From Antedon mediterranea (taxonomy: Eukaryota; Echinodermata; Crinoidea; Comatulida; Antedonidae), in contig NC_092674.1 in the NCBI RefSeq assembly GCF_964355755.1, positions 19,432,001-19,496,000 of the forward strand: DNA of 64,000 nucleotides, written 5' to 3'. Below the pieces are notes generated by a model. It saw nothing but the letters and a program-made list of their open reading frames with translations. It did not search any database and was not told the DNA's origin. Position 1 is the first letter of the stretch, and the number at the start of each line of letters is the position of its first letter. Positions 1 through 64,000 of this stretch are shown here, piece after piece. Position numbers and translations under genes: made by a program.

Positions 1-1322
1 TTAACACAGCAGCACAGTTTAGTTTAGTAATTAAACAGAGAAATTTAGTTTAGTTGGTTTTAGGACACAATTAAACACAGCAGTTTAGTTTAGTTTAGAA
101 CAAAATAAACAGAGAAATTCAGTTTAGTTTAGTTGGTTGTAGGACACAATTTAACAGAGTAATTAAGTTTATTTTATTTGGTTGTAGAACAACATTAAAC
201 ACAGCAATTCTAATTTAGCTTAGTTGGCTGTAGGACACAATTAAACAAAGCAATTCAGTTTAGTTTAGTTGGTTTTAGGACACAATTAAACAGAGCAATT
301 CAGTTTAGTTTAGTTGGTTGTAGGACACAATTAAACAGAGCAATTCAGTTTAGTTTAGTTGGTTTTAGGACACAATTAAACACAGCAGTTCAGCTCAGTT
401 CAGTTTAGTTGTTTGTAGAACAAATTGAAACAGAGCAATTCAGTTTAGTTTAGTTGGTTTTAGGACACAATTAAACAGAGCAATTCAGTTTAGTTTAGTT
501 GGTTTTAGGACACAATTAAACACAGCAGTTCAGCTCAGTTCAGTTTAGTTGTTTGTAGAACAAAATGAAACAGAGCAATTCAGTTTAGTTTAGTTGGTTG
601 TAGGACACAATTAAACACAGCAATTCAGTTTAGTTTAGTTGGTTTTAGGACACAATTAAACAGAGCAATTCAGTTTAGTTTAGTTGGTTGTAGGACACAA
701 TTAAACATAGCAATTCAGTTTAGTTTAGTTGGTTTTAGGACACAATTAAACATAGCAATTCAGTGTAGTTTAGTTGGTTGTAGGACACAATTAAATATAG
801 CAATTCAGTTTAGTTTAGTTGGTTTTAGGACACAATTAAACATAGCAATTCAGTGTAGTTTAGTTGGTTTTAGGACACAATTAAACATAGCAATTCAGTT
901 TAGTTTAGTTGGTTTTAGGACACAATTAAACAGAGTAATTCAGTTTAGTTTAGTTGGTTGTAAGACACAATTAAACATAGCAATTCAGTTTAGTTTAGTT
1001 GGTTGTAGGACACAATTAAACAGAGCAATTCAGTTTAGTTTAGTTGGTTGTAGGACACAATTAAACAAAGCAATTCAGTTTAGTTTAGTTGGTTTTAGGA
1101 CACAATTAAACAGAGCAATTCAGTTTAGTTTAGTTGGTTGTAGGACACAATTAAACAGAGCAATTCAGTTTAGTTTAGTTGGTTTTAGGACACAATTAAA
1201 CACAGCAGTTCAGCTCAGTTCAGTTTAGTTGTTTGTAGAACAAAATGAAACAGAGCAATTCAGTTTAGTTTAGTTGGTTTTAGGACACAATTAAACAGAG
1301 CAATTCAGTTTAGTTTAGTTGG
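1..1322. repeat. 45-bp minisatellite array
   Basis: About 29 head-to-tail units of 45 bp, each built around TTTAGTTTAGTTGG, GTAGGACACAATTAAACA and GAGCAATTCAG. Units alternate between a GGTTTTAGG and a GGTTGTAGG form. A divergent block (CACAGCAGTTCAGCTCAG followed by GTTTGTAGAACAAAATG) recurs near 380, 525 and 1201, which points to a higher-order repeat of several units. The array runs off the left edge, so its true length is unknown. No open reading frame of interest runs through it. Confidence 0.95.
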
Positions 1323-1394
1323 TCAGTGCCGTGTAACTTAGGCTACATACCTCTTCTACCATATACCATGGATTAATAATCCATGCATATACTA

Positions 1395-1666
1395 AGTAAG
1401 TTTCTGAGATAAAATAAAAAAAATATTTTTATAGCTTGATATTTTTCTTGGGGTTATTGATTTTAAGATTTAAAAATTTTGATTTTGTCCCTCCATAAAA
1501 TATGAATTTTGTGTATTAATATCTGCTAGATAGCTTTTATTAAACCAAAAAGATGGACTTTTATCACAAAATTAAAATATTTTTTTGGTGTGTATCATTT
1601 AATAACCTCAACAAAAATATCAAGCTATCGAAATATTTTTCTCAATTTTTTCAGAAACTACATAGG
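1395..1666. repeat. Foldback repeat with about 50-bp arms
   Basis: The arm at about 1395-1448 (AGTTTCTGAGA then ATATTTTTATAGCTTGATATTTTT) is the imperfect reverse complement of 1612-1666. The 160-bp loop is AT-rich and non-coding. It looks like a small non-autonomous element; a target duplication was not identified. Confidence 0.6.
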
Positions 1667-1765
1667 TTTTTATAATCAGCATTATTTCAAATATCCATAA
1701 AACACAATGTTTACACTTTCCCCATGATCTGCACACGAAGGAACATTTTTTACATAGGGATCTGG
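1667..1765. mobile_element. Solo arm of the CCAGATCC MITE family
   Basis: This segment matches the right arm of the complete element at 13554-14026, sharing ATAAAACA, TGTTTACACTTTCCCC, ATGATCTGCACACG and the end GGATCTGG. The opposite arm is not found nearby. It therefore looks like a fragment or a copy whose other end was replaced by the adjoining foldback repeat. Confidence 0.7.
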
Positions 1766-1837
1766 ACTATGTATAATAATATTGTTTTAGATATCGAAGT
1801 TAAACAATTTTTTTGTAGCCAATCGTATAAAGGTAAC

Positions 1838-2321
1838 TGTCATATTATTGATGTTGTGATTCTCTGTGATTAGAGAAGGATGCTTTAGTCCACGTCCGCC
1901 TTATTATTAGCCAATCAAAATCGTGTAAATTTCAGAGGGAAAATGTTATCCTCCTCTGAAGCCTAAAATTTGCATATCCTGTATAAATGTAGAATGTAAT
2001 AGTTATTAAAGGAGAAGAGAGAATAAGGTCAGAGTAGATAAATGAGAAGAGAGAATAAGGTCAGAGTAGATAAACGGAAAGATGATAAAGAATATAATAA
2101 GGCTTGACTGGTAGTGGTAGAAAGATGTATTAATCGAATTACAAGGAATAAAAGTTCTAGTTGAGTTAATTATACTTTTTGTATGAGTTATTATTCAGTG
2201 ACAGCTGTGTACGTCGCGTGGAAATATATACGCCCGAGAAAGCTCGGAACGACAGCTGTGTACGTCGAGTGGATATACGCCTGAGAAAGCTCGGAACCAA
2301 CTAAAAGATAAATTCACTACA
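1838..2321 (+). repeat. 5' LTR of the Gmr1-like element
   Basis: 484 bp, TGTCATATTATTG to TTCACTACA. It differs from the 3' LTR at two sites (TTCAGAGG versus TTCGGAGG; TAAATGTAG versus TAAAAGTAG). It contains two copies of GAGAAGAGAGAATAAGG and two of CAGCTGTGTACGTCG. CTGTATAAATG near 1980 is a plausible TATA element for the genomic transcript. Confidence 0.97.
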
Positions 2322-2340
2322 TGGTGGCAGCGGTGAAAAT
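2322..2340 (+). other. Putative primer binding site
   Basis: TGGTGGCAGCGG follows the 5' LTR directly. TGG is the complement of a tRNA CCA end, as expected for minus-strand priming in Ty3/gypsy elements. The priming tRNA was not identified. Confidence 0.6.
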
Positions 2341-2751
2341 TTTTGTTTACATGATTTAAGTATCAAGAAGAAGAAGAAGAAGAAGTGACAGTGCCTACTC
2401 TACGGGCCTGTTAAATCAGTAACCAAAAAGTTAAATGGTTACGAAGATCTGGATTCCTGACAGTTTGTATACCGTGCGTTGTTTGGATATTACAACGAAG
2501 AAGAAGTACTGTTGAGCTCAAGGTACCTACTCAAGGCTGCTGGATATTCATCGGCGAGATATGTTCACCGAGATTTGAAAGAAGAAGACTGAAGTAACAG
2601 AAGGAAGCCCAGAAAATTGTGAGAAGATTTGCAAAGCTGACTTTGTAAACTATTTTTATTTCGAAAGTAATTTTTTGTACGGAGCGAACTTGGAACGTTG
2701 TTTGTGACTTTGAAGTAAATTAATGTCTTATATTGTATTGCATTTCAAAAT

Positions 2752-3542
2752 CGCCGTGGCTAAAGATACGGTACCGTATTCTAACTTCTGTTTACTAAAG
2801 GTACGGTAAAATTGCATTACGTCATAATCAGCCAATGGGGTGCTGGTACGTGTGTGACGTCATCGTATAAGGACTTGGGGATTTTTTGTTCATATCGCGT
2901 CTGTTGTAGAGAATTCCTATCGGCGGCGCCAGGCTGCGTGGATGTGTGTGCCCTGCAGATGAGGGTTTTATTTTGATTCCAAATGGCCTATTTAGGCCTC
3001 TATTTTTTAAAAACTTTGTTTACAATGGTGACCATAAACAACAAGCAAATTCGGACAATAAAGGGGCCCTTAAATACTATGATTTAGACAGCAGTGTAGC
3101 CCCAGGGCTGACGAGTCACAGAAATCAGCGCACACATATGCAGCTAGCTGGCCATGCAGCCTGGCATCCGCTTTCCCTACACAAACAAACTCATATAATG
3201 AGGTTATACCATAGTACGTAGTAAGTAGGCCTGGGCCTCTTTTAAAACGGTTTTCTGTATTTTAGAATTAAAATCAACATGGCTTTTCAATAATAATAAC
3301 AGACGTAGGCTACATTTAGTTTTTGTCACACACGACGGCGATAATAGCGATAAATAAAGCATAAAGAAAATGCGGTTGATCACTACACTGTTTTCGCGAT
3401 ATGAAAAAAAATCCACAAAGTCCTTATACGATGACGTCACACAAGTACCAGCACCCCATTGGCTGGTTATGACGTAATGCAATTTTACCGTATCTTTAGT
3501 AAACAGAAGTTAGAATACGGTACCGTATCTTTAGCCACAGCG
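2752..3542. mobile_element. Mutator-like foldback MITE in the retrotransposon leader
   Basis: 791 bp with terminal inverted repeats of about 150 bp (2752-2900 against 3394-3542). Shared blocks include GTGGCTAAAGATACGGTACC, GTAAACAGAAG-type segments, TGACGTCA and CCTTATACGATGACGTCA. It is flanked by a perfect 9-bp direct repeat TTTCAAAAT at 2743-2751 and 3543-3551. A 9-bp duplication with long TIRs is the usual signature of Mutator-like elements. The interior of about 490 bp has no transposase-like reading frame, so it is non-autonomous. It lies between the LTR and the gag start, so it postdates the host element. Confidence 0.88.
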
Positions 3543-3665
3543 TTTCAAAATTTATGTGGATTTCATATTTTTACATATCTGAATGAAATCAAGGTAATAC
3601 AAATACTTTTATAACATATTTTGTATACATAAGTTTACATATTTCATTAGTAAATTGTTATTAGC

Positions 3666-4159
3666 ATGACAACTTTAAGATCGGGTAAAAATATAGATAA
3701 GACTATGTCAGACAAAGATACTAGGGAAGATATGGTTGACCAAGCCAATGAAATGTATGATAACATGGCTAGGGATATTGATTTGCCCGAAATACCCGGC
3801 GGTATGCCTAAAGATATGATGCTCGAATATTTTCGAATGAAGTTCGAGGCCGAAAACAATAAGTTAAGATTAGAAGCAGAAATAGAGCAAAAGAAAATAG
3901 ATATAGAACAAAGAAAAATTGAATCACAAGAAAGAGTGAAAATGATGGAGTTAGAAAATAGGTCTAGCTACAGTAATGCTAGGAATATAGTAGATGAAAT
4001 GAAGGTAAAGGTTCCTACTTTGAAGGAATCAGATGATATTGATATATATTTTCGAACATTTGAACACTTGGCAGAAGCCACAGGTTGGGATAAGAATACG
4101 TGGTCCGCTAGGTTAGCACCTGAACTGTCTGGTAAAGCTAGGACAGCATATGCATCCTT
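3666..4159 (+). CDS. Gag N-terminal part (interrupted)
   Basis: Reading starts at ATG 3666, the first good start after the leader, with residues MTTLRSGK. Residues about 70-105 are Glu/Lys/Arg-rich and predicted to form a coiled coil, followed by a capsid-like region containing FRTFEHLAEATGWDKNTW. This layout is typical of Ty3/gypsy Gag, which assembles the virus-like particle. After codon 164 the frame enters the inserted DNA element and stops within three codons (TAG at 4164). The target duplication GCATCCTT is in the same phase here and at 6082, so the break is a clean insertion and not decay of the frame. Confidence 0.85.
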
Positions 4160-6081
4160 GGATTAGGCCAACTTCGGCCACAGACAATTTCGGCCACAGA
4201 CAATATTACTACCATATCTATGGAACGCCCATAGTGCCATTGATAGGGGAACAATGAGACACGACAATGTAATACAGGATTATCGATTTCATTGCGTTTT
4301 ACTTTTGTTTTTACACAGGAAAACACGGACACAGACAAACTTGGCAATTAATTAATTAATTAATTAATTAATTAATTAATTAATAATGAAAATAAAATAC
4401 TAACACGTATTTTGTAGCTAGGTGGCATGATGAGATAAGAAACGAAGAATTACGTAGATACCGATATTTCAGAGTACAAAAAATACAATACGGTTGAAAT
4501 TAAAATGTATAGTTTTTACAAATAAAAGAAATGAATTGAATGAGGCCTAAGTGATACTAATTGTATGTACATTTTTCTATAAATATAAAACGAATTGAAG
4601 TACGTAGGGATATATACTAATTTTATTGTGTACAATAAATATAACTTTGAAGGAATAAGAAACGGAAGAACAAAGTGGTTAAGAATACGATTTATTTTAT
4701 CGGAAGAAACAATTGAAGAAAGTATATAATTATTAAGAATTAATTTGTTGTAAGATGTAAATGAAACACTGGTAAATAAATGTTAATAGAAATGCCTGCG
4801 TTGTTTTTGCGTGTAAAATTTTACCTAATAAAATGAACTTGAAATATTAGTAAAACACCACTACCCAAGAGGAATTATGCGAAGGCATTGAAGAATTTTT
4901 GACTGTGTGCGTCATGAGAAGGTACGTGGAAAACCCCGTCATATGGGTGGTTGATTTGTCCGTAGTCATTGCATTTTGCCGGGGATTCCCCATCATTTCC
5001 GTAGTAGCCTATTTATCTTCATTTCCCTACGTCCGAAATATTGGGCCGAATTTCCGTAGTAATTACTGATGTTCCGAACTTTGAAATAACAATGTTTGGT
5101 TGCTTCTTTCTGCAAATTTCTTTCATATTTTCTTTTCTGGAGTGTGGTTTAAGCAACACTTGTACAGTTTAGTGGATAAATGAAAATGAATTTTTTAAGT
5201 TGTTGTTTTACTGACTTACTTGCATTTATTGAAAAATAATACAATTCAACGTTTTGCTCAATATATTTATAGCAGCAATTATTAATTGATAATAGGCCTA
5301 GTAATTAGTTTAGGGACTTCCTCTGACGTTCGCATTGAACGCAACAAATGTTATCCTTAGTCGCATTTTTATCCGAATTATTACTCATTTTGTTTGTACT
5401 GTATTTTGACATGTTAAAATATGTTAAATGCATATCGCCGCAAATTACTCGATTATTATTTTTATGTTGGGTCTGATATGTTCGTTTTATTTATGCACCT
5501 GTGTTCTTAAGACATGACCTGAGCTCCATAATAAAACATTTAATTACTCCTGTGTTGTATTAAAAACCAATCAAATGAAGACGACAAAGTTTTATTAAAT
5601 TTATTTTTTTTTATCACTAATTTTCTTCTTGATTCTGCTTGTATTGATGTGTGAGTTCCTGATATTCCTCTTTGTTCCTTAGGTCACCTAAGCAATGGAA
5701 GGAAAAACGTTTTAATTAAATTTCTTTTTTTTTCTTAGCATTTCTATTTCTTTTTTCATAGCCAAACTATTAATACGTCTGTACTAAGAGAGTATTTAAC
5801 TGTGTCACTGACAGTTGAATTTGTTTTTCGCCAAGACTTCATGATATAACTAAACTGGAATGGAAACAACAAATCTAATAATAAATGCAAATTGTAGTGG
5901 AATAACGTTAAGAATGATAACACTGTAATGGTAGTAATCGTCATAAAAAATACTATCCAACAAAGCATGAGATGCGATAACTAATAGCAAAAACAATAGC
6001 ACGGTCTAATATATGCGTGAATGGCGCGCCATAGAAATCTGTTGTGGCCGAAACTGTCTGTGGCCGAAACGGTCATATGCC
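4160..6081. mobile_element. DNA element, 8-bp TSD family, copy 1 (in gag)
   Basis: 1922 bp flanked by a perfect 8-bp direct repeat GCATCCTT (4152-4159 and 6082-6089). Each end has an 18-bp outer segment beginning GG, then a tandemly doubled motif TTCGGCCACAGACA. The left end continues to TATGGAACGCC; the right end, read inward, continues to CTATGGCGCGCC. The same architecture occurs at 48548-50852. No transposase-like frame is present. A 27-codon frame on the minus strand near 5307-5390 containing CCVQCERQ is the only suggestive coding stretch. An 8-bp duplication with GG ends is compatible with Merlin; hAT and P elements, which also make 8-bp duplications, usually start with CA. The superfamily is unassigned. 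Confidence 0.85.
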
Positions 6082-9000
6082 GCATCCTTAACCGTAAAAG
6101 AATGTGTAGATTATGATACCTTAAAGAAGGCAATCTTAGAAAAGTATGATGTGTCCGCTGAGACCTACAGATTTAAATTTAGAAATTCAAACAGAGTTAA
6201 AGATATGTCCATCAGGGAATGGCTGAATGAGCTCTCCCATTATTTAAAATGTTGGATGAAATGTGCTAATGTAAAAGAAGATGATGCTGCAGGCATTATT
6301 GAAATGATTATAATGGAACAGGCACTTGATAAAATGCCTGAAGATCTGAGGCTTTATCTTAGAGATAAACAAGTAAATAAGAGCAATGATATGGCTATGA
6401 TAGCCGATGATTATATAGCTAATAGAGGTGGCCGTGGCTATTGGAATGCCGTAAATTCTGAAAATAAGCCTACGTATTATAAGGGCCAAGAAAATAGTAA
6501 ACCTAAGAATAGTACGACTCAGAATAACCCTGGAGCTAGGCAGCAAGGATACAATAGGTATCGCGGAAGGGGAGGCAAATTCCATAACTATGGTAGAAAT
6601 TTCCAACAGAGAGAACCTTCAAATGAATGGATTAATGGCCTATGCTTTAATTGTAAGGAGAAGGGACATAAAATAGGGGATTGTCCTAAGATGGTAGCAA
6701 AAGGAAAGACTAGTGACACTAAGAAGGGCCCGAATGTGAAAGATGGCTTAAGATGTGAAGGAATAAAATCAGATAGACCCCAAGTAGTTATGGATAGTGT
6801 AGAAAATAAAATGGAGAAGTGTATAATACCAGGAAAATTAGAAGGACAGGATATAACTATGCTTAGAGACTCGGGATGTACCCAGTCAGCTGTTAAGGAA
6901 AGTCTAGTGCCTAACAAATGTTACTTGCCAGGAAAATGGGTTACGTTAAGAGGTATAGGAGGCGATATTACCGTCCCCTTAGCTGAGGTAGCGATAGAAA
7001 GTAAGATAGTGACAGGAAAAGTGATAGTAGCCGTAATCGAAGGATTACAGAGGGACATGTTATTGGGTCATGATTTGGACCAGAATTGTGGGGAAACAAT
7101 GGCTAAAGAAATGTTCGTCCTAACTAGGGAGCAAGCCAGAATAGAAAATGATGTTAGAATACAAGACGAAATGATATTGTTAGGGAAAGATAGTAACTTT
7201 AAGCCGATAGAAGAGCCGCCTAAAGAAACTAATGTACAATTGTTGAAAACAGTAGTAAATGACAACAAAGTAAATAAAACTAAGTGTTTAGATGATATGA
7301 ATGGAACAGAAATGAATAATTTGTTTGACGAAAATGAGGATAAAGCTAAAGATAAAACAGTCAAACATAAAACTTATGAACAACAGCACAAGCTGAACCT
7401 AACTAAACAAGAACTGATCAAATTGCAAACTAAGGATGACTCACTCAAAGGAGTGTTTGACAGGGTAGTCCCTATAGAAGAAATAGGTCAGCATAGGGTA
7501 TGTTTCTTTATGAGACAAGGTATATTGATGAGAAATTGGAGGAGTATTAAAGATAAGAATAACCAAGTGGAACAGATTGTATTACCTACTCAGTGTAGAC
7601 AGGGTGTATTACACTTAGGTCATAATGTGCCATTTGCAGGTCACATGGGTGTTGAGAAAACTAAAAGTAGGGTCCTGAACCAATTCTATTGGCCAGGTAT
7701 ATTTAAAGATGTGGTAGTCTATTGTAAAGTCTGTAAGGAATGCCAAAAGGTAGATAAGGGTAAAAGTAAAAGGAAACATACTTTGATACCATTACCGATT
7801 ATAAGTACACCATTTAAACGTATAGCGATAGACATTGTTGGACCCTTATTTAGAACAAGCCGTAATAACAAATATATGCTTACTATAATTGACTATGCTA
7901 CGAGATATCCGGATGCTATACCGTTACCCAATGTTAGAGCTGAAACAGTAGCCAGGGCTCTAATAGAAGTCTTTACTAGAGTAGGATTACCCGAAGAGAT
8001 TGTACATGATCAAGGAACTAATTTCATGTCTTCAATTATGCAATCTATATGTAGTATGTTGGGGATTAATCAATTAAAGACTACAGTGTACCACCCCCAA
8101 AGCAATGGGCTTGTTGAAAGATTTCACGGTACATTGAAAAATATGATAAGGACACTTACAGTTAAGCAAAGAAAAAATTGGGATAACTACATACCCCCCT
8201 TTCTGTTTGCATACAGAGAAGTTCCTAGTAAAGCGACGGGCCATTCACCTTTTAAATTGCTTTATGGTAGAGAGGTGAGGGGACCCTTGAGTTTACTCAA
8301 AAGTAATTGGGTAGAAGATGAAGAAACATCTACTGATGTTATCAAATACATGTTAGACATAAGAGAAAAAATGGAGGAATTAATGAAAGATGCTAATGTA
8401 AACAAACTTGAACAACAAGAAATTATGTCCCACAATTATAACAAGAATGCTATTGATAGAGAATTTGTAGAAGGGGACAAAGTGTTGATATTCTTTCCAG
8501 TAGGAAATAGTAAGTTAGACAGTAAATGGCAAGGCCCCTTCACTGTTACTAAAAAGGTCAATGATGTAAATTATGAAATATACATAGGAGGTAGAAGAAA
8601 AGAAAAACAAATTCTACATGTTAATATGTTAAAGAGATGGTATGATAAAGTAGAAATAAGTAAAGATGGTTATTATGTAGTGACAAATGTTCAGTCGATA
8701 GAAGAAGTAGACTTAAATGAAACAGTCCATGACAATGAGTTAGATAGTGAAATAGACATAGGATTGTCTTATCATCAATCACAAACATGGAGAGATGTTA
8801 ACGTTAGTAGTAATTTAAATGATACACAAACTAAACAATTAACAGAATTGTTAAAGTACCAACAGAATGTATTCTCGGATGTACCAGGTAGAACTCACTT
8901 AGTGACACATGAAATTAAGACTAATGGTGAAATGCCTATAAGGCATAGGGCATATAGAACGCCCCAAGCATTAAAGGGTAAATTGAAAGAGGAATTAGAT

Positions 9001-10191
9001 AGTATGTTGGCTATGGGTATAATAGAACCTACTGTTAGTGCCTATGCTGCACCTATTATTGCCCTGAAGAAAGGCCAGAATCAAATTAGAATGGTGACAG
9101 ATTTTAGATCACTAAATAAGACTACACAATTTGACCCTTATGTTATGCCTCGCATAGACGAAATGTTGGATGAGGTATCATCCGCAATATACATAACTAC
9201 GTTAGATCTAACTAAAGGATTTTACCAGGTGCCTCTGGATCCTAAGACCAAAGACAAATCAGCATTTATTACACAATTTGGACAGTATTGTTACAATGTA
9301 CTTCCATTTGGTATGCAAAATAGCTCTAGTACTTTCCAAAGATTAATGGATAAGGTATTACAAGGTACTGAAGGATATGCTAAGGCATATATAGATGACA
9401 TATGTATTTATAGTCAAACTTGGAAAGATCATATTTTTCATTTGAATGATGTATTAGAAAGATTAAGTAGTGCTGGATTGACAGCAAAGCCTTTGAAATG
9501 TAAAATTGCCTATGCACAGGTAGAATTTCTGGGGCATAAGATTGGTAATGGAGAAATTAGACCCATGATTGATAAGGTTGAGGCTGTGGAAAAGTTCCCC
9601 AGACCTTTGTCTAAGAAACAAGTCCGATCATTTCTCGGATTAACGGGCTATTACAGAAAATTTGTACAGAACTATGCCGATATTGCTAAGCCATTGATTG
9701 ATTTAACTTTAAAGAGTAAAAGTAATACCGTTAAGTGGAATGAACAATGTGAAAATGCCTTTGTAACTTTAAAGAAACGACTTACTGATGATAATGTATT
9801 AAAAGCCCCAAATTTTGATAAGATATTTATATTGCAAATCGATGCCTCAAATTATGGCATAGGTGCAGTGCTGAGCCAAATAGATGGTGAGGGTAATGAT
9901 TATCCCATTGTGTACTTAAGTAGAAAGTTATCTGTACATGAGCAGAGATATTCTGTGCCAGAAAAAGAGTGCCTCTCTATTGTTTGGGCTATCAATAAAC
10001 TTAAGTATTATCTGTATGGTTGTGAATTTCAAGTTCATACTGACCACCAGGCATTGAGATGGATGGACTCAATGAAGGGTGCCAATGTTAGACTTATGAG
10101 ATGGGCTCTGTTTTTACAAGGATATAAATTTAAAGTTATTTACAAGAAAGGATCATTAAATGGAAATGCAGATGGATTAAGTCGTGCATAA
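6082..10191 (+). CDS. Gag C-terminus, protease, integrase, RT and RNase H polyprotein
   Basis: Domain order, counting residues from 6013: end of capsid (about 24-150), one zinc knuckle CFNCKEKGHKIGDC (about 211-224), aspartic protease with RDSGCTQSAV (about 285) and LGHDL. The integrase follows, with an HHCC zinc module (about 533-580), core motifs AIDIVGP, HDQGTNF and NGLVERFHG for the D,D,E triad, and a GPY/F-type segment KWQGPFTV. Reverse transcriptase comes next (MVTDFRSLN, LDLTKGFYQVPL, AYIDD at about 1127), then RNase H (QIDASNYGIG, HTDHQALRWM). All catalytic residues I can check are present and the frame is open, consistent with recent activity. The first 23 codons of the open frame, 6013-6081, belong to the inserted DNA element. 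Stop TAA is at 10189. Confidence 0.95.
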   Translation, partial: ASLTVKECVDYDTLKKAILEKYDVSAETYRFKFRNSNRVKDMSIREWLNELSHYLKCWMKCANVKEDDAAGIIEMIIMEQALDKMPEDLRLYLRDKQVNKSNDMAMIADDYIANRGGRGYWNAVNSENKPTYYKGQENSKPKNSTTQNNPGARQQGYNRYRGRGGKFHNYGRNFQQREPSNEWINGLCFNCKEKGHKIGDCPKMVAKGKTSDTKKGPNVKDGLRCEGIKSDRPQVVMDSVENKMEKCIIPGKLEGQDITMLRDSGCTQSAVKESLVPNKCYLPGKWVTLRGIGGDITVPLAEVAIESKIVTGKVIVAVIEGLQRDMLLGHDLDQNCGETMAKEMFVLTREQARIENDVRIQDEMILLGKDSNFKPIEEPPKETNVQLLKTVVNDNKVNKTKCLDDMNGTEMNNLFDENEDKAKDKTVKHKTYEQQHKLNLTKQELIKLQTKDDSLKGVFDRVVPIEEIGQHRVCFFMRQGILMRNWRSIKDKNNQVEQIVLPTQCRQGVLHLGHNVPFAGHMGVEKTKSRVLNQFYWPGIFKDVVVYCKVCKECQKVDKGKSKRKHTLIPLPIISTPFKRIAIDIVGPLFRTSRNNKYMLTIIDYATRYPDAIPLPNVRAETVARALIEVFTRVGLPEEIVHDQGTNFMSSIMQSICSMLGINQLKTTVYHPQSNGLVERFHGTLKNMIRTLTVKQRKNWDNYIPPFLFAYREVPSKATGHSPFKLLYGREVRGPLSLLKSNWVEDEETSTDVIKYMLDIREKMEELMKDANVNKLEQQEIMSHNYNKNAIDREFVEGDKVLIFFPVGNSKLDSKWQGPFTVTKKVNDVNYEIYIGGRRKEKQILHVNMLKRWYDKVEISKDGYYVVTNVQSIEEVDLNETVHDNELDSEIDIGLSYHQSQTWRDVNVSSNLNDTQTKQLTELLKYQQNVFSDVPGRTHLVTHEIKTNGEMPIRHRAYRTPQALKGKLKEELDSMLAMGIIEPTVSAYAAPIIALKKGQNQIRMVTDFRSLNKTTQFDPYVMPRIDEMLDEVSSAIYITTLDLTKGFYQVPLDPKTKDKSAFITQFGQYCYNVLPFGMQNSSSTFQRLMDKVLQGTEGYAKAYIDDICIYSQTWKDHIFHLNDVLERLSSAGLTAKPLKCKIAYAQVEFLGHKIGNGEIRPMIDKVEAVEKFPRPLSKKQVRSFLGLTGYYRKFVQNYADIAKPLIDLTLKSKSNTVKWNEQCENAFVTLKKRLTDDNVLKAPNFDKIFILQIDASNYGIGAVLSQIDGEGNDYPIVYLSRKLSVHEQRYSVPEKECLSIVWAINKLKYYLYGCEFQVHTDHQALRWMDSMKGANVRLMRWALFLQGYKFKVIYKKGSLNGNADGLSRA

Positions 10192-10282
10192 ATAATATTA
10201 TAGAGGTGTTATTAGTAGATAGTTTAAAGTAAAATGGTTTTAAATGTTAAATTTTTGGAAAGATTGACACAATCTTTTTCCC

Positions 10283-10293
10283 AAAAAGGGGAA
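10283..10293 (+). other. Polypurine tract
   Basis: AAAAAGGGGAA abuts the 3' LTR at 10294, the expected position and composition of the plus-strand primer of an LTR retrotransposon. Confidence 0.85.
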
Positions 10294-10777
10294 TGTCATA
10301 TTATTGATGTTGTGATTCTCTGTGATTAGAGAAGGATGCTTTAGTCCACGTCCGCCTTATTATTAGCCAATCAAAATCGTGTAAATTTCGGAGGGAAAAT
10401 GTTATCCTCCTCTGAAGCCTAAAATTTGCATATCCTGTATAAAAGTAGAATGTAATAGTTATTAAAGGAGAAGAGAGAATAAGGTCAGAGTAGATAAATG
10501 AGAAGAGAGAATAAGGTCAGAGTAGATAAACGGAAAGATGATAAAGAATATAATAAGGCTTGACTGGTAGTGGTAGAAAGATGTATTAATCGAATTACAA
10601 GGAATAAAAGTTCTAGTTGAGTTAATTATACTTTTTGTATGAGTTATTATTCAGTGACAGCTGTGTACGTCGCGTGGAAATATATACGCCCGAGAAAGCT
10701 CGGAACGACAGCTGTGTACGTCGAGTGGATATACGCCTGAGAAAGCTCGGAACCAACTAAAAGATAAATTCACTACA
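10294..10777 (+). repeat. 3' LTR of the Gmr1-like element
   Basis: 484 bp, about 99.6% identical to the 5' LTR. It is followed by the GTAAC target duplication (10778-10782). Confidence 0.97.
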
Positions 10778-11049
10778 GTAACTCAACACTGATTGATAAC
10801 TCATCTGGGTGGGAATTCTCATTTCTTACAGACCAATCTACCAACTAACTCTTTCAAGTACACTGTATAACAAAAGAAAATAATAAACATATATTTATAT
10901 GCAGTTAAATAAAGAGTAAATGATTTAGATTATTTGGAGTTTATTAAACTAACCTCTGTAAATAGCACAACAATGTAAAATCTGAAAAACATCTTCAACA
11001 TTTAAAACCAAACTCTTGATTAAGAATTTTAGCAAACTCCCACGAGATT

Positions 11050-11640
11050 ACAACATTATTATTTATATTAAAGATGTATTCTTACAAATTCTTTTGTTGA
11101 ATATGCCATTTTAATGGCCATTGCATATCCAACGGCTTATTTGTTTGTTGTCTATTTGAACACAGTCATATAGCCTGCGATTTGCTGTTACATTTTAATC
11201 CTGATACGGCTGTAAAATGTTCTAGTAACATAATTAATTTTCTTGCTGAATGTTCATCTTGCAAGATACACGTGGAGTCATCTGCATTTTGAGTTATGTT
11301 AATTTCTCTTTCATTTACAGTATTTCTTTTATATTGTTATCGTCCCTAATGTAGCATGCCAATAATTCTATAGATAAAATAAAATAATTAATTAATAAGG
11401 ACTGAGTGGATCCCCCTGCCTCACTCCTCTTTTAACTGAAAAGTACGCAGAGGAATGCCAATCATTCATTATGCAACTACTTATATCGTTATATAATGAT
11501 TTGATTAAATTTGTAAATTTTTTCCGAAGTTAAAAACCTGTACCAGAAAATTCCATTCTAAAGAATCGAAAGCTTTTCGAAATCTAGGAACCTGGAATAT
11601 TTGTTATCTTTAAATCTTTAACGAACCCATGTTTGATCAA
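11050..11640 (-). pseudogene. Decayed LINE reverse transcriptase fragment
   Basis: Read on the minus strand, 11620-11400 gives FLDFEKAFDSLEWNF, then LYNDISSCIMND and KRGVRQGDPLSP, the palm motifs around the first catalytic Asp and the QGDPLS loop. Further along (about 11235-11100) EHFTAVSGLKCNSKSQAI and PLDMQWPLKW match the connecting region of LINE RTs, with an in-frame stop. The FADD block between them is missing, so there is an internal deletion. The sequence between the retrotransposon end (10783) and here has no other feature that I can see. Confidence 0.8.
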
Positions 11641-12575
11641 CGTGAATAAGAGATGGAGTTTGACCTGAGGGTTGTGGTTTAGGCTTGTCCGAAGGGGCAC
11701 CTTCACAATCTCGTAGTTTCTTATCATTAAATTGGTCTCACCAGCTTGCTCTCTTCTCTCTTTCTCAACTTTCAGCGTAATAAACGTAAACCGATCACAT
11801 TCTAACTTGCTTTGGTCTCTACTAACCCTTTAATTTTCTTATGCCATGTATAAGCTCCTTGTCTCTTATATCATAGAAAACTAATTTAATAGGACGACTT
11901 TTATTAGGTTCTCGTTTGCCTAAACGAAAGAAAGTTCTGATTTTATTATCAACACTTACCAACTTCTTTTCTTGCATTATATTATTTATGTTCATTATCA
12001 GTTGTATATTTACAGTATTATGCTACTCTGTATTTTGCTTTATTATTTGTGGAAATAAATATTATTATCAAATCAAGCCCATGAAGGAATTGAACTACAT
12101 TCTCCCAATCATCTTTTTTCCTCAAATTAGACTCAGTTTTTTCGGATTCTTTAATCTCATAGGCCTACACTATAATATTTGCTTTACGCTTTTCTCTATC
12201 TTCATGCTCGCTAAACTTCTCCTCCCTGCTTTTCTAATCTTTCTACAGTTTTTAAGTGTATTTCTGTTTGGTTAGATAGAATCTTATCAATTTTCTCGGT
12301 ATTCGCTATTTGCTTTGCTAGCTTAGTTTGTGTTGTTGCAATGCTGTAAAGGTTCTTCATAATGTCTTTTGCCTTAATATTGCATGATCGACAATACCAA
12401 TGTACCGAGTCATTATTACCATGTGTATTAATCAATTGATAGAGGCTATCACTGACATTTTGGCACCCTTTGTGGAACCAAAGATTCCATAGATTGCAGA
12501 GCAGACCCTTCTCAATAACATTCTGACTACAAGAACCACATTCTTCACAAACTTTGCCTCTTCCTTGGGAACTGA
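11640..12575 (-). pseudogene. LINE ORF1 remnant with PHD-type zinc finger
   Basis: A minus-strand frame from about 12570 to 12211 reads CEECGSC, then NLWFHKGCQ, then VHWYCRSC: the Cys/His spacing of a PHD finger. It is followed by about 45 residues of heptad-like Leu/Ile/Lys sequence (TKLAKQIANTEKIDKIL). A separate stretch at about 11917-11830 reads RPIKLVFYDIRDKELI, resembling the RNA-binding part of LINE ORF1 proteins. Stops and shifts separate the parts. The order and strand match the RT fragment at 11050-11640, so both probably come from one element. PHD fingers occur in ORF1 of some LINE clades; I do not assign the clade. Confidence 0.65.
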
Positions 12576-13188
12576 TTTTTTATTTTGGGGGTGGGGGGGG
12601 GGGTGCATTTCTATCTATTGATCGAAAAAAATACAAACAAGTCAGACCAAGCAGGAAAGCAATTGAAAATGTCCAACACTACCTAGACTAAATAATAAAA
12701 ATAAGAATAACATATCCTACACTACCTAGGCCGGTAACTGATAGGCCTACACCTATTTCAGACACTCCTCCATCCCGGTTAGAGTAGCTGGTTATGAAAG
12801 CAAGTCAATCAGGCATGAGTTGGCCTACTAGCTTTCAGACAACCAAAATTCTCCTAAATATTTGTCAATCCATATGGATTGGTATAAACAATAACATCGT
12901 AGTAGCGATGCCTTTTACTTTGTTTTAAAATACAATACTGATCTTTGCTGAATAAAAATATACAATCTGAAAATTAGTGGCAAACAGCATCGAGTTATTT
13001 GTTCTGAACGGAATATGAATATTTTTACATTGAAAAGAAAGCCTAACATTGTAATTTAAAAACAGACAAAAATATAAACGCAATCCTAATAGTTGTACAA
13101 TTTCGACTACCAGAAGTTTACAAAGGTGAGACAATTATACCTCACTTTTGTCGGAAAAAAAAGAAAGTAGCCTACTGTACTTTCAATA
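12576..13188. other. Non-coding stretch
   Basis: A G-rich homopolymer run lies at 12587-12604. The rest is AT-rich sequence with no supported gene, RNA or transposon end. Confidence 0.5.
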
Positions 13189-13376
13189 AGACGGTGCACA
13201 GATTTGAGTTCCTTGTGTCTTATGTCGGGAAGAATGCAATCAATTCTTAGACGGTACACAGATTTGAGTTCCTGCTTGTGTCTTATGTCGGGAAGAATGC
13301 AAGCAATTCTTAGACGGTACACAGATTTGAGTTCCTGCTTGTGTCTTATGTCGGGAAGAATGCAAGCAATTCTTAA
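13189..13376. repeat. Three-copy 62-bp tandem repeat
   Basis: Three consecutive units share AGACGGTACACAGATTTGAG, TTCCTGCTTGTGTCTTATG and TCGGGAAGAATGCAA. The last two are nearly identical. A short open frame spans the copies only because the repeat lacks stops. Confidence 0.9.
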
Positions 13377-13553
13377 TCAATTAAATTAACAAATCACAAA
13401 ACTATTAGTTAATATACAATAATGTGTAATACATATAAGTTGGTGAAAAGATAATTGTATCGAATCGATGTTTAGACTTTAAAATAATCTTTTTCCACAG
13501 CTATTTCTATTTCTTAAAACCAAATTTAAGCTAGCTATATAGTCCAGATCCCT

Positions 13554-14026
13554 ATGTATTTTCGTGTGCAGATCATGGGGAAAGTGTAAACATTGTGTTT
13601 TATGAATATTTGTACATTTTCTTGAAAAAGTTCTTATTAGACTGAAACATATACCTTCAGATGAATTTGAGCTCTATTTAAAGTATGTCCAACTGTTAGT
13701 TACGGAGTTATATGATATGTAGGTCAAAGGTAAAAAATGCCAAAAATCATACTTCCAGCCATTTTTGGGCAAACTTTTCCATTAAAACAAATATTAATAT
13801 GCATCTCTCAAATAATTTGACACTAACATTATTTAATCTAAGCGTTGCAAAGATATGACCATTTTGTTTTCAATGGGTCAAAACATTCAAATTGAGGTCA
13901 GAGGTTTGAATTTTGACAACATGGGTTTTTATAACCAGCATGATTCAAATATTCATAAAACAAAATGTTTACACTTTCCCCATGATCTGCACACGCGCGA
14001 AGACACTTTTTTGACATAGGATCTGG
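13554..14026. mobile_element. MITE with CCAGATCC ends
   Basis: 473 bp with inverted arms of about 70-90 bp: CCAGATCCCTATGTA on the left, and GTGTGCAGATCATGGGG plus AAAGTGTAAACATT in both arms. It is flanked by AGT on both sides (13551-13553, 14027-14029), suggesting a 3-bp target duplication as in PIF/Harbinger or CACTA-type elements. The interior has no coding potential. A related arm lies at 1667-1765. Confidence 0.8.
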
Positions 14027-14029
14027 AGT

Positions 14030-14757
14030 AATACGAAGAAATTAATTTTGCCAGCAATAGACCATGCTTGGAATCAAATACCACATTTTAATGTTGACAC
14101 AATGGCATTGCTGTTAAGTATGCCTTTGTTCACAACATACACAAATTAGAAAAATAAATAATTCAATAAATGTAGTGGTAACTTTATTGCAATGTTCGAA
14201 GATATTATATTAACCATCATTATACATTGTTTGTAGGCCTATACGTAAATTATATCTATATAGCAACATGTATGAAGTGATTATCGATATTACTTAAAAA
14301 TAGAAATGTTCAGATTGTAAACAAAATTGCAATCAATATTTTTGACGATTATAAAGTTTATGTTCAAAGTGGTACCACGTCGCTATCCATTTCGAGAAAA
14401 GAACCCGGTGCGGAAACCGATATGCCTATCTGAAAAAATAATATTTACAATAGTTCCAGTTTAAAATGATTAATTAAAGAACTATTAATTACGAAAACAA
14501 TTTGATAAACTAATTAAAATGTAATATTTACGCATATAGTGCGGCTCCTTAGACCCAAAATACTTCAAATTTGGTTAGAAGCATAAAACTTGGTATCTTA
14601 AGGTCATTTAAAATTTGACATTTGACCTCAGATTTCTCAGAACTCATGAACCGTACATTCTATAAACACGGAAATAATGGTAAATGATGCAGAATTACTA
14701 CTCAATACTATAGGAATTATTTAACAATAATATATCTGGACCTATTTACAGTACTGT
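14030..14757. other. Non-coding stretch before the LINE
   Basis: No gene is supported. Segments near 14590-14650 (TTTGACATTTGACCTCAG) resemble text inside the MITE at 13720-13910, so some of it may be diverged MITE interior. Confidence 0.4.
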
Positions 14758-17142
14758 ATATGACATTTGGAAATAACCACAATTTTGTAATTTGTAACAC
14801 TCTCTTCAAGCAACCTTTACGACGAAGATACACATGGATGGCACCAGGAGTAACAGGAAGATACCAACTTGATTCCATATTGGTTAGGGAAAGATATAGA
14901 AATGCTGTTAAGAATTGTCATTCTTTTCCGGGAGCTGATATTGGTTCAGACCATAATCTTGTTGCAATGATGAAGGATATAAAATTCAAGAAAATAAAAA
15001 TTGGGAAAGCAAGGAATAGATGGAATCTTAGCCCTACAAAATAGCAACAATGTACAGGAACTATTTAGAGATCAAATAGATATAGATATAGTTAATAAAG
15101 AAGATGCGGATGTTGAAAAAAGATGGATTACAGATAAAGAAAGTGATTATAGACAGTGCAAACAAACATGTCAAAAATAGAAGGGGGAAAAGACCAAAAA
15201 ACCATGGATCACAGATGAGATGATAACACAAATGGAACAAAGGAGGAAATGGAAAATTATAAATACAGAAGAAGGAAGAAAGGAATACAGAAGACTAAAT
15301 TATCAACTAAGAACAACAACAGATAAGGCAAAAGAAGAGTGGATTAGTAATAAATGTATAGAAATAGATAATCTACAGAAGGCTGGACGGAGTGACATAT
15401 CATATAAAGTAATACAGGAACTATCAGGAATTAACAATAAAATACGTAAGGGTACACAAGCAGTATTAAAATAAATAAAGAAGATAAATTACTAACTGAT
15501 AATAATGAAATAAGACAAAGATGGAAAGAATATCTGGAAGAGTTATATGGTGCAGATCTTAAAGCCAATAGTGTGTCCGCTCGAAGATGAACAAAATGTA
15601 AATGAGGAAAGTCTGGGACCAATATTTCTGAAAGATGAAATTACAAAAGGAATTAAAAGACAACATGAAAGAAAAGCTGAAGGCATAGATGGGATACCTG
15701 CAGAGATGTTAAAACAACTAGGAGAAGTAGCAACCTTGGAACTTACCAAACTTTCTAACAAAATCTACACACAAGGAAAATGGCCAGCGGATTTCACTAA
15801 ATCTGTAGTAATACCCTTGGAGAAGAAAGTAAACACCCAACGATGTGATGAACACCGAACGATAAGTCTCATACCGCATAATCTAAGATAACACTTAAGG
15901 CATTAAATGACAGATTGGCATCAAAACTTGCAGACTATATTGGAAAGGATCAATTTGGTTTTGTAAAATGAAGAAGCACCAGAGATGCGATTGCTGTGCT
16001 GAGAGTGATGGGAGAAAAATCCCTAGAATATGGTAACGAATTGTATATATGCTTTGTGGATTATGAAAAAGCATTCGACAGGATTAATTGGATCAAATTG
16101 ATGGACATCTTGTATAGAATTGGTGTTGACTATCGGGACAGACGGTTAATATGGGAGCTGTATATCAATCAATCTGCATCAATTATAATAGACGGGCAGT
16201 TATCTGAACCAGCACAGATAGGTAGAGGTGTCAGACAAGGAGGAATATTGTCAACTAACTTCTACAACATTTATGAAGAATTTCTACTTTCAGAAGCACT
16301 TACAGACTGTAGTGATGGAGTAAAAGTTGGTGGTCACAGAATCTCAACTGTACGGTTTGCTGATGATAAGGCTGTGATGGATAACTCTAATTTCGGTTTC
16401 CAAAGAATATTAACGAAAATTAATGAAGCAGGGAAAGAATATGGAATGAAGATAAACACCAGAAAAACTAAAGTAATGTGCATTACAAAAAGAGCAAATG
16501 TACAAATGGAAATATATGTTGATGGGGAAATTATTGAACAAGTTGATTCCTTTTGCTACCTGGGAACAAAAATAACAACAGATGGCAGATGTAAGAGTGA
16601 GATTCTAAGGAGAATAGGAATGGCAAAGGGGAAATTTCTAACAAACAGGAAATTCTTAACAAGTAAAGCAAGTATTGAAACACGAAAAGAAATGGTTAAA
16701 GCATTAGTATGGAGTGTTGCATTATATGGAAGCGAAACATGGACATTAAAAAAAAGAGGAAATAAATAGAATAGATGCATTTGAAATGTGGTGTTGGAGA
16801 AAAATGCTAAAAATTCAATACACAGAGCACAGAAGGAATGATGAAATTTTGAATGAAATAAGAGAAGAAAGACATCTAATGAAACGCATTAATGAACAGC
16901 AGAAGAAATGGATTGGTCACAGTATTAGAAATGGAGGGTTATTGAAAATAGTGATGGCGGGTAGATACGATGGAAAAGCAGGTAGAGGAAGGAAGAGAAA
17001 AATGCTACTGGATAGACTTAAAAATGGAAACATATATTACCAACTAAAGGACAAAGCATTAAATAGAGAAGAGTGGAAGAAAATGACTGTCATGGACCTG
17101 CCAATTGGCAGATGACAAGATAGACAAGGTAGGTAGGTATAT
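14758..17142 (+). pseudogene. Decayed LINE with endonuclease and reverse transcriptase
   Basis: Five or more broken frames read in order. 14760-15044 is the C-terminal end of an APE-type endonuclease (RRRYTWMAPG, GADIGSDHNLVAMM, carrying the SDH motif). 15220-15474 and 15547-15891 are the linker and RT start (AEGIDGIPAEMLKQLG, KSVVIPLEKK). 15996-16769 is the RT core (FVDYEKAFDRINW, GVRQGGILSTN, RFADDKAVM). 16786-17115 is the C-terminal region ending GRGRKRKMLLDRL. An in-frame TGA stands where an Arg codon is expected in the FGFVK-RSTRDA block at about 15969. The copy ends near a GGTAGGTAGGTA simple tail. Stops and shifts make it non-functional. The clade is not assigned; it is an APE-containing LINE. 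Confidence 0.88.
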
Positions 17143-17948
17143 GACATTTCACCGCGTTGACATTTAGTATTAGTGTATTGAAGAAATAAGAGGGAAATCA
17201 TTCTTTTTTTAAATTAAATGTTTGTATCTTAATTCAAAATTATACTGGGAAGATAGACCAGCCCTCCAGTAATGGTATGTTTCTTTTAGTGAAAAGGTAT
17301 ACTAGTGTCATCCACTATTAGTCTAGGCACAAAATTTGAAAATATGAGCTAGGAGAATGGAATGTTAGAGGCTGTCAAGAAAGCCAGATATCCTAATTAA
17401 TCCCTTTTGATCACTCTAGGCCCATTTTTTGCCTCGTATTGAAATGGTGGCAATTTTTAAAAGTTCATCCTTTGTAAATCTCGGTTTAATATCTTTAGTA
17501 GAGCTTTTTTTGATTTAAGTATCATAGACACATGCAATTCATTACCTTATCACATTGTTTCAAGCAACACTTTAAACGAACATATGACTCACACATAAAC
17601 ACATATGAGAGGAGGCAGCCTATACGAGTAATACTCTTTGCCTCCTTATTTCACTTAAGGTAAGCATCACTTAAGGTAAGCAATCCTTAAAATAAAATAA
17701 TAATGAAAAGGAATGATTTCCCTTTTTACATAATTACTGTGGTAATCAACACAGTAAATATTATATATTTTTTTCCCATTTTAAAGGTTCGCTCAATAGT
17801 TGCTATACCAAATATCATGCTTCTAACCAAGTATCAATTTATTTAGAGCTAAGGAACCCCACTTATATGTTATTGTCGCAAATTAATATATTTTGTTTAA
17901 CTGAGAAAAGTGAAAAAAGGGAAAATAATATCTTAGAAATTATCTTAC
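17143..17948. other. Non-coding stretch
   Basis: AT-rich, with no supported exon. It lies downstream of the last recognised exon of the EGF gene, so its missing 3' exons would be expected here or beyond, but no further EGF module was seen. Confidence 0.4.
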
Positions 17949-19573
17949 GTCTACTTTGACATTTGGTACCAGTATAATAATAATAAAAGCCGTTGGTACA
18001 TTCGCAATAATATGATAGTGGTATTTCACTTGTGTCTTGCTTACACACTCCACCATTTTCACAATCTCCGGGTTCGCATGCTAGTATAAAAGGTTAGTAG
18101 ATATTATTTCTTTCTATTTGACTACTTAGCCTAGGAAAAAACGCGCTTTAATATGAATTAGGCCTACTCTACATGCGTCGCTATATTTGCCTGATACATT
18201 TTTACATTAAACCAAGTTGTTAAATTGACCTAATTGAAACAGATATTCGGATTTTTTGTAATCGCCTCTAAAAGTTAAAATAGGCCTATATCTTACTTTT
18301 CAACAGGTGGCAATTGGTACCAGAATACTCGGATGTACATTTGCAATAATAGTTACCACTTCTGTCTTTCGTGCACACTCCATAATTTTCGCAATTTTCT
18401 TCATTGCATACTAGTAAAATCATAATGGTATAAGTTTACACTGGAATAATCTACATTTAAATCCAAATATTGGAACATCTAAAGTATTAAAACAAACACC
18501 GAGAAAGTGAGGCAAGCCTGCTGTGCTGATTTTATTTCGAACTTGTTCAGTATTATTTACAGAGTGACATCATTTATAAAACCTATTAATATTAGTCTAC
18601 TGTTACACTTTGCGTTAACTATTATTTGTTATTATGGTAGCTTGGTCGATGTAAAGCTACTGTAGATTAATTGATGTATTGTAATGTAATACGATTTTAA
18701 AGATTTATACGGTCAATTGCCAGTTGTTCTACATTTTGTTTTACTTAATTTTTATAAATGTTTTCACCATATTCAATATTGCTCCCATGTTTCGTATCCC
18801 TGTCGTCAATGTAATGTTAATAATTATACTAAATTCAAAGAAGGGCAAGGGTTGATTCTGGATCAGTCATATTCTGATCGAATGAATTAAACTGATTCTA
18901 ATGACTACTGAATCAATCCAAAATTATTTTTGTCACAAAATGTTATACTTACAATTGTAGGTATTTGGATGTTTGAACTTTCAAACATCTTGTATCCAAA
19001 ACTGATTTTTGTATGTAAAAGTTGGTAGATTTAAAAAACACATCATTTGGGCCATTTAATATATATTATGCCTAATTCATATTGATAATTTTATATTTAT
19101 ATCTTGTTTTTGTTTGTATGCCTTGCGTGTTTGTGTGACACGACATATGGCGACAGTGGTCCTCTGGCCTCCTTGCGTGTTTGTGTGACACGACATATGG
19201 CGACAGTGGTCCTCTGGCCTCCTTGCGTGTTTGTGTGACACGACATATGGCGACAGTGGTCCTCTGGCCTCCTTGCGTGTTTGTGTGACACGACATATGG
19301 CGACAGTGGTCCTCTGGCCTCCTTGCGTGTTTGTGTGACACGACATATGGCGACAGTGGTCCTCTGGCCTCTTTTGTGTGACACGACATATGGCGACAGT
19401 GGTCCTCTGGCCTCTTTTGCCGCTCTTGGCACACTCAAACTCAATGTGTTGTTTTAAAAGTTGATGAGTAAATAAACTACAAATATAATAATCTTACCTT
19501 CTGCTGTGCCTACAACATAGGATAACCCATGAAATAATAGTACAGTTGCTACGAATGTTGACAACCAACTCAT
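17949..19573 (-). CDS. Secreted EGF-repeat protein, 5' part
   Basis: Three exons in matching phase. Exon 1 (19573-19498) encodes MSWLSTFVATVLLF and GLSYVVG, a signal peptide with a hydrophobic core and small residues before the probable cleavage site. Exon 2 (18410-18297) encodes one six-Cys EGF-like domain (CNEENCENYGVC, YYCKC, GTNC). Exon 3 (18080-17949) encodes a second (CEPGDCENGGVC, YYCECTNG, GTKC). All three donors are GTAAGA and all introns are phase 1, the arrangement that allows EGF modules to be shuffled. The product would be extracellular or the ectodomain of a receptor. The reading stays open past exon 3 to 17863 but has a good donor at 17948, so the gene should continue; no later exon was recognised. 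Orthology is not assignable from two EGF domains. Confidence 0.75.
19121..19414. repeat. 50-bp minisatellite in the EGF gene intron
   Basis: Five identical 50-bp units (CCTTGCGTGTTTGTGTGACA, CGACATATGGCGACAGTGG, TCCTCTGGCCT) are followed by one unit lacking its first few bases and a partial unit. Because 50 is not a multiple of 3 and the unit has no stops on the minus strand, all three minus frames are open across it. This is a property of the repeat, not a gene. Confidence 0.93.
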
Positions 19574-22444
19574 CTTTACAAAGTGCACATACGTTTTCAA
19601 CTTGTTGTCCTTATGTACTCATACATTCACAAATTAAAGGTCATTGAATAATTAATTATCGAATTAACGATGTTATAAACTGAATAATAGTTTAACAACT
19701 CCCTGGTAATACATACGTTTCTTTCTTTCTCTCCTTCTTTGTTTCTTTTGTTTTTGTCTTTCTTTCTTTCGATTATATTGTTATTTACAATTAACTTTAA
19801 CACATTATTAGGCTACCATTGTTTGTACGTTTATTTATATTAACACTAATTAGGATAACACAATTATCTAAATAGTTGCAACATTGCATCTAAAGTAAAT
19901 AAATTACTATTAACTAAGATAAATTAATATTATTATTATGTATTATACATTATCTGTATGGTTTTTATTCAAGATATTACAAAATGGCCCACACAACTGA
20001 AATGTAGCATTTGAAATTTAACAAATGACAAAATTAAACAATTAGTTAATATACAAATACATTATAAAAAGGCTACTTAAATAACTAAGGTGACCAACGT
20101 TTATATCTAATGAGGACAAGGTATGCTACGTCAATATTAAATAGACCGATCCTTCTCGTTACGAAACCCAACAACTGTGTTAATAGAAGCAAACACTGGA
20201 AGCCTAAAAACAGTGTACAAATGAATTCAGTCAGCACCAAGTTTGGCATTTTGTCTTCAAATGTTAATACTTCATTAAGCTTAAGGTTATTTTTTGTTTT
20301 TGTAATAAACAATTCATGCATATTGTATATACCTGTTAATTTTGTTATTATTATTATTATATAGCACCTTTTATACAATTTATCTAGATTGGCAGGTCAA
20401 GAAATATTAACAGAAAGACAATGGAAATACGTAGCAGCTCGTAGTACTGGTCTTTTTTGTATAGACAAGGCCCTCTATGGTGACGTGTGAAAGATACGAT
20501 TCAGTGAATTTCGGATTGACTTTACAAGCAGTGTTTGACATAAACAAAGCCTAATAGGCCTATCATGAATAATTCTATACAATCAAGTCAGTTTATTATA
20601 ACCATCTAAGTCATGTATTCATGCTTTTTCTTGTCTTGTATTTTCTACACGAATGTAAGGCACAACTCCCATAAATCGCTAAAATAAAAATAAACAAAGG
20701 AAGTCAGTTATAAATAATAAATAATTTTAACATTAAATAAGTTTTAATCATCTTGATAAATATACATTGAAATATCCTAAATTACAGTATATCGTAAATG
20801 GTATAATAATAGTATCTTTGGAGTTATTATTATTAGGCATAAACATACGATTCCTAAGAAATTAAGTAAAACTGCTCTCTCAGCTGTAAATAAAGTATGT
20901 ATATATTCAAATGTTTTTGAAATAATAGTTTTGTGACTATAGATATGTGATGACGCTGGTTCTTTTCTTTATGCGCGAACAATTTATAAAAAATGCTATG
21001 TGATGCACACTGGTGTTATAGATATAATACGATGTAAGCTGGTGTCCATTGTTAATTGTTAGTGCAGATGGATCAGTATACAAATGAATGTTTATGAGTG
21101 TAATGGTACATTCATTATTTGTTTTATATAACATCTATAGATTTCTGCTATTTGAAACAAATAAAAGGTACCCTAGCCAAGGCTTACATTGATTAAAACA
21201 GTAACATTTGGTTTTTAATAATATTATATTAAATTTTATATTTATATGGATTTTATAAACACACCTACTTTAGGGCTAATTATGTTTTTTCCAACGATTC
21301 CACGTCTTGTAGGGATGTTCCCATTAATTAATCAAGATCCTTCAAACTATCTAAAGCTAATTTAAATGCCTTTTTGATCTAAATTAGTACATATATCTCT
21401 CCAGAAATATAGCCTACTTTCATCGCGAAAAACCAGTCATTACATTCAAATCGCGGCGAAAATACAAATTAGGTGGTGAAATAGTATAAAACAAATATTT
21501 TCCCGAAAACGAAAAAAAAAAAAAGTTTTGCGGATGAAAAAAAATCTAGTATACAAATTACCCTATAATATGGCTCTGTACTGTGAAATATTCATTCATT
21601 CATTCAAAAACATTCATTATTTGTATACTATTGCACGCCATTTTGTTTGTCCAATCAAATGGCAAGAATTTATTTATGTGTTATATAATACAGTATATTA
21701 TAACATGACATCGATATTAATAATAAAGAATATGAATGAAGTTAACTTTATCGTTAGAATACTGAGGGCGCGCCAATACAAACCATTTTGTAGGGAATGA
21801 TCGATTTGCCACTGTGCCATATGAATAAGATAATGAATGGCAATGCCAAGTTTACTCTGACCATGGACCTATAAATTAAGGTCCATGCTCTGACGTTGTA
21901 AAGGTTAACAACAATAAAAGACATGATGTTTAATATAAAATAATTATAAAAACCATTCATTTAAAATATACAGAAACAAGTTATTGGGAAAATATTTGAT
22001 TGGATTGGACATAATCTAATTGTAAACTACGATATTGATTATTGAAATGGTCGAAATGAGTATTGATTAAGGTACTAAAAACGGATAACAATATCAATTT
22101 ATAAAATTCCATAAAATATTATTATATATTTAAAACAACGACACATGATATCAAAATAGGCAATTGTAGCTAACACAGCGGTAAAGGAAGTTAATGGATG
22201 GGTAATATTACAATGTTGACGAAATTAATTACAACTGCATGGTAGGTCGACATTGTTTTAAATGGTGTTGTCACTGAAGGCGGTAGTCATAAATTTGACT
22301 CTTGATTTATATTTACCTTAATTTTGCGTTTTTTTTGTAGAAAATGACAACGTATATCGTAACTGAAAACAAATAAAAGCCATAAATTAAGTACAACATG
22401 CAATTTAAAATGCTTAAGAATTATTTAAAAAGTTTCACATTTGC
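19574..22444. other. Intergenic stretch between EGF and ceramidase genes
   Basis: AT-rich (many ATT/TAA runs). A pyrimidine-rich CTTT tract lies at 19720-19765. A short inverted repeat around GACCATGGACC/GGTCCATG lies at 21858-21890. No coding exon, tRNA or transposon end is supported. It should contain the EGF gene promoter and the ceramidase 3' region. Confidence 0.4.
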
Positions 22445-25400
22445 TTAATTGTTTGTATACAAAGTGTATAATTGCGGTTCATTATTACCGAGAGACACAC
22501 ATAAACCACAGTTAGTATAGACAGTACTTATTATTTCATTCCTTAAAACACGTGGAATCAATTTTAGTTTAGCATCATCATTATTATCATTATCGTTATC
22601 ATTAACATTATTATTATTATTATTATTGTGGTATGACTCGGGCAGTTTAGCGTTTGCTCTTAAAGAACACAAATACCTTCTCTATGAATATACACTTCTC
22701 AATGTCTGTTTAAATAATCAGAATGAATACAAAACTCACACAAACAAAATATGAAATGTAATTCCTAAGCCAGCACAGATATGCCACCATCCGTGAAGTT
22801 GAAGAAGTGGTCGCAATATAACTGGTAAAATTGTTCTAAAGTACCTATAAAAATCGAAAACAATTGCAAAATAAAAGATTGAAGTAAAACTCTGATAGCA
22901 AGGATTAGATCAAAGAAACGTATCTCCATTGGGATCCTGACAATGAAAATAGTTTTTAAAAATAATGTGCAGGTTTATTTATTCCTCCGTCATACATACT
23001 ACGCGTTGAATGATTGAATATAGCAAAATGTTTGATAAAAAAACAGATACAGAACAAAATGAACACTTCAATGTACTCACTGTAATGATGGACAAATTGA
23101 ATAATCCAAACACCAACAAGCAGTTCCCAATGTGTAGCACGTGATTGCACAATAGAAGAATTTCCCTGAACAATCAGTTGTCCTTGAAACAAAACACACA
23201 TCAAATATAAAAACAAATTATATTAAATTCTCATTTTCTTTCATTGTACAAATTTCACTAAGTTTAATTTATTAATTTTATTTGTTTCCTTTTTAAACTA
23301 AAATTTAAATTTGTCTAAATATATATCCTTGGCATTTAGTTTAATTTCATGCTGAAATTGAATAAATTAAAGCAAATCAAGTGTCTGCATTGAAACATAC
23401 AGTGAAACCCCTATTAAGGGACACCTTAAATATATTGTCCCCCTGCAATAATTAAACAATTTGTTGCCATGCCATTTTGATTAACTTGATTAAAAAAAAA
23501 GGCCTATTCAACGTCTGATCTTATTAATCTTTATTTTTCATATTTTAAAGGACAGATTTAAAAGAGGTTTTGCTGGGGGGAAAAACAAATATACCACTAA
23601 AATAAACAATAATTGACCTGGACTCAAGACATTGAGAAAACTTTACCATTTAGCACCCAAATTTCACCAATAAAAATTGTGAAACCAGAGAAAGTACCAT
23701 ACTTTTATGATATCTATTTTTGTATTAATACCAATATAAAATCAATATAATTATTTGGTCTTTTTGTTGTTTTTCGAATTGAACCAACACATCATATTTT
23801 ATGAATTCTAGAGAAAGTTTGCTTTTGCCTTTTGAGGGGATTATTGGGATAACAAGAAGAAATTTACAAGAGAAAAAATGTAAGCAACACAAAATCAGTC
23901 TGTCCAGTCTGATGGAGACCAATAATAATGTGATGAAGGTACACAATTCGATTTCTATAAAATTCTATTCAGAATGGATACATCTTTTGGAAGACTCGTA
24001 TGCCTTAAAAATACACGACAACCGATGTTTAGCTATTGGTTTAAATTTTACAGTACGAAACTGTTAAAAATACCTACCTAATGAAATTAATTGACAATGC
24101 AATCATGGTTATTCCAAGTATACCAAACGATATCTAAACAAGAAAAAAAAACGTATCATAATACAGTAATCAATTTTAAATTGAAGTTTGAAAGGTAAAA
24201 TAACGAAAATTTAGTATGACGTTTTTGTAGAACCGCATATTGAAATTTACCCAAAATATTGAGACTCTTTTTTGCTATTGGGTAAGGCCTTACGGTATTG
24301 TACACTAAAGTAGGCCTACACTGTTGACATATATCACTTTGTTTTGGATCTCGTATGCCTAGGCCTATTGGATCTTGTATATCCAGACGATAGACGGCGG
24401 CACACTACACATAAAACTGCACAACAACAACAACTGGAAACGGGATAATAGTGGCGTGGTGATTGCCTTTCGATCTTTAGGTTCAGGTTCAATCCTGACC
24501 AAGGTTCGGATTCAATCCTAACCTAAGTTCAGGTTCAATTCTGTCGGGACTACCAATTACGACAGTTCGCCCTACATTTCATAAGACTATAAAGCACACG
24601 ATAGTAAATCTTATAAATAGCGGGTAAGCTTTATTTTTGTTTTTATTTATTTTAATCATTTCGGCAATAGACATGATAAACTTTACAAAACATAGAAATA
24701 TATAATATAAAAGTAGAAGATGGATCCAAGTAGAGACAATTAAAGGCATTACAACGCTGCTGCTGGATGGGTTCTTTCAAACGTAAATACGCGCGGCGGC
24801 CGCCGCCGTCGGCATGTGGCTTTCAAAACAAGAAACCATCTGGCCTCACTATGATATTGATACAATTATAGAAAACAGTGAAGAGATAGTTAGAACCGTA
24901 CCTGAAATATTGATGGAATCAAAAAAACAACATAGACAATGGTGACAGTAACAGCACATAGTAGCAGCGAAACTCCTAACATGATGTTATAGCTTTTCGG
25001 AGAAGAACTACATGCAAACCTGAAAGATAAAATTAGTTTCTTCATTATACCCCGCCTTAGGTTTTTGTTCACCCATGTATGTTTGTGGGTTTGGTGTTTT
25101 TTTAACCATGAGGCCACAGTTTTATAAAATCTCACAAAATTTGTGAAAATGATCTATGATCCATCATCCAAACATGTATTATTGTAGTAGGTTACACTCT
25201 CTAACTGCCCTCAAGTTGTTGTTTATTGTTATTCAATATTTATCATTATTTCCTTTGCTTAAAGTGAATTGAAACCTTGGTTTATCAAAAGTATTTGCTT
25301 CATCTTTTGTACTGTTATTGTTTGAATTTCTAAGAATTATCAATTTTGAATGAATTGTAGACTTAAACTAAAAAACGTACTAAATACTTACAGACAATAT

Positions 25401-28400
25401 AAAAATATACAACAACCCCATAGCATAGGTAACTCATCCAGGAGCTGAAATCAATTGAACAATACATATTACATGCATATCAAAATGTAAAACTCTTAAA
25501 ATTTGAATGTATATGTAAATGGGAGAATAACCTGACTACTGGGCTGAATTGTGCACAGGGGTGGACGACACATACCACAACTTTCTACTCCCCTCAGGGT
25601 CCCTTCGTGTCGAGTGCTGCCAACAAGCGGCGCTCGTTCGTCTGTTTAGGACTGAATGTAAATAAATCTCAAGACTATTTGGTTACCAATACATTTATTG
25701 AGCAATACTATTGTAGCCAATAAACAAAAGGTGAAAAGACTTTAAATTCAATAGATATGCCTATATCAATATACACTCCATACGCTAGTACATAGGTGTC
25801 ATAATGGCAATTAATTAATATGCATAGGTTATTCTCTACCTCCCCCAGTCTTTAGGTCATCAAAGACTAATTTAATAGTTAATTGTCCTCAAACCCATAG
25901 CGCAAAGGAGGTCGTCTTTTGCGATCCGAACGACGTGGAACAACTACTGGCTGGACTGGTACGGTTTCGGTCGGAGGCTTGGTCAGTGTCTTATCTGCAA
26001 CCGTCGGGTGGCATTCCGGTAAAGGTACGGTTCCAGTGGATGCCTTTGTTGTCCTATCTGTGGCAGAAGGTTGGTTTTCAAGCGGTGCTGGTATAGATTG
26101 AGGTGGTGTTATGTCTGTGGGAGAATGGGCTGGCGTAGGAGCTATTAGTGCTGGTGCCTGTTTCACAGGGAGGAAACGAAGGTCTTCAGATATGGTACGT
26201 TTGAGTTCCGGTTGATATACAGGTATGTACTTTCGAAGGAAACGTCTGTTACGCAACGTGATCCTACCAGAACCATCAACCCGTACCATATATTGGTCGA
26301 ATTGGCGTACTTCGACGACTGTTCCTGTCTTGTCCCATTTAGTTGGATGTGGGCCAGTTTGGTTTTGGACTCGTACCAAATCACCCACAATTAAGGGTGG
26401 AAGACGGCGAGTGTGTTGTGTCCAGTACTTTGCAGAATGCATGTGGCGATTCCGAAGTGCCATTTCACGGTCTTCTAAAGTGCTCTGCCATGTCGGATGC
26501 GGCAAGTATTTGCTTTCAAGAATTGGTGTATCAGATCCTTAATCGGACGTCCAAAGACACATATAGCGGGAGATGTTTTGGTTATTGGATCCGGTGTGTT
26601 CCTGTACTGAAGAATTGCCTGTTGAAATGCATTAGTGTCCAGTTCACCATGGGGGCCTGTGTTATTGGTTATCAAGCGCTTGGCTGTTTTCACTCCTACC
26701 TCTGCTCTACAATTAGAATGCGGGAAAGCAACTGATGATAGGCGGTGATGAATGCCCCACGACTTCAGGAATTCCTGAGTATTCCCTGAAGATAGTTCAT
26801 CACAGATGCCGAAGGTCATAAACACCCGACGGAGCGTGGCTATGAGTCCTTGTGCCCCTTCAGATGCTTTTTCGATTATTGGCCAGTTTGAATATCTATC
26901 GACGATGACTAGGTAGCTATTCCCCTTGTGGTGAAAAAAATCTGCACACAAGCACTGAAATGGGTACCATGGATACATTGGCGGATAAGGTGGTGCTGCA
27001 GGCTGAGACGGTGTCATCCTGTTGCAGTCATTACATCTCTCTCTATAAGCCTGAATATCCTTAGTAATACCGGGCCAAAAAATTGATGCTTCAGTTCGTG
27101 CGATCATTGACGAAACTCCCTGATGTGCAGCATGTAGCGATTTTAGGACATCTATGGCACAACTATGCGGTCTTTATAGTATTACACCATCGATTAATTC
27201 AAATTCAAATTCAAATAAACATTTATTTCTTTCATTCATATTTGAGTAAAAAAAAAACATTATCATTTCTGATATTTTATATATAAATATTTTTTTTTAG
27301 AGATATAATACAGTAAATCATAATGTATAAAAAAAAGATGATTCAGTTATATACAAAATGAAAGAGGCAAAAAAAACCAAGAAAGTATCGATCAATTGGA
27401 AACAAAAATCCAATTGAAACTTGTATGTTGGGAAGCCATGTAAGAAGATTATATACTTATATATATATATGTAAACATATAACTACACATACACATATAG
27501 ATTCACGTAGCATACCAGGCAGTTCATGGCGTGAGTGAGGCATACCCAACTCAATTATAGTGAGCAGATTGGCCATGTTGTCGTCGCTATTTGTCTCCAG
27601 CTTGACTTTATCCCACGTAATACATTGTAGATCGTCCAACGCCATAGAGCTGAAGGTAAGTAACTGTTGATCGACACTCTCACTGGTCAACATCGTCGGT
27701 CCGAAGGCAGAATACTGGTGAGGTAGTCTCCATGTTGTTGAGGTTGGTTATATTGGCCTCGTCCGTAAGCACTGGTGTAAGAACATTCTTAGGGCCGCAT
27801 GGGTGTCGAGAGATTGAGTCAGCAGCTCGGTGACGTGCTCCGGGGATATGAATCATTCGAAATCTGTACCGGAGTGTCTTCTCCTTTAGGTTTCGGAGAC
27901 GTCCATTTGGAATGTCCTCCAACGATCTGTCACCAAATATTTTTAATAGAGGCTTATGATCAACTGCAATAGTGAGATCATTACAGCCTAGGACAAAATA
28001 GCGTGCTTTCTCAAGTGCATATCGTGATTCGGCTGAGCTTGTAAATCGACTACCAACTAGCGTGATCTTCCAACCTGTACTGCAGCAGAATGGTATGGTA
28101 GATGGACATTCGTAATGCTTCTGAAGCAGCCAGAATCCGATACCCGTCTTGGACCAACCTGTAGCAAGATATGTAGGTGGAATATTCTAACACCTTCCTC
28201 GATCTCACTGACTATAATGAGTTTGGATTCTTAAAATTATGTTGTAGGTTATTGTTCCATTCAAATGGTGTCTCAGTTGTCGAAACGGTATCATTCGATC
28301 AGCCAGCTACAGAAAAAGCATTGGCAACTTGATTTACCAAACCAAACCAAGATCGTATGTCAGATATATTCTTCGGTGTAGGAAATTCCATTATCGCATT

Positions 28401-31400
28401 CAAGTATTTTTTACATGGACGGACAGATGTTGGTGATATCTCAAATCCGGCAAATTCTACTGTATCTTGTCCAAATGTGAACTTGGATGGGTTCAGTGTT
28501 ATACCGTTTTTACCGCAAACATCTAGCCATTTCACTGCCTGGAAGAAGCTCTGTTCCAAATTGTCTGACCATAGGATGGCATCATCGACACACTTTGTTT
28601 TATCCGGAATGTCAGACACAATTTCATCGTACCTTCGTGTATAACCATCACCTGAAGCTATGTAACCTTGAGGTGCGACGCAGTAGCGATACCTTCCCCA
28701 TGGAGTGATGAAAGTTGTAAAGCGTCGATCTTCCTGCAGTATGGGGATGCTGTGGTAGCCATTCCATGCGTCAAATACAGTTTTCTTTTTATTTGCAGGC
28801 ACTAAGCGTGCTTGTTAAAACGGTGACTGTGTATGGTGGGTCTCTCGTGTAGCATGTGCATTCAATGACTGTAAATCAACTGTGCGTCTTGGCTTACCAT
28901 TCTTCTTAGCGCATATGACCATACGATGACACCAAGTGACTGGTTCACCAACTGGAACAGGTTCAATAACCCCAAGTCGGACGTCTTGATCTATGCCAGC
29001 CTTAACCGCTTCTCGCCAGTGGAGAGGAACTGGAGTGTGATATGCCACAGGCTTGGCCTCGGTATCAATCATCAACTTCATAGGCTTAACCTTCATAAGA
29101 GGCAGTGGTTGGTATTCGCAGACATTGAAGGTGCTTGATGCATAATATTCTAACAGAAAGTTTTCAAGCCTTTTTCTATTCCCGTCTGTAGCCTCACAGG
29201 GCAGTTTGTTTGGCATAGGTGGTGGTGCTTTTCTGAGTGGACACTTGCACGTGATAGTCTCAAGTTCCTGGGCGGAGAGGGTTGTCGTCATCGGCACCGA
29301 CCTAGGTGTTTCCCCTATCATTGGGAAGGACTTGGAGACTATACCGAGTGCTATACATGCCTCACGACTAAGGAATATTTTTAATGAGCTTTCGGTGATA
29401 TACGTGACTTGTCTAGTAGTGACAGTCTTACCAAGTTCGTCCACACCCCTATATCGAAGGATGGCGGCACCAAGTATCGTGATTCCACCATTATTTGCAG
29501 CTTTCATTTTCATCGAGACTGGTAGGAGCTGAGTTACTTTCATCTGCAGCCGACGTAAAATATCAGTACCAGCTAAGCAACTTTGACAACCAGTATCAGC
29601 CATGACCAAGGCTTCAATTTTTGGAGTACTTTGTGAGAGGTTATACCCCAGTGCTTCATAGTCCTCTGGTAAGGCTTGTACCATAAGTTTGGTGAATGGA
29701 TGTGGTCCTGGTTTCATTCGAATCCAAGTGTCATTCAAGTCATCATATATGTGATGGTCAAGAGCAAGAGGCCGAGCAACGACCATATCTGCATGAAATG
29801 TTGTACACAACGCTGTGGTACTGTTAGCATCACCTTTCCTTGACGAAGATCGATTCAATATGATGTTTAATGCCACATTTGGAGCAGGTTTTACCATAGG
29901 CAGGGCATACCTGCCTGCGCATCGTTGGTGAACTCTTCGCACCGTGTCCCTTATTACCGCAATATGTACAAATTGGGTCAGAGCCAATCTTAGCCAGTTG
30001 CTTTTGCAGTTGTTGATATGAGCTGCTGGCCGATGCTCCTGTAGTTGTAAGAGGAGACGAAGAGCGCTTACCAGCTTCTTTTGCCTCAATATACAAAATG
30101 ACAGCTTCCAATGTTATATCTTGGTTGCGCTCCGCAAGTAGGTCAAGCTGAATTTCCTGATCTGCCAGGCCACGTATCAAAACATCTTTCACCCTCTCAT
30201 CCGAATAATAGATATCAGTCTGGCAGTCCGTACACTTTACAGTGAATTTGCAAACAGACGACTGTCCACGAACACGTGCAGCAAACGACCGTATAATCTC
30301 ATCTCGATCTTGACGCATGTCTTTCTCATTCCAGCGAGGATGTCAGCTTCGGGCTTTGTAGTTGATACACATGTGGTTGATCGCATTAGGTCCCTTCTTA
30401 GCTGATCATCGCAGCATTCCAGCAGCTGAACCTTTCTTTCCTTTCCAGCATACTCATTCCACCTTGACAGGAAGTAGTCGCACTCCTCGCTGGTGCCTGC
30501 TGATGATATCGATGGCCGTTTAACCCGTTCAACCTTAGTTTGTTTCGAAGCAGAGTGTGAGCTGGCATGTGCAGTGAGCAGTGCAGCAACTATGGCATCT
30601 CCCAGGTTATCCGGTGTGGTGTATAGACATCTATCTATCGGGCAGGTCACGGCTGGCATCGTTGTTACTTCGTTTTGTTCATAAATAAATCTTAAGACTT
30701 TTTGGTTTCCAATACATTTAATGAGCAATAATATTGTAGCCAATGAACAAAAGGTGAAGAGACTTTATATTCAATAGATATGCCTATATCAATATACACT
30801 CTATACGCTAGTACATAGGTGTCATAATGGCAATTAATTAATATGCATAGGTTATTCTCTAGAATGGACCAGTACAACTTCCGAAAGATGTACTCGGTTC
30901 TTTAAAGTGCACACGAGACAGATGTTAATTGTGAAGTTTTAAGTTCTTATTCGAGAAGACTTATTTTACCACCAGAACAATGGTCGAGGAGTGCCGATTT
31001 TATAGCTATGGCCCTGCGACAGCGCCCATGCCTTAACCGCTCAACTCGACTAAAATAAGGAAATGGTGACATATATATAAATCTTTCTTTCCCTTCTTTT
31101 ATTTCCAAAACAAACCAAAAGCAAATGAAAATCTATTAAAAAATATATTATAGATATTACTCATTAATTATTTTACGTATTATATATAATATAGTTTATT
31201 TGGTAATGAGCTATATCGTAGGCCTACACGTCCTTTATTTGTAACATTCCTAATCTTCATATATTTACAATAAAACTAATTTTTTCTTTTCTTTTAACAT
31301 TTTTAACTTTTAATCATTTCTTTAATATTGCACTTTGTAAAATTGTTTGCCTTCTGTAGTTGCGTACATTTTTGTTGTTTTGACATAAATACCTCAATGT

Positions 31401-34400
31401 ATAGGCCTATTACATATTTTCAATTGTTGCACTGAGTACAAATATTTGTCTCGGTTGCCTCTTTGGAGTTATTATGTCCCTTGGTTAATTTGGGTTTGTT
31501 TCATGTGTTTTTTTCAAGTAACAACGTTTACATCGAACTGAAAATACAGTACGTTGTTTGGGTCAACATTAAAACATAAAGCACATGTGTCTAGAGACAT
31601 ACTAGTCCACTGCCACTGCCCTTTGATTCTCAAACATGTAAATACCCGTCATAAGTATAAGGCGCAATAGTTAACCATTATTATTTGTTATGACAACAAA
31701 GTTCAACCCTACAATTTTGTATGATTTCCGTATTTGTAGTAAAATATCATAATATCCGTAAATTAACATATTTCTGTCAATTCCTATGGAATGTTGCCAG
31801 CATGTTTTTAAACTATGAATATTGATGCATGGGTAAACTTATTGCAATATATTTGCTGGTCCTGTAAATGGTGAAATTCGATTAATGCTATACTACAGTA
31901 CTGTATATAAGTGTGAGTTTGTTTTCAATAAACCATTTCTCTGAATATCCTGTATTCTCACCTGCATATGGAATTGCAATGTCATATGAAAGCACCATGA
32001 ACCAATACCGACAGCTAAAAAATTAGAAAACAACAATAATTCATTGTTGTAATTGTTATTAAATTAATTATTGTCTGCCACCAGCCATGACATCATAATA
32101 ATTATCTGATGACAATAGTCATAGTTATCGTTGATACGTCATATTCATATTATATTCGTTAACTTCAATTTCGTTGAAACTCATCACATTCAGAGAAATT
32201 ATTCCAATTGACACTAGCCATTGTGACATGTTGTTTTTAGACTATTTTACTGTTAAAGTTTAGTCCTACATGTGCTGATCTTACCTAGCAAAGCAATGTA
32301 ACCACATATCGTACGTGGTTCAGATTTGTCTTGAAAAGTAGTTATAAGACCTAAAATAGCAGGAATGATTATACCAAGGTTTGTCACTGTGTTCCCTGAA
32401 AGTATAATATTATAGAAAGCATTATTATGGAAATACAAGATAGTAGTGAAGAAAATACGATCATGATGAAATTTAAAAATAGTATTAATTAGTAATAATT
32501 GAAACACCCAGTAAGATTTTTACATAACCTTTATACAAGTAAATACTTGAAAGAGTAAACCACAAACACGAACGCATATACAATTATTTAAATCCCAAAT
32601 ACAACTCTCCCGAGTTAAATCAACAATCTTATCAATTGCTATCTGAAAATCAATTATGCTCTACAGTTGGACTAATAATTAGAGATAGAAACGTACACAG
32701 ATGGTTTTAGCAACACACACAAGTCACACTGTACACATGAATAATTGCTGAGAAGCGATAGTGATCGTTTGTTTTATGGCTTTAGAGTACTTTCAATATT
32801 TGTCTTTGTGAAATTACGATCGGATATGAAATAGTTAATGAGTTAATCATATTGAGGTCCAGAACACATTTCCATCTAAATATACAAATTCTACGTTTTT
32901 AAGATAATATACCGGATGAGAACATTTGATACGGTACTTTAGGTCTACTTATGTTTTCATGGCAAAGATCTAACATGTGATATACTTGTTTGAATCGACG
33001 TCTTTACCCTATAAAAACAGGTAACCATCACAAATATACTCCAAATAAAACTGTATCAACAGACGTCGTTCAACATTTAGTTGCTTCATTTTATTATTTA
33101 TTTATTTAGGGCCTATTTAAAAAATATGTATTTACATTACTGTAGTAATTACAAAATCACAAAACATAAAATCTTTAAAAAATTTAATTTTCTACAAACT
33201 AAAGGCCTAGACTTGTATTGTAACTACCAATTTCACATTCTTTTAAAATCTATACTTTATAAACTTTTAATAAAAAATTGTAATATCAATTAATTTTATT
33301 TCTAATTGAAACCACATAACACATTTGATGAAATAGAGGACAATAGTAATGTCTGCGGTATATATCATGTCATTCATTTAAGAATTCAAACAGATCAGGT
33401 TATTGAGATAATCATGCGTCAACCCTTCTGAATCAATGCATATTAAACATGACATCGACGTTGATTGTGTTGTAAGACGTTGTTTAAGTAGAGTATAGTA
33501 TAATTATGTTATCTTGTGTCTGTAACCTACGGACATGACTATTGATAGTCCTTGGTAATGATAGAGACAAAAGGTACAAAAAGAAGACAATTTTTGGAAG
33601 AAAATTGAAATAAATCTGTAGAATATGGTATATTTTTTTCCAAATTCGTTTTATGTAACCGAACGGTACACTATATCATTAGAGTATCGGGCAATTTTAT
33701 GTTTCACTATGAAACTATATAAACTAAATTAGTCTTTAGTACTATGGTTTTTTTTATAAGCATTTGCTTCTTGAATTTCTTTGTTTAAATCAGATATTTT
33801 TAATTTGCTGTCATAGTGAAATTTTCATCGTTTAAAGAAAATAAAGAAGTTGTCAAATTGCTTAGTTTATACAATACAGGTGAACCAGAAATGAACTAAA
33901 CTCAAAACGCAATTGTTTTGACGAATCGTAGTTGTTTGTTTGTGTGTGATACGGTTGTATCCCGAGTTTGCTATCAAGTAAAATTGCTTGCATGGCGTTT
34001 GCAAATTGGTGCCGATAAAATGAGGAATGTTAACAGGAAATACTGGCATCTTGGGACATGGTACGATTGAAAACACATTTTTTGTTTATTAATGATTTCC
34101 TACTCGGACATTCCGGCATTGTGCAAATCACCGTGTAAAATGACATACATCATGACAGTTGTGGTAGGATGAACGAATTTTAAGGCTGTCGCTTTTTGTA
34201 GACATAATTATAATGGCGTAAACATTGAAAATCATAGAACTATACAGTGCAGTTCCATGTATCATTTCAGACAATGATTGACTTCAGTGCAGTTAAACAC
34301 CATACACCATCTCTGGAGGATCATGCTTAACCGTATAAGTTTTAATTATATTATTTATTTTATGAAACAGAGAATTATACTGGTACACATATACAAATGG

Positions 34401-36670
34401 ACGCAACACAACGCATTTTTATGGACTTTCTTTTAGTGGAATTTAAAAATATGATGCAGGCTGTTTTATATTAATATTGAATTTCAATACACTTTGTGTA
34501 TAAGACTATTTATATTGTATTGAATAAAAACAAGGATGCGATTTCATAGCTGCTAAGCTATCTCAATGCCGGATTAGGCTATATTCATCGGATTACCGGT
34601 AAAATAAATATTGTTATTAACTGTTTGTATATATACAATATATATATCACTGGGCGGTTTAGAATTAATGTTCTATGTCTAATGTGTTTATGAAAATATC
34701 TCTCCGGCGATCCCGCTTCTTAAAATAAAATACTGATAAATTTGATCTCTCGTGCTCGTGCAAGTACAATTGACGGACTAGTACCACGCCGAGAATGTTA
34801 AAGAGTCACTATCCAATCGGGTTTGAACTATATCATGAAAGCCCTAGTGGTTTAATGGTTATGACATCTGCATATCAAGCAGAAGGTCCGGGTTCGAATC
34901 TTTGTTGGGGTGACTTTTTCTCATTCTCACAGATTTCATCATCTTCGTTTAAATTGATTAATTAAATTTCCGGGTGGTTTAGAATTAATATTATGCCATG
35001 TTTATATATAAATATATAGTAATTAAGTACGACAAATAAACTTAGTTATGAATAAAAAAAATGTTTATAAATTTAAAAGTGTTTTAAAGGTAGGCCTATC
35101 ATGGAAATGTTCTGAAACATCTTGTATAGTTTCGTCTTAAATTATAATATCCTATCCTGCACATAAAAAGTAGAGCTATATTCTTCATTCATAATAACAG
35201 TGGGCACATGGAATCAAGAAAGTTTATAAAGCTTGTAATGTCCATGCTTTCATTCATCTTTCTAATACAAACATATATGGTACATTGTTGTTGTCCCCCC
35301 TACAAATGCTGAATAAAACAATGAGTAGCCCTGTTTTATGTTATTATGTATTACCTATTATCAGGAATTGGATAGACCGGAAGATTAGTAATTCTCGGGG
35401 TACTAGAACAAAAATCTCCCCAAATTGTCAATACGTTAGCTTCGGCAAACATCATAACCGAAACCTGCATCTTTTAGATTAATAATTAGCAGGATTACTG
35501 CCCTGGGATGATATACATTATTTTATATGGCGAGTTGACTAAAATTAAACAATGCAATCAAACAATAATTATAATTATATGCATTGTGCATTCATTATTT
35601 CAAGTTCTAATTTATTGATTATCACACAAATAATAAAAACATATACAGATAAAGGGGCATATAAGCGCAGTCTCAAATCTTGCAACACCAATATCAATGT
35701 ATAGGTTAATAATAGAAAAGATGTGGTTAATTATTGGTGTAATAAATGATTAATGTTGTTATGGACATTAAGTAAGAAAATTGATGTTGAGTCTTTGCTG
35801 AATCTATATTAATTAAGAAGGATCTGCCTCTCTACTCTCTTCCGTAAAATTGTCAAAATCGATAATAAAAAAATATTCAACTTGCGAAAGGAAAAAAATT
35901 ACGCCTACGGTGATAGTTGTTACTACAGTGAACTTCTCCTTTCGGACATCCCTATTCAGGGGACACCACTATAAGGGGACATCACTATTAAGGGGACACG
36001 TTTCTGTAAAAAAAAATTAACCCCTATACCACGGCCAACTCTTATTCAGGGGAAGCTTGTCCCCAAGTATCCAATTAAGGGATTTTACTGTATTTTAATC
36101 TATCAAACTTTATATGAAGCATATCTTGATTATTAGCGATGATGACAGACATGAATACATGTTGAAATATCTGGTATTTTATATTAGTATCAATAATCCA
36201 ACACAATCCAATTTCCAACAAAAGGTCTATTGAACTCGTAAACCTGATTTAAAACACAATGCCATCAGGACCAGAATTTTGATGATCTGGTGTTCGATAT
36301 TTTCGCACAATAAGGATACATTATGAATACTAGTTGAGTTCAATATTGTACGGGTAATTGGTATAAATTGATTTAAATAGGACGTGCACGCACTTTTAAT
36401 TGTCACAGAGGGCATAAACATACAGGTATAGTCCAAACATCTATAATTTTGATTTGCCATCTCGGAGTAGTCCTATTTGTAGTTTGAATAAGGATTGTTA
36501 ATATAAAATAAAAATAGTATGGGTTATGAATTATGTAATAATAATGATAACTTACAGAATTCAGCGATGTAGAACGAGACAACGTAATCATCTTCACACC
36601 AATCAATTGTAGATGTAGGAATTCCCCAGTAGCCATGAACATAATTGCCCACTTGACTCTCAGTAGACAT
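22445..36670 (-). CDS. ACER3: Alkaline ceramidase, ACER3-like
   Basis: Nine exons: 36670-36556, 32395-32285, 32014-31962, 25444-25392, 25019-24902, 24133-24078, 23182-23081, 22844-22740, 22658-22445. All have GT/AG sites and consistent phase, totalling 927 nt (308 aa plus stop). Recognisable blocks are [57 protein letters not shown] and [11 protein letters not shown]. The His of WCFH and the two of HGWWH are the zinc ligands of this family. Alkaline ceramidases are seven-helix ER/Golgi membrane hydrolases that split ceramide into sphingosine and fatty acid; hydrophobic segments are spread over exons 2-8. The last exon is less certain: it fits in phase but holds an Asn/Asp run encoded by an AAT microsatellite and lacks an obvious family tail. 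The 6.5-kb third intron carries an LTR retrotransposon. Confidence 0.9.
23400..23446. mobile_element. Pogo/Tigger-like MITE end fragment
   Basis: TA followed by CAGTGAAACCCCTATTAAGG and GACACC resembles the terminal repeat of pogo/Tigger-type mariner elements and the left end of the copy at 35926-36090. No matching right end is seen close by. Confidence 0.55.
24451..24547 (+). repeat. tRNA-derived SINE-like segment with triplicated B box
   Basis: GTGGCGTGGTGATTGCC resembles an RNA polymerase III A box. It is followed by three consecutive B-box-like units: GGTTCAATCCTGACC (24486), GGATTCAATCCTAACC (24507) and GGTTCAATTCTG (24532). The repeating unit is about 23 bp. It lies in a ceramidase intron. 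No cloverleaf could be folded, so it is a tRNA-related repeat and not a tRNA gene. Confidence 0.5.
25659..25838 (-). repeat. 3' LTR of the intronic gypsy element
   Basis: 180 bp, from TAAATAAATCTC to TTATTCTCTA on the plus strand. The polypurine tract adjoins it at 25839-25850. Confidence 0.92.
25879..30659 (-). pseudogene. gag-pol of the intronic gypsy element (inactivated)
   Basis: The Gag frame starts at ATG 30659 ([11 protein letters not shown]), then shifts near 30310 into a frame with zinc-knuckle text [10 protein letters not shown] and CSKCGIKHH. Protease carries [10 protein letters not shown] (about 29600). RT begins in the same frame ([14 protein letters not shown]) and is continued in another after 28810 ([21 protein letters not shown]). 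RNase H text ([29 protein letters not shown]) spans 28020-27800. Integrase (27190-26475) has HAAH and CNDC zinc ligands and [11 protein letters not shown]. The second catalytic Asp region reads [10 protein letters not shown], short of the expected residues, so the core is deleted there. The C-terminal frame 26505-25879 contains a [13 protein letters not shown] segment. At least three frame breaks are present. Confidence 0.9.
27195..27480. mobile_element. Small AT-rich insertion between RNase H and integrase
   Basis: About 290 bp interrupt the pol text between MLRESI (27495) and IDGVIL (27190). The left part has ATTCAAATTCAAATTCAAAT followed by AAACATTTATTTCTTTC, like the simple-sequence 3' tail of a LINE or SINE. 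The right part is a TATATA run. Boundaries are approximate and no target duplication was fixed. Confidence 0.5.
30682..30861 (-). repeat. 5' LTR of the intronic gypsy element
   Basis: 180 bp, about 95% identical to the copy at 25659. The differences lie in the half towards TAAATAAATC; the terminal 60 bp or so at the other end are identical. Confidence 0.92.
34650..34990 (+). repeat. tRNA-derived SINE or tRNA pseudogene unit
   Basis: A tRNA-like head lies at 34841-34911. It has A-box-like text TAGTGGTTTAATGGTTATGA and a consensus B box GGTTCGAATC (34891). The anticodon arm is perfect (TCTGC/GCAGA) with a 7-nt loop ATATCAA (T33 present, nominal anticodon ATC), and a 7-bp acceptor can be paired with three G-T wobbles. 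The T stem has mismatches, so it is not a functional tRNA. The segment GGGYGGTTTAGAATTAAT occurs at 34652 and again at 34972, as a direct repeat around the unit. Confidence 0.6.
35926..36090. mobile_element. Pogo/Tigger-like MITE
   Basis: 165 bp beginning CAGTGAACTTCTCC and ending GGGATTTTACTG. It is flanked by TA on both sides (35924-35925, 36091-36092). Internal GGGGACA repeats match mariner-family non-autonomous elements of the pogo/Tigger type. It lies in ceramidase intron 1. Confidence 0.75.
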
Positions 36671-38861
36671 GTGCATTGTGCTTAATTCATACGACTTAGA
36701 AAAAGATCATCCTACAAATAAGAAGAAAACACCTTCCTTCCCTTCTACACTAAAGACAAGTCAACACGAACAAGCATACATCTACTGCACAGTACTGACT
36801 CTAACGCCCCTCTAACGTAAAATGTAAACACTGTTTTTGTTGTTATTATGCACCAGATCAGTCTCAAAAGCTCATTCATCCGAAACGCACTGAAGTGGAA
36901 CAACGATGAGTTGGCATTATACCCGACCCGGTTGTTCTAATACGGATACAATGGCTCGGATAAATAAAGGGATTATTATTGTTAGTATTCAAACTTGTGT
37001 ACAACAGTATTACTATTAGTCTTACAACTATACAGACCAGGGAGTTACAACTCCCCGTACAGACAATACAAGTTATAGCTTGTGTTTATTTCAGCCCTTG
37101 ATCAATTCGCTCATGTGTGACTGATGCCTTTCTTTCAGGGATAGGATTAGTGGAGATTAGGCCTACTAGAGGTAGTACTTTCCTATATGAACATCCTTAA
37201 GCAATAACGACGTTACTTTTATCAAGGTCACATGTAAAGTTACTATAATTATTAATTATTATCTTAGTGAAATATGTCTAATAAGCAGTTATACTAAATT
37301 AAACCTGCAAAAGAAAAGCTTCATAGTTCCAATTGTTGTTTAAACTAACAACTGGAAGAAATAATAAATTACGGATATCCTGACTTTATGATAAATTCCA
37401 ATGGCGATAGAACAAAATGCATATTGTAGGCGTATATTTGCAGCTGGATTAATTAATGGACAAACATTAAAAAATAATTCGACTTTTACGCAGACACTGA
37501 TAACTACAGGACACTTCACAAATGAAAACCCCTTTAGAATTGTGAACCAAGGTTTCTAACGAATACGAATAGGCGTACATGAACTAACACGTCACCGTAT
37601 AGTAACTTGACAATGTCCATAACGCAAAAACTCAAAAGAAAGACAATAAAGAAAAAATAGACTATAATATGATTTAAAGATGCCCTGTCATGCATTAGGC
37701 CAAAAGATAAACACAATATTATAGGCCTATTGGGGGAACGAAAAACCAGAAGATAAACTAAAAATAATTGGCTTCAAAATGATAATATCAACTGAGCATT
37801 ATAAAAATGATACATCAATAAGTCACCAAGTGAATCCAAATTCAGACGTACAAGTGGTACATGTCTAAAACGTAAGATGTGTGCTTTAGAAAAACATCAT
37901 ATTAAATAGTAAAGAAATCGTTCCAACATAATTACGTAGGTCTTCTATACGAGTACTTAGTGTGGATTTTGGACAAACATACCTTCGTATACCCATGTCC
38001 ATTTTTGTCAAAATCACATGTAGAGTAATTAAAAACATTTCTGATTTATTGTGAATATGGGCTTCTTCATAAATGGCAAATTCCATTTTATTTCATTGGT
38101 CTCGTTTAGATTCTTGTCACTTTTCAGAGACGGCGTCATGCTGGTCAACAGTGGTAGTTTCAGTTTATTCTCTTTTCAAATACATTTTTATTCTATTACT
38201 AGATAAGCCCAGAAAGAAACATTTTGGTCTATTAAAGTACTCAGGACAACTGTGGTTATAATTATTTAATGTAACTAAACTATTTGTTGCTATTTTTTAA
38301 TGTAAATCTAATAGCATTATTAACAAGAAATATTTCTCACAAAAAACGCCGCGTAACTTTTTGACTGGACAGTTGTAAGAACAGTCTTCATTAATCTAAT
38401 ATAATAGGTCGGGCAATCAAAACGCAAGTGAACAATTGGGACTTTACTTGTGATTTATGTCATTGGCCTGTCAGCACAGTCGTTTCTTTCTAGAATTAAA
38501 CGCACAAACTTGTATTGGGAAAAATGTATGTTTATGTGGTTATTACTATCGCATTTAGGTATTGATAATAATAATAATATGGCTTTTGAATATATAATTA
38601 CTGTCTGTAGAATAACATTTATACATTTTTCGGTTCACGATGAAAAGTTATATGAATGGATTTGTAATAGGTATTTATAATAATAGTATGGGTTGTATTA
38701 TTGCTAAGCTATCACCAAATCGCGTTTCTCAGGGTTTTTTGCACCATTGATCAATACCAAACGCGTATCGGTATTATAGTTTTTAATGAATCATTACATT
38801 AATAAAAATACCCAATTAAATCAATCGCGTCAGTCCAATTCCGACTTATGTTTCGATCACA

Positions 38862-39018
38862 TAGTTCTGTGTCTACACTGTCCCAACTAGTTTAACAAAA
38901 AAAGTGTGATGTGCCCAAATATGGTGGTGATATGCCCGAATATCGTAGTGATATGACATCGTCATGTCTATACAATATGGGCACATCATATTTAGTTTGA
39001 TAGTATAGACAGAGCTTA
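38862..39018. mobile_element. MITE, AAGCTCTG family, copy 1
   Basis: Inverted ends TAGTTCTGTGTCTACACTGT and TATAGACAGAGCTTA. The interior has ATGTGCCCAAATATGG and its near reverse complement. It is the same family as 43234-43371. The right end abuts the next MITE. Confidence 0.7.
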
Positions 39019-39379
39019 AGGATTATAACTAGGACGATAACGATCGACGATAAATAGACAAATGTGCATTTTTAATACATAAACCAAAATAAATATAAAC
39101 AATTCCTTTGATGAAAATTATATTTTCACACGTCCAATAAAATGACGTCATGATTAGTAAGACCAATAATATCGTGACAATACAGCGATTTTATTGTTTT
39201 TATTTATCATGACGTCATTTGATTGGAATTTGAAAAACATTATTTTTATCAAAGACAGCATAAATGATTATCCTATAGGTCTAGAACGAAAACCTTTCTA
39301 ATTTCTTTTGGTTTATGTAAAAAAAATGCATGCTATATATTTATCGTCCGTCGTTATCGTCATAGTGTAATTGGGCCTT
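39018..39379. mobile_element. MITE with GACGATAACG ends
   Basis: Inverted arms of about 60 bp: GGACGATAACGATCGACG and ATAAATA then ACATAAACCAAAA on the left, with reverse complements on the right. An inner pair around ATGACGTCAT forms a second nested foldback. About 360 bp, non-coding. The target duplication is unclear because it abuts the previous element. Confidence 0.7.
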
Positions 39380-40199
39380 TATACAAAAAAAATAAATTAA
39401 TTACGAAGTTACATGTCATTTTAACCTATCACCAAAAAACTAACCTTTTCAACACTAATTAATTGTTACGAAGCCAATTTATATTATATATTTTATTAAA
39501 ACTGAACTTTACGGTAAATGATCAGTTAATATGAATAATATAACTAGTAGGCCTATGAACTTGCGTCCAGACACAGAACTGTCACATTACTATCCTAAAT
39601 GTTGAAACCACTTATAAAACCTTTTTTTAAAGAAAATATAATTGTGTTAGGAGAATGTACAAACCTTTTTCTGGATTAATTAATGGAGCAGGCGTTAATA
39701 ATAATCCGCTGCTGCTACCTAGACTGATTGTTCACCTTTTGACGATAATTGATTGGACCCCCCCCCCCCCCCACGGCATCTGATAACCAAAAAAAAATTT
39801 ACCAGGACTGTTTCAATGATTTAATATCTGACGGCGTATTATTATAACATTGGCCTAGATTCTAGATTGACAGTCAAAAGAAAGTCATTGTAAATACCTC
39901 CACTCCTGGGACATAGCTGGCGAGAGCCGCGGCGCGAAAATATTATGAGTATTTGTACATCATGATTTGTATAAAAATGTATAAAAAAAATACAAATACT
40001 GGGGGCGCTATTTTAAGATTTTAGCCTGGCGCGCCTATCGGCAGGAGGTGAGAGACAGCATCCAGCATGTGATTTAAATTGATTGGTTGTGGTTGTTGCT
40101 AGCTAGCCTAGCGACAAAAATACCAAACAATAATATTGTAGTATGTTCCCCCAGTAAACTGTTTCTTTTCATCCCTAATAATTATTATGAGGCTATAAA

Positions 40200-40520
40200 T
40201 TTCCAAAATAAGCTAGGCCTACCCTGCTGGACCAGTGTCAGGTAGGTACCTAGCCTAGCTAGGGCCGGCTAGTAGTAGGCTAGGCCTACCTAGGCCTAGC
40301 TAGCTAGTAGGCCTACTAGCTAGGCTAGGCTAGGCCCTGGTAGGCCTAGTAGTAGTAGACCTAGACCGTAGGCTAGGTAGGTTGGTTCCATACTTTATTG
40401 GGGCCGAGTTGACCGATTACAATTAGTTTGTGACTGAGTTGACTTGATGCTTGATACCTACCAGCCAGGCCTAGCTAGCTAGGCCTTGACGCGGGGCCTT
40501 CAGCTGACTTGATGATTCCA
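40200..40520. repeat. CTAG/GGCC-rich simple tract
   Basis: Dense overlapping CTAGGCCTAG, TAGGCCTAC and CTAGCTAG words. Similar tracts lie at 48405-48547, 50853-51010 and 52495-52520. The words are self-complementary, so the tract can form many short hairpins. Confidence 0.85.
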
Positions 40521-41332
40521 ATGCTTATACACTTATACATTTAGGCAGTAAATAAAACAAATGTTTCTATCTATTTTTTAAAAATCATACAATGATGCAG
40601 GCTAATCTTTTAAGAACATTTTACAATAGGCCTATAATCCTATATTCATTATTTACAGTAGGCCTATAGTATAGGCCTACCGGCTTTAAAAAAACATTTT
40701 ATATTAATATTTTTTTTTAGATTATTAGAGGGTTTAGGTTTAGTTATTTAGGAATTTTATATATAGTAAGAACAAATTATGAAATACAGTACGAGGTTGG
40801 CCAATCACAACACAGTTGTGTTGACGTCTGTTCTCTAACGGCATGTGTTCTCCAGGACTAGGCCATGTTTAGGCAAAATTTTTTAACGATCCCTAGTACT
40901 TGTACTAGTCACACAAATAGTAATACTTCTGTTGGTTGGTGTCTTATCTTAGAACATTCTGATATCTGATTGGTCAGCTGCTCCAAGTTACTCACTGGAG
41001 TGATTGCCACTGTAGTGAATGGTAAAGTCAACTAAATCTCACTTTTCAGCTTAATAACTTATTTAAAGATTTGCTCTTGGATATATTAATATTATTAACA
41101 TTGATATATCCTTCAGAAAGAAGGATTTAAATTCTATCATGTTAATATTAGTTTAATTAACAAGGCCATATACTGTACATGGCTGCAGTTGCGTGCTCAA
41201 GTTAGTGTTTACAGACCAGTCGACCAACATAGTGAGCTGTAGAGTCGCATTGCAAGCAAAAAAATTGGCAAAAATACACCATAGGCTACTTTACACATTT
41301 TATATATTCCTTTATTGTTCTGATATTGTAGA

Positions 41333-42017
41333 CATCTCAAGTAAACCAGCATACGGCCAGGCATATCTAGGCCATCTCAAGTACACCAGCATACGGCCAG
41401 GCATATCTAGGCCATCTCAAGTAAACCAGCATACGGCCAGGCATATCTAGGCCATCTCAAGTACACCAGCATACGGCCAGGCATATCTAGGCCATCTCAA
41501 GTAAACCAGCATACGGCCAGGCATATCTAGGCCATCTCAAGTAAACCAGCATACGGACAGGCGTATCTAGGCCATCTCAAGTACACCAGCATACGGCCAG
41601 GCATATCTAGGCCATCTCAAGTAAACCAGCATACGGCCAGGCATATCTAGGCCATCTCAAGTACACCAGCATACGGCCAGGCATATCTAGGCCATCTCAA
41701 GTAAACCAGCATACGGCCAGGCATATCTAGGCCATCTCAAGTACACCAGCATACGGCCAGGCGTATCTAGGCCATCTCAAGTACACCAGCATACGGCCAG
41801 GCGTATCTAGGCCATCTCAAGTAAACCAGCATACGGCCAGGCGTATCTAGGCCATCTCAAGTAAACCAGCATACGGCCAGGCATATCTACTGTAGGCCAT
41901 CTCAAATAAACCAGCATACGGCCAGGCATATCTAGGCCATCTCAAGTAAACCAGCATACGGCCAGGCATATCTAGGCCATCTCCAGTACACCAGCATACG
42001 GCCAGGCATATCTAGGC
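41333..42017. repeat. 40-bp minisatellite upstream of the CAP-Gly gene
   Basis: About 17 units of CATCTCAAGTAAACCAGCAT plus ACGGCCAGGCATATCTAGGC. Units vary mainly at AAACC/ACACC and GCATATC/GCGTATC, and one unit carries a small TACTGTAG insertion near 41888. The array ends 13 bp before the first in-frame ATG of the CAP-Gly gene, so it is probably in the promoter or 5' UTR. Confidence 0.95.
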
Positions 42018-42029
42018 CCAAGGCCTAAT

Positions 42030-45000
42030 ATGGTACTCTTCATAAACATCAATGTTGGTCAAAATGTAGAGGTTTTACACAAAGGCAGAATACTGGCTGG
42101 AACTGTCAAGTTCAAAGGTAGCCTAGCTAATGTAAGAGGTGATTGGGTTGGAATAGACCTGCAAGAACCACTTGGTAAACATTGCGGAATATTTAAAGGC
42201 CGCCAGTACTTCACTTGTCATGAAAAGCATGGTATTTTTGTTCATCCATCATGTGTTAGATTTAGCATTACCCGCAGGTGGTAAGTTGAATTTCTAAATT
42301 TATAAGTTTGTTTTGTATTTAATTTTTTTCAGCCAAAAAGAATTATTTAGAAACATTTAGCAAATGTGTAGTATTATTTAGTAAATTTACTGTACCAGCA
42401 AATGGAAATATTGTAACTTACATTCATCTATTGTATTTACTTATTTCATACCAGTTTGTATTTATATTGTTACACTGTATAATATTGGGATTGTTACTGT
42501 ATAAATTACACAAAAATAAAAAAATTGAGGGAAAGAAACATTTTGTTCAAGGGCTTCAATATTATTATTAACTGCGTAGCAGAGCAATTGGACCTCCCGT
42601 CACACTTTTGCTTTCGATTATGTTTATCTACAAAAAGTTGATCTAGGTAGAATTTACAGATTTTTTACTCTCTACGTGTGAAATCAATTATAGCAGGAGA
42701 TGATTGCACACTGCATAGTTCATGAGAGGTCTTGTGTTATCCAATTAGAAGCGTTCTTATATAGACATTCGGTTTGTTTTTAGGAGACCCCTGCGTCATC
42801 AAAAAACTACGTTATGCTAATGCTCGCAGTGTGCTCACATGCACTTCCTGCAATTTCTAGTATATACTAAACGTAAACCTTGAATATTCTTGTTTTCATT
42901 TTCAGTTTGTTTAACAGCTATCGAACTGTGAGTCCAACCTCAATTGTTGATGAAACATTGTTTCAAAAGAGAAGTAAGTATAATTGCATTCAAAATATTT
43001 AATTTACCTACAGTTTTGAAGGAAACCGATATAAGACCCCTCTAGCATACAAACAAAATATATCGCTACATGTTTTGTGTATTTTTTTTAGAATCACATA
43101 TCAGAAGTAAAACAGTACCAACATCAATTTCTGATTCATACCTGGTAACAGCTTCAGATGGATTTGATGGTATGTATTACTGTATATGTAATGCAATTGA
43201 ACAGAATGAAATTCATTGAAATTGTTATTACTAAAGCTCTGTGTACACTGTCAAACTGTATGTACAAATAAAACAATGTGATGTGCCCATATGGATATGT
43301 TGTTTTCATATTTACTACCATATTTGAGCATTTCACACTTTTTTTGTCAAACTAGTTTGTAGATAGAGCTTTAAATACTGTATGTTTTGTAATGCAATAA
43401 GTTTTTGCTGTATATCTCGATGCTTGTCAACCTGAGATTGTATAACTTAGTCAGAAGATTGACCTAACTGTAGATGTGCAAGAAACTTTGTTATATGTCG
43501 TGCAGTGTAAGTTACTCACGCTTTTCTGAAATTATATGGCTTCTCATAAATTTTGAGGAAAAAAATATTTTTCAATGAAACTTTAAGTGTATTTCATAAT
43601 ATGAAGCAACTTTTGACATGATAAAAATGGCGTGCTACTCAAAAATTTACGCGAGTCAAAATGCGCAAAATTAATTTCTAATCAATTTTGCATACATTTA
43701 GGTCATTTTGAGCATTTCAAAATTGTTTGCATTTTGCGCACGCGCTTGTGCGCACAGCTCGTACAAAGCTTAGAAAAATGGTTTTTGCAATTGATTTTTG
43801 TTTTTCATACCACCTGTAGTAGATTGCATTCATTTTCATGAACCTTAATTGCAAAATAACAACGTACGTGCATGTTAAACTTAAATAAATAATCGTGTGC
43901 TAAAGAATAGATACGGTAATTAAATGCAAATTTGTGCAAAAATATACCTATTTTTAATCAGTTATAGTTCCTCAGGATAGCTGTTTACCCCAATTTTTTT
44001 TAATGTATTATGGGAGCTGAGTTGTAGATATCAATTCATGTAAAATTTGTACCTACCTACCATATGGCCACTCGAATTTAAAAAATAGAATTTTTTCTCT
44101 TTATTCCTAGTTAATTCCATTTAATAGAGCCATTTTGCCCTAGATTTTAATATGTTCTTTTCAATCAATTCTCTATCACATGCGTTTTTTAAAAAAACTT
44201 AACAATTTTTTTATTACATTATCATATTAAACATTTAGAATAACGTGACGTCGTCATATGGATAGTTGAAGTTAAAAAGTCAGCTTTTCATCTCTTTTGT
44301 AAAAATTCACTGCATTTAAAATTGTGCGCATCTCACTTTTTCGTGTCTAAAATTCTTCAAATTTTCATTAATGTAATTCTTTAGATCTTTATCTTCTAAG
44401 ATTGATATCTTTGTTACATTTTGTTGACGTCCTCATGTTAAAAATTGGATTGGATGGGTCTCATAATTTCATTTGCTAAACTGTATAAAACATATACAGA
44501 TTATTCCGTAATTACTGTTACACAAAATAGGTACAATTCAACACTGTACTAAACATATCTAATTCATGTCATAGGATGGCATAATAATTGTTGGCGTTCA
44601 TATTTTAATGTATGTGGTGCATGTTGCGTTTGCGCGGATAACCTGAACTCTTCAAAGTGACGATTTCAAATCTAGTATGTTTTTGTTTCATTCAAGATTT
44701 AAAACGTTCTTGGGATGGTCGTATTGAGTCCAACACTTGGAACAGTGCATTAAGCTACAGTGATACCACAAACACTGGCTCATTAAGCCCATCACGAACA
44801 TTCAACTTGCTTCACTCTGTTAGTGGCACAAGGAAAGCTGCCACCATGAGGCCAAAAACAGCTGCGAGATCTTTGTCGTATACAAGCGTACCGATCCATG
44901 CAGAATATGATGAGGAGGTAATGGAATTTATTACTACTCCCACGATTCCTAAATCTCATATGCCAATGGATGTTTTAGCACGTCAAGATAAAAGAGGCTG

Positions 45001-45037
45001 GGATAGACTTCATAAGCCTCGAGAGTGGACAATTTAA
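42030..45037 (+). CDS. CAP-Gly domain protein
   Basis: Four exons in phase: 42030-42280, 42906-42973, 43092-43169, 44697-45037; 738 nt, 245 aa. Exon 1 is an almost pure CAP-Gly domain: VGQNVEVLHKGRILAG, GTVKFKG, RGDWVGIDL, then GRQYFTCHEKHGIFV close to the p150/dynactin type. CAP-Gly domains bind the C-terminal EEY/F of tubulin or EB proteins. The usual GKNDG core reads GKHCG here, so two ligand-contacting residues differ. The rest is Ser/Thr-rich and disordered-looking (SPTSIVDETLF, GSLSPSRTFNLL), ending in basic/Trp text RGWDRLHKPREWTI. No orthologue is recognised. ATG 42030 is chosen because the domain begins nine residues later; an upstream coding exon cannot be excluded. Its 3' end faces MED4, about 1.1 kb away. 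Confidence 0.85.
43234..43371. mobile_element. MITE, AAGCTCTG family, copy 2
   Basis: 138 bp with ends AAGCTCTGTGTACACTGTC and TTTGTAGATAGAGCTT, flanked by TA (43232-43233, 43372-43373). Shares ATGTGCCCATAT interior text with 38862-39018. It lies in intron 3 of the CAP-Gly gene. The TA duplication suggests a mariner-type source. Confidence 0.78.
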
Positions 45038-45397
45038 GAGCAGTTTTGGCATCAGGAAGTGTCATTTAAATGTTTTTAGTTGCTTTTTGCACTGTAATAT
45101 ATTACATTATTATGTTGGCGTACTGAAATACAAATTATTAATTTAAATATTATTATTATTTTTCATCTGTTTTTATTGCAAAAGGTTTTTAAAATTTTCT
45201 GAGGGCAGGGAAGAAATCACAATTCCTAGTAGTCATTACATGTTGGGAAAGGCTAATTTATAGATATTATAGTATCCCCGAGTTAATATCGGGAGGTTAA
45301 AACAATATTGTTAACTCCAAATAATGATTGTAACATGTTCATTTTCTTGTTTTTAATTACAAACAGGATTGTTTTACTACAGGATACTTTTTACTAC

Positions 45398-45406
45398 AAT
45401 AAATAA
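45398..45406 (+). terminator. Candidate polyadenylation signal of the CAP-Gly gene
   Basis: AATAAATAA about 360 bp after the stop codon. Other AATAAA words at 45557 and 45648 are equally possible, so the actual site is uncertain. Confidence 0.35.
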
Positions 45407-46123
45407 TAATGACACATTAGTTTGAATTTTGTTCCCATGTTAATATATTGTGACAGTGTGCATCCAGGCCCCTCTGTACTCATTAGATTTTCTTCATAGA
45501 TATGTACTACAGTACATATGAAGGGCCGACAGTGTAAACTGGTTTTTAAAAAATTAATAAATTGTATACAGGAAATAGTCCTAATGTATTAGCAAATTAT
45601 ATGTAAAACTGTAAAATAAGTAACTATAGTATAAATATATATATAAATAAATGTTTGTTAATTATAATTGTTTAATGTTTATTTCACAAAGTACTGTATA
45701 TAGTTTAATTCAACTATAGTATATTCAACAACATTGATACAATTAAAATGAACAAATTCTGTAATGAGGGGATTCTTTAAACAATGAATTGTTCTCTATC
45801 CTTGTATACTCTGGTGAGGCAAGGGTTGAGCAACAGGAAATTAAACACTTGGTGTAAACTCTTTAGGATTGTTATACAAGAAGTATATTGAGTTTCATCT
45901 TAGCCTTCCATTGTAAATATCCTATTAGTTCTCAACTGTGGCTTTATTAACCTGTAGGGCCTATCACTATGACGCCAGCCCTCACTCAGTTGACTGCTAC
46001 CCATGTGGACGTTTTATCTCTTTCATATAGGGAATACTTTGTTACAACTTGAACTGACCCATTATCTGTACTTTAATTCCCTAATATTACAATGTATTGC
46101 CACATTATAGCCCATGTATAAAC

Positions 46124-49100
46124 TCAGGGGCTGTCACTGGAGCTACTGCTTGTTGAATCAGTTGACATTATCTCAACATCTTCTTCATTTTCCTTGTTTT
46201 GCCCTGATGATAGCTGTAATGGCATATTAGGGGATGTAATGGATGACTCGATGTTCATGCTAACTTTGACCTCACAAGATGGCTGCCATGTTGATCCTGA
46301 TAATCCATCTATAAAAACAATGAAAATAAACCTCTGTCATTATGGTACCATGATGCAGAGCTGATTGAATGTTGAATGATTTCAATCATAATCTGATTCG
46401 GTCAAATATACCTGCACATTGTCCAGTATTTTGTATTTTGTATTAAGGAAGAAATTACAGAAGGCTCTCTCTACATTTTTCTATTGCATAACTGTATGGG
46501 CATAACTAAAATGTGACTAATAATGATTTCCTCCCAAAATAGTGCAGTGTGTTTTGAATATGACATGGTTTCATACCGTTGAATGTTGTTATTCTCCTCA
46601 TTTCATCCCATAGGGCTTGTGGATTTCAATAATATTGAAGTGATAGCCCTTACCCTATCCAAAAGTAGAAATGGGTTCTTTAAAGTGAACCTGTGCAGAT
46701 AATATATTTTTCTAAGCTTCTCAGCAACATGAATCTGAGATTATACAGATTGTTAGGTTATCAGTATCATTTGGTAAAAAAAAATTTCGGAAAAATATTA
46801 CAGCCATAACTTACCAGCACCTCCTTGAGTATCTCCAGGCAGTATTGGTAGATTACTTAGCCTGCCGAGTGCACCCATCCTCATCTCTAGATCTCTAGGA
46901 TAAGGTCTGCGAGGATCTCCTGTTAAACAAATTTAAATACTCCTTTTTGAAATTCAAATATGTTTTGTTAACTATACAGTAACAATTTTAGCCTTTAATA
47001 ATTGTTCATGTCATGTCATAATCTACTGTATAATGCAAAATCTATTAAAAATGCATTTTACTTCTATGCTATGTGTACCAACTTTACTTTAAACGTTTGG
47101 TGCTTAATTACCTTGTGACCAGGTAGAGGGTGCTGCAACAGCATTGGTGGCGCTTATTCTGTGGGCATACTTGATGAGTTCTTCAGAGGATATTGAACCT
47201 TTGCTTGCCTGATCAATGGCATCAAGTTTCTGTTTTGCTTGATAGATTGCAGTTGCCTACAATTATAAAGTGTTCACGCAATTAGTTAGTCAGTGGCTGC
47301 TTCATGCCTAGGACATCCACAGTTAGGCTTTACATGTGTAATCAGTGATCGTTCGGACGATGAACAATTTACACATATAAAGGTCATTTCATGCATCTCT
47401 TTACACTATTAAGGTCAAATTGCTCCTTATCTTGTGGTTGATCAGCTTGCAGTTTAAGGTGTAATTGAAAAATCCACCTCATGATGTGGATTTTTGAAAC
47501 AGCAAGTTTATCTCAAAACCATTACACGTGTAAATTTGTTCCGTCCGAACAGGCTCTAAGAGTGAAGCCTCTGGCTCTGAAGATGTTAATAAGTAAATTG
47601 GCTTACAAATACAGGGCATCTATTCTACATTATATCCTGAATTTGAATAAATTGTTATTATTGTTAAAAATTGTTAAAATGTTAGAAATAACATATAAAT
47701 ACGGTACTAGGATGTGTTCTGCTTCCTTCAGATGCTTCTGAAGATTTTTAACATCACAGTCTCTACGATCAACTTCCTCTTGTAATGATTCCATTTCTTT
47801 ACGTTTCTCTCTTTGTTGTTCCGTTTTCTTCAATGTTGTTTCAATCTCCTCATTTTTCTTCATTAACATTTCCATTATCTATTTTTATGAAGTCAATAAA
47901 AAACAAATGAAAAAATAGTACATCAGGAACAAATAAATTACTGGTACTTTATTTCAAACTAATCAAGCAGTTCCTTCTCACTCTTTTTGTCGTCCCCATT
48001 TAAAATAAAAGGAAGGGTAACTTTAAACCATGCTTAACTATGAAAAAAGGTCCATGCCATGCAGTGAATGATGATACATGTTTAAATAAATTTAGTATAT
48101 AATAAATGAAAAAGTTGTGGGAATTTGTGGGAGTAAAACAAACATACAGTAAATAACTAGGTACAATGTGTAAAACAGATTTAAGAAAAAAATGATATCT
48201 ATTTAAAAAAAACGAAAAATACTCACCTGGGGATCATCATTAGGAGGTTTTTGACGAGCTGCAGAGGTTGCATCAAAAAGTTCTCTAAAAAATTCAACAA
48301 ACCTATTCTGTTAAGAATTGTGATTTTTATAGCCACTTGACAGAAAAAAACATCGGATACATACTTTATTTGGAAGCATGGCGAATGAATGCTTAGTTAG
48401 CCTTATTTAGGCCTAGGCTAGTTAGAACTAGCCTAGTACTAGAAAAGGATAGTTAGTAGTAGTAGTAGGTAGCCTAGGCCTACTGCTAGTAGGCCGCGTA
48501 GCAGCCAAGGGCCAAGGCCTCTATCTAGTCTAGGCCCTAGCTAGGCCGGTATCGGATCATCTCGGTCGCGTTTCATTTCGGTCGCGCTTCCGGGAAATCG
48601 AACTTCCGGCGATTTCTATGGAACGCCGCTCAATGCAGTACTGTACACTGTAAGCTCTAATTAAAGATCGAAGTGTAGTCTCTTTTTAGGTGTTTATTTA
48701 AAAATGATTTTATATAATAATCATTATATTTAAATAAATATTGTAAAAACAGTATGTTATTAATATTAGTTTAACTTTTTTTTAAATGTTTTTATAAGCA
48801 ATATATTTTGATATATTTTGTAAATATTCTATTTGTTTCTGACGGGAAAAATAACATACAAACTCACTTTACACTTTTGTCAATGATCATTCAATCTTTT
48901 TATTTTAAAACAAAAACATATACACAAATATTTACATATATTTAAAAACAAAACATAGATACGTTAATGTAATGCAAAACAAACTCGTTTCACACTGTTT
49001 TTCAATTCAATCCTTTTATTTTTAAAACAAAAACGCATATACAAATGTTTACATTCATCATTCAAATTGAAACCTTTTTATTTACAATACATCTACAAAC

Positions 49101-51158
49101 GTTATTTAATGTATCTATGTATTTAATGTTTTATTTATTAACAATGTTCACCTCTATTTACATCTACAGACGTTATTTAATTTATCTATTTATTTACATC
49201 TATCTCATCTACAAATCACGAACATCATTTGATATAACGCGCGATCCAGCGTAAGGAGCGATCTCTCTGATCGTTGGCCTGCGCGATACTCGTCCCAGAG
49301 GCGTAAGAGCGTTCTAGTTGCACGTCGGTAAGCTTGTCGCTGAAGCCGGTCAACATCTTCGCGATGAACTAATTCCATTGTGATGTGAACATTCTGACTC
49401 TCTTCATGCAGCAGCCCAATTAAGAGGTAGAGTTGAAGTTTTGCTGAAATAACAAAAATAACGATATAGGCCTACTATAATTATCATGAGCAAGTTAACA
49501 ACATAATACATAATAATTATTATAATTGAAAAGTAATTTTCTTACCACGTCGTCCTTTTCGATTCAGTCTGTTGTGATACGGGTGTCTCGAAAACAGAGA
49601 CCAGAGACCCAGGGTCTCTGTTTTCGAGAAAATCTCGAAAACAGAGACCCCCACTAAAACGTCTCAATATTACGTAATATAGGGGGTCTCTGTTTTCGAG
49701 ATTTTCTCGAAAACAGAGACCCCCACTAAAACGTCTAAATAATACGTTATATAGGGGGTCTCTGTTTAACAGAGACCCCCACTAAAGCGTCTCAATATTA
49801 CATTATATAGGGGGTCTCTATTTTCGAGAAAAACTCGAAAACAGAGACCCCCTATATAACGTATTATTTAGACGTTTTAGTGGGGGTGGAGTCCCCACTA
49901 AAACGTCTCAAGAATGACGTATCAGTAATAAACGGTAACTGATATGCCGATCAAAGAACATGCCGCAACGATAAGAAGAGATTGATGAATTCTTGAACGC
50001 GTGTAAAAAGACTGTCATTTTGGAATACAAGGTCGACCTCCTAGAAGTAAGATGTATAAATGCATGTTGTGCCTTTTAGAAGCTAAAAAGCGGGAGATTA
50101 TTTCAAAAGCTGACACTAGTTTCGTAACATTTATTTACAAGCATAAAAGATAATAACGTACAATGCAATAACAAAATGATATGAGGTCAGACTTTGAGGC
50201 AGACTGGAGGATGAAGAAAATATATTGTGTTGGGCGAGCCTTAAAAAAGAAATGAATTAAAAAAAAAAAAAAAAAAATTATAAATAAATAAACATAAATT
50301 CACGGTTTTTGCGATAAAAGTTGGGTGTTAATAATTTATGACCAAGCTTGGTGGGTATTTGCAACACTCTTAATAAACAGGGATTATATTAAGCATAATG
50401 ACATAATGCGACACGTCAATGCATTATGCTTTAAAAAAATTTTACATTACATACATAATCGTAATAATATCTTTCAGTGCAATATAGTGTATAAAAAAGC
50501 TCAGTAAAGTCTCTCACTGATTTTAACTGGCACCAAACAAATATTCCCAATTTACTCATTCATAATTATTAACCTATTAGAGTCGTCTTCGTAAGCTACT
50601 TGTTGTGTCCTTAAAATATAGATAAAAATCGTTACAAATGCAAACAGGTTTATAAATAAATAATAAACTGCTACACGTACCGAGTGCTGAAAGAGAGTTA
50701 AATCGGGCAGTTAAGTCTCAATCCTACAATAGCATCCATTTTCGTATGCTTTATGCATAATTGACGCGCCATACACCACGATCGGTATTGTTGAAAATTG
50801 ACCTTAATTGACACGCGACCGAAATGAAACGCGACCGAGATGATCGTAATTCGCTAGGCCTACCTAGGGTAGGGCCTAGTCTACTAGGCTAGGCCTAGCC
50901 TAGCTAGGTAGACTAGGCCAATAGGCCTACTATAGATAGGTAGGCCTAGCTAGGGCCTAGGCTAGGCCTAGTAGGCTCTAGCCTACTACTACTAGGCCTA
51001 GGCCCTAGCCGGTTTTATTTTAGGCCATTCATTTCAGCTTTATTTAGTAATTTAACTTACTTTGTTAATGATTCTGCTTCTTCAACAAGTGACAATAAAC
51101 TTGAGCCCAAATTAAGGTGACCTCCGCCATCCTGGTCTGAGTTTGAAACTGCTGACAT
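46124..51158 (-). CDS. MED4: Mediator complex subunit 4
   Basis: Six exons in consistent phase: 51158-51061, 48284-48227, 47878-47708, 47256-47112, 46919-46815, 46308-46124; 762 nt, 253 aa, close to the usual animal length (about 270). Diagnostic text: [20 protein letters not shown], then [53 protein letters not shown] and a C-terminal [14 protein letters not shown] plus Ser/Asp tail. MED4 is a middle-module subunit that pairs with MED9/MED7 and links activators to Pol II. Exon 3 is a continuous coiled coil. Exon 2 is only 58 nt. Intron 1 (2.8 kb) carries a DNA transposon and a hairpin array. The start region sits in a GGCCTAG-rich area; the coding strand converges with the CAP-Gly gene. Confidence 0.95.
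49240..49580 (-). CDS. Small spliced reading frame inside the DNA element
   Basis: A minus-strand exon ending at 49543 ([14 protein letters not shown], donor GTAAGA) joins in phase across a 98-bp intron to 49444 (acceptor TTTCAG). It continues [20 protein letters not shown] and RREDVDRL-like helical text with many Arg ([18 protein letters not shown]), ending near 49203. The distal sequence is charged and looks helical, with no recognised domain. It may be an accessory protein of the element, or a captured host exon. Its 5' part runs into the hairpin array, so the start is unknown. Confidence 0.4.
49585..49912. repeat. Array of perfect hairpins (GGGTCTCTGTTTTCGAGA)
   Basis: Hairpin 1 has an 18-bp perfect stem and 3-nt loop (49612-49650). 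Hairpin 2 has a 20-bp perfect stem and 3-nt loop (49682-49724). Hairpin 3 has a 13-bp stem and 1-nt loop (49754-49780). A fourth with one or two mismatches is at 49809-49852. The spacers (CACTAAAACGTCTCAATATT, ACGTAATATA) repeat between hairpins and reappear inverted at 49850-49890, so the whole array also folds on itself. Spacing between hairpin starts is about 70 bp. Confidence 0.93.
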
Positions 51159-52019
51159 TGTGGCTTCTTACAAGCTAGGCTAGGCGCGGCCTAGCTCTGG
51201 CCAACAATAGAATAGAAGCAAAGATCGTGCAGTAGGAAGATGTTACACTTCCTAGCTATTCGTTCAATGCAAATAAAAGCGAGACAACAACATGGAGAGC
51301 TAAATTTAAAGGGCGCCTCGCACGTCGAGTAGGGATACGGAAGGTTATTGTTGTATATGAAATAGGCTATAACAGAAGAATAATATGACTGTAAAATTAA
51401 GAATTATTAACATATAAAATGTACTGTTATCTTTATAGAAAGTGCAAATGAATCATATTTTTATGTTTTGGAATACAAATTTGTGTTTCAATTACCTGGA
51501 ATTGTTTAGGTAAGTTCCCAGGGGCGCAGCCAGCAAAGAATTAAAGGGGGGGTCAACCAATATGTGAGTATTTTGCGAGCGAAGCGAGCAACCATGGGCT
51601 GGGGGCCAGGGGGCCGCCAAGGGCCCCCGGTTGCGATTTTTTTTTTCGTACATAAGTTGGGGACCCCCTCATGAAACGTCACAAAATAATTTAAACATGA
51701 ATAATTCATCAGTTAAATTTTCTTGTTCCGTGTGCACCCAAGCGTATAGCAACAAGAAGTGATTACACAAGTGCGGTATCAGTCGAGCAGCAAAGTGCTC
51801 ATTTAACCGTTAAAACGCTGTTTTTTAACTGCGCAGGTCACTGAGCATCGCCAAGTTATAGTGACTTCCGGTTCGCTTTTCACTTCGCGGCAAGCATTTT
51901 GCATGGGAATACCCTTACAAATCTGCTGCAATTTCCACCATCCGGGTTAAATTATATCTTTCTATATTTGGAAATTGTTACTCCTAATATGGAAGATTAT
52001 TCCCGCCACAAAATTTTGG

Positions 52020-52027
52020 TATAAATA
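52020..52027 (+). promoter_or_regulatory. TATA box with short transcript candidate
   Basis: TATAAATA in the context GGTATAAATAGCCCAGG. ATG codons follow at 52037 and 52071, and a donor-like GAGGTAGGC at 52087. Acceptor-like sites occur at 52732 and 53000. Only frames of fewer than 40 codons result. It may be a remnant promoter of the hAT composite or of a non-coding RNA. Confidence 0.35.
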
Positions 52028-55000
52028 GCCCAGGAAATGACGACAGAGCTTATTGAAGAAAAAAGTGCAGATGGAGGTGTTCGTTGAGGTAGGCTACATG
52101 ATTTATTTGTTTGGTTTCGTAGGGAATCCGGCACTTTTCTCATCAGCACGGAACCTTTATAAAAACTTAGTGGTTGGTTATTAGGTTATTAATCTATCTT
52201 TTCTGAAAGTTTAAGCTTGGTTCAGCTTGTGGGACGGATTCAATATCCGTTCAAAGCTGGGGATATATTCTAAGCAGACTCCATCTTGGATTCGTATGTT
52301 TAGTACAGGCCGTGTGGTTGAGTAATTTCAATCCTTCAAAATCACTATGTGCAATCCGTTTTTAAACCAGTTAATATACCAAAATATGTTATTAGTAGCT
52401 TTATTATTTTGGATTTGGTGCTAGTTTGGTAAATATTGCAATATAATTGTAGATTATTTGGTTGTAAAAAAATGTACCCAACTTGTAGTATTATCTAGGC
52501 CTAGCTAGGCTAGGCCTAGCCCATTTGACGGAAACCCAGTGCTATTTGTAGGCGGATAGAGAGGGCCGCAGGCTAGTTTTTAGTGGCATATCGCCGACTT
52601 ATTATAATCAATGTGAAGCCATATTATTATTATTATGTTTAAAATGTTGAATCTATATCCACTGGATTATTGATATATATCGTCGGATATTTAAAGAAAG
52701 GCCTAGGCCTAGACCTTTTGATTTAATTAATTTAGGACTATATTACGGGAAATTCTTTGCCAAAGAAAAGAAAATACGTTGTGGCTGTTGGAGGTTTGTA
52801 AATATATGACAATAATGTAGCCTAGGCTAGGAAGGACTGTAGGTAGGATGAGGTAATTTGGATGGTTGTACATATGATATTTATATATACAGTATTGTGT
52901 ATAGTAGTGATCATGGCGACAAAATTTAGGATGACTAAAGTTGACATTAAAATTATTTAACTATGAATAGCTCATTATTGGTGTTTTTTTTTTCTTTCAG
53001 GTTTCTAAGAATAAACTATCCGACTTGTGATTCATCTTGTGCTGCAAAAACAATCCTATTTTGATATTTGTAAATTGATGTACGTAACAGATGTCTTTAA
53101 AAATAAAAAAAAAATAAAAATTTTTATTATCGCGATGATTTAACTCAAATATTGACATATAACTTGATATTTTAGCCTGAGCAAGATAGTTTGATAGGCA
53201 TATTTTACTTCGATGTAAATAAGATATTACATGTTATACTGTATGTAAAATACTTTTTTGTAAATAAAATTATTTAATGGTGGTTAATTTATTAACTTGT
53301 TAATTTGTTTGTTAGTTATAATGTTATACTATTAATTATTTAGTTATTTAGTAACCAAAGTGGAGTGGATTCGTGGCAGTTGCAACTTGACTGTAATATG
53401 CATATATATAATAATATTTACTTCTTCTTGGATAAAGTTAAAGCAAAATAAGCAATAATAAAAATTAAATATTTATTTTGCCATAAAGAAAGCAAAAACT
53501 AAACATACAGTACTATATGTACAGTAATACCATGGACCCAAAGGTCCATGGTAATACATACTGTAGTATTGAGCACCAGTAGCAGAGACGTCTGGACAAT
53601 CGAATATAATCGTTATCAGCTGTCTGGGTACCCAAGGCTAGTGCTAGAAAATGGCGAAAATTCGTGTATTCATTCGCCGTCAGCGAAATGAATCCGGCAC
53701 TTTTCTCATCAGAAGCAAATCAACAAATCCTTTTATCAGTTTGTTTTGATATATAATCTGGATAATATATATTAAAATGGCCTTGGTTCAAGCATGTTTA
53801 ACAGGTAAAATCAGATTTTTTCCTACCTAGGCCCCTTAGCACTGCGGTACCCTACGCCGTGTGGGGGAACCGATCTCGGCAGTATTTCTTAAGTAGCCTA
53901 TCTTTCGTAAAATCCTTAGTTGAATTTTATTAATATAAATTTAATTGTATGAATATGCTATTTAAATGTTATTGAAATTTTTTTTTGCTGCATTTTGTAA
54001 TTCCGCACTACTTGCTTTATCGCGATTCCAAGATGGCGGCAATTCAAATTTTGATTTGGTAATAATTCGCGAGGTCAACCACTTTGCTGCCCGACTGGTA
54101 TGATTCAGGCCTATCTCCGCGCTGTTGTTGCGGCGTGCGATTTCATAGAAGAATAGCGGCGTTTTGTGTGGATTGCCGAAATAATCAGCCTTTAGTTTAT
54201 GGTGTTTTTAATATAATTTATTACTAAAGAATTACGTGTTAAAACTATAGTTTCTATTAATACTATTAGGCCTAATTATTAGTCTCTAAACCCATGTCTA
54301 TTCTAGTAGTAGCTGTGTGGGTGTGGGTGTGTGCGACGTGTGTGTGTTAGGTATGACCAAAGATAGTTACACTTACTATCTTTGGTATGACACAATCCGA
54401 GTAATAAGTCAGCAAAATTAAACAATAAACATTACACAAAAATACATTTTTTATTCTCGTGGGTCAAATCTTCCCATCTCATGTGTTCATATACGCGCAT
54501 TTTTAAAATTCCTTTGAGTACATGCATATTGTTCGATAATAAAATAGCAGAATTAAAAAAATACAGTACACAAATTATACACATTCTTTATTCTTGTGGG
54601 TCTAAGCTTTCTTTGGGCTATGTCCAATGAATTACTACTTAGTTTAATGTCTTGCCTAGCTGTCGATTAGCCTCGACTCGACACATTTTGTGTGAAGAAG
54701 AGTGCACGAAGGCAATCACGTGAATTGACTTGGAATCCTAGGCCTACTGTAGAAAGTATCGTATCGCAGTTGTGTAATCACTTCTTGTTGCTATACGCTT
54801 GGGTGCACACGGAACAACAAATTTAACTGATGAATTATTCATGTTTATTTTGTGACGTTTCATGAAGGGGTCCCCAACTTATGTACGAAAAAAAAAATCG
54901 CCCCCCGGTTGGGGTCCAGGGGGCGAAGCCCCCTGGAAGCTTTGGCGGTCTAGGGCAATCTAGATCATTTGAATCGGTTTACGCACACACAAATATGACA

Positions 55001-55476
55001 ATGTTAACACTAATAAACTGAAACAAAGAAAACAAAAAACAACTCTCATTTTCATTACAGAACATTTTTATATTCCAGGCTGCCACAGACAAACACTTTT
55101 TTTCTTGCTTGTTTGTTGATTTGTGTAGAGGCTGTAAACTCAGAGGAGGAATTATTTGAATTCCTCCCTTTTCACCAATACAAAAGTTGCATGAAATGAA
55201 CGTAGAGATGCAAAAGTTTTAAAAAAGAAATTAGAATGATAGCATGGAGGGAGTGACGTTATTAAATGAGAACCGTAAGGTTGGAGTTCATACACTGTGC
55301 AAGTCCAAGAAGCTATCTTGGCTCCGTGTGTATGTGAGACGCTTATCATACCCAGTACATACAATATTTTGTTTAAAAATATACCTATTTTGTTCGAATG
55401 TATAGTATAGGTGATAGCTTATACATAATTGTAATAACTAACTTCTAAATTATTATCATACATTTTACGTTAGTTA

Positions 55477-56000
55477 CTATAACGGCGCTCTTGACATCGC
55501 GTGATGCATCTTTAAACATAAGTTTGGAACATTCTTCTTGGCTTGGAGACAGAATTCGCGAATGACATTCTCTGTATTAATGTTCATGTTAAAGTGTATT
55601 TTCATGAGGCACAGTCCCGAAAGCTGCTCATAAGACATGTGATTTCCCAAACAGGTTTTCGTTCTCCATAAAGTCGAAAAACTCCACTCAGCTTCAGCAG
55701 ACGTTACGGGCATAGGCCTACGCGATTAGAAGAAGTGCACGCACATTCGGGAACACATTTGGATCCGCTAATTTTACACAGTCGCTTCCATCACTGAAGC
55801 TCGGAATGAAGATGTTCGTGTCTTGGCAGATCATCGTACCAAATTCAAGTTCCTTGAAGACTTCTTCAACATTACACTTCACTATAGACTCGGGTGCTAC
55901 GCCAAATATTTTAAAGCATGGCCTGTTATCGGCAGAAAAACGGGTTTTTAACTCGGTTTGTAATCAAGAAGTTGATTTGGTAATACTGCTCGGTAGTAAT
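55477..56000 (-). pseudogene. hAT transposase C-terminal remnant
   Basis: The minus-strand frame 55713-55477 reads PVTSAEAEWSFSTLWRTKT and YEQLSGLCLMKIH, the dimerisation region at the C-terminus of hAT transposases. Just upstream, DPNVFPNVRALLLIA is in another frame, separated by a TAGGCCTA-containing insertion. Text further up to about 56000 continues the domain weakly (KELEFGTMICQDTN). The catalytic core and N-terminal zinc finger are absent. Confidence 0.85.
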
Positions 56001-56167
56001 CTTCCACAGTATCTCCAGGATGATTTGATCTGTATTGTTGTCTCATGTTTTTATTTATTTTTTCTAAAAAAAAAGGGGGGTTCAGGACCCCCGTGACCCC
56101 CCCACTGGCTGCGCCCCTGGGTACCTGGAATATCTACCATATTTTATTTCTTTTATTTTAATGTTTT

Positions 56168-56775
56168 TAGTCGCGTGGAAGCGACTCTATAGTTCACTAT
56201 GTCGGTCTGTCGGTCTGTCGGTCCGGTATCACTATGCGTTTGATCGCTTTCTGACCTTATCTTGATATCAGTTTAATCTAGCTAGGTCAATTTTTCACAG
56301 TATATTCCTTATGGCCAGGAATCGATGTGGTTATGTTTTCACGGTGCGCAATAAAAAATTACGCGGTCTACGCACGATTTAACGAAATCACGTTTGTAAT
56401 CATATCTTCACAACCATGAATCACAATTAAATAAAATTTGGTACTCATAAATTTCAGGGCATAAATCATCATATGGCAATACAATTACGTGCGTAGCGCA
56501 TGTAACGCATGCGTACGCGCTCTTAAAATGTTCAAAATTTATTTTCGATGAAATAAGAGTACGTTTCAGGCAATTTTAAGCGTTTACAAAATTGCCATGA
56601 GTGCGCAGATTTTTGCGCGCGCACTGCGCGTTAAATGTTATTGCGCACTCTTTTTGCCCGATTTCTGTTTTCTTGACTTACTTTTCAACTCGAAATTACG
56701 TTATAATCTGTCGGTCTGTCGGTTTGTCGGTCTGTCTGTCGGTCCGGTATCACTATGCATTGTAGCACGCGACTT
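56168..56775. mobile_element. Inverted-repeat element with GTCGG microsatellite
   Basis: Ends TTAGTCGCGTGG and GCACGCGACTTAA are inverted. Just inside each, CGGTCTGTCGG runs lead to GTCCGGTATCACTATGC, which recurs as a direct copy at 56221 and 56742. About 600 bp, with no transposase frame. The interior is rich in GCGC and TGCGCA words. Similar GCGCA-rich text appears in the CAP-Gly gene intron at 43650-43760. Confidence 0.65.
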
Positions 56776-56942
56776 AATGGCTGTTGGCCTTGTTCATTTT
56801 CAATTTTTTTTACATCTTTCACATATGTCATTTATAGAAAGATTCCAAATTTTTAGCTTACTTTTGCACGCAAGAATGAGATGTAGTAGTTTGAAATTGA
56901 ATTGCGCAACTTTTGTGATATGTTTCATAGAAAACCACCTTG

Positions 56943-58570
56943 TTATACCATACGGTATCCCATGCAAAAGTGTAATTTTGAAATTCTATCTCCCATTTTT
57001 TTTTGTGCTATAGGAGTTGATATTAAATTTTCCACAAATAAATTATAAAATAGTTTTGCATTAAGTTGTTTTGTATGAAGCCAAAAGCAATCGGTGTTTG
57101 TTTGATTATTTACATGTTCACCATTCAAAATAATTTCCTTCCATGATTGTGGTGGCATTCATTAGCCCTTATATATTCAATTAATCCATTTTGTTTCTGT
57201 GATAGTAATGGTAACACTTCATTCATTGGTAATAATAATATTCTCCTTAATTATGTCATTCATTGTTCTAAAGCCTGCATCAAGCCAAACTTTGAAATAG
57301 ATTGACTTTCCATTTAACCGTATACATTTATTTTCCCACAATTGTTGGTTTTTAACGTCTTCAATGTTTTGTGGGTCAGACCAGTTAAAGTTGTTAATAT
57401 TAACTATAGCAATTAGCATTTCTCTATAGAAAACAGGCAATAGTTTTAGATCAGAATGATCTTCATTGTTAATTTGAGTGATATTAACAGTATACTTAAT
57501 AGGGTGCATACAATAATTCGGTATACATTTCCATTTTCCTGGATCTGGGCTAAGGAGTCGCTTAACCCAGTTTAGCTTCAATGCTTTGACTTTTGCATTA
57601 AAATTAATCATATTTAAACCACCTGTATCTGTTTTTCTATTGAGTGTGGTTCTTTTAATCTTTTCTCGTCTACCACTCCACATAAAACTGTATATTATCT
57701 TTTCCACCTTGGGCAAGATATATTTTGGTACGGTTATAAATGCTAGCATTGTATATTAGTTTAGATATGGCTAGAGTTTTAATTATAAACATTTTTCCAA
57801 AGAACGTAAGATTTCTTCTTTTCCATAAAGATATTTTCTAAAGAAATAATCTTATCGTCCCAGTTTTTCTTTTCACATGATTTGTTATCGTATCCAACAT
57901 AAATTCCTAGAAACTTTACAGGTTTCTTTGTCCATGTAATATTAGGCCTACATGGTTCTGACATATTATTATGTTTACTCGCACCAATCCACATACCATT
58001 TGTTTTTCCTTTTTTCAATCTTAAACCTGATATTCTACAGAATAGCTAAATCTCATGTAAAAAGCAGATCAACGATTCTTTATCTTTTGTAAAGATGATA
58101 GATCGTCTGCAAGCTGAGCTATCATAACAGAACATTCTTCATCGTTTATTTTTGGTAATTCAATTCCTTTACATAGTGGATTGTTCCGTATGTTACAGGC
58201 CATCAAGTCAACCACTAATAATAAATAACAAGGCCGATAAAGGACACCCTTGTCTTATTTCACATTCCATATTAACGCTTTCCGACATCCAACCATTATT
58301 TACCATTATACTTTCTGTATCAGTATATATTACTTTAATCCATTTAATAAAAGAAGGACCAAATCCAAATTTTGTTTTTAACATTAAATTTCTATTTACC
58401 GAATCAAACGCTTTTGCAAAATCGAGGAAAATTAAGGCGCCGGGTTTGTTTTTGATATTAGTAAAATAAAGTATATCTTCTACAAGTCTTATATTTTCCC
58501 CCAAACCTTCCAGTAATGTAACCTTTTTGATCAGAATGTATAATAGTTAATATTACTTTTTGTAATCTGA
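56943..58570 (-). pseudogene. Decayed LINE reverse transcriptase, second family copy
   Basis: Minus strand, in order: 58504-58208 (FLDFAKAFDSVNRN, EIRQGCPLSALLF), about 58145-58085 (MIAQLADDLSSL, the catalytic LADD block), 58018-57779 (GKTNGMWIGASK, KFLGIYVGYD), 57749-57219 (TVPKYILPKVEKIIYSFMW, GGLNMINFNAKVKALKL) and 57158-56943 (SWKEIILNGEH, KLFYNLFVENL). Stops and shifts separate the blocks. The arrangement suits L1/Tx1-like or L2-like LINE C-termini; the clade is not decided. The 5' region with the endonuclease is missing. Confidence 0.85.
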
Positions 58571-58861
58571 TTGATCTTGATCCTGATAAAAAAAAAACAA
58601 TATTAACAGTTGATTACAGCGTTCTGTGTTTGATTGGCAGCAGTGCTTTAGCATATGCTAGCGCGTTGAAAACCGTCGACGTATCAGTGTGTTATTTAAT
58701 CCATGGTAACAGTTGTTGGATCTCAATTAAATAAGAAAGGTATTAAGACCACTGGAGCTTTTACGGTATTTTCAAATCCAAGTTAACATCCCTTGCAGTA
58801 CAATATGTGTTAATACTATTCATTTACAGGACAACGTTATGAGGGGGAATAAGGTACCACC

Positions 58862-61800
58862 ATGTTTGTGGTAAAGATATGCCTATTGCTTGTTGTCTTT
58901 GGAGTGATGTCATTATCAGCGGCAAAAACATGCAAAAAGTTATTTCCTCCTGGTACAACTACTCCTAATGCTGAACTCATGGGAGCTCTATACATCTCTG
59001 ATCCCGATCCATCTACAGGATATATACAAGCCACACATTTAAAGCTGTATTGGTCCCAGGTACAGTGGACTACAGCAGCTGGTTGAAAAGAGAACATGAT
59101 GTCTATGAAGCTATAGCAAACCTTTGGTCATATATAGCACGTATGGTGGTTTCAGACGTGGATGTTATATATGGTCATTATAAGGTTACTGAGGCATTGA
59201 GAACCCAGAAACCAATAGGAGTTATTGATTTTACAGCATTAACCTTCCTTTTTTACCGACTTGGGAATAAATTTGACGAAAACAAAAATACATGGCCTTA
59301 TTCTTGTTTTAACAGTGAGTTTTTTCTGTCCTTCTATTATGATCTTCAAAACTTCGACCAACTTGTATATTATCATGACATTGAGATAGTAAATGGTAAG
59401 TGGATTCTAACTAGAGAATTCATGTCTCTAACATCTATCTTTAAATATTCAAACCTGGGTGTCGATACCAACTTAAGAGAGTATATACTAGAGGATCTCT
59501 TTAATCCAACATTGCTAAATTATATTCCAAGCAAAGCTGTTAGCAGTGTATTTTATAATTCTGAATTAGCATGGAAATCTATTACTAAAATTATCGAAGG
59601 TCCCGAATATCTTACTTCATTTACTAACTGGAGGTCCGGATATACTCAAGTAGAACAGGTAGCAACTAAAAAATGTTTGGAACTATCAGGTTCTGTAGTT
59701 GCCACTGATAATTATTGTAAAGCTAGACATGTTACAGTTAAACTTAAAGCATGTCGTATTTTGAATAATGTTACGCCTTGTATGTATGATCCTTTGTTCC
59801 AAAAATATTTTGAATACGGCAGATTTGCTTCTTACAAGGAATTGACCGTATTACAAAAAGTATTTATAAAAACAAGAAGTGTAGTTACTTCACTTAAAGA
59901 TAGGGTTTCTGCTCAAGATCTGACTGGAATCGCGAAATTTGTTGCAGAATACAATCCTTATGCTGACATTGCTGCGAATCAATGTGTTCGCAGTTGGTCA
60001 AAATCGTTTGATTGTCAGAACAACATAGGGTGCAATGGCAACAGAGCCTCGCTAAAGTTTGATTGTAACGGTGGCTTTACCTGTAGAATCAACACCATGT
60101 ACCGTCCAGACTGTTTGATTCGATTCCTAATAGAAGAAAGTGGGAAACTACTGTTAGTAAAACCATCAAAGCAATGGGCAGATCCAATCGTTCAACGGGC
60201 TAAGTATAACTTAATGACATGGCTGTCTTATTTGCCAATGGCTAATTTTGTTACATTTGATTCTAATGATATCAATGATGTCATTCTATCAACACAATCA
60301 ATTATTAATGATTACGTCACAAGTTATGATATTGCTGGCCTAACGACAATTTCATCCGATTTTCCACCAGCTAAATTTGTTCCACTTTCAGATAAAAACG
60401 CTGCTTGTCAAACAACAACACCTATCCAGGCTTACATCATAATCTTAGAACCTTTGTTGAACAGCGTTCACGTGTTTCTGGAAGCATTTAAACATGGTCA
60501 GAAATCGTCCGTAAAGGTTTTAAATCCAACTGTTAATTACAGAAAATTAATCGAACAACTTCAGCAAGATTGTGTTCAACAATACATTAATAAACAAACA
60601 CAATCTTATTTTAATGACATTACCAGTCAGCTTGAACAACATTTTGGATCACTATCAAATTACTTTTCGTCTTTGGCCGATTACGATGGGCAGAAAGCAA
60701 CAGCTGATATTGCGTATATTGATGGGAGACTTGAAACGTTTAAACTCCAAGTTAATAAACTAGTCCCTAAAGTAGAATCTTCCTTTTCTACAGTTTTAAA
60801 GTTAGCTATTGGAGCAAATACCGCCGAATTAGCACAAATAACCGTTCAAATTGGTGTTGCCCTTGCGTCTGCAAGCAATCCTATAGGAAAAATAATTGGC
60901 GATTCCAGTCTTCTTGATTTAATTGACATGCTCAACCAATTTGCTCAGGCAGCAGTGACTACGACTATTCTTGTGAGACTTAGTGAAAATGATTTTCCAC
61001 AGCTTCAAAAACAAGCAGAAGACATTATGACAGGATTCCTTGCTAACGAGAAACATCTAGACAATGCCAAATCACTAATTGATGGTATAAGAGATGGTAC
61101 GTCAAATATGGATGACATAGCAGTGGAGTTTCTTGAGAAATACAATGCATACGATCCACAAGTTTTAAAATCTGACCTAGCTTTATACGGAGAAAAATTT
61201 GAGACCGTTGCTGAAACATTATGTGAAGCTGCGTTTTCAGGAACTACTGCTGTTAGTGCTTTGGTTGAAGTAGGATTAGCTACCAGTGGAGATTGTTTTA
61301 AAATAAGCTCAATGATTGCTGAATTAATTACTGTTTATGAAGAGCTTTACGATTTCCAATTTGATCTAATGGACACCTTAGCTGACGCAGTCCGCGCCAA
61401 TATAGCCCATGAAAAGGCAAATGAAATGAAATTGATATACACTAGTGGTGTTAGAGTTGATCAAGCCTTTTTACAGAGTAGTGCTGTCAACACTTACCTG
61501 GTTTCTGTTATGCATATTTGGAAAATTGTTATTGAATATTGTGATGTTTTAACATACACAAGTGGAGGTGCGGTGCCTACAAAGTGTAATACTGCTATCA
61601 AAAGCCCATCTAATGAAAATGTTATTCAAGTTCTTGGTTATGACCCTATTCCACTTTGTCACGTCAACAACGAAATTACAGATTTCCATGATATACCAAC
61701 TAAACCTAGTGGAACTGGGGATAAAGCGTATATCGATCTCGATAAACTTTACAATCTTGAAGAAGTCACGTTCCAAATTCCAAATCATCAATGGCTTCAA

Positions 61801-62406
61801 ACCCATGGCTGGGTAGGGTCTTCAGAAGGCGAGAAAGCTATCTATATAAGCAGATTTGAATTGTATCTACCTCCTATGTTGGGTACTTCTCATCACACAG
61901 TTGAAGTCACAGCAAAACCAAGTTTACCTAACTATTTGACAAACGGTGGAACTAAGTATATACTACCTGTTGATGGATTCAGCTGTAGATATAACGAAAA
62001 CAGTCCCAACTGTTATGACGATTTTGTAAAGAATCCATATACTTTATGCAACACAAACCCGTTGATTCAGCTATGCGTTACCTCCTATGGTTATTTTGAC
62101 AGAAAGGTTCAACCATCTATATACAATGAATGGAAAGTATCAGTCACATCTATGCCTAAGAATCAAGTTGCTCCAAAGCCCACTACTGATTTCAAGCTAC
62201 AGGTTGGTATAACTATGTGCAGACTTGACTTAGCTAACAGACGACGTCGCCACGTACAAGTGCCTTTACCACAACAAGTTAGTTTGAATAGAAACCGAAG
62301 AGGTACCCAGCATTGTTGCAGCTCGAACCAATACTGGAATGGCGCAGCTTGTACTACTTGTCCTTCTGGTTCAAGTCAAAGACAGAATGGCTATTATTGT
62401 CAGTAA
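58862..62406 (+). CDS. Large secreted protein of unknown family, frame break near N-terminus
   Basis: ATG 58862 has a strong context (ACCACCATG). An acceptor-like TTCATTTACAG at 58819-58829 suggests a 5'-UTR intron. The first frame (58862-59086) starts with a signal peptide (MFVVKICLLLVVFGVMSLSA) and stops at 59084. A second frame, open from 59002, runs to TAA 62404 and has no stops over more than 1100 codons. The overlap of 85 nt contains UUUAAAG (59038-59044) in the phase needed for a -1 shift. The body has Cys-rich blocks near residues 200-370 of the second frame. Residues about 500-830 are long helices around an Ala/Gly-rich hydrophobic stretch (about 590-625). The C-terminus has RRRR and NRNRR, possible furin-type sites, before a small Cys-rich tail (CCSSNQYWNG, CTTCPSGSS). 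I do not recognise the family. Confidence 0.75.
59038..59044 (+). other. Candidate -1 frameshift heptamer
   Basis: T TTA AAG read in the frame of ATG 58862 fits X XXY YYZ. A -1 slip here enters the long downstream frame 40 nt before the first frame's stop. Seven bases downstream, GGTCC (59052-59056) can pair with GGACT (59067-59071) around a 10-nt loop. This stem is weak. Confidence 0.35.
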
Positions 62407-64000
62407 AGAGTGCATGACCCTGAAACCCTTCACAGAAACTAAATGTTGTGTAGTCGACTTCTTGTTGTCTGTCGTGTTTTTTCCATCTTTGTGGCCTTTT
62501 TTTTTATTTAAAAAAAAATTAACCCAAATGGTTTTTTATAATAATATTTCCTAGAATGGCATGACTTTTGTTTGATTCCTCGCTATTTGTAAAAGTTATT
62601 ACCTTTCATTAATGTTTTATTTGTTTAATATTAAGTGTTTCATAACATGAGGCCTAATTGTTTAATAACATTAATTGTTTAAAAAATATTTGATATTGTT
62701 TATTTATAATTATAATAATTGTTAAAAAATATAATTAATATTTAATAAAAAAATTACTAATTTAATAATACATGTTTAATCATAATATTCATCCCTACTC
62801 AGGATTATTAAAACTCATATCAGCTGACAATCCTATTAAAAAGACAGGACACTTATGGGATACCAAATGTTAAGAAGAAAATATTTTTTCAATCGAATAA
62901 CAACAATATAGCCCAAACAATTATATTAATGTCTAATCGTAATAATGTTGATACTTTCTCTGGTCTGACAGTTTTCATTGTTGAAAATTTAACTGCAAAA
63001 TGTTCAATTCTTCTCAATTTATTGCGTCCAGATCAATTATTGTTAATTTTGGTATTGTTTTTGTTTTTCACCCGAAAACCTTTGTTAAAGTGACAATTTT
63101 GTTGGTTTTTCTTTGGTTTGTGTTCCTTGAATAGGGGTAACACTATTAGGGGGTATAATGATTTGGATCCCGAAGGTATCCACTTAATAGATGTTCAATT
63201 GTAATTGTTGATTGATTGTAATTTACTAAATAATTAATTCATTAAGTTTAAAATGTATCACTAATTTGATTTTATAATGTCTAAAATAGATACTGTAGAT
63301 AGCACTTCTTATGGCCAATTATTATTGTGTTGTGTTCTATGCAATGTAATACTATAATCTGTTATATTGTTGCTTAACATGTTGGTTCTGTTCTGTAATA
63401 TTGCATATCAATTGTATTTTGTAGAAAAAAAATCTAAATTGAACGTTTAAAAAAGGTGTTGCGTCCTCGTACGTGAGAAGTATGTTTAGGACAAGACCAT
63501 CTTAGCCTACCAAACATCATTTTATAAGATGTGCCATTTACGATCGTATCCGCATGCATAAAGGTTTTGTTAAACTGTTGTTTCGGTTGATAATTCCAGT
63601 GAAGTTATTTGTCATTTCAGTCAAAATTTAGACCCTACGGTCTTATTTACTTCTCATTAACTATTTAACAGTTTTGTTTTGTTAACATAATGTCTCATTA
63701 TAATACGTATCTTTCTAGCTTTAATTATCGTTAAATTAAGCTTTTCGAACATTTTTTATGCATTTTAAGATTAAAGGCATTATAAAAAAAATCATTGTTC
63801 TTGTTTACTTTTACGTAAAATAAATTTTATATTTACTTTGTACATTCACTCATCCCTAATTTATTTGCAACACTGTTATAGACACAGACATCAGTTTTAC
63901 CGGTAAGGTTAATGATTGTTTGTAAGCATTTGCTCTGCACCAGTCGTCAACACGCATCGTCCGCGCTAATCGTCTGAACCAGTCGTCTGCACGAACCATT
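62407..64000. other. 3' flank of the secreted-protein gene
   Basis: Very AT-rich, with several AATAAA words (for example 62741) that could end the transcript. Text at 63128-63205 (AATAGGGGTAACACTATTAGG) resembles pogo/Tigger MITE ends. From 63937 the words CACCAGTCGTC, GAACCAGTCGTC and CGTCCGCG recur, perhaps the start of a tandem repeat cut by the window edge. No gene is supported. Confidence 0.4.

Follow-up and report, generated by a model that had tools for sequence, protein, structure and literature searches.

The gene at positions 58862-62406 of the window (the whole stretch of 64,000 nucleotides from Antedon mediterranea that was analysed) carries the signal peptide and the body of a secreted protein in two different reading frames. 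It is probably one of two duplicates in which a recent deletion has shifted the frame, which makes it a young pseudogene or a null allele. Of the family's two copies, one has leader and body in one frame; the other, in the window, is short by a net 19 nt at the point where its two frames part, and its body has evolved under past coding constraint. From these observations, we infer the direction of the change, its youth, and the loss of function. The parts of the gene in the window are the following.

58830-58861, plus strand: probable 5' untranslated segment; the AG of a candidate splice acceptor stands immediately before it, at 58828-58829, following a run rich in T.
ATG 58839, stop 58872-58874, plus strand: upstream frame of 11 codons, overlapping the main ATG in another frame.
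58862-59086, plus strand: leader frame with the signal peptide, from ATG 58862 to TGA 59084-59086, 74 codons and a stop.
59002-62406, plus strand: body frame, 1134 residues with 0 internal stops, preceded by a TGA at 58999-59001.
59026-59041, plus strand: switch zone, where the sister copy has a net 19 nt more; the sole frame-breaking difference in the gene.
59038-59044, plus strand: heptamer TTTAAAG, in the phase of a -1 slip.

Relative to each other, the leader and body frames are offset by -1, and 85 nt belong to both, exactly as the first-pass annotation had described them. The 74-codon frame begins with a hydrophobic leader, and the conserved N-terminal stretch ends in SDPDPSTGY. The body frame has its earliest ATG at 59143. 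Near its C terminus, the body protein shows the basic clusters RRRRH and RNRR and a Cys-rich tail. Judged from the sequence, the transcript is likely spliced at the acceptor-like site before ATG 58862, and a comparable site precedes the ATG of the sister copy by 15 nt. Unlike the window copy, the sister has no ATG between this site and its start. As the acceptor lies close to the ATG, trans-splicing comes into view; no match was found to a single sea squirt leader sequence, a result that says nothing on other leaders.

Several repeats and putative mobile elements were observed in the same window. On the minus strand, at 57219-58546, lies a broken reverse-transcriptase-like frame in three ORFs of 178, 88, and 112 aa, with motifs such as FLDFAKAFDSVNR recognized by eye; it is probably a decayed non-LTR element and ends about 280 nt before the likely acceptor site of the gene. 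A short repeat at 58621-58709, just upstream of the gene, occurs on many contigs with 77-91% identity (38 of the 40 scored DNA matches, a lower bound on the number of copies). Farther away on the plus strand, positions 6010-10191 hold a single frame of 1393 aa, in which a zinc knuckle, a protease, and an integrase followed by a reverse transcriptase can be made out by eye; in gypsy-like elements, it is uncommon for the integrase to precede the reverse transcriptase. The plus strand also carries, at 569-1228, a frame of 219 aa with a tandem repeat of about 13 residues (IQFSLVGCRTQLN-like).

When the window's own genome (18 contigs, 354 Mb) was searched with protein queries, the family was found at two places only: contig 5 holds the window gene and contig 1 a second copy. 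This sister copy (G000:C1:5328859-5332296 plus the stop, to 5332299) consists of 1146 codons in one frame that covers leader and body: its own leader (MYPVTALCVLLVVAMMSTATA...) is followed by the SDPDPSTGY stretch and then by the uninterrupted body. The two genes share the leader, the C-terminal Cys-rich tail, and the organization in a single long exon, and their proteins are 67% identical. The sister differs in being read in a single frame throughout and in having 19 more nucleotides in the switch zone; it also lacks two stretches of 51 nt and one of 30 nt that are present in the window copy. Within the stated limits of the search tool, no third copy was found in the same genome with the sister protein (at E-values up to 10) or with its C-terminal 286 residues, and a two-row profile found no relatives in viral contigs or prokaryote genomes. 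The first-pass annotation had proposed a secreted protein of unlisted family, and this view agrees with the database searches: three protein queries matched 0 Pfam families, and the best E-values in the PDB, searched by sequence and with the two-row profile, were 0.55 and 0.29, neither of them significant. An AlphaFold single-sequence model of the body alone reached a pLDDT of 34 and is unusable.

A few hundred bases upstream of the sister gene lies a diverged fragment of an 18S rRNA gene (positions 1900-2180 of locus L003 on G000:C1), which matches RF01960 with 64 bits against a gathering threshold of 50 and has 19 matches in the same genome, mainly on contig 2. A candidate second signal peptide upstream of the sister gene (MNGIGLLLL...) was rejected, as it sits inside this fragment.

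Both halves of the window gene match the sister protein, each in its own frame. Homology follows the leader frame to about 59025, with the two copies still agreeing at residues 43-54 (ALYISDPDPSTGY region), and follows the body frame from about 59045. Between these points, the window copy lacks a net 19 nt relative to the sister. The placement of the gaps varied among four pairwise scoring schemes and MAFFT (22 nt missing at 59026 and 3 nt gained at 59041 in MAFFT; 13 nt at 59026 plus others in another scheme), while the net difference was always -19 nt. In the whole-gene MAFFT alignment, eight of nine gaps are multiples of three, the exception being the 22-nt gap at 59026. Outside the switch zone, this holds for all seven gaps (51, 3, 30, 3, 3, 51, and 6 nt), for which the chance, calculated by hand, is about 1 in 2000 if the three length classes are even. 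The pairwise schemes add small self-cancelling gaps in the signal peptide and a gap at the cut end, which the MAFFT alignment does not contain. The length change at the break is thus not divisible by three, and the intact single-frame homolog expected of a frameshifted duplicate is present on contig 1.

It had been suggested from the open frame that the body is under coding constraint or very young, and the comparison with the sister copy bears out the constraint. For the body, dN is 0.215 and dS 0.65, giving a dN/dS of 0.33 over 1088 aligned codons (Nei-Gojobori method, own script; alignment is poor at the very start of the body), and for the first 54 leader codons, a gap-free stretch with few sites, the ratio is 0.66. 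The long open body is not a product of chance, since the sister conserves it at that ratio. Together with the lack of any stop, the ratio indicates that the body was selected as coding sequence until very recently. Likewise, an open body whose length changes come in threes points to coding evolution throughout almost the whole period since the duplication. No further decay, either by stops or by other frameshifts, was found in the 1134 codons. If the body is now neutral, the absence of stops and frame-breaking indels bounds the time since the break at less than 0.005-0.010 substitutions per site (nine settings, combining transition bias and indel rate), which by hand calculation is about 2-3% of half dS, i.e., of the branch since the duplication.

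A young deletion would account for these observations as follows. In the ancestor, leader and body would have shared one frame, an arrangement still present in the sister on contig 1. A net 19 nt would then have been lost from the window copy within 59026-59041, which would have put leader and body out of frame, so that ordinary translation would give only a secreted peptide of 74 residues ending at 59084-59086. Because the body of 1134 codons is undecayed, the break would have to be very young and fixed, or else a null allele present in the individual that was sequenced. Frameshifted duplicate genes, such as young unprocessed pseudogenes and loss-of-function alleles, share with the window gene an intact sister, a single frame-breaking change, and a frame that is otherwise kept. 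The window gene differs from them in that its body shows no other damage, which places it at the very young end of such duplicates or among those that are not fixed. Two points speak against a deletion: the body is wholly open without decay, and an in-phase heptamer, expected by chance in 5-7% of cases, sits in the switch zone. The reverse event, in which an insertion in the sister copy fused two ancestral frames, is possible in principle.

A slip in the assembly or its consensus is an unlikely alternative to such a deletion. Here, a real in-frame length difference would be combined with one base lost or gained in assembly, and the gene itself would be intact. The wholly open and constrained body resembles that of a living gene, and a net difference of -19 nt is one base off a multiple of three; on the other hand, a long homopolymer is absent from the switch zone, and two separate events would be needed at one place. 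The first-pass annotation had warned that a one-base indel or a sequencing error would mimic the split. As a warning about indels this was sound, but one base alone is insufficient because the net difference to the sister amounts to 19 nt.

The same annotation had named an intron that restores one frame, and a short or alternative intron acting in the mRNA has to be regarded as very improbable. The region does contain 69 candidate GT-AG introns of at least 30 nt that join the frames without a stop, and an acceptor-like site ends at 59018. All 69, however, match the sister protein worse than the plain join does (best score 385 vs 419), as they cut away stretches that code in the sister, and the best candidates have poor donors according to an uncalibrated splice matrix of our own making.

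Programmed -1 ribosomal frameshifting at UUUAAAG, the reading that the first-pass annotation had brought forward, would give two products, the 74-residue peptide and a secreted protein with a hand-counted length of about 1181 residues (61 + 1120). Genes with programmed -1 frameshifting, known from gag-pol-like elements and PEG10, combine a slippery site of the form X XXY YYZ with a downstream structure, typically a stable hairpin or pseudoknot 5-9 nt beyond the site. The window gene shares with them a heptamer in phase and two frames that overlap with an offset of -1; it differs in having G at position Z, an undistinctive structure over 60-100 nt, and, as the one relative found, a gene read in a single frame. 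On these grounds, together with the net loss of 19 nt exactly at the break, we consider it highly doubtful that the window gene is translated in this way, even with its body intact.

The heptamer itself was correctly recognized: TTTAAAG at 59038-59044 has the required direction and fits the X XXY YYZ phase, lies inside the zone where homology changes frame, and is the only in-phase heptamer of the overlap. A slip at this site scores 275 against the sister protein, which is the joint best of the junctions tested; yet the 25 best junctions span 59020 to 59062 with scores of 266-275, so that the fit fails to single out the heptamer. In-phase heptamers occur 12 times in the 1180 codon positions of the gene because they amount to no more than codon pairs of the body frame such as Phe-Lys, and the one at the switch is probably also a chance Phe-Lys codon pair. 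The probability of at least one in-phase heptamer in an overlap of the 85-nt type is 18% for random intervals of the window and 27% for the body in the same frame relation, higher than the one in ten at which it had first been put; for the seven positions of the narrower switch zone, it is 7% (body) and 5% (window). In the sister copy, where translation requires no shift, the corresponding 85 nt are free of such heptamers.

The usual slip consensus, in the passages of PMC2569925 and PMC4737148 that describe it (the latter for eukaryotes), has a Z other than G, against which the UUUAAAG of the window is disfavoured. UUUAAAG has nevertheless served as a shift site in the biophysical experiments outlined in parts of PMC5009743 and PMC6321510, and the heptamer is therefore not inert everywhere. 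In nuclear genes, conserved frameshifting is rare, with few known cases, according to the abstract of PMC12551717.

Turning to the downstream structure, the stem had been called weak, and folds computed without pseudoknots give the same picture. The 80 nt from 59045 fold with a z of +0.68, and 153 of 200 shuffled sequences were equally stable or more so. When 16 windows were compared with the body, three of 40 nt (starting at 59048, 59050, and 59052) ranked within the 6-10% most stable, which speaks for a shift, while the other 13, namely the 40-nt window from 59054 and all windows of 60, 80, and 100 nt, were ordinary, with 19%-58% of body windows at least as stable. In these pseudoknot-free folds, no distinctive structure of the kind expected downstream of a -1 site was found over 60-100 nt, nor is the arrangement conserved, as the sole relative found is read in one frame and lacks the heptamer.

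Least probable of all is that the body is made alone as a leaderless protein from an internal ATG (59143 or later), for which the body frame is indeed open, but which would lose the leader and 47 residues including the conserved REHD..EAI.NLWSY, whereas the sister protein is secreted. Neither splicing nor an internal start rescues the protein as the sister is built.

If the gene is a young frameshifted duplicate, as read here, the finding carries little weight beyond the warning that chance is often enough to explain a slippery heptamer found in phase within an AT-rich overlap; an intact copy sought in the same genome can settle such split-frame cases. There is a slim prospect that the in-phase UUUAAAG next to the deletion rescued the duplicate, with a small share of ribosomes making the full protein and the single-frame sister representing the ancestral state. 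If true, the window gene would offer a natural example of the origin of programmed frameshifting in a cellular gene of an animal.
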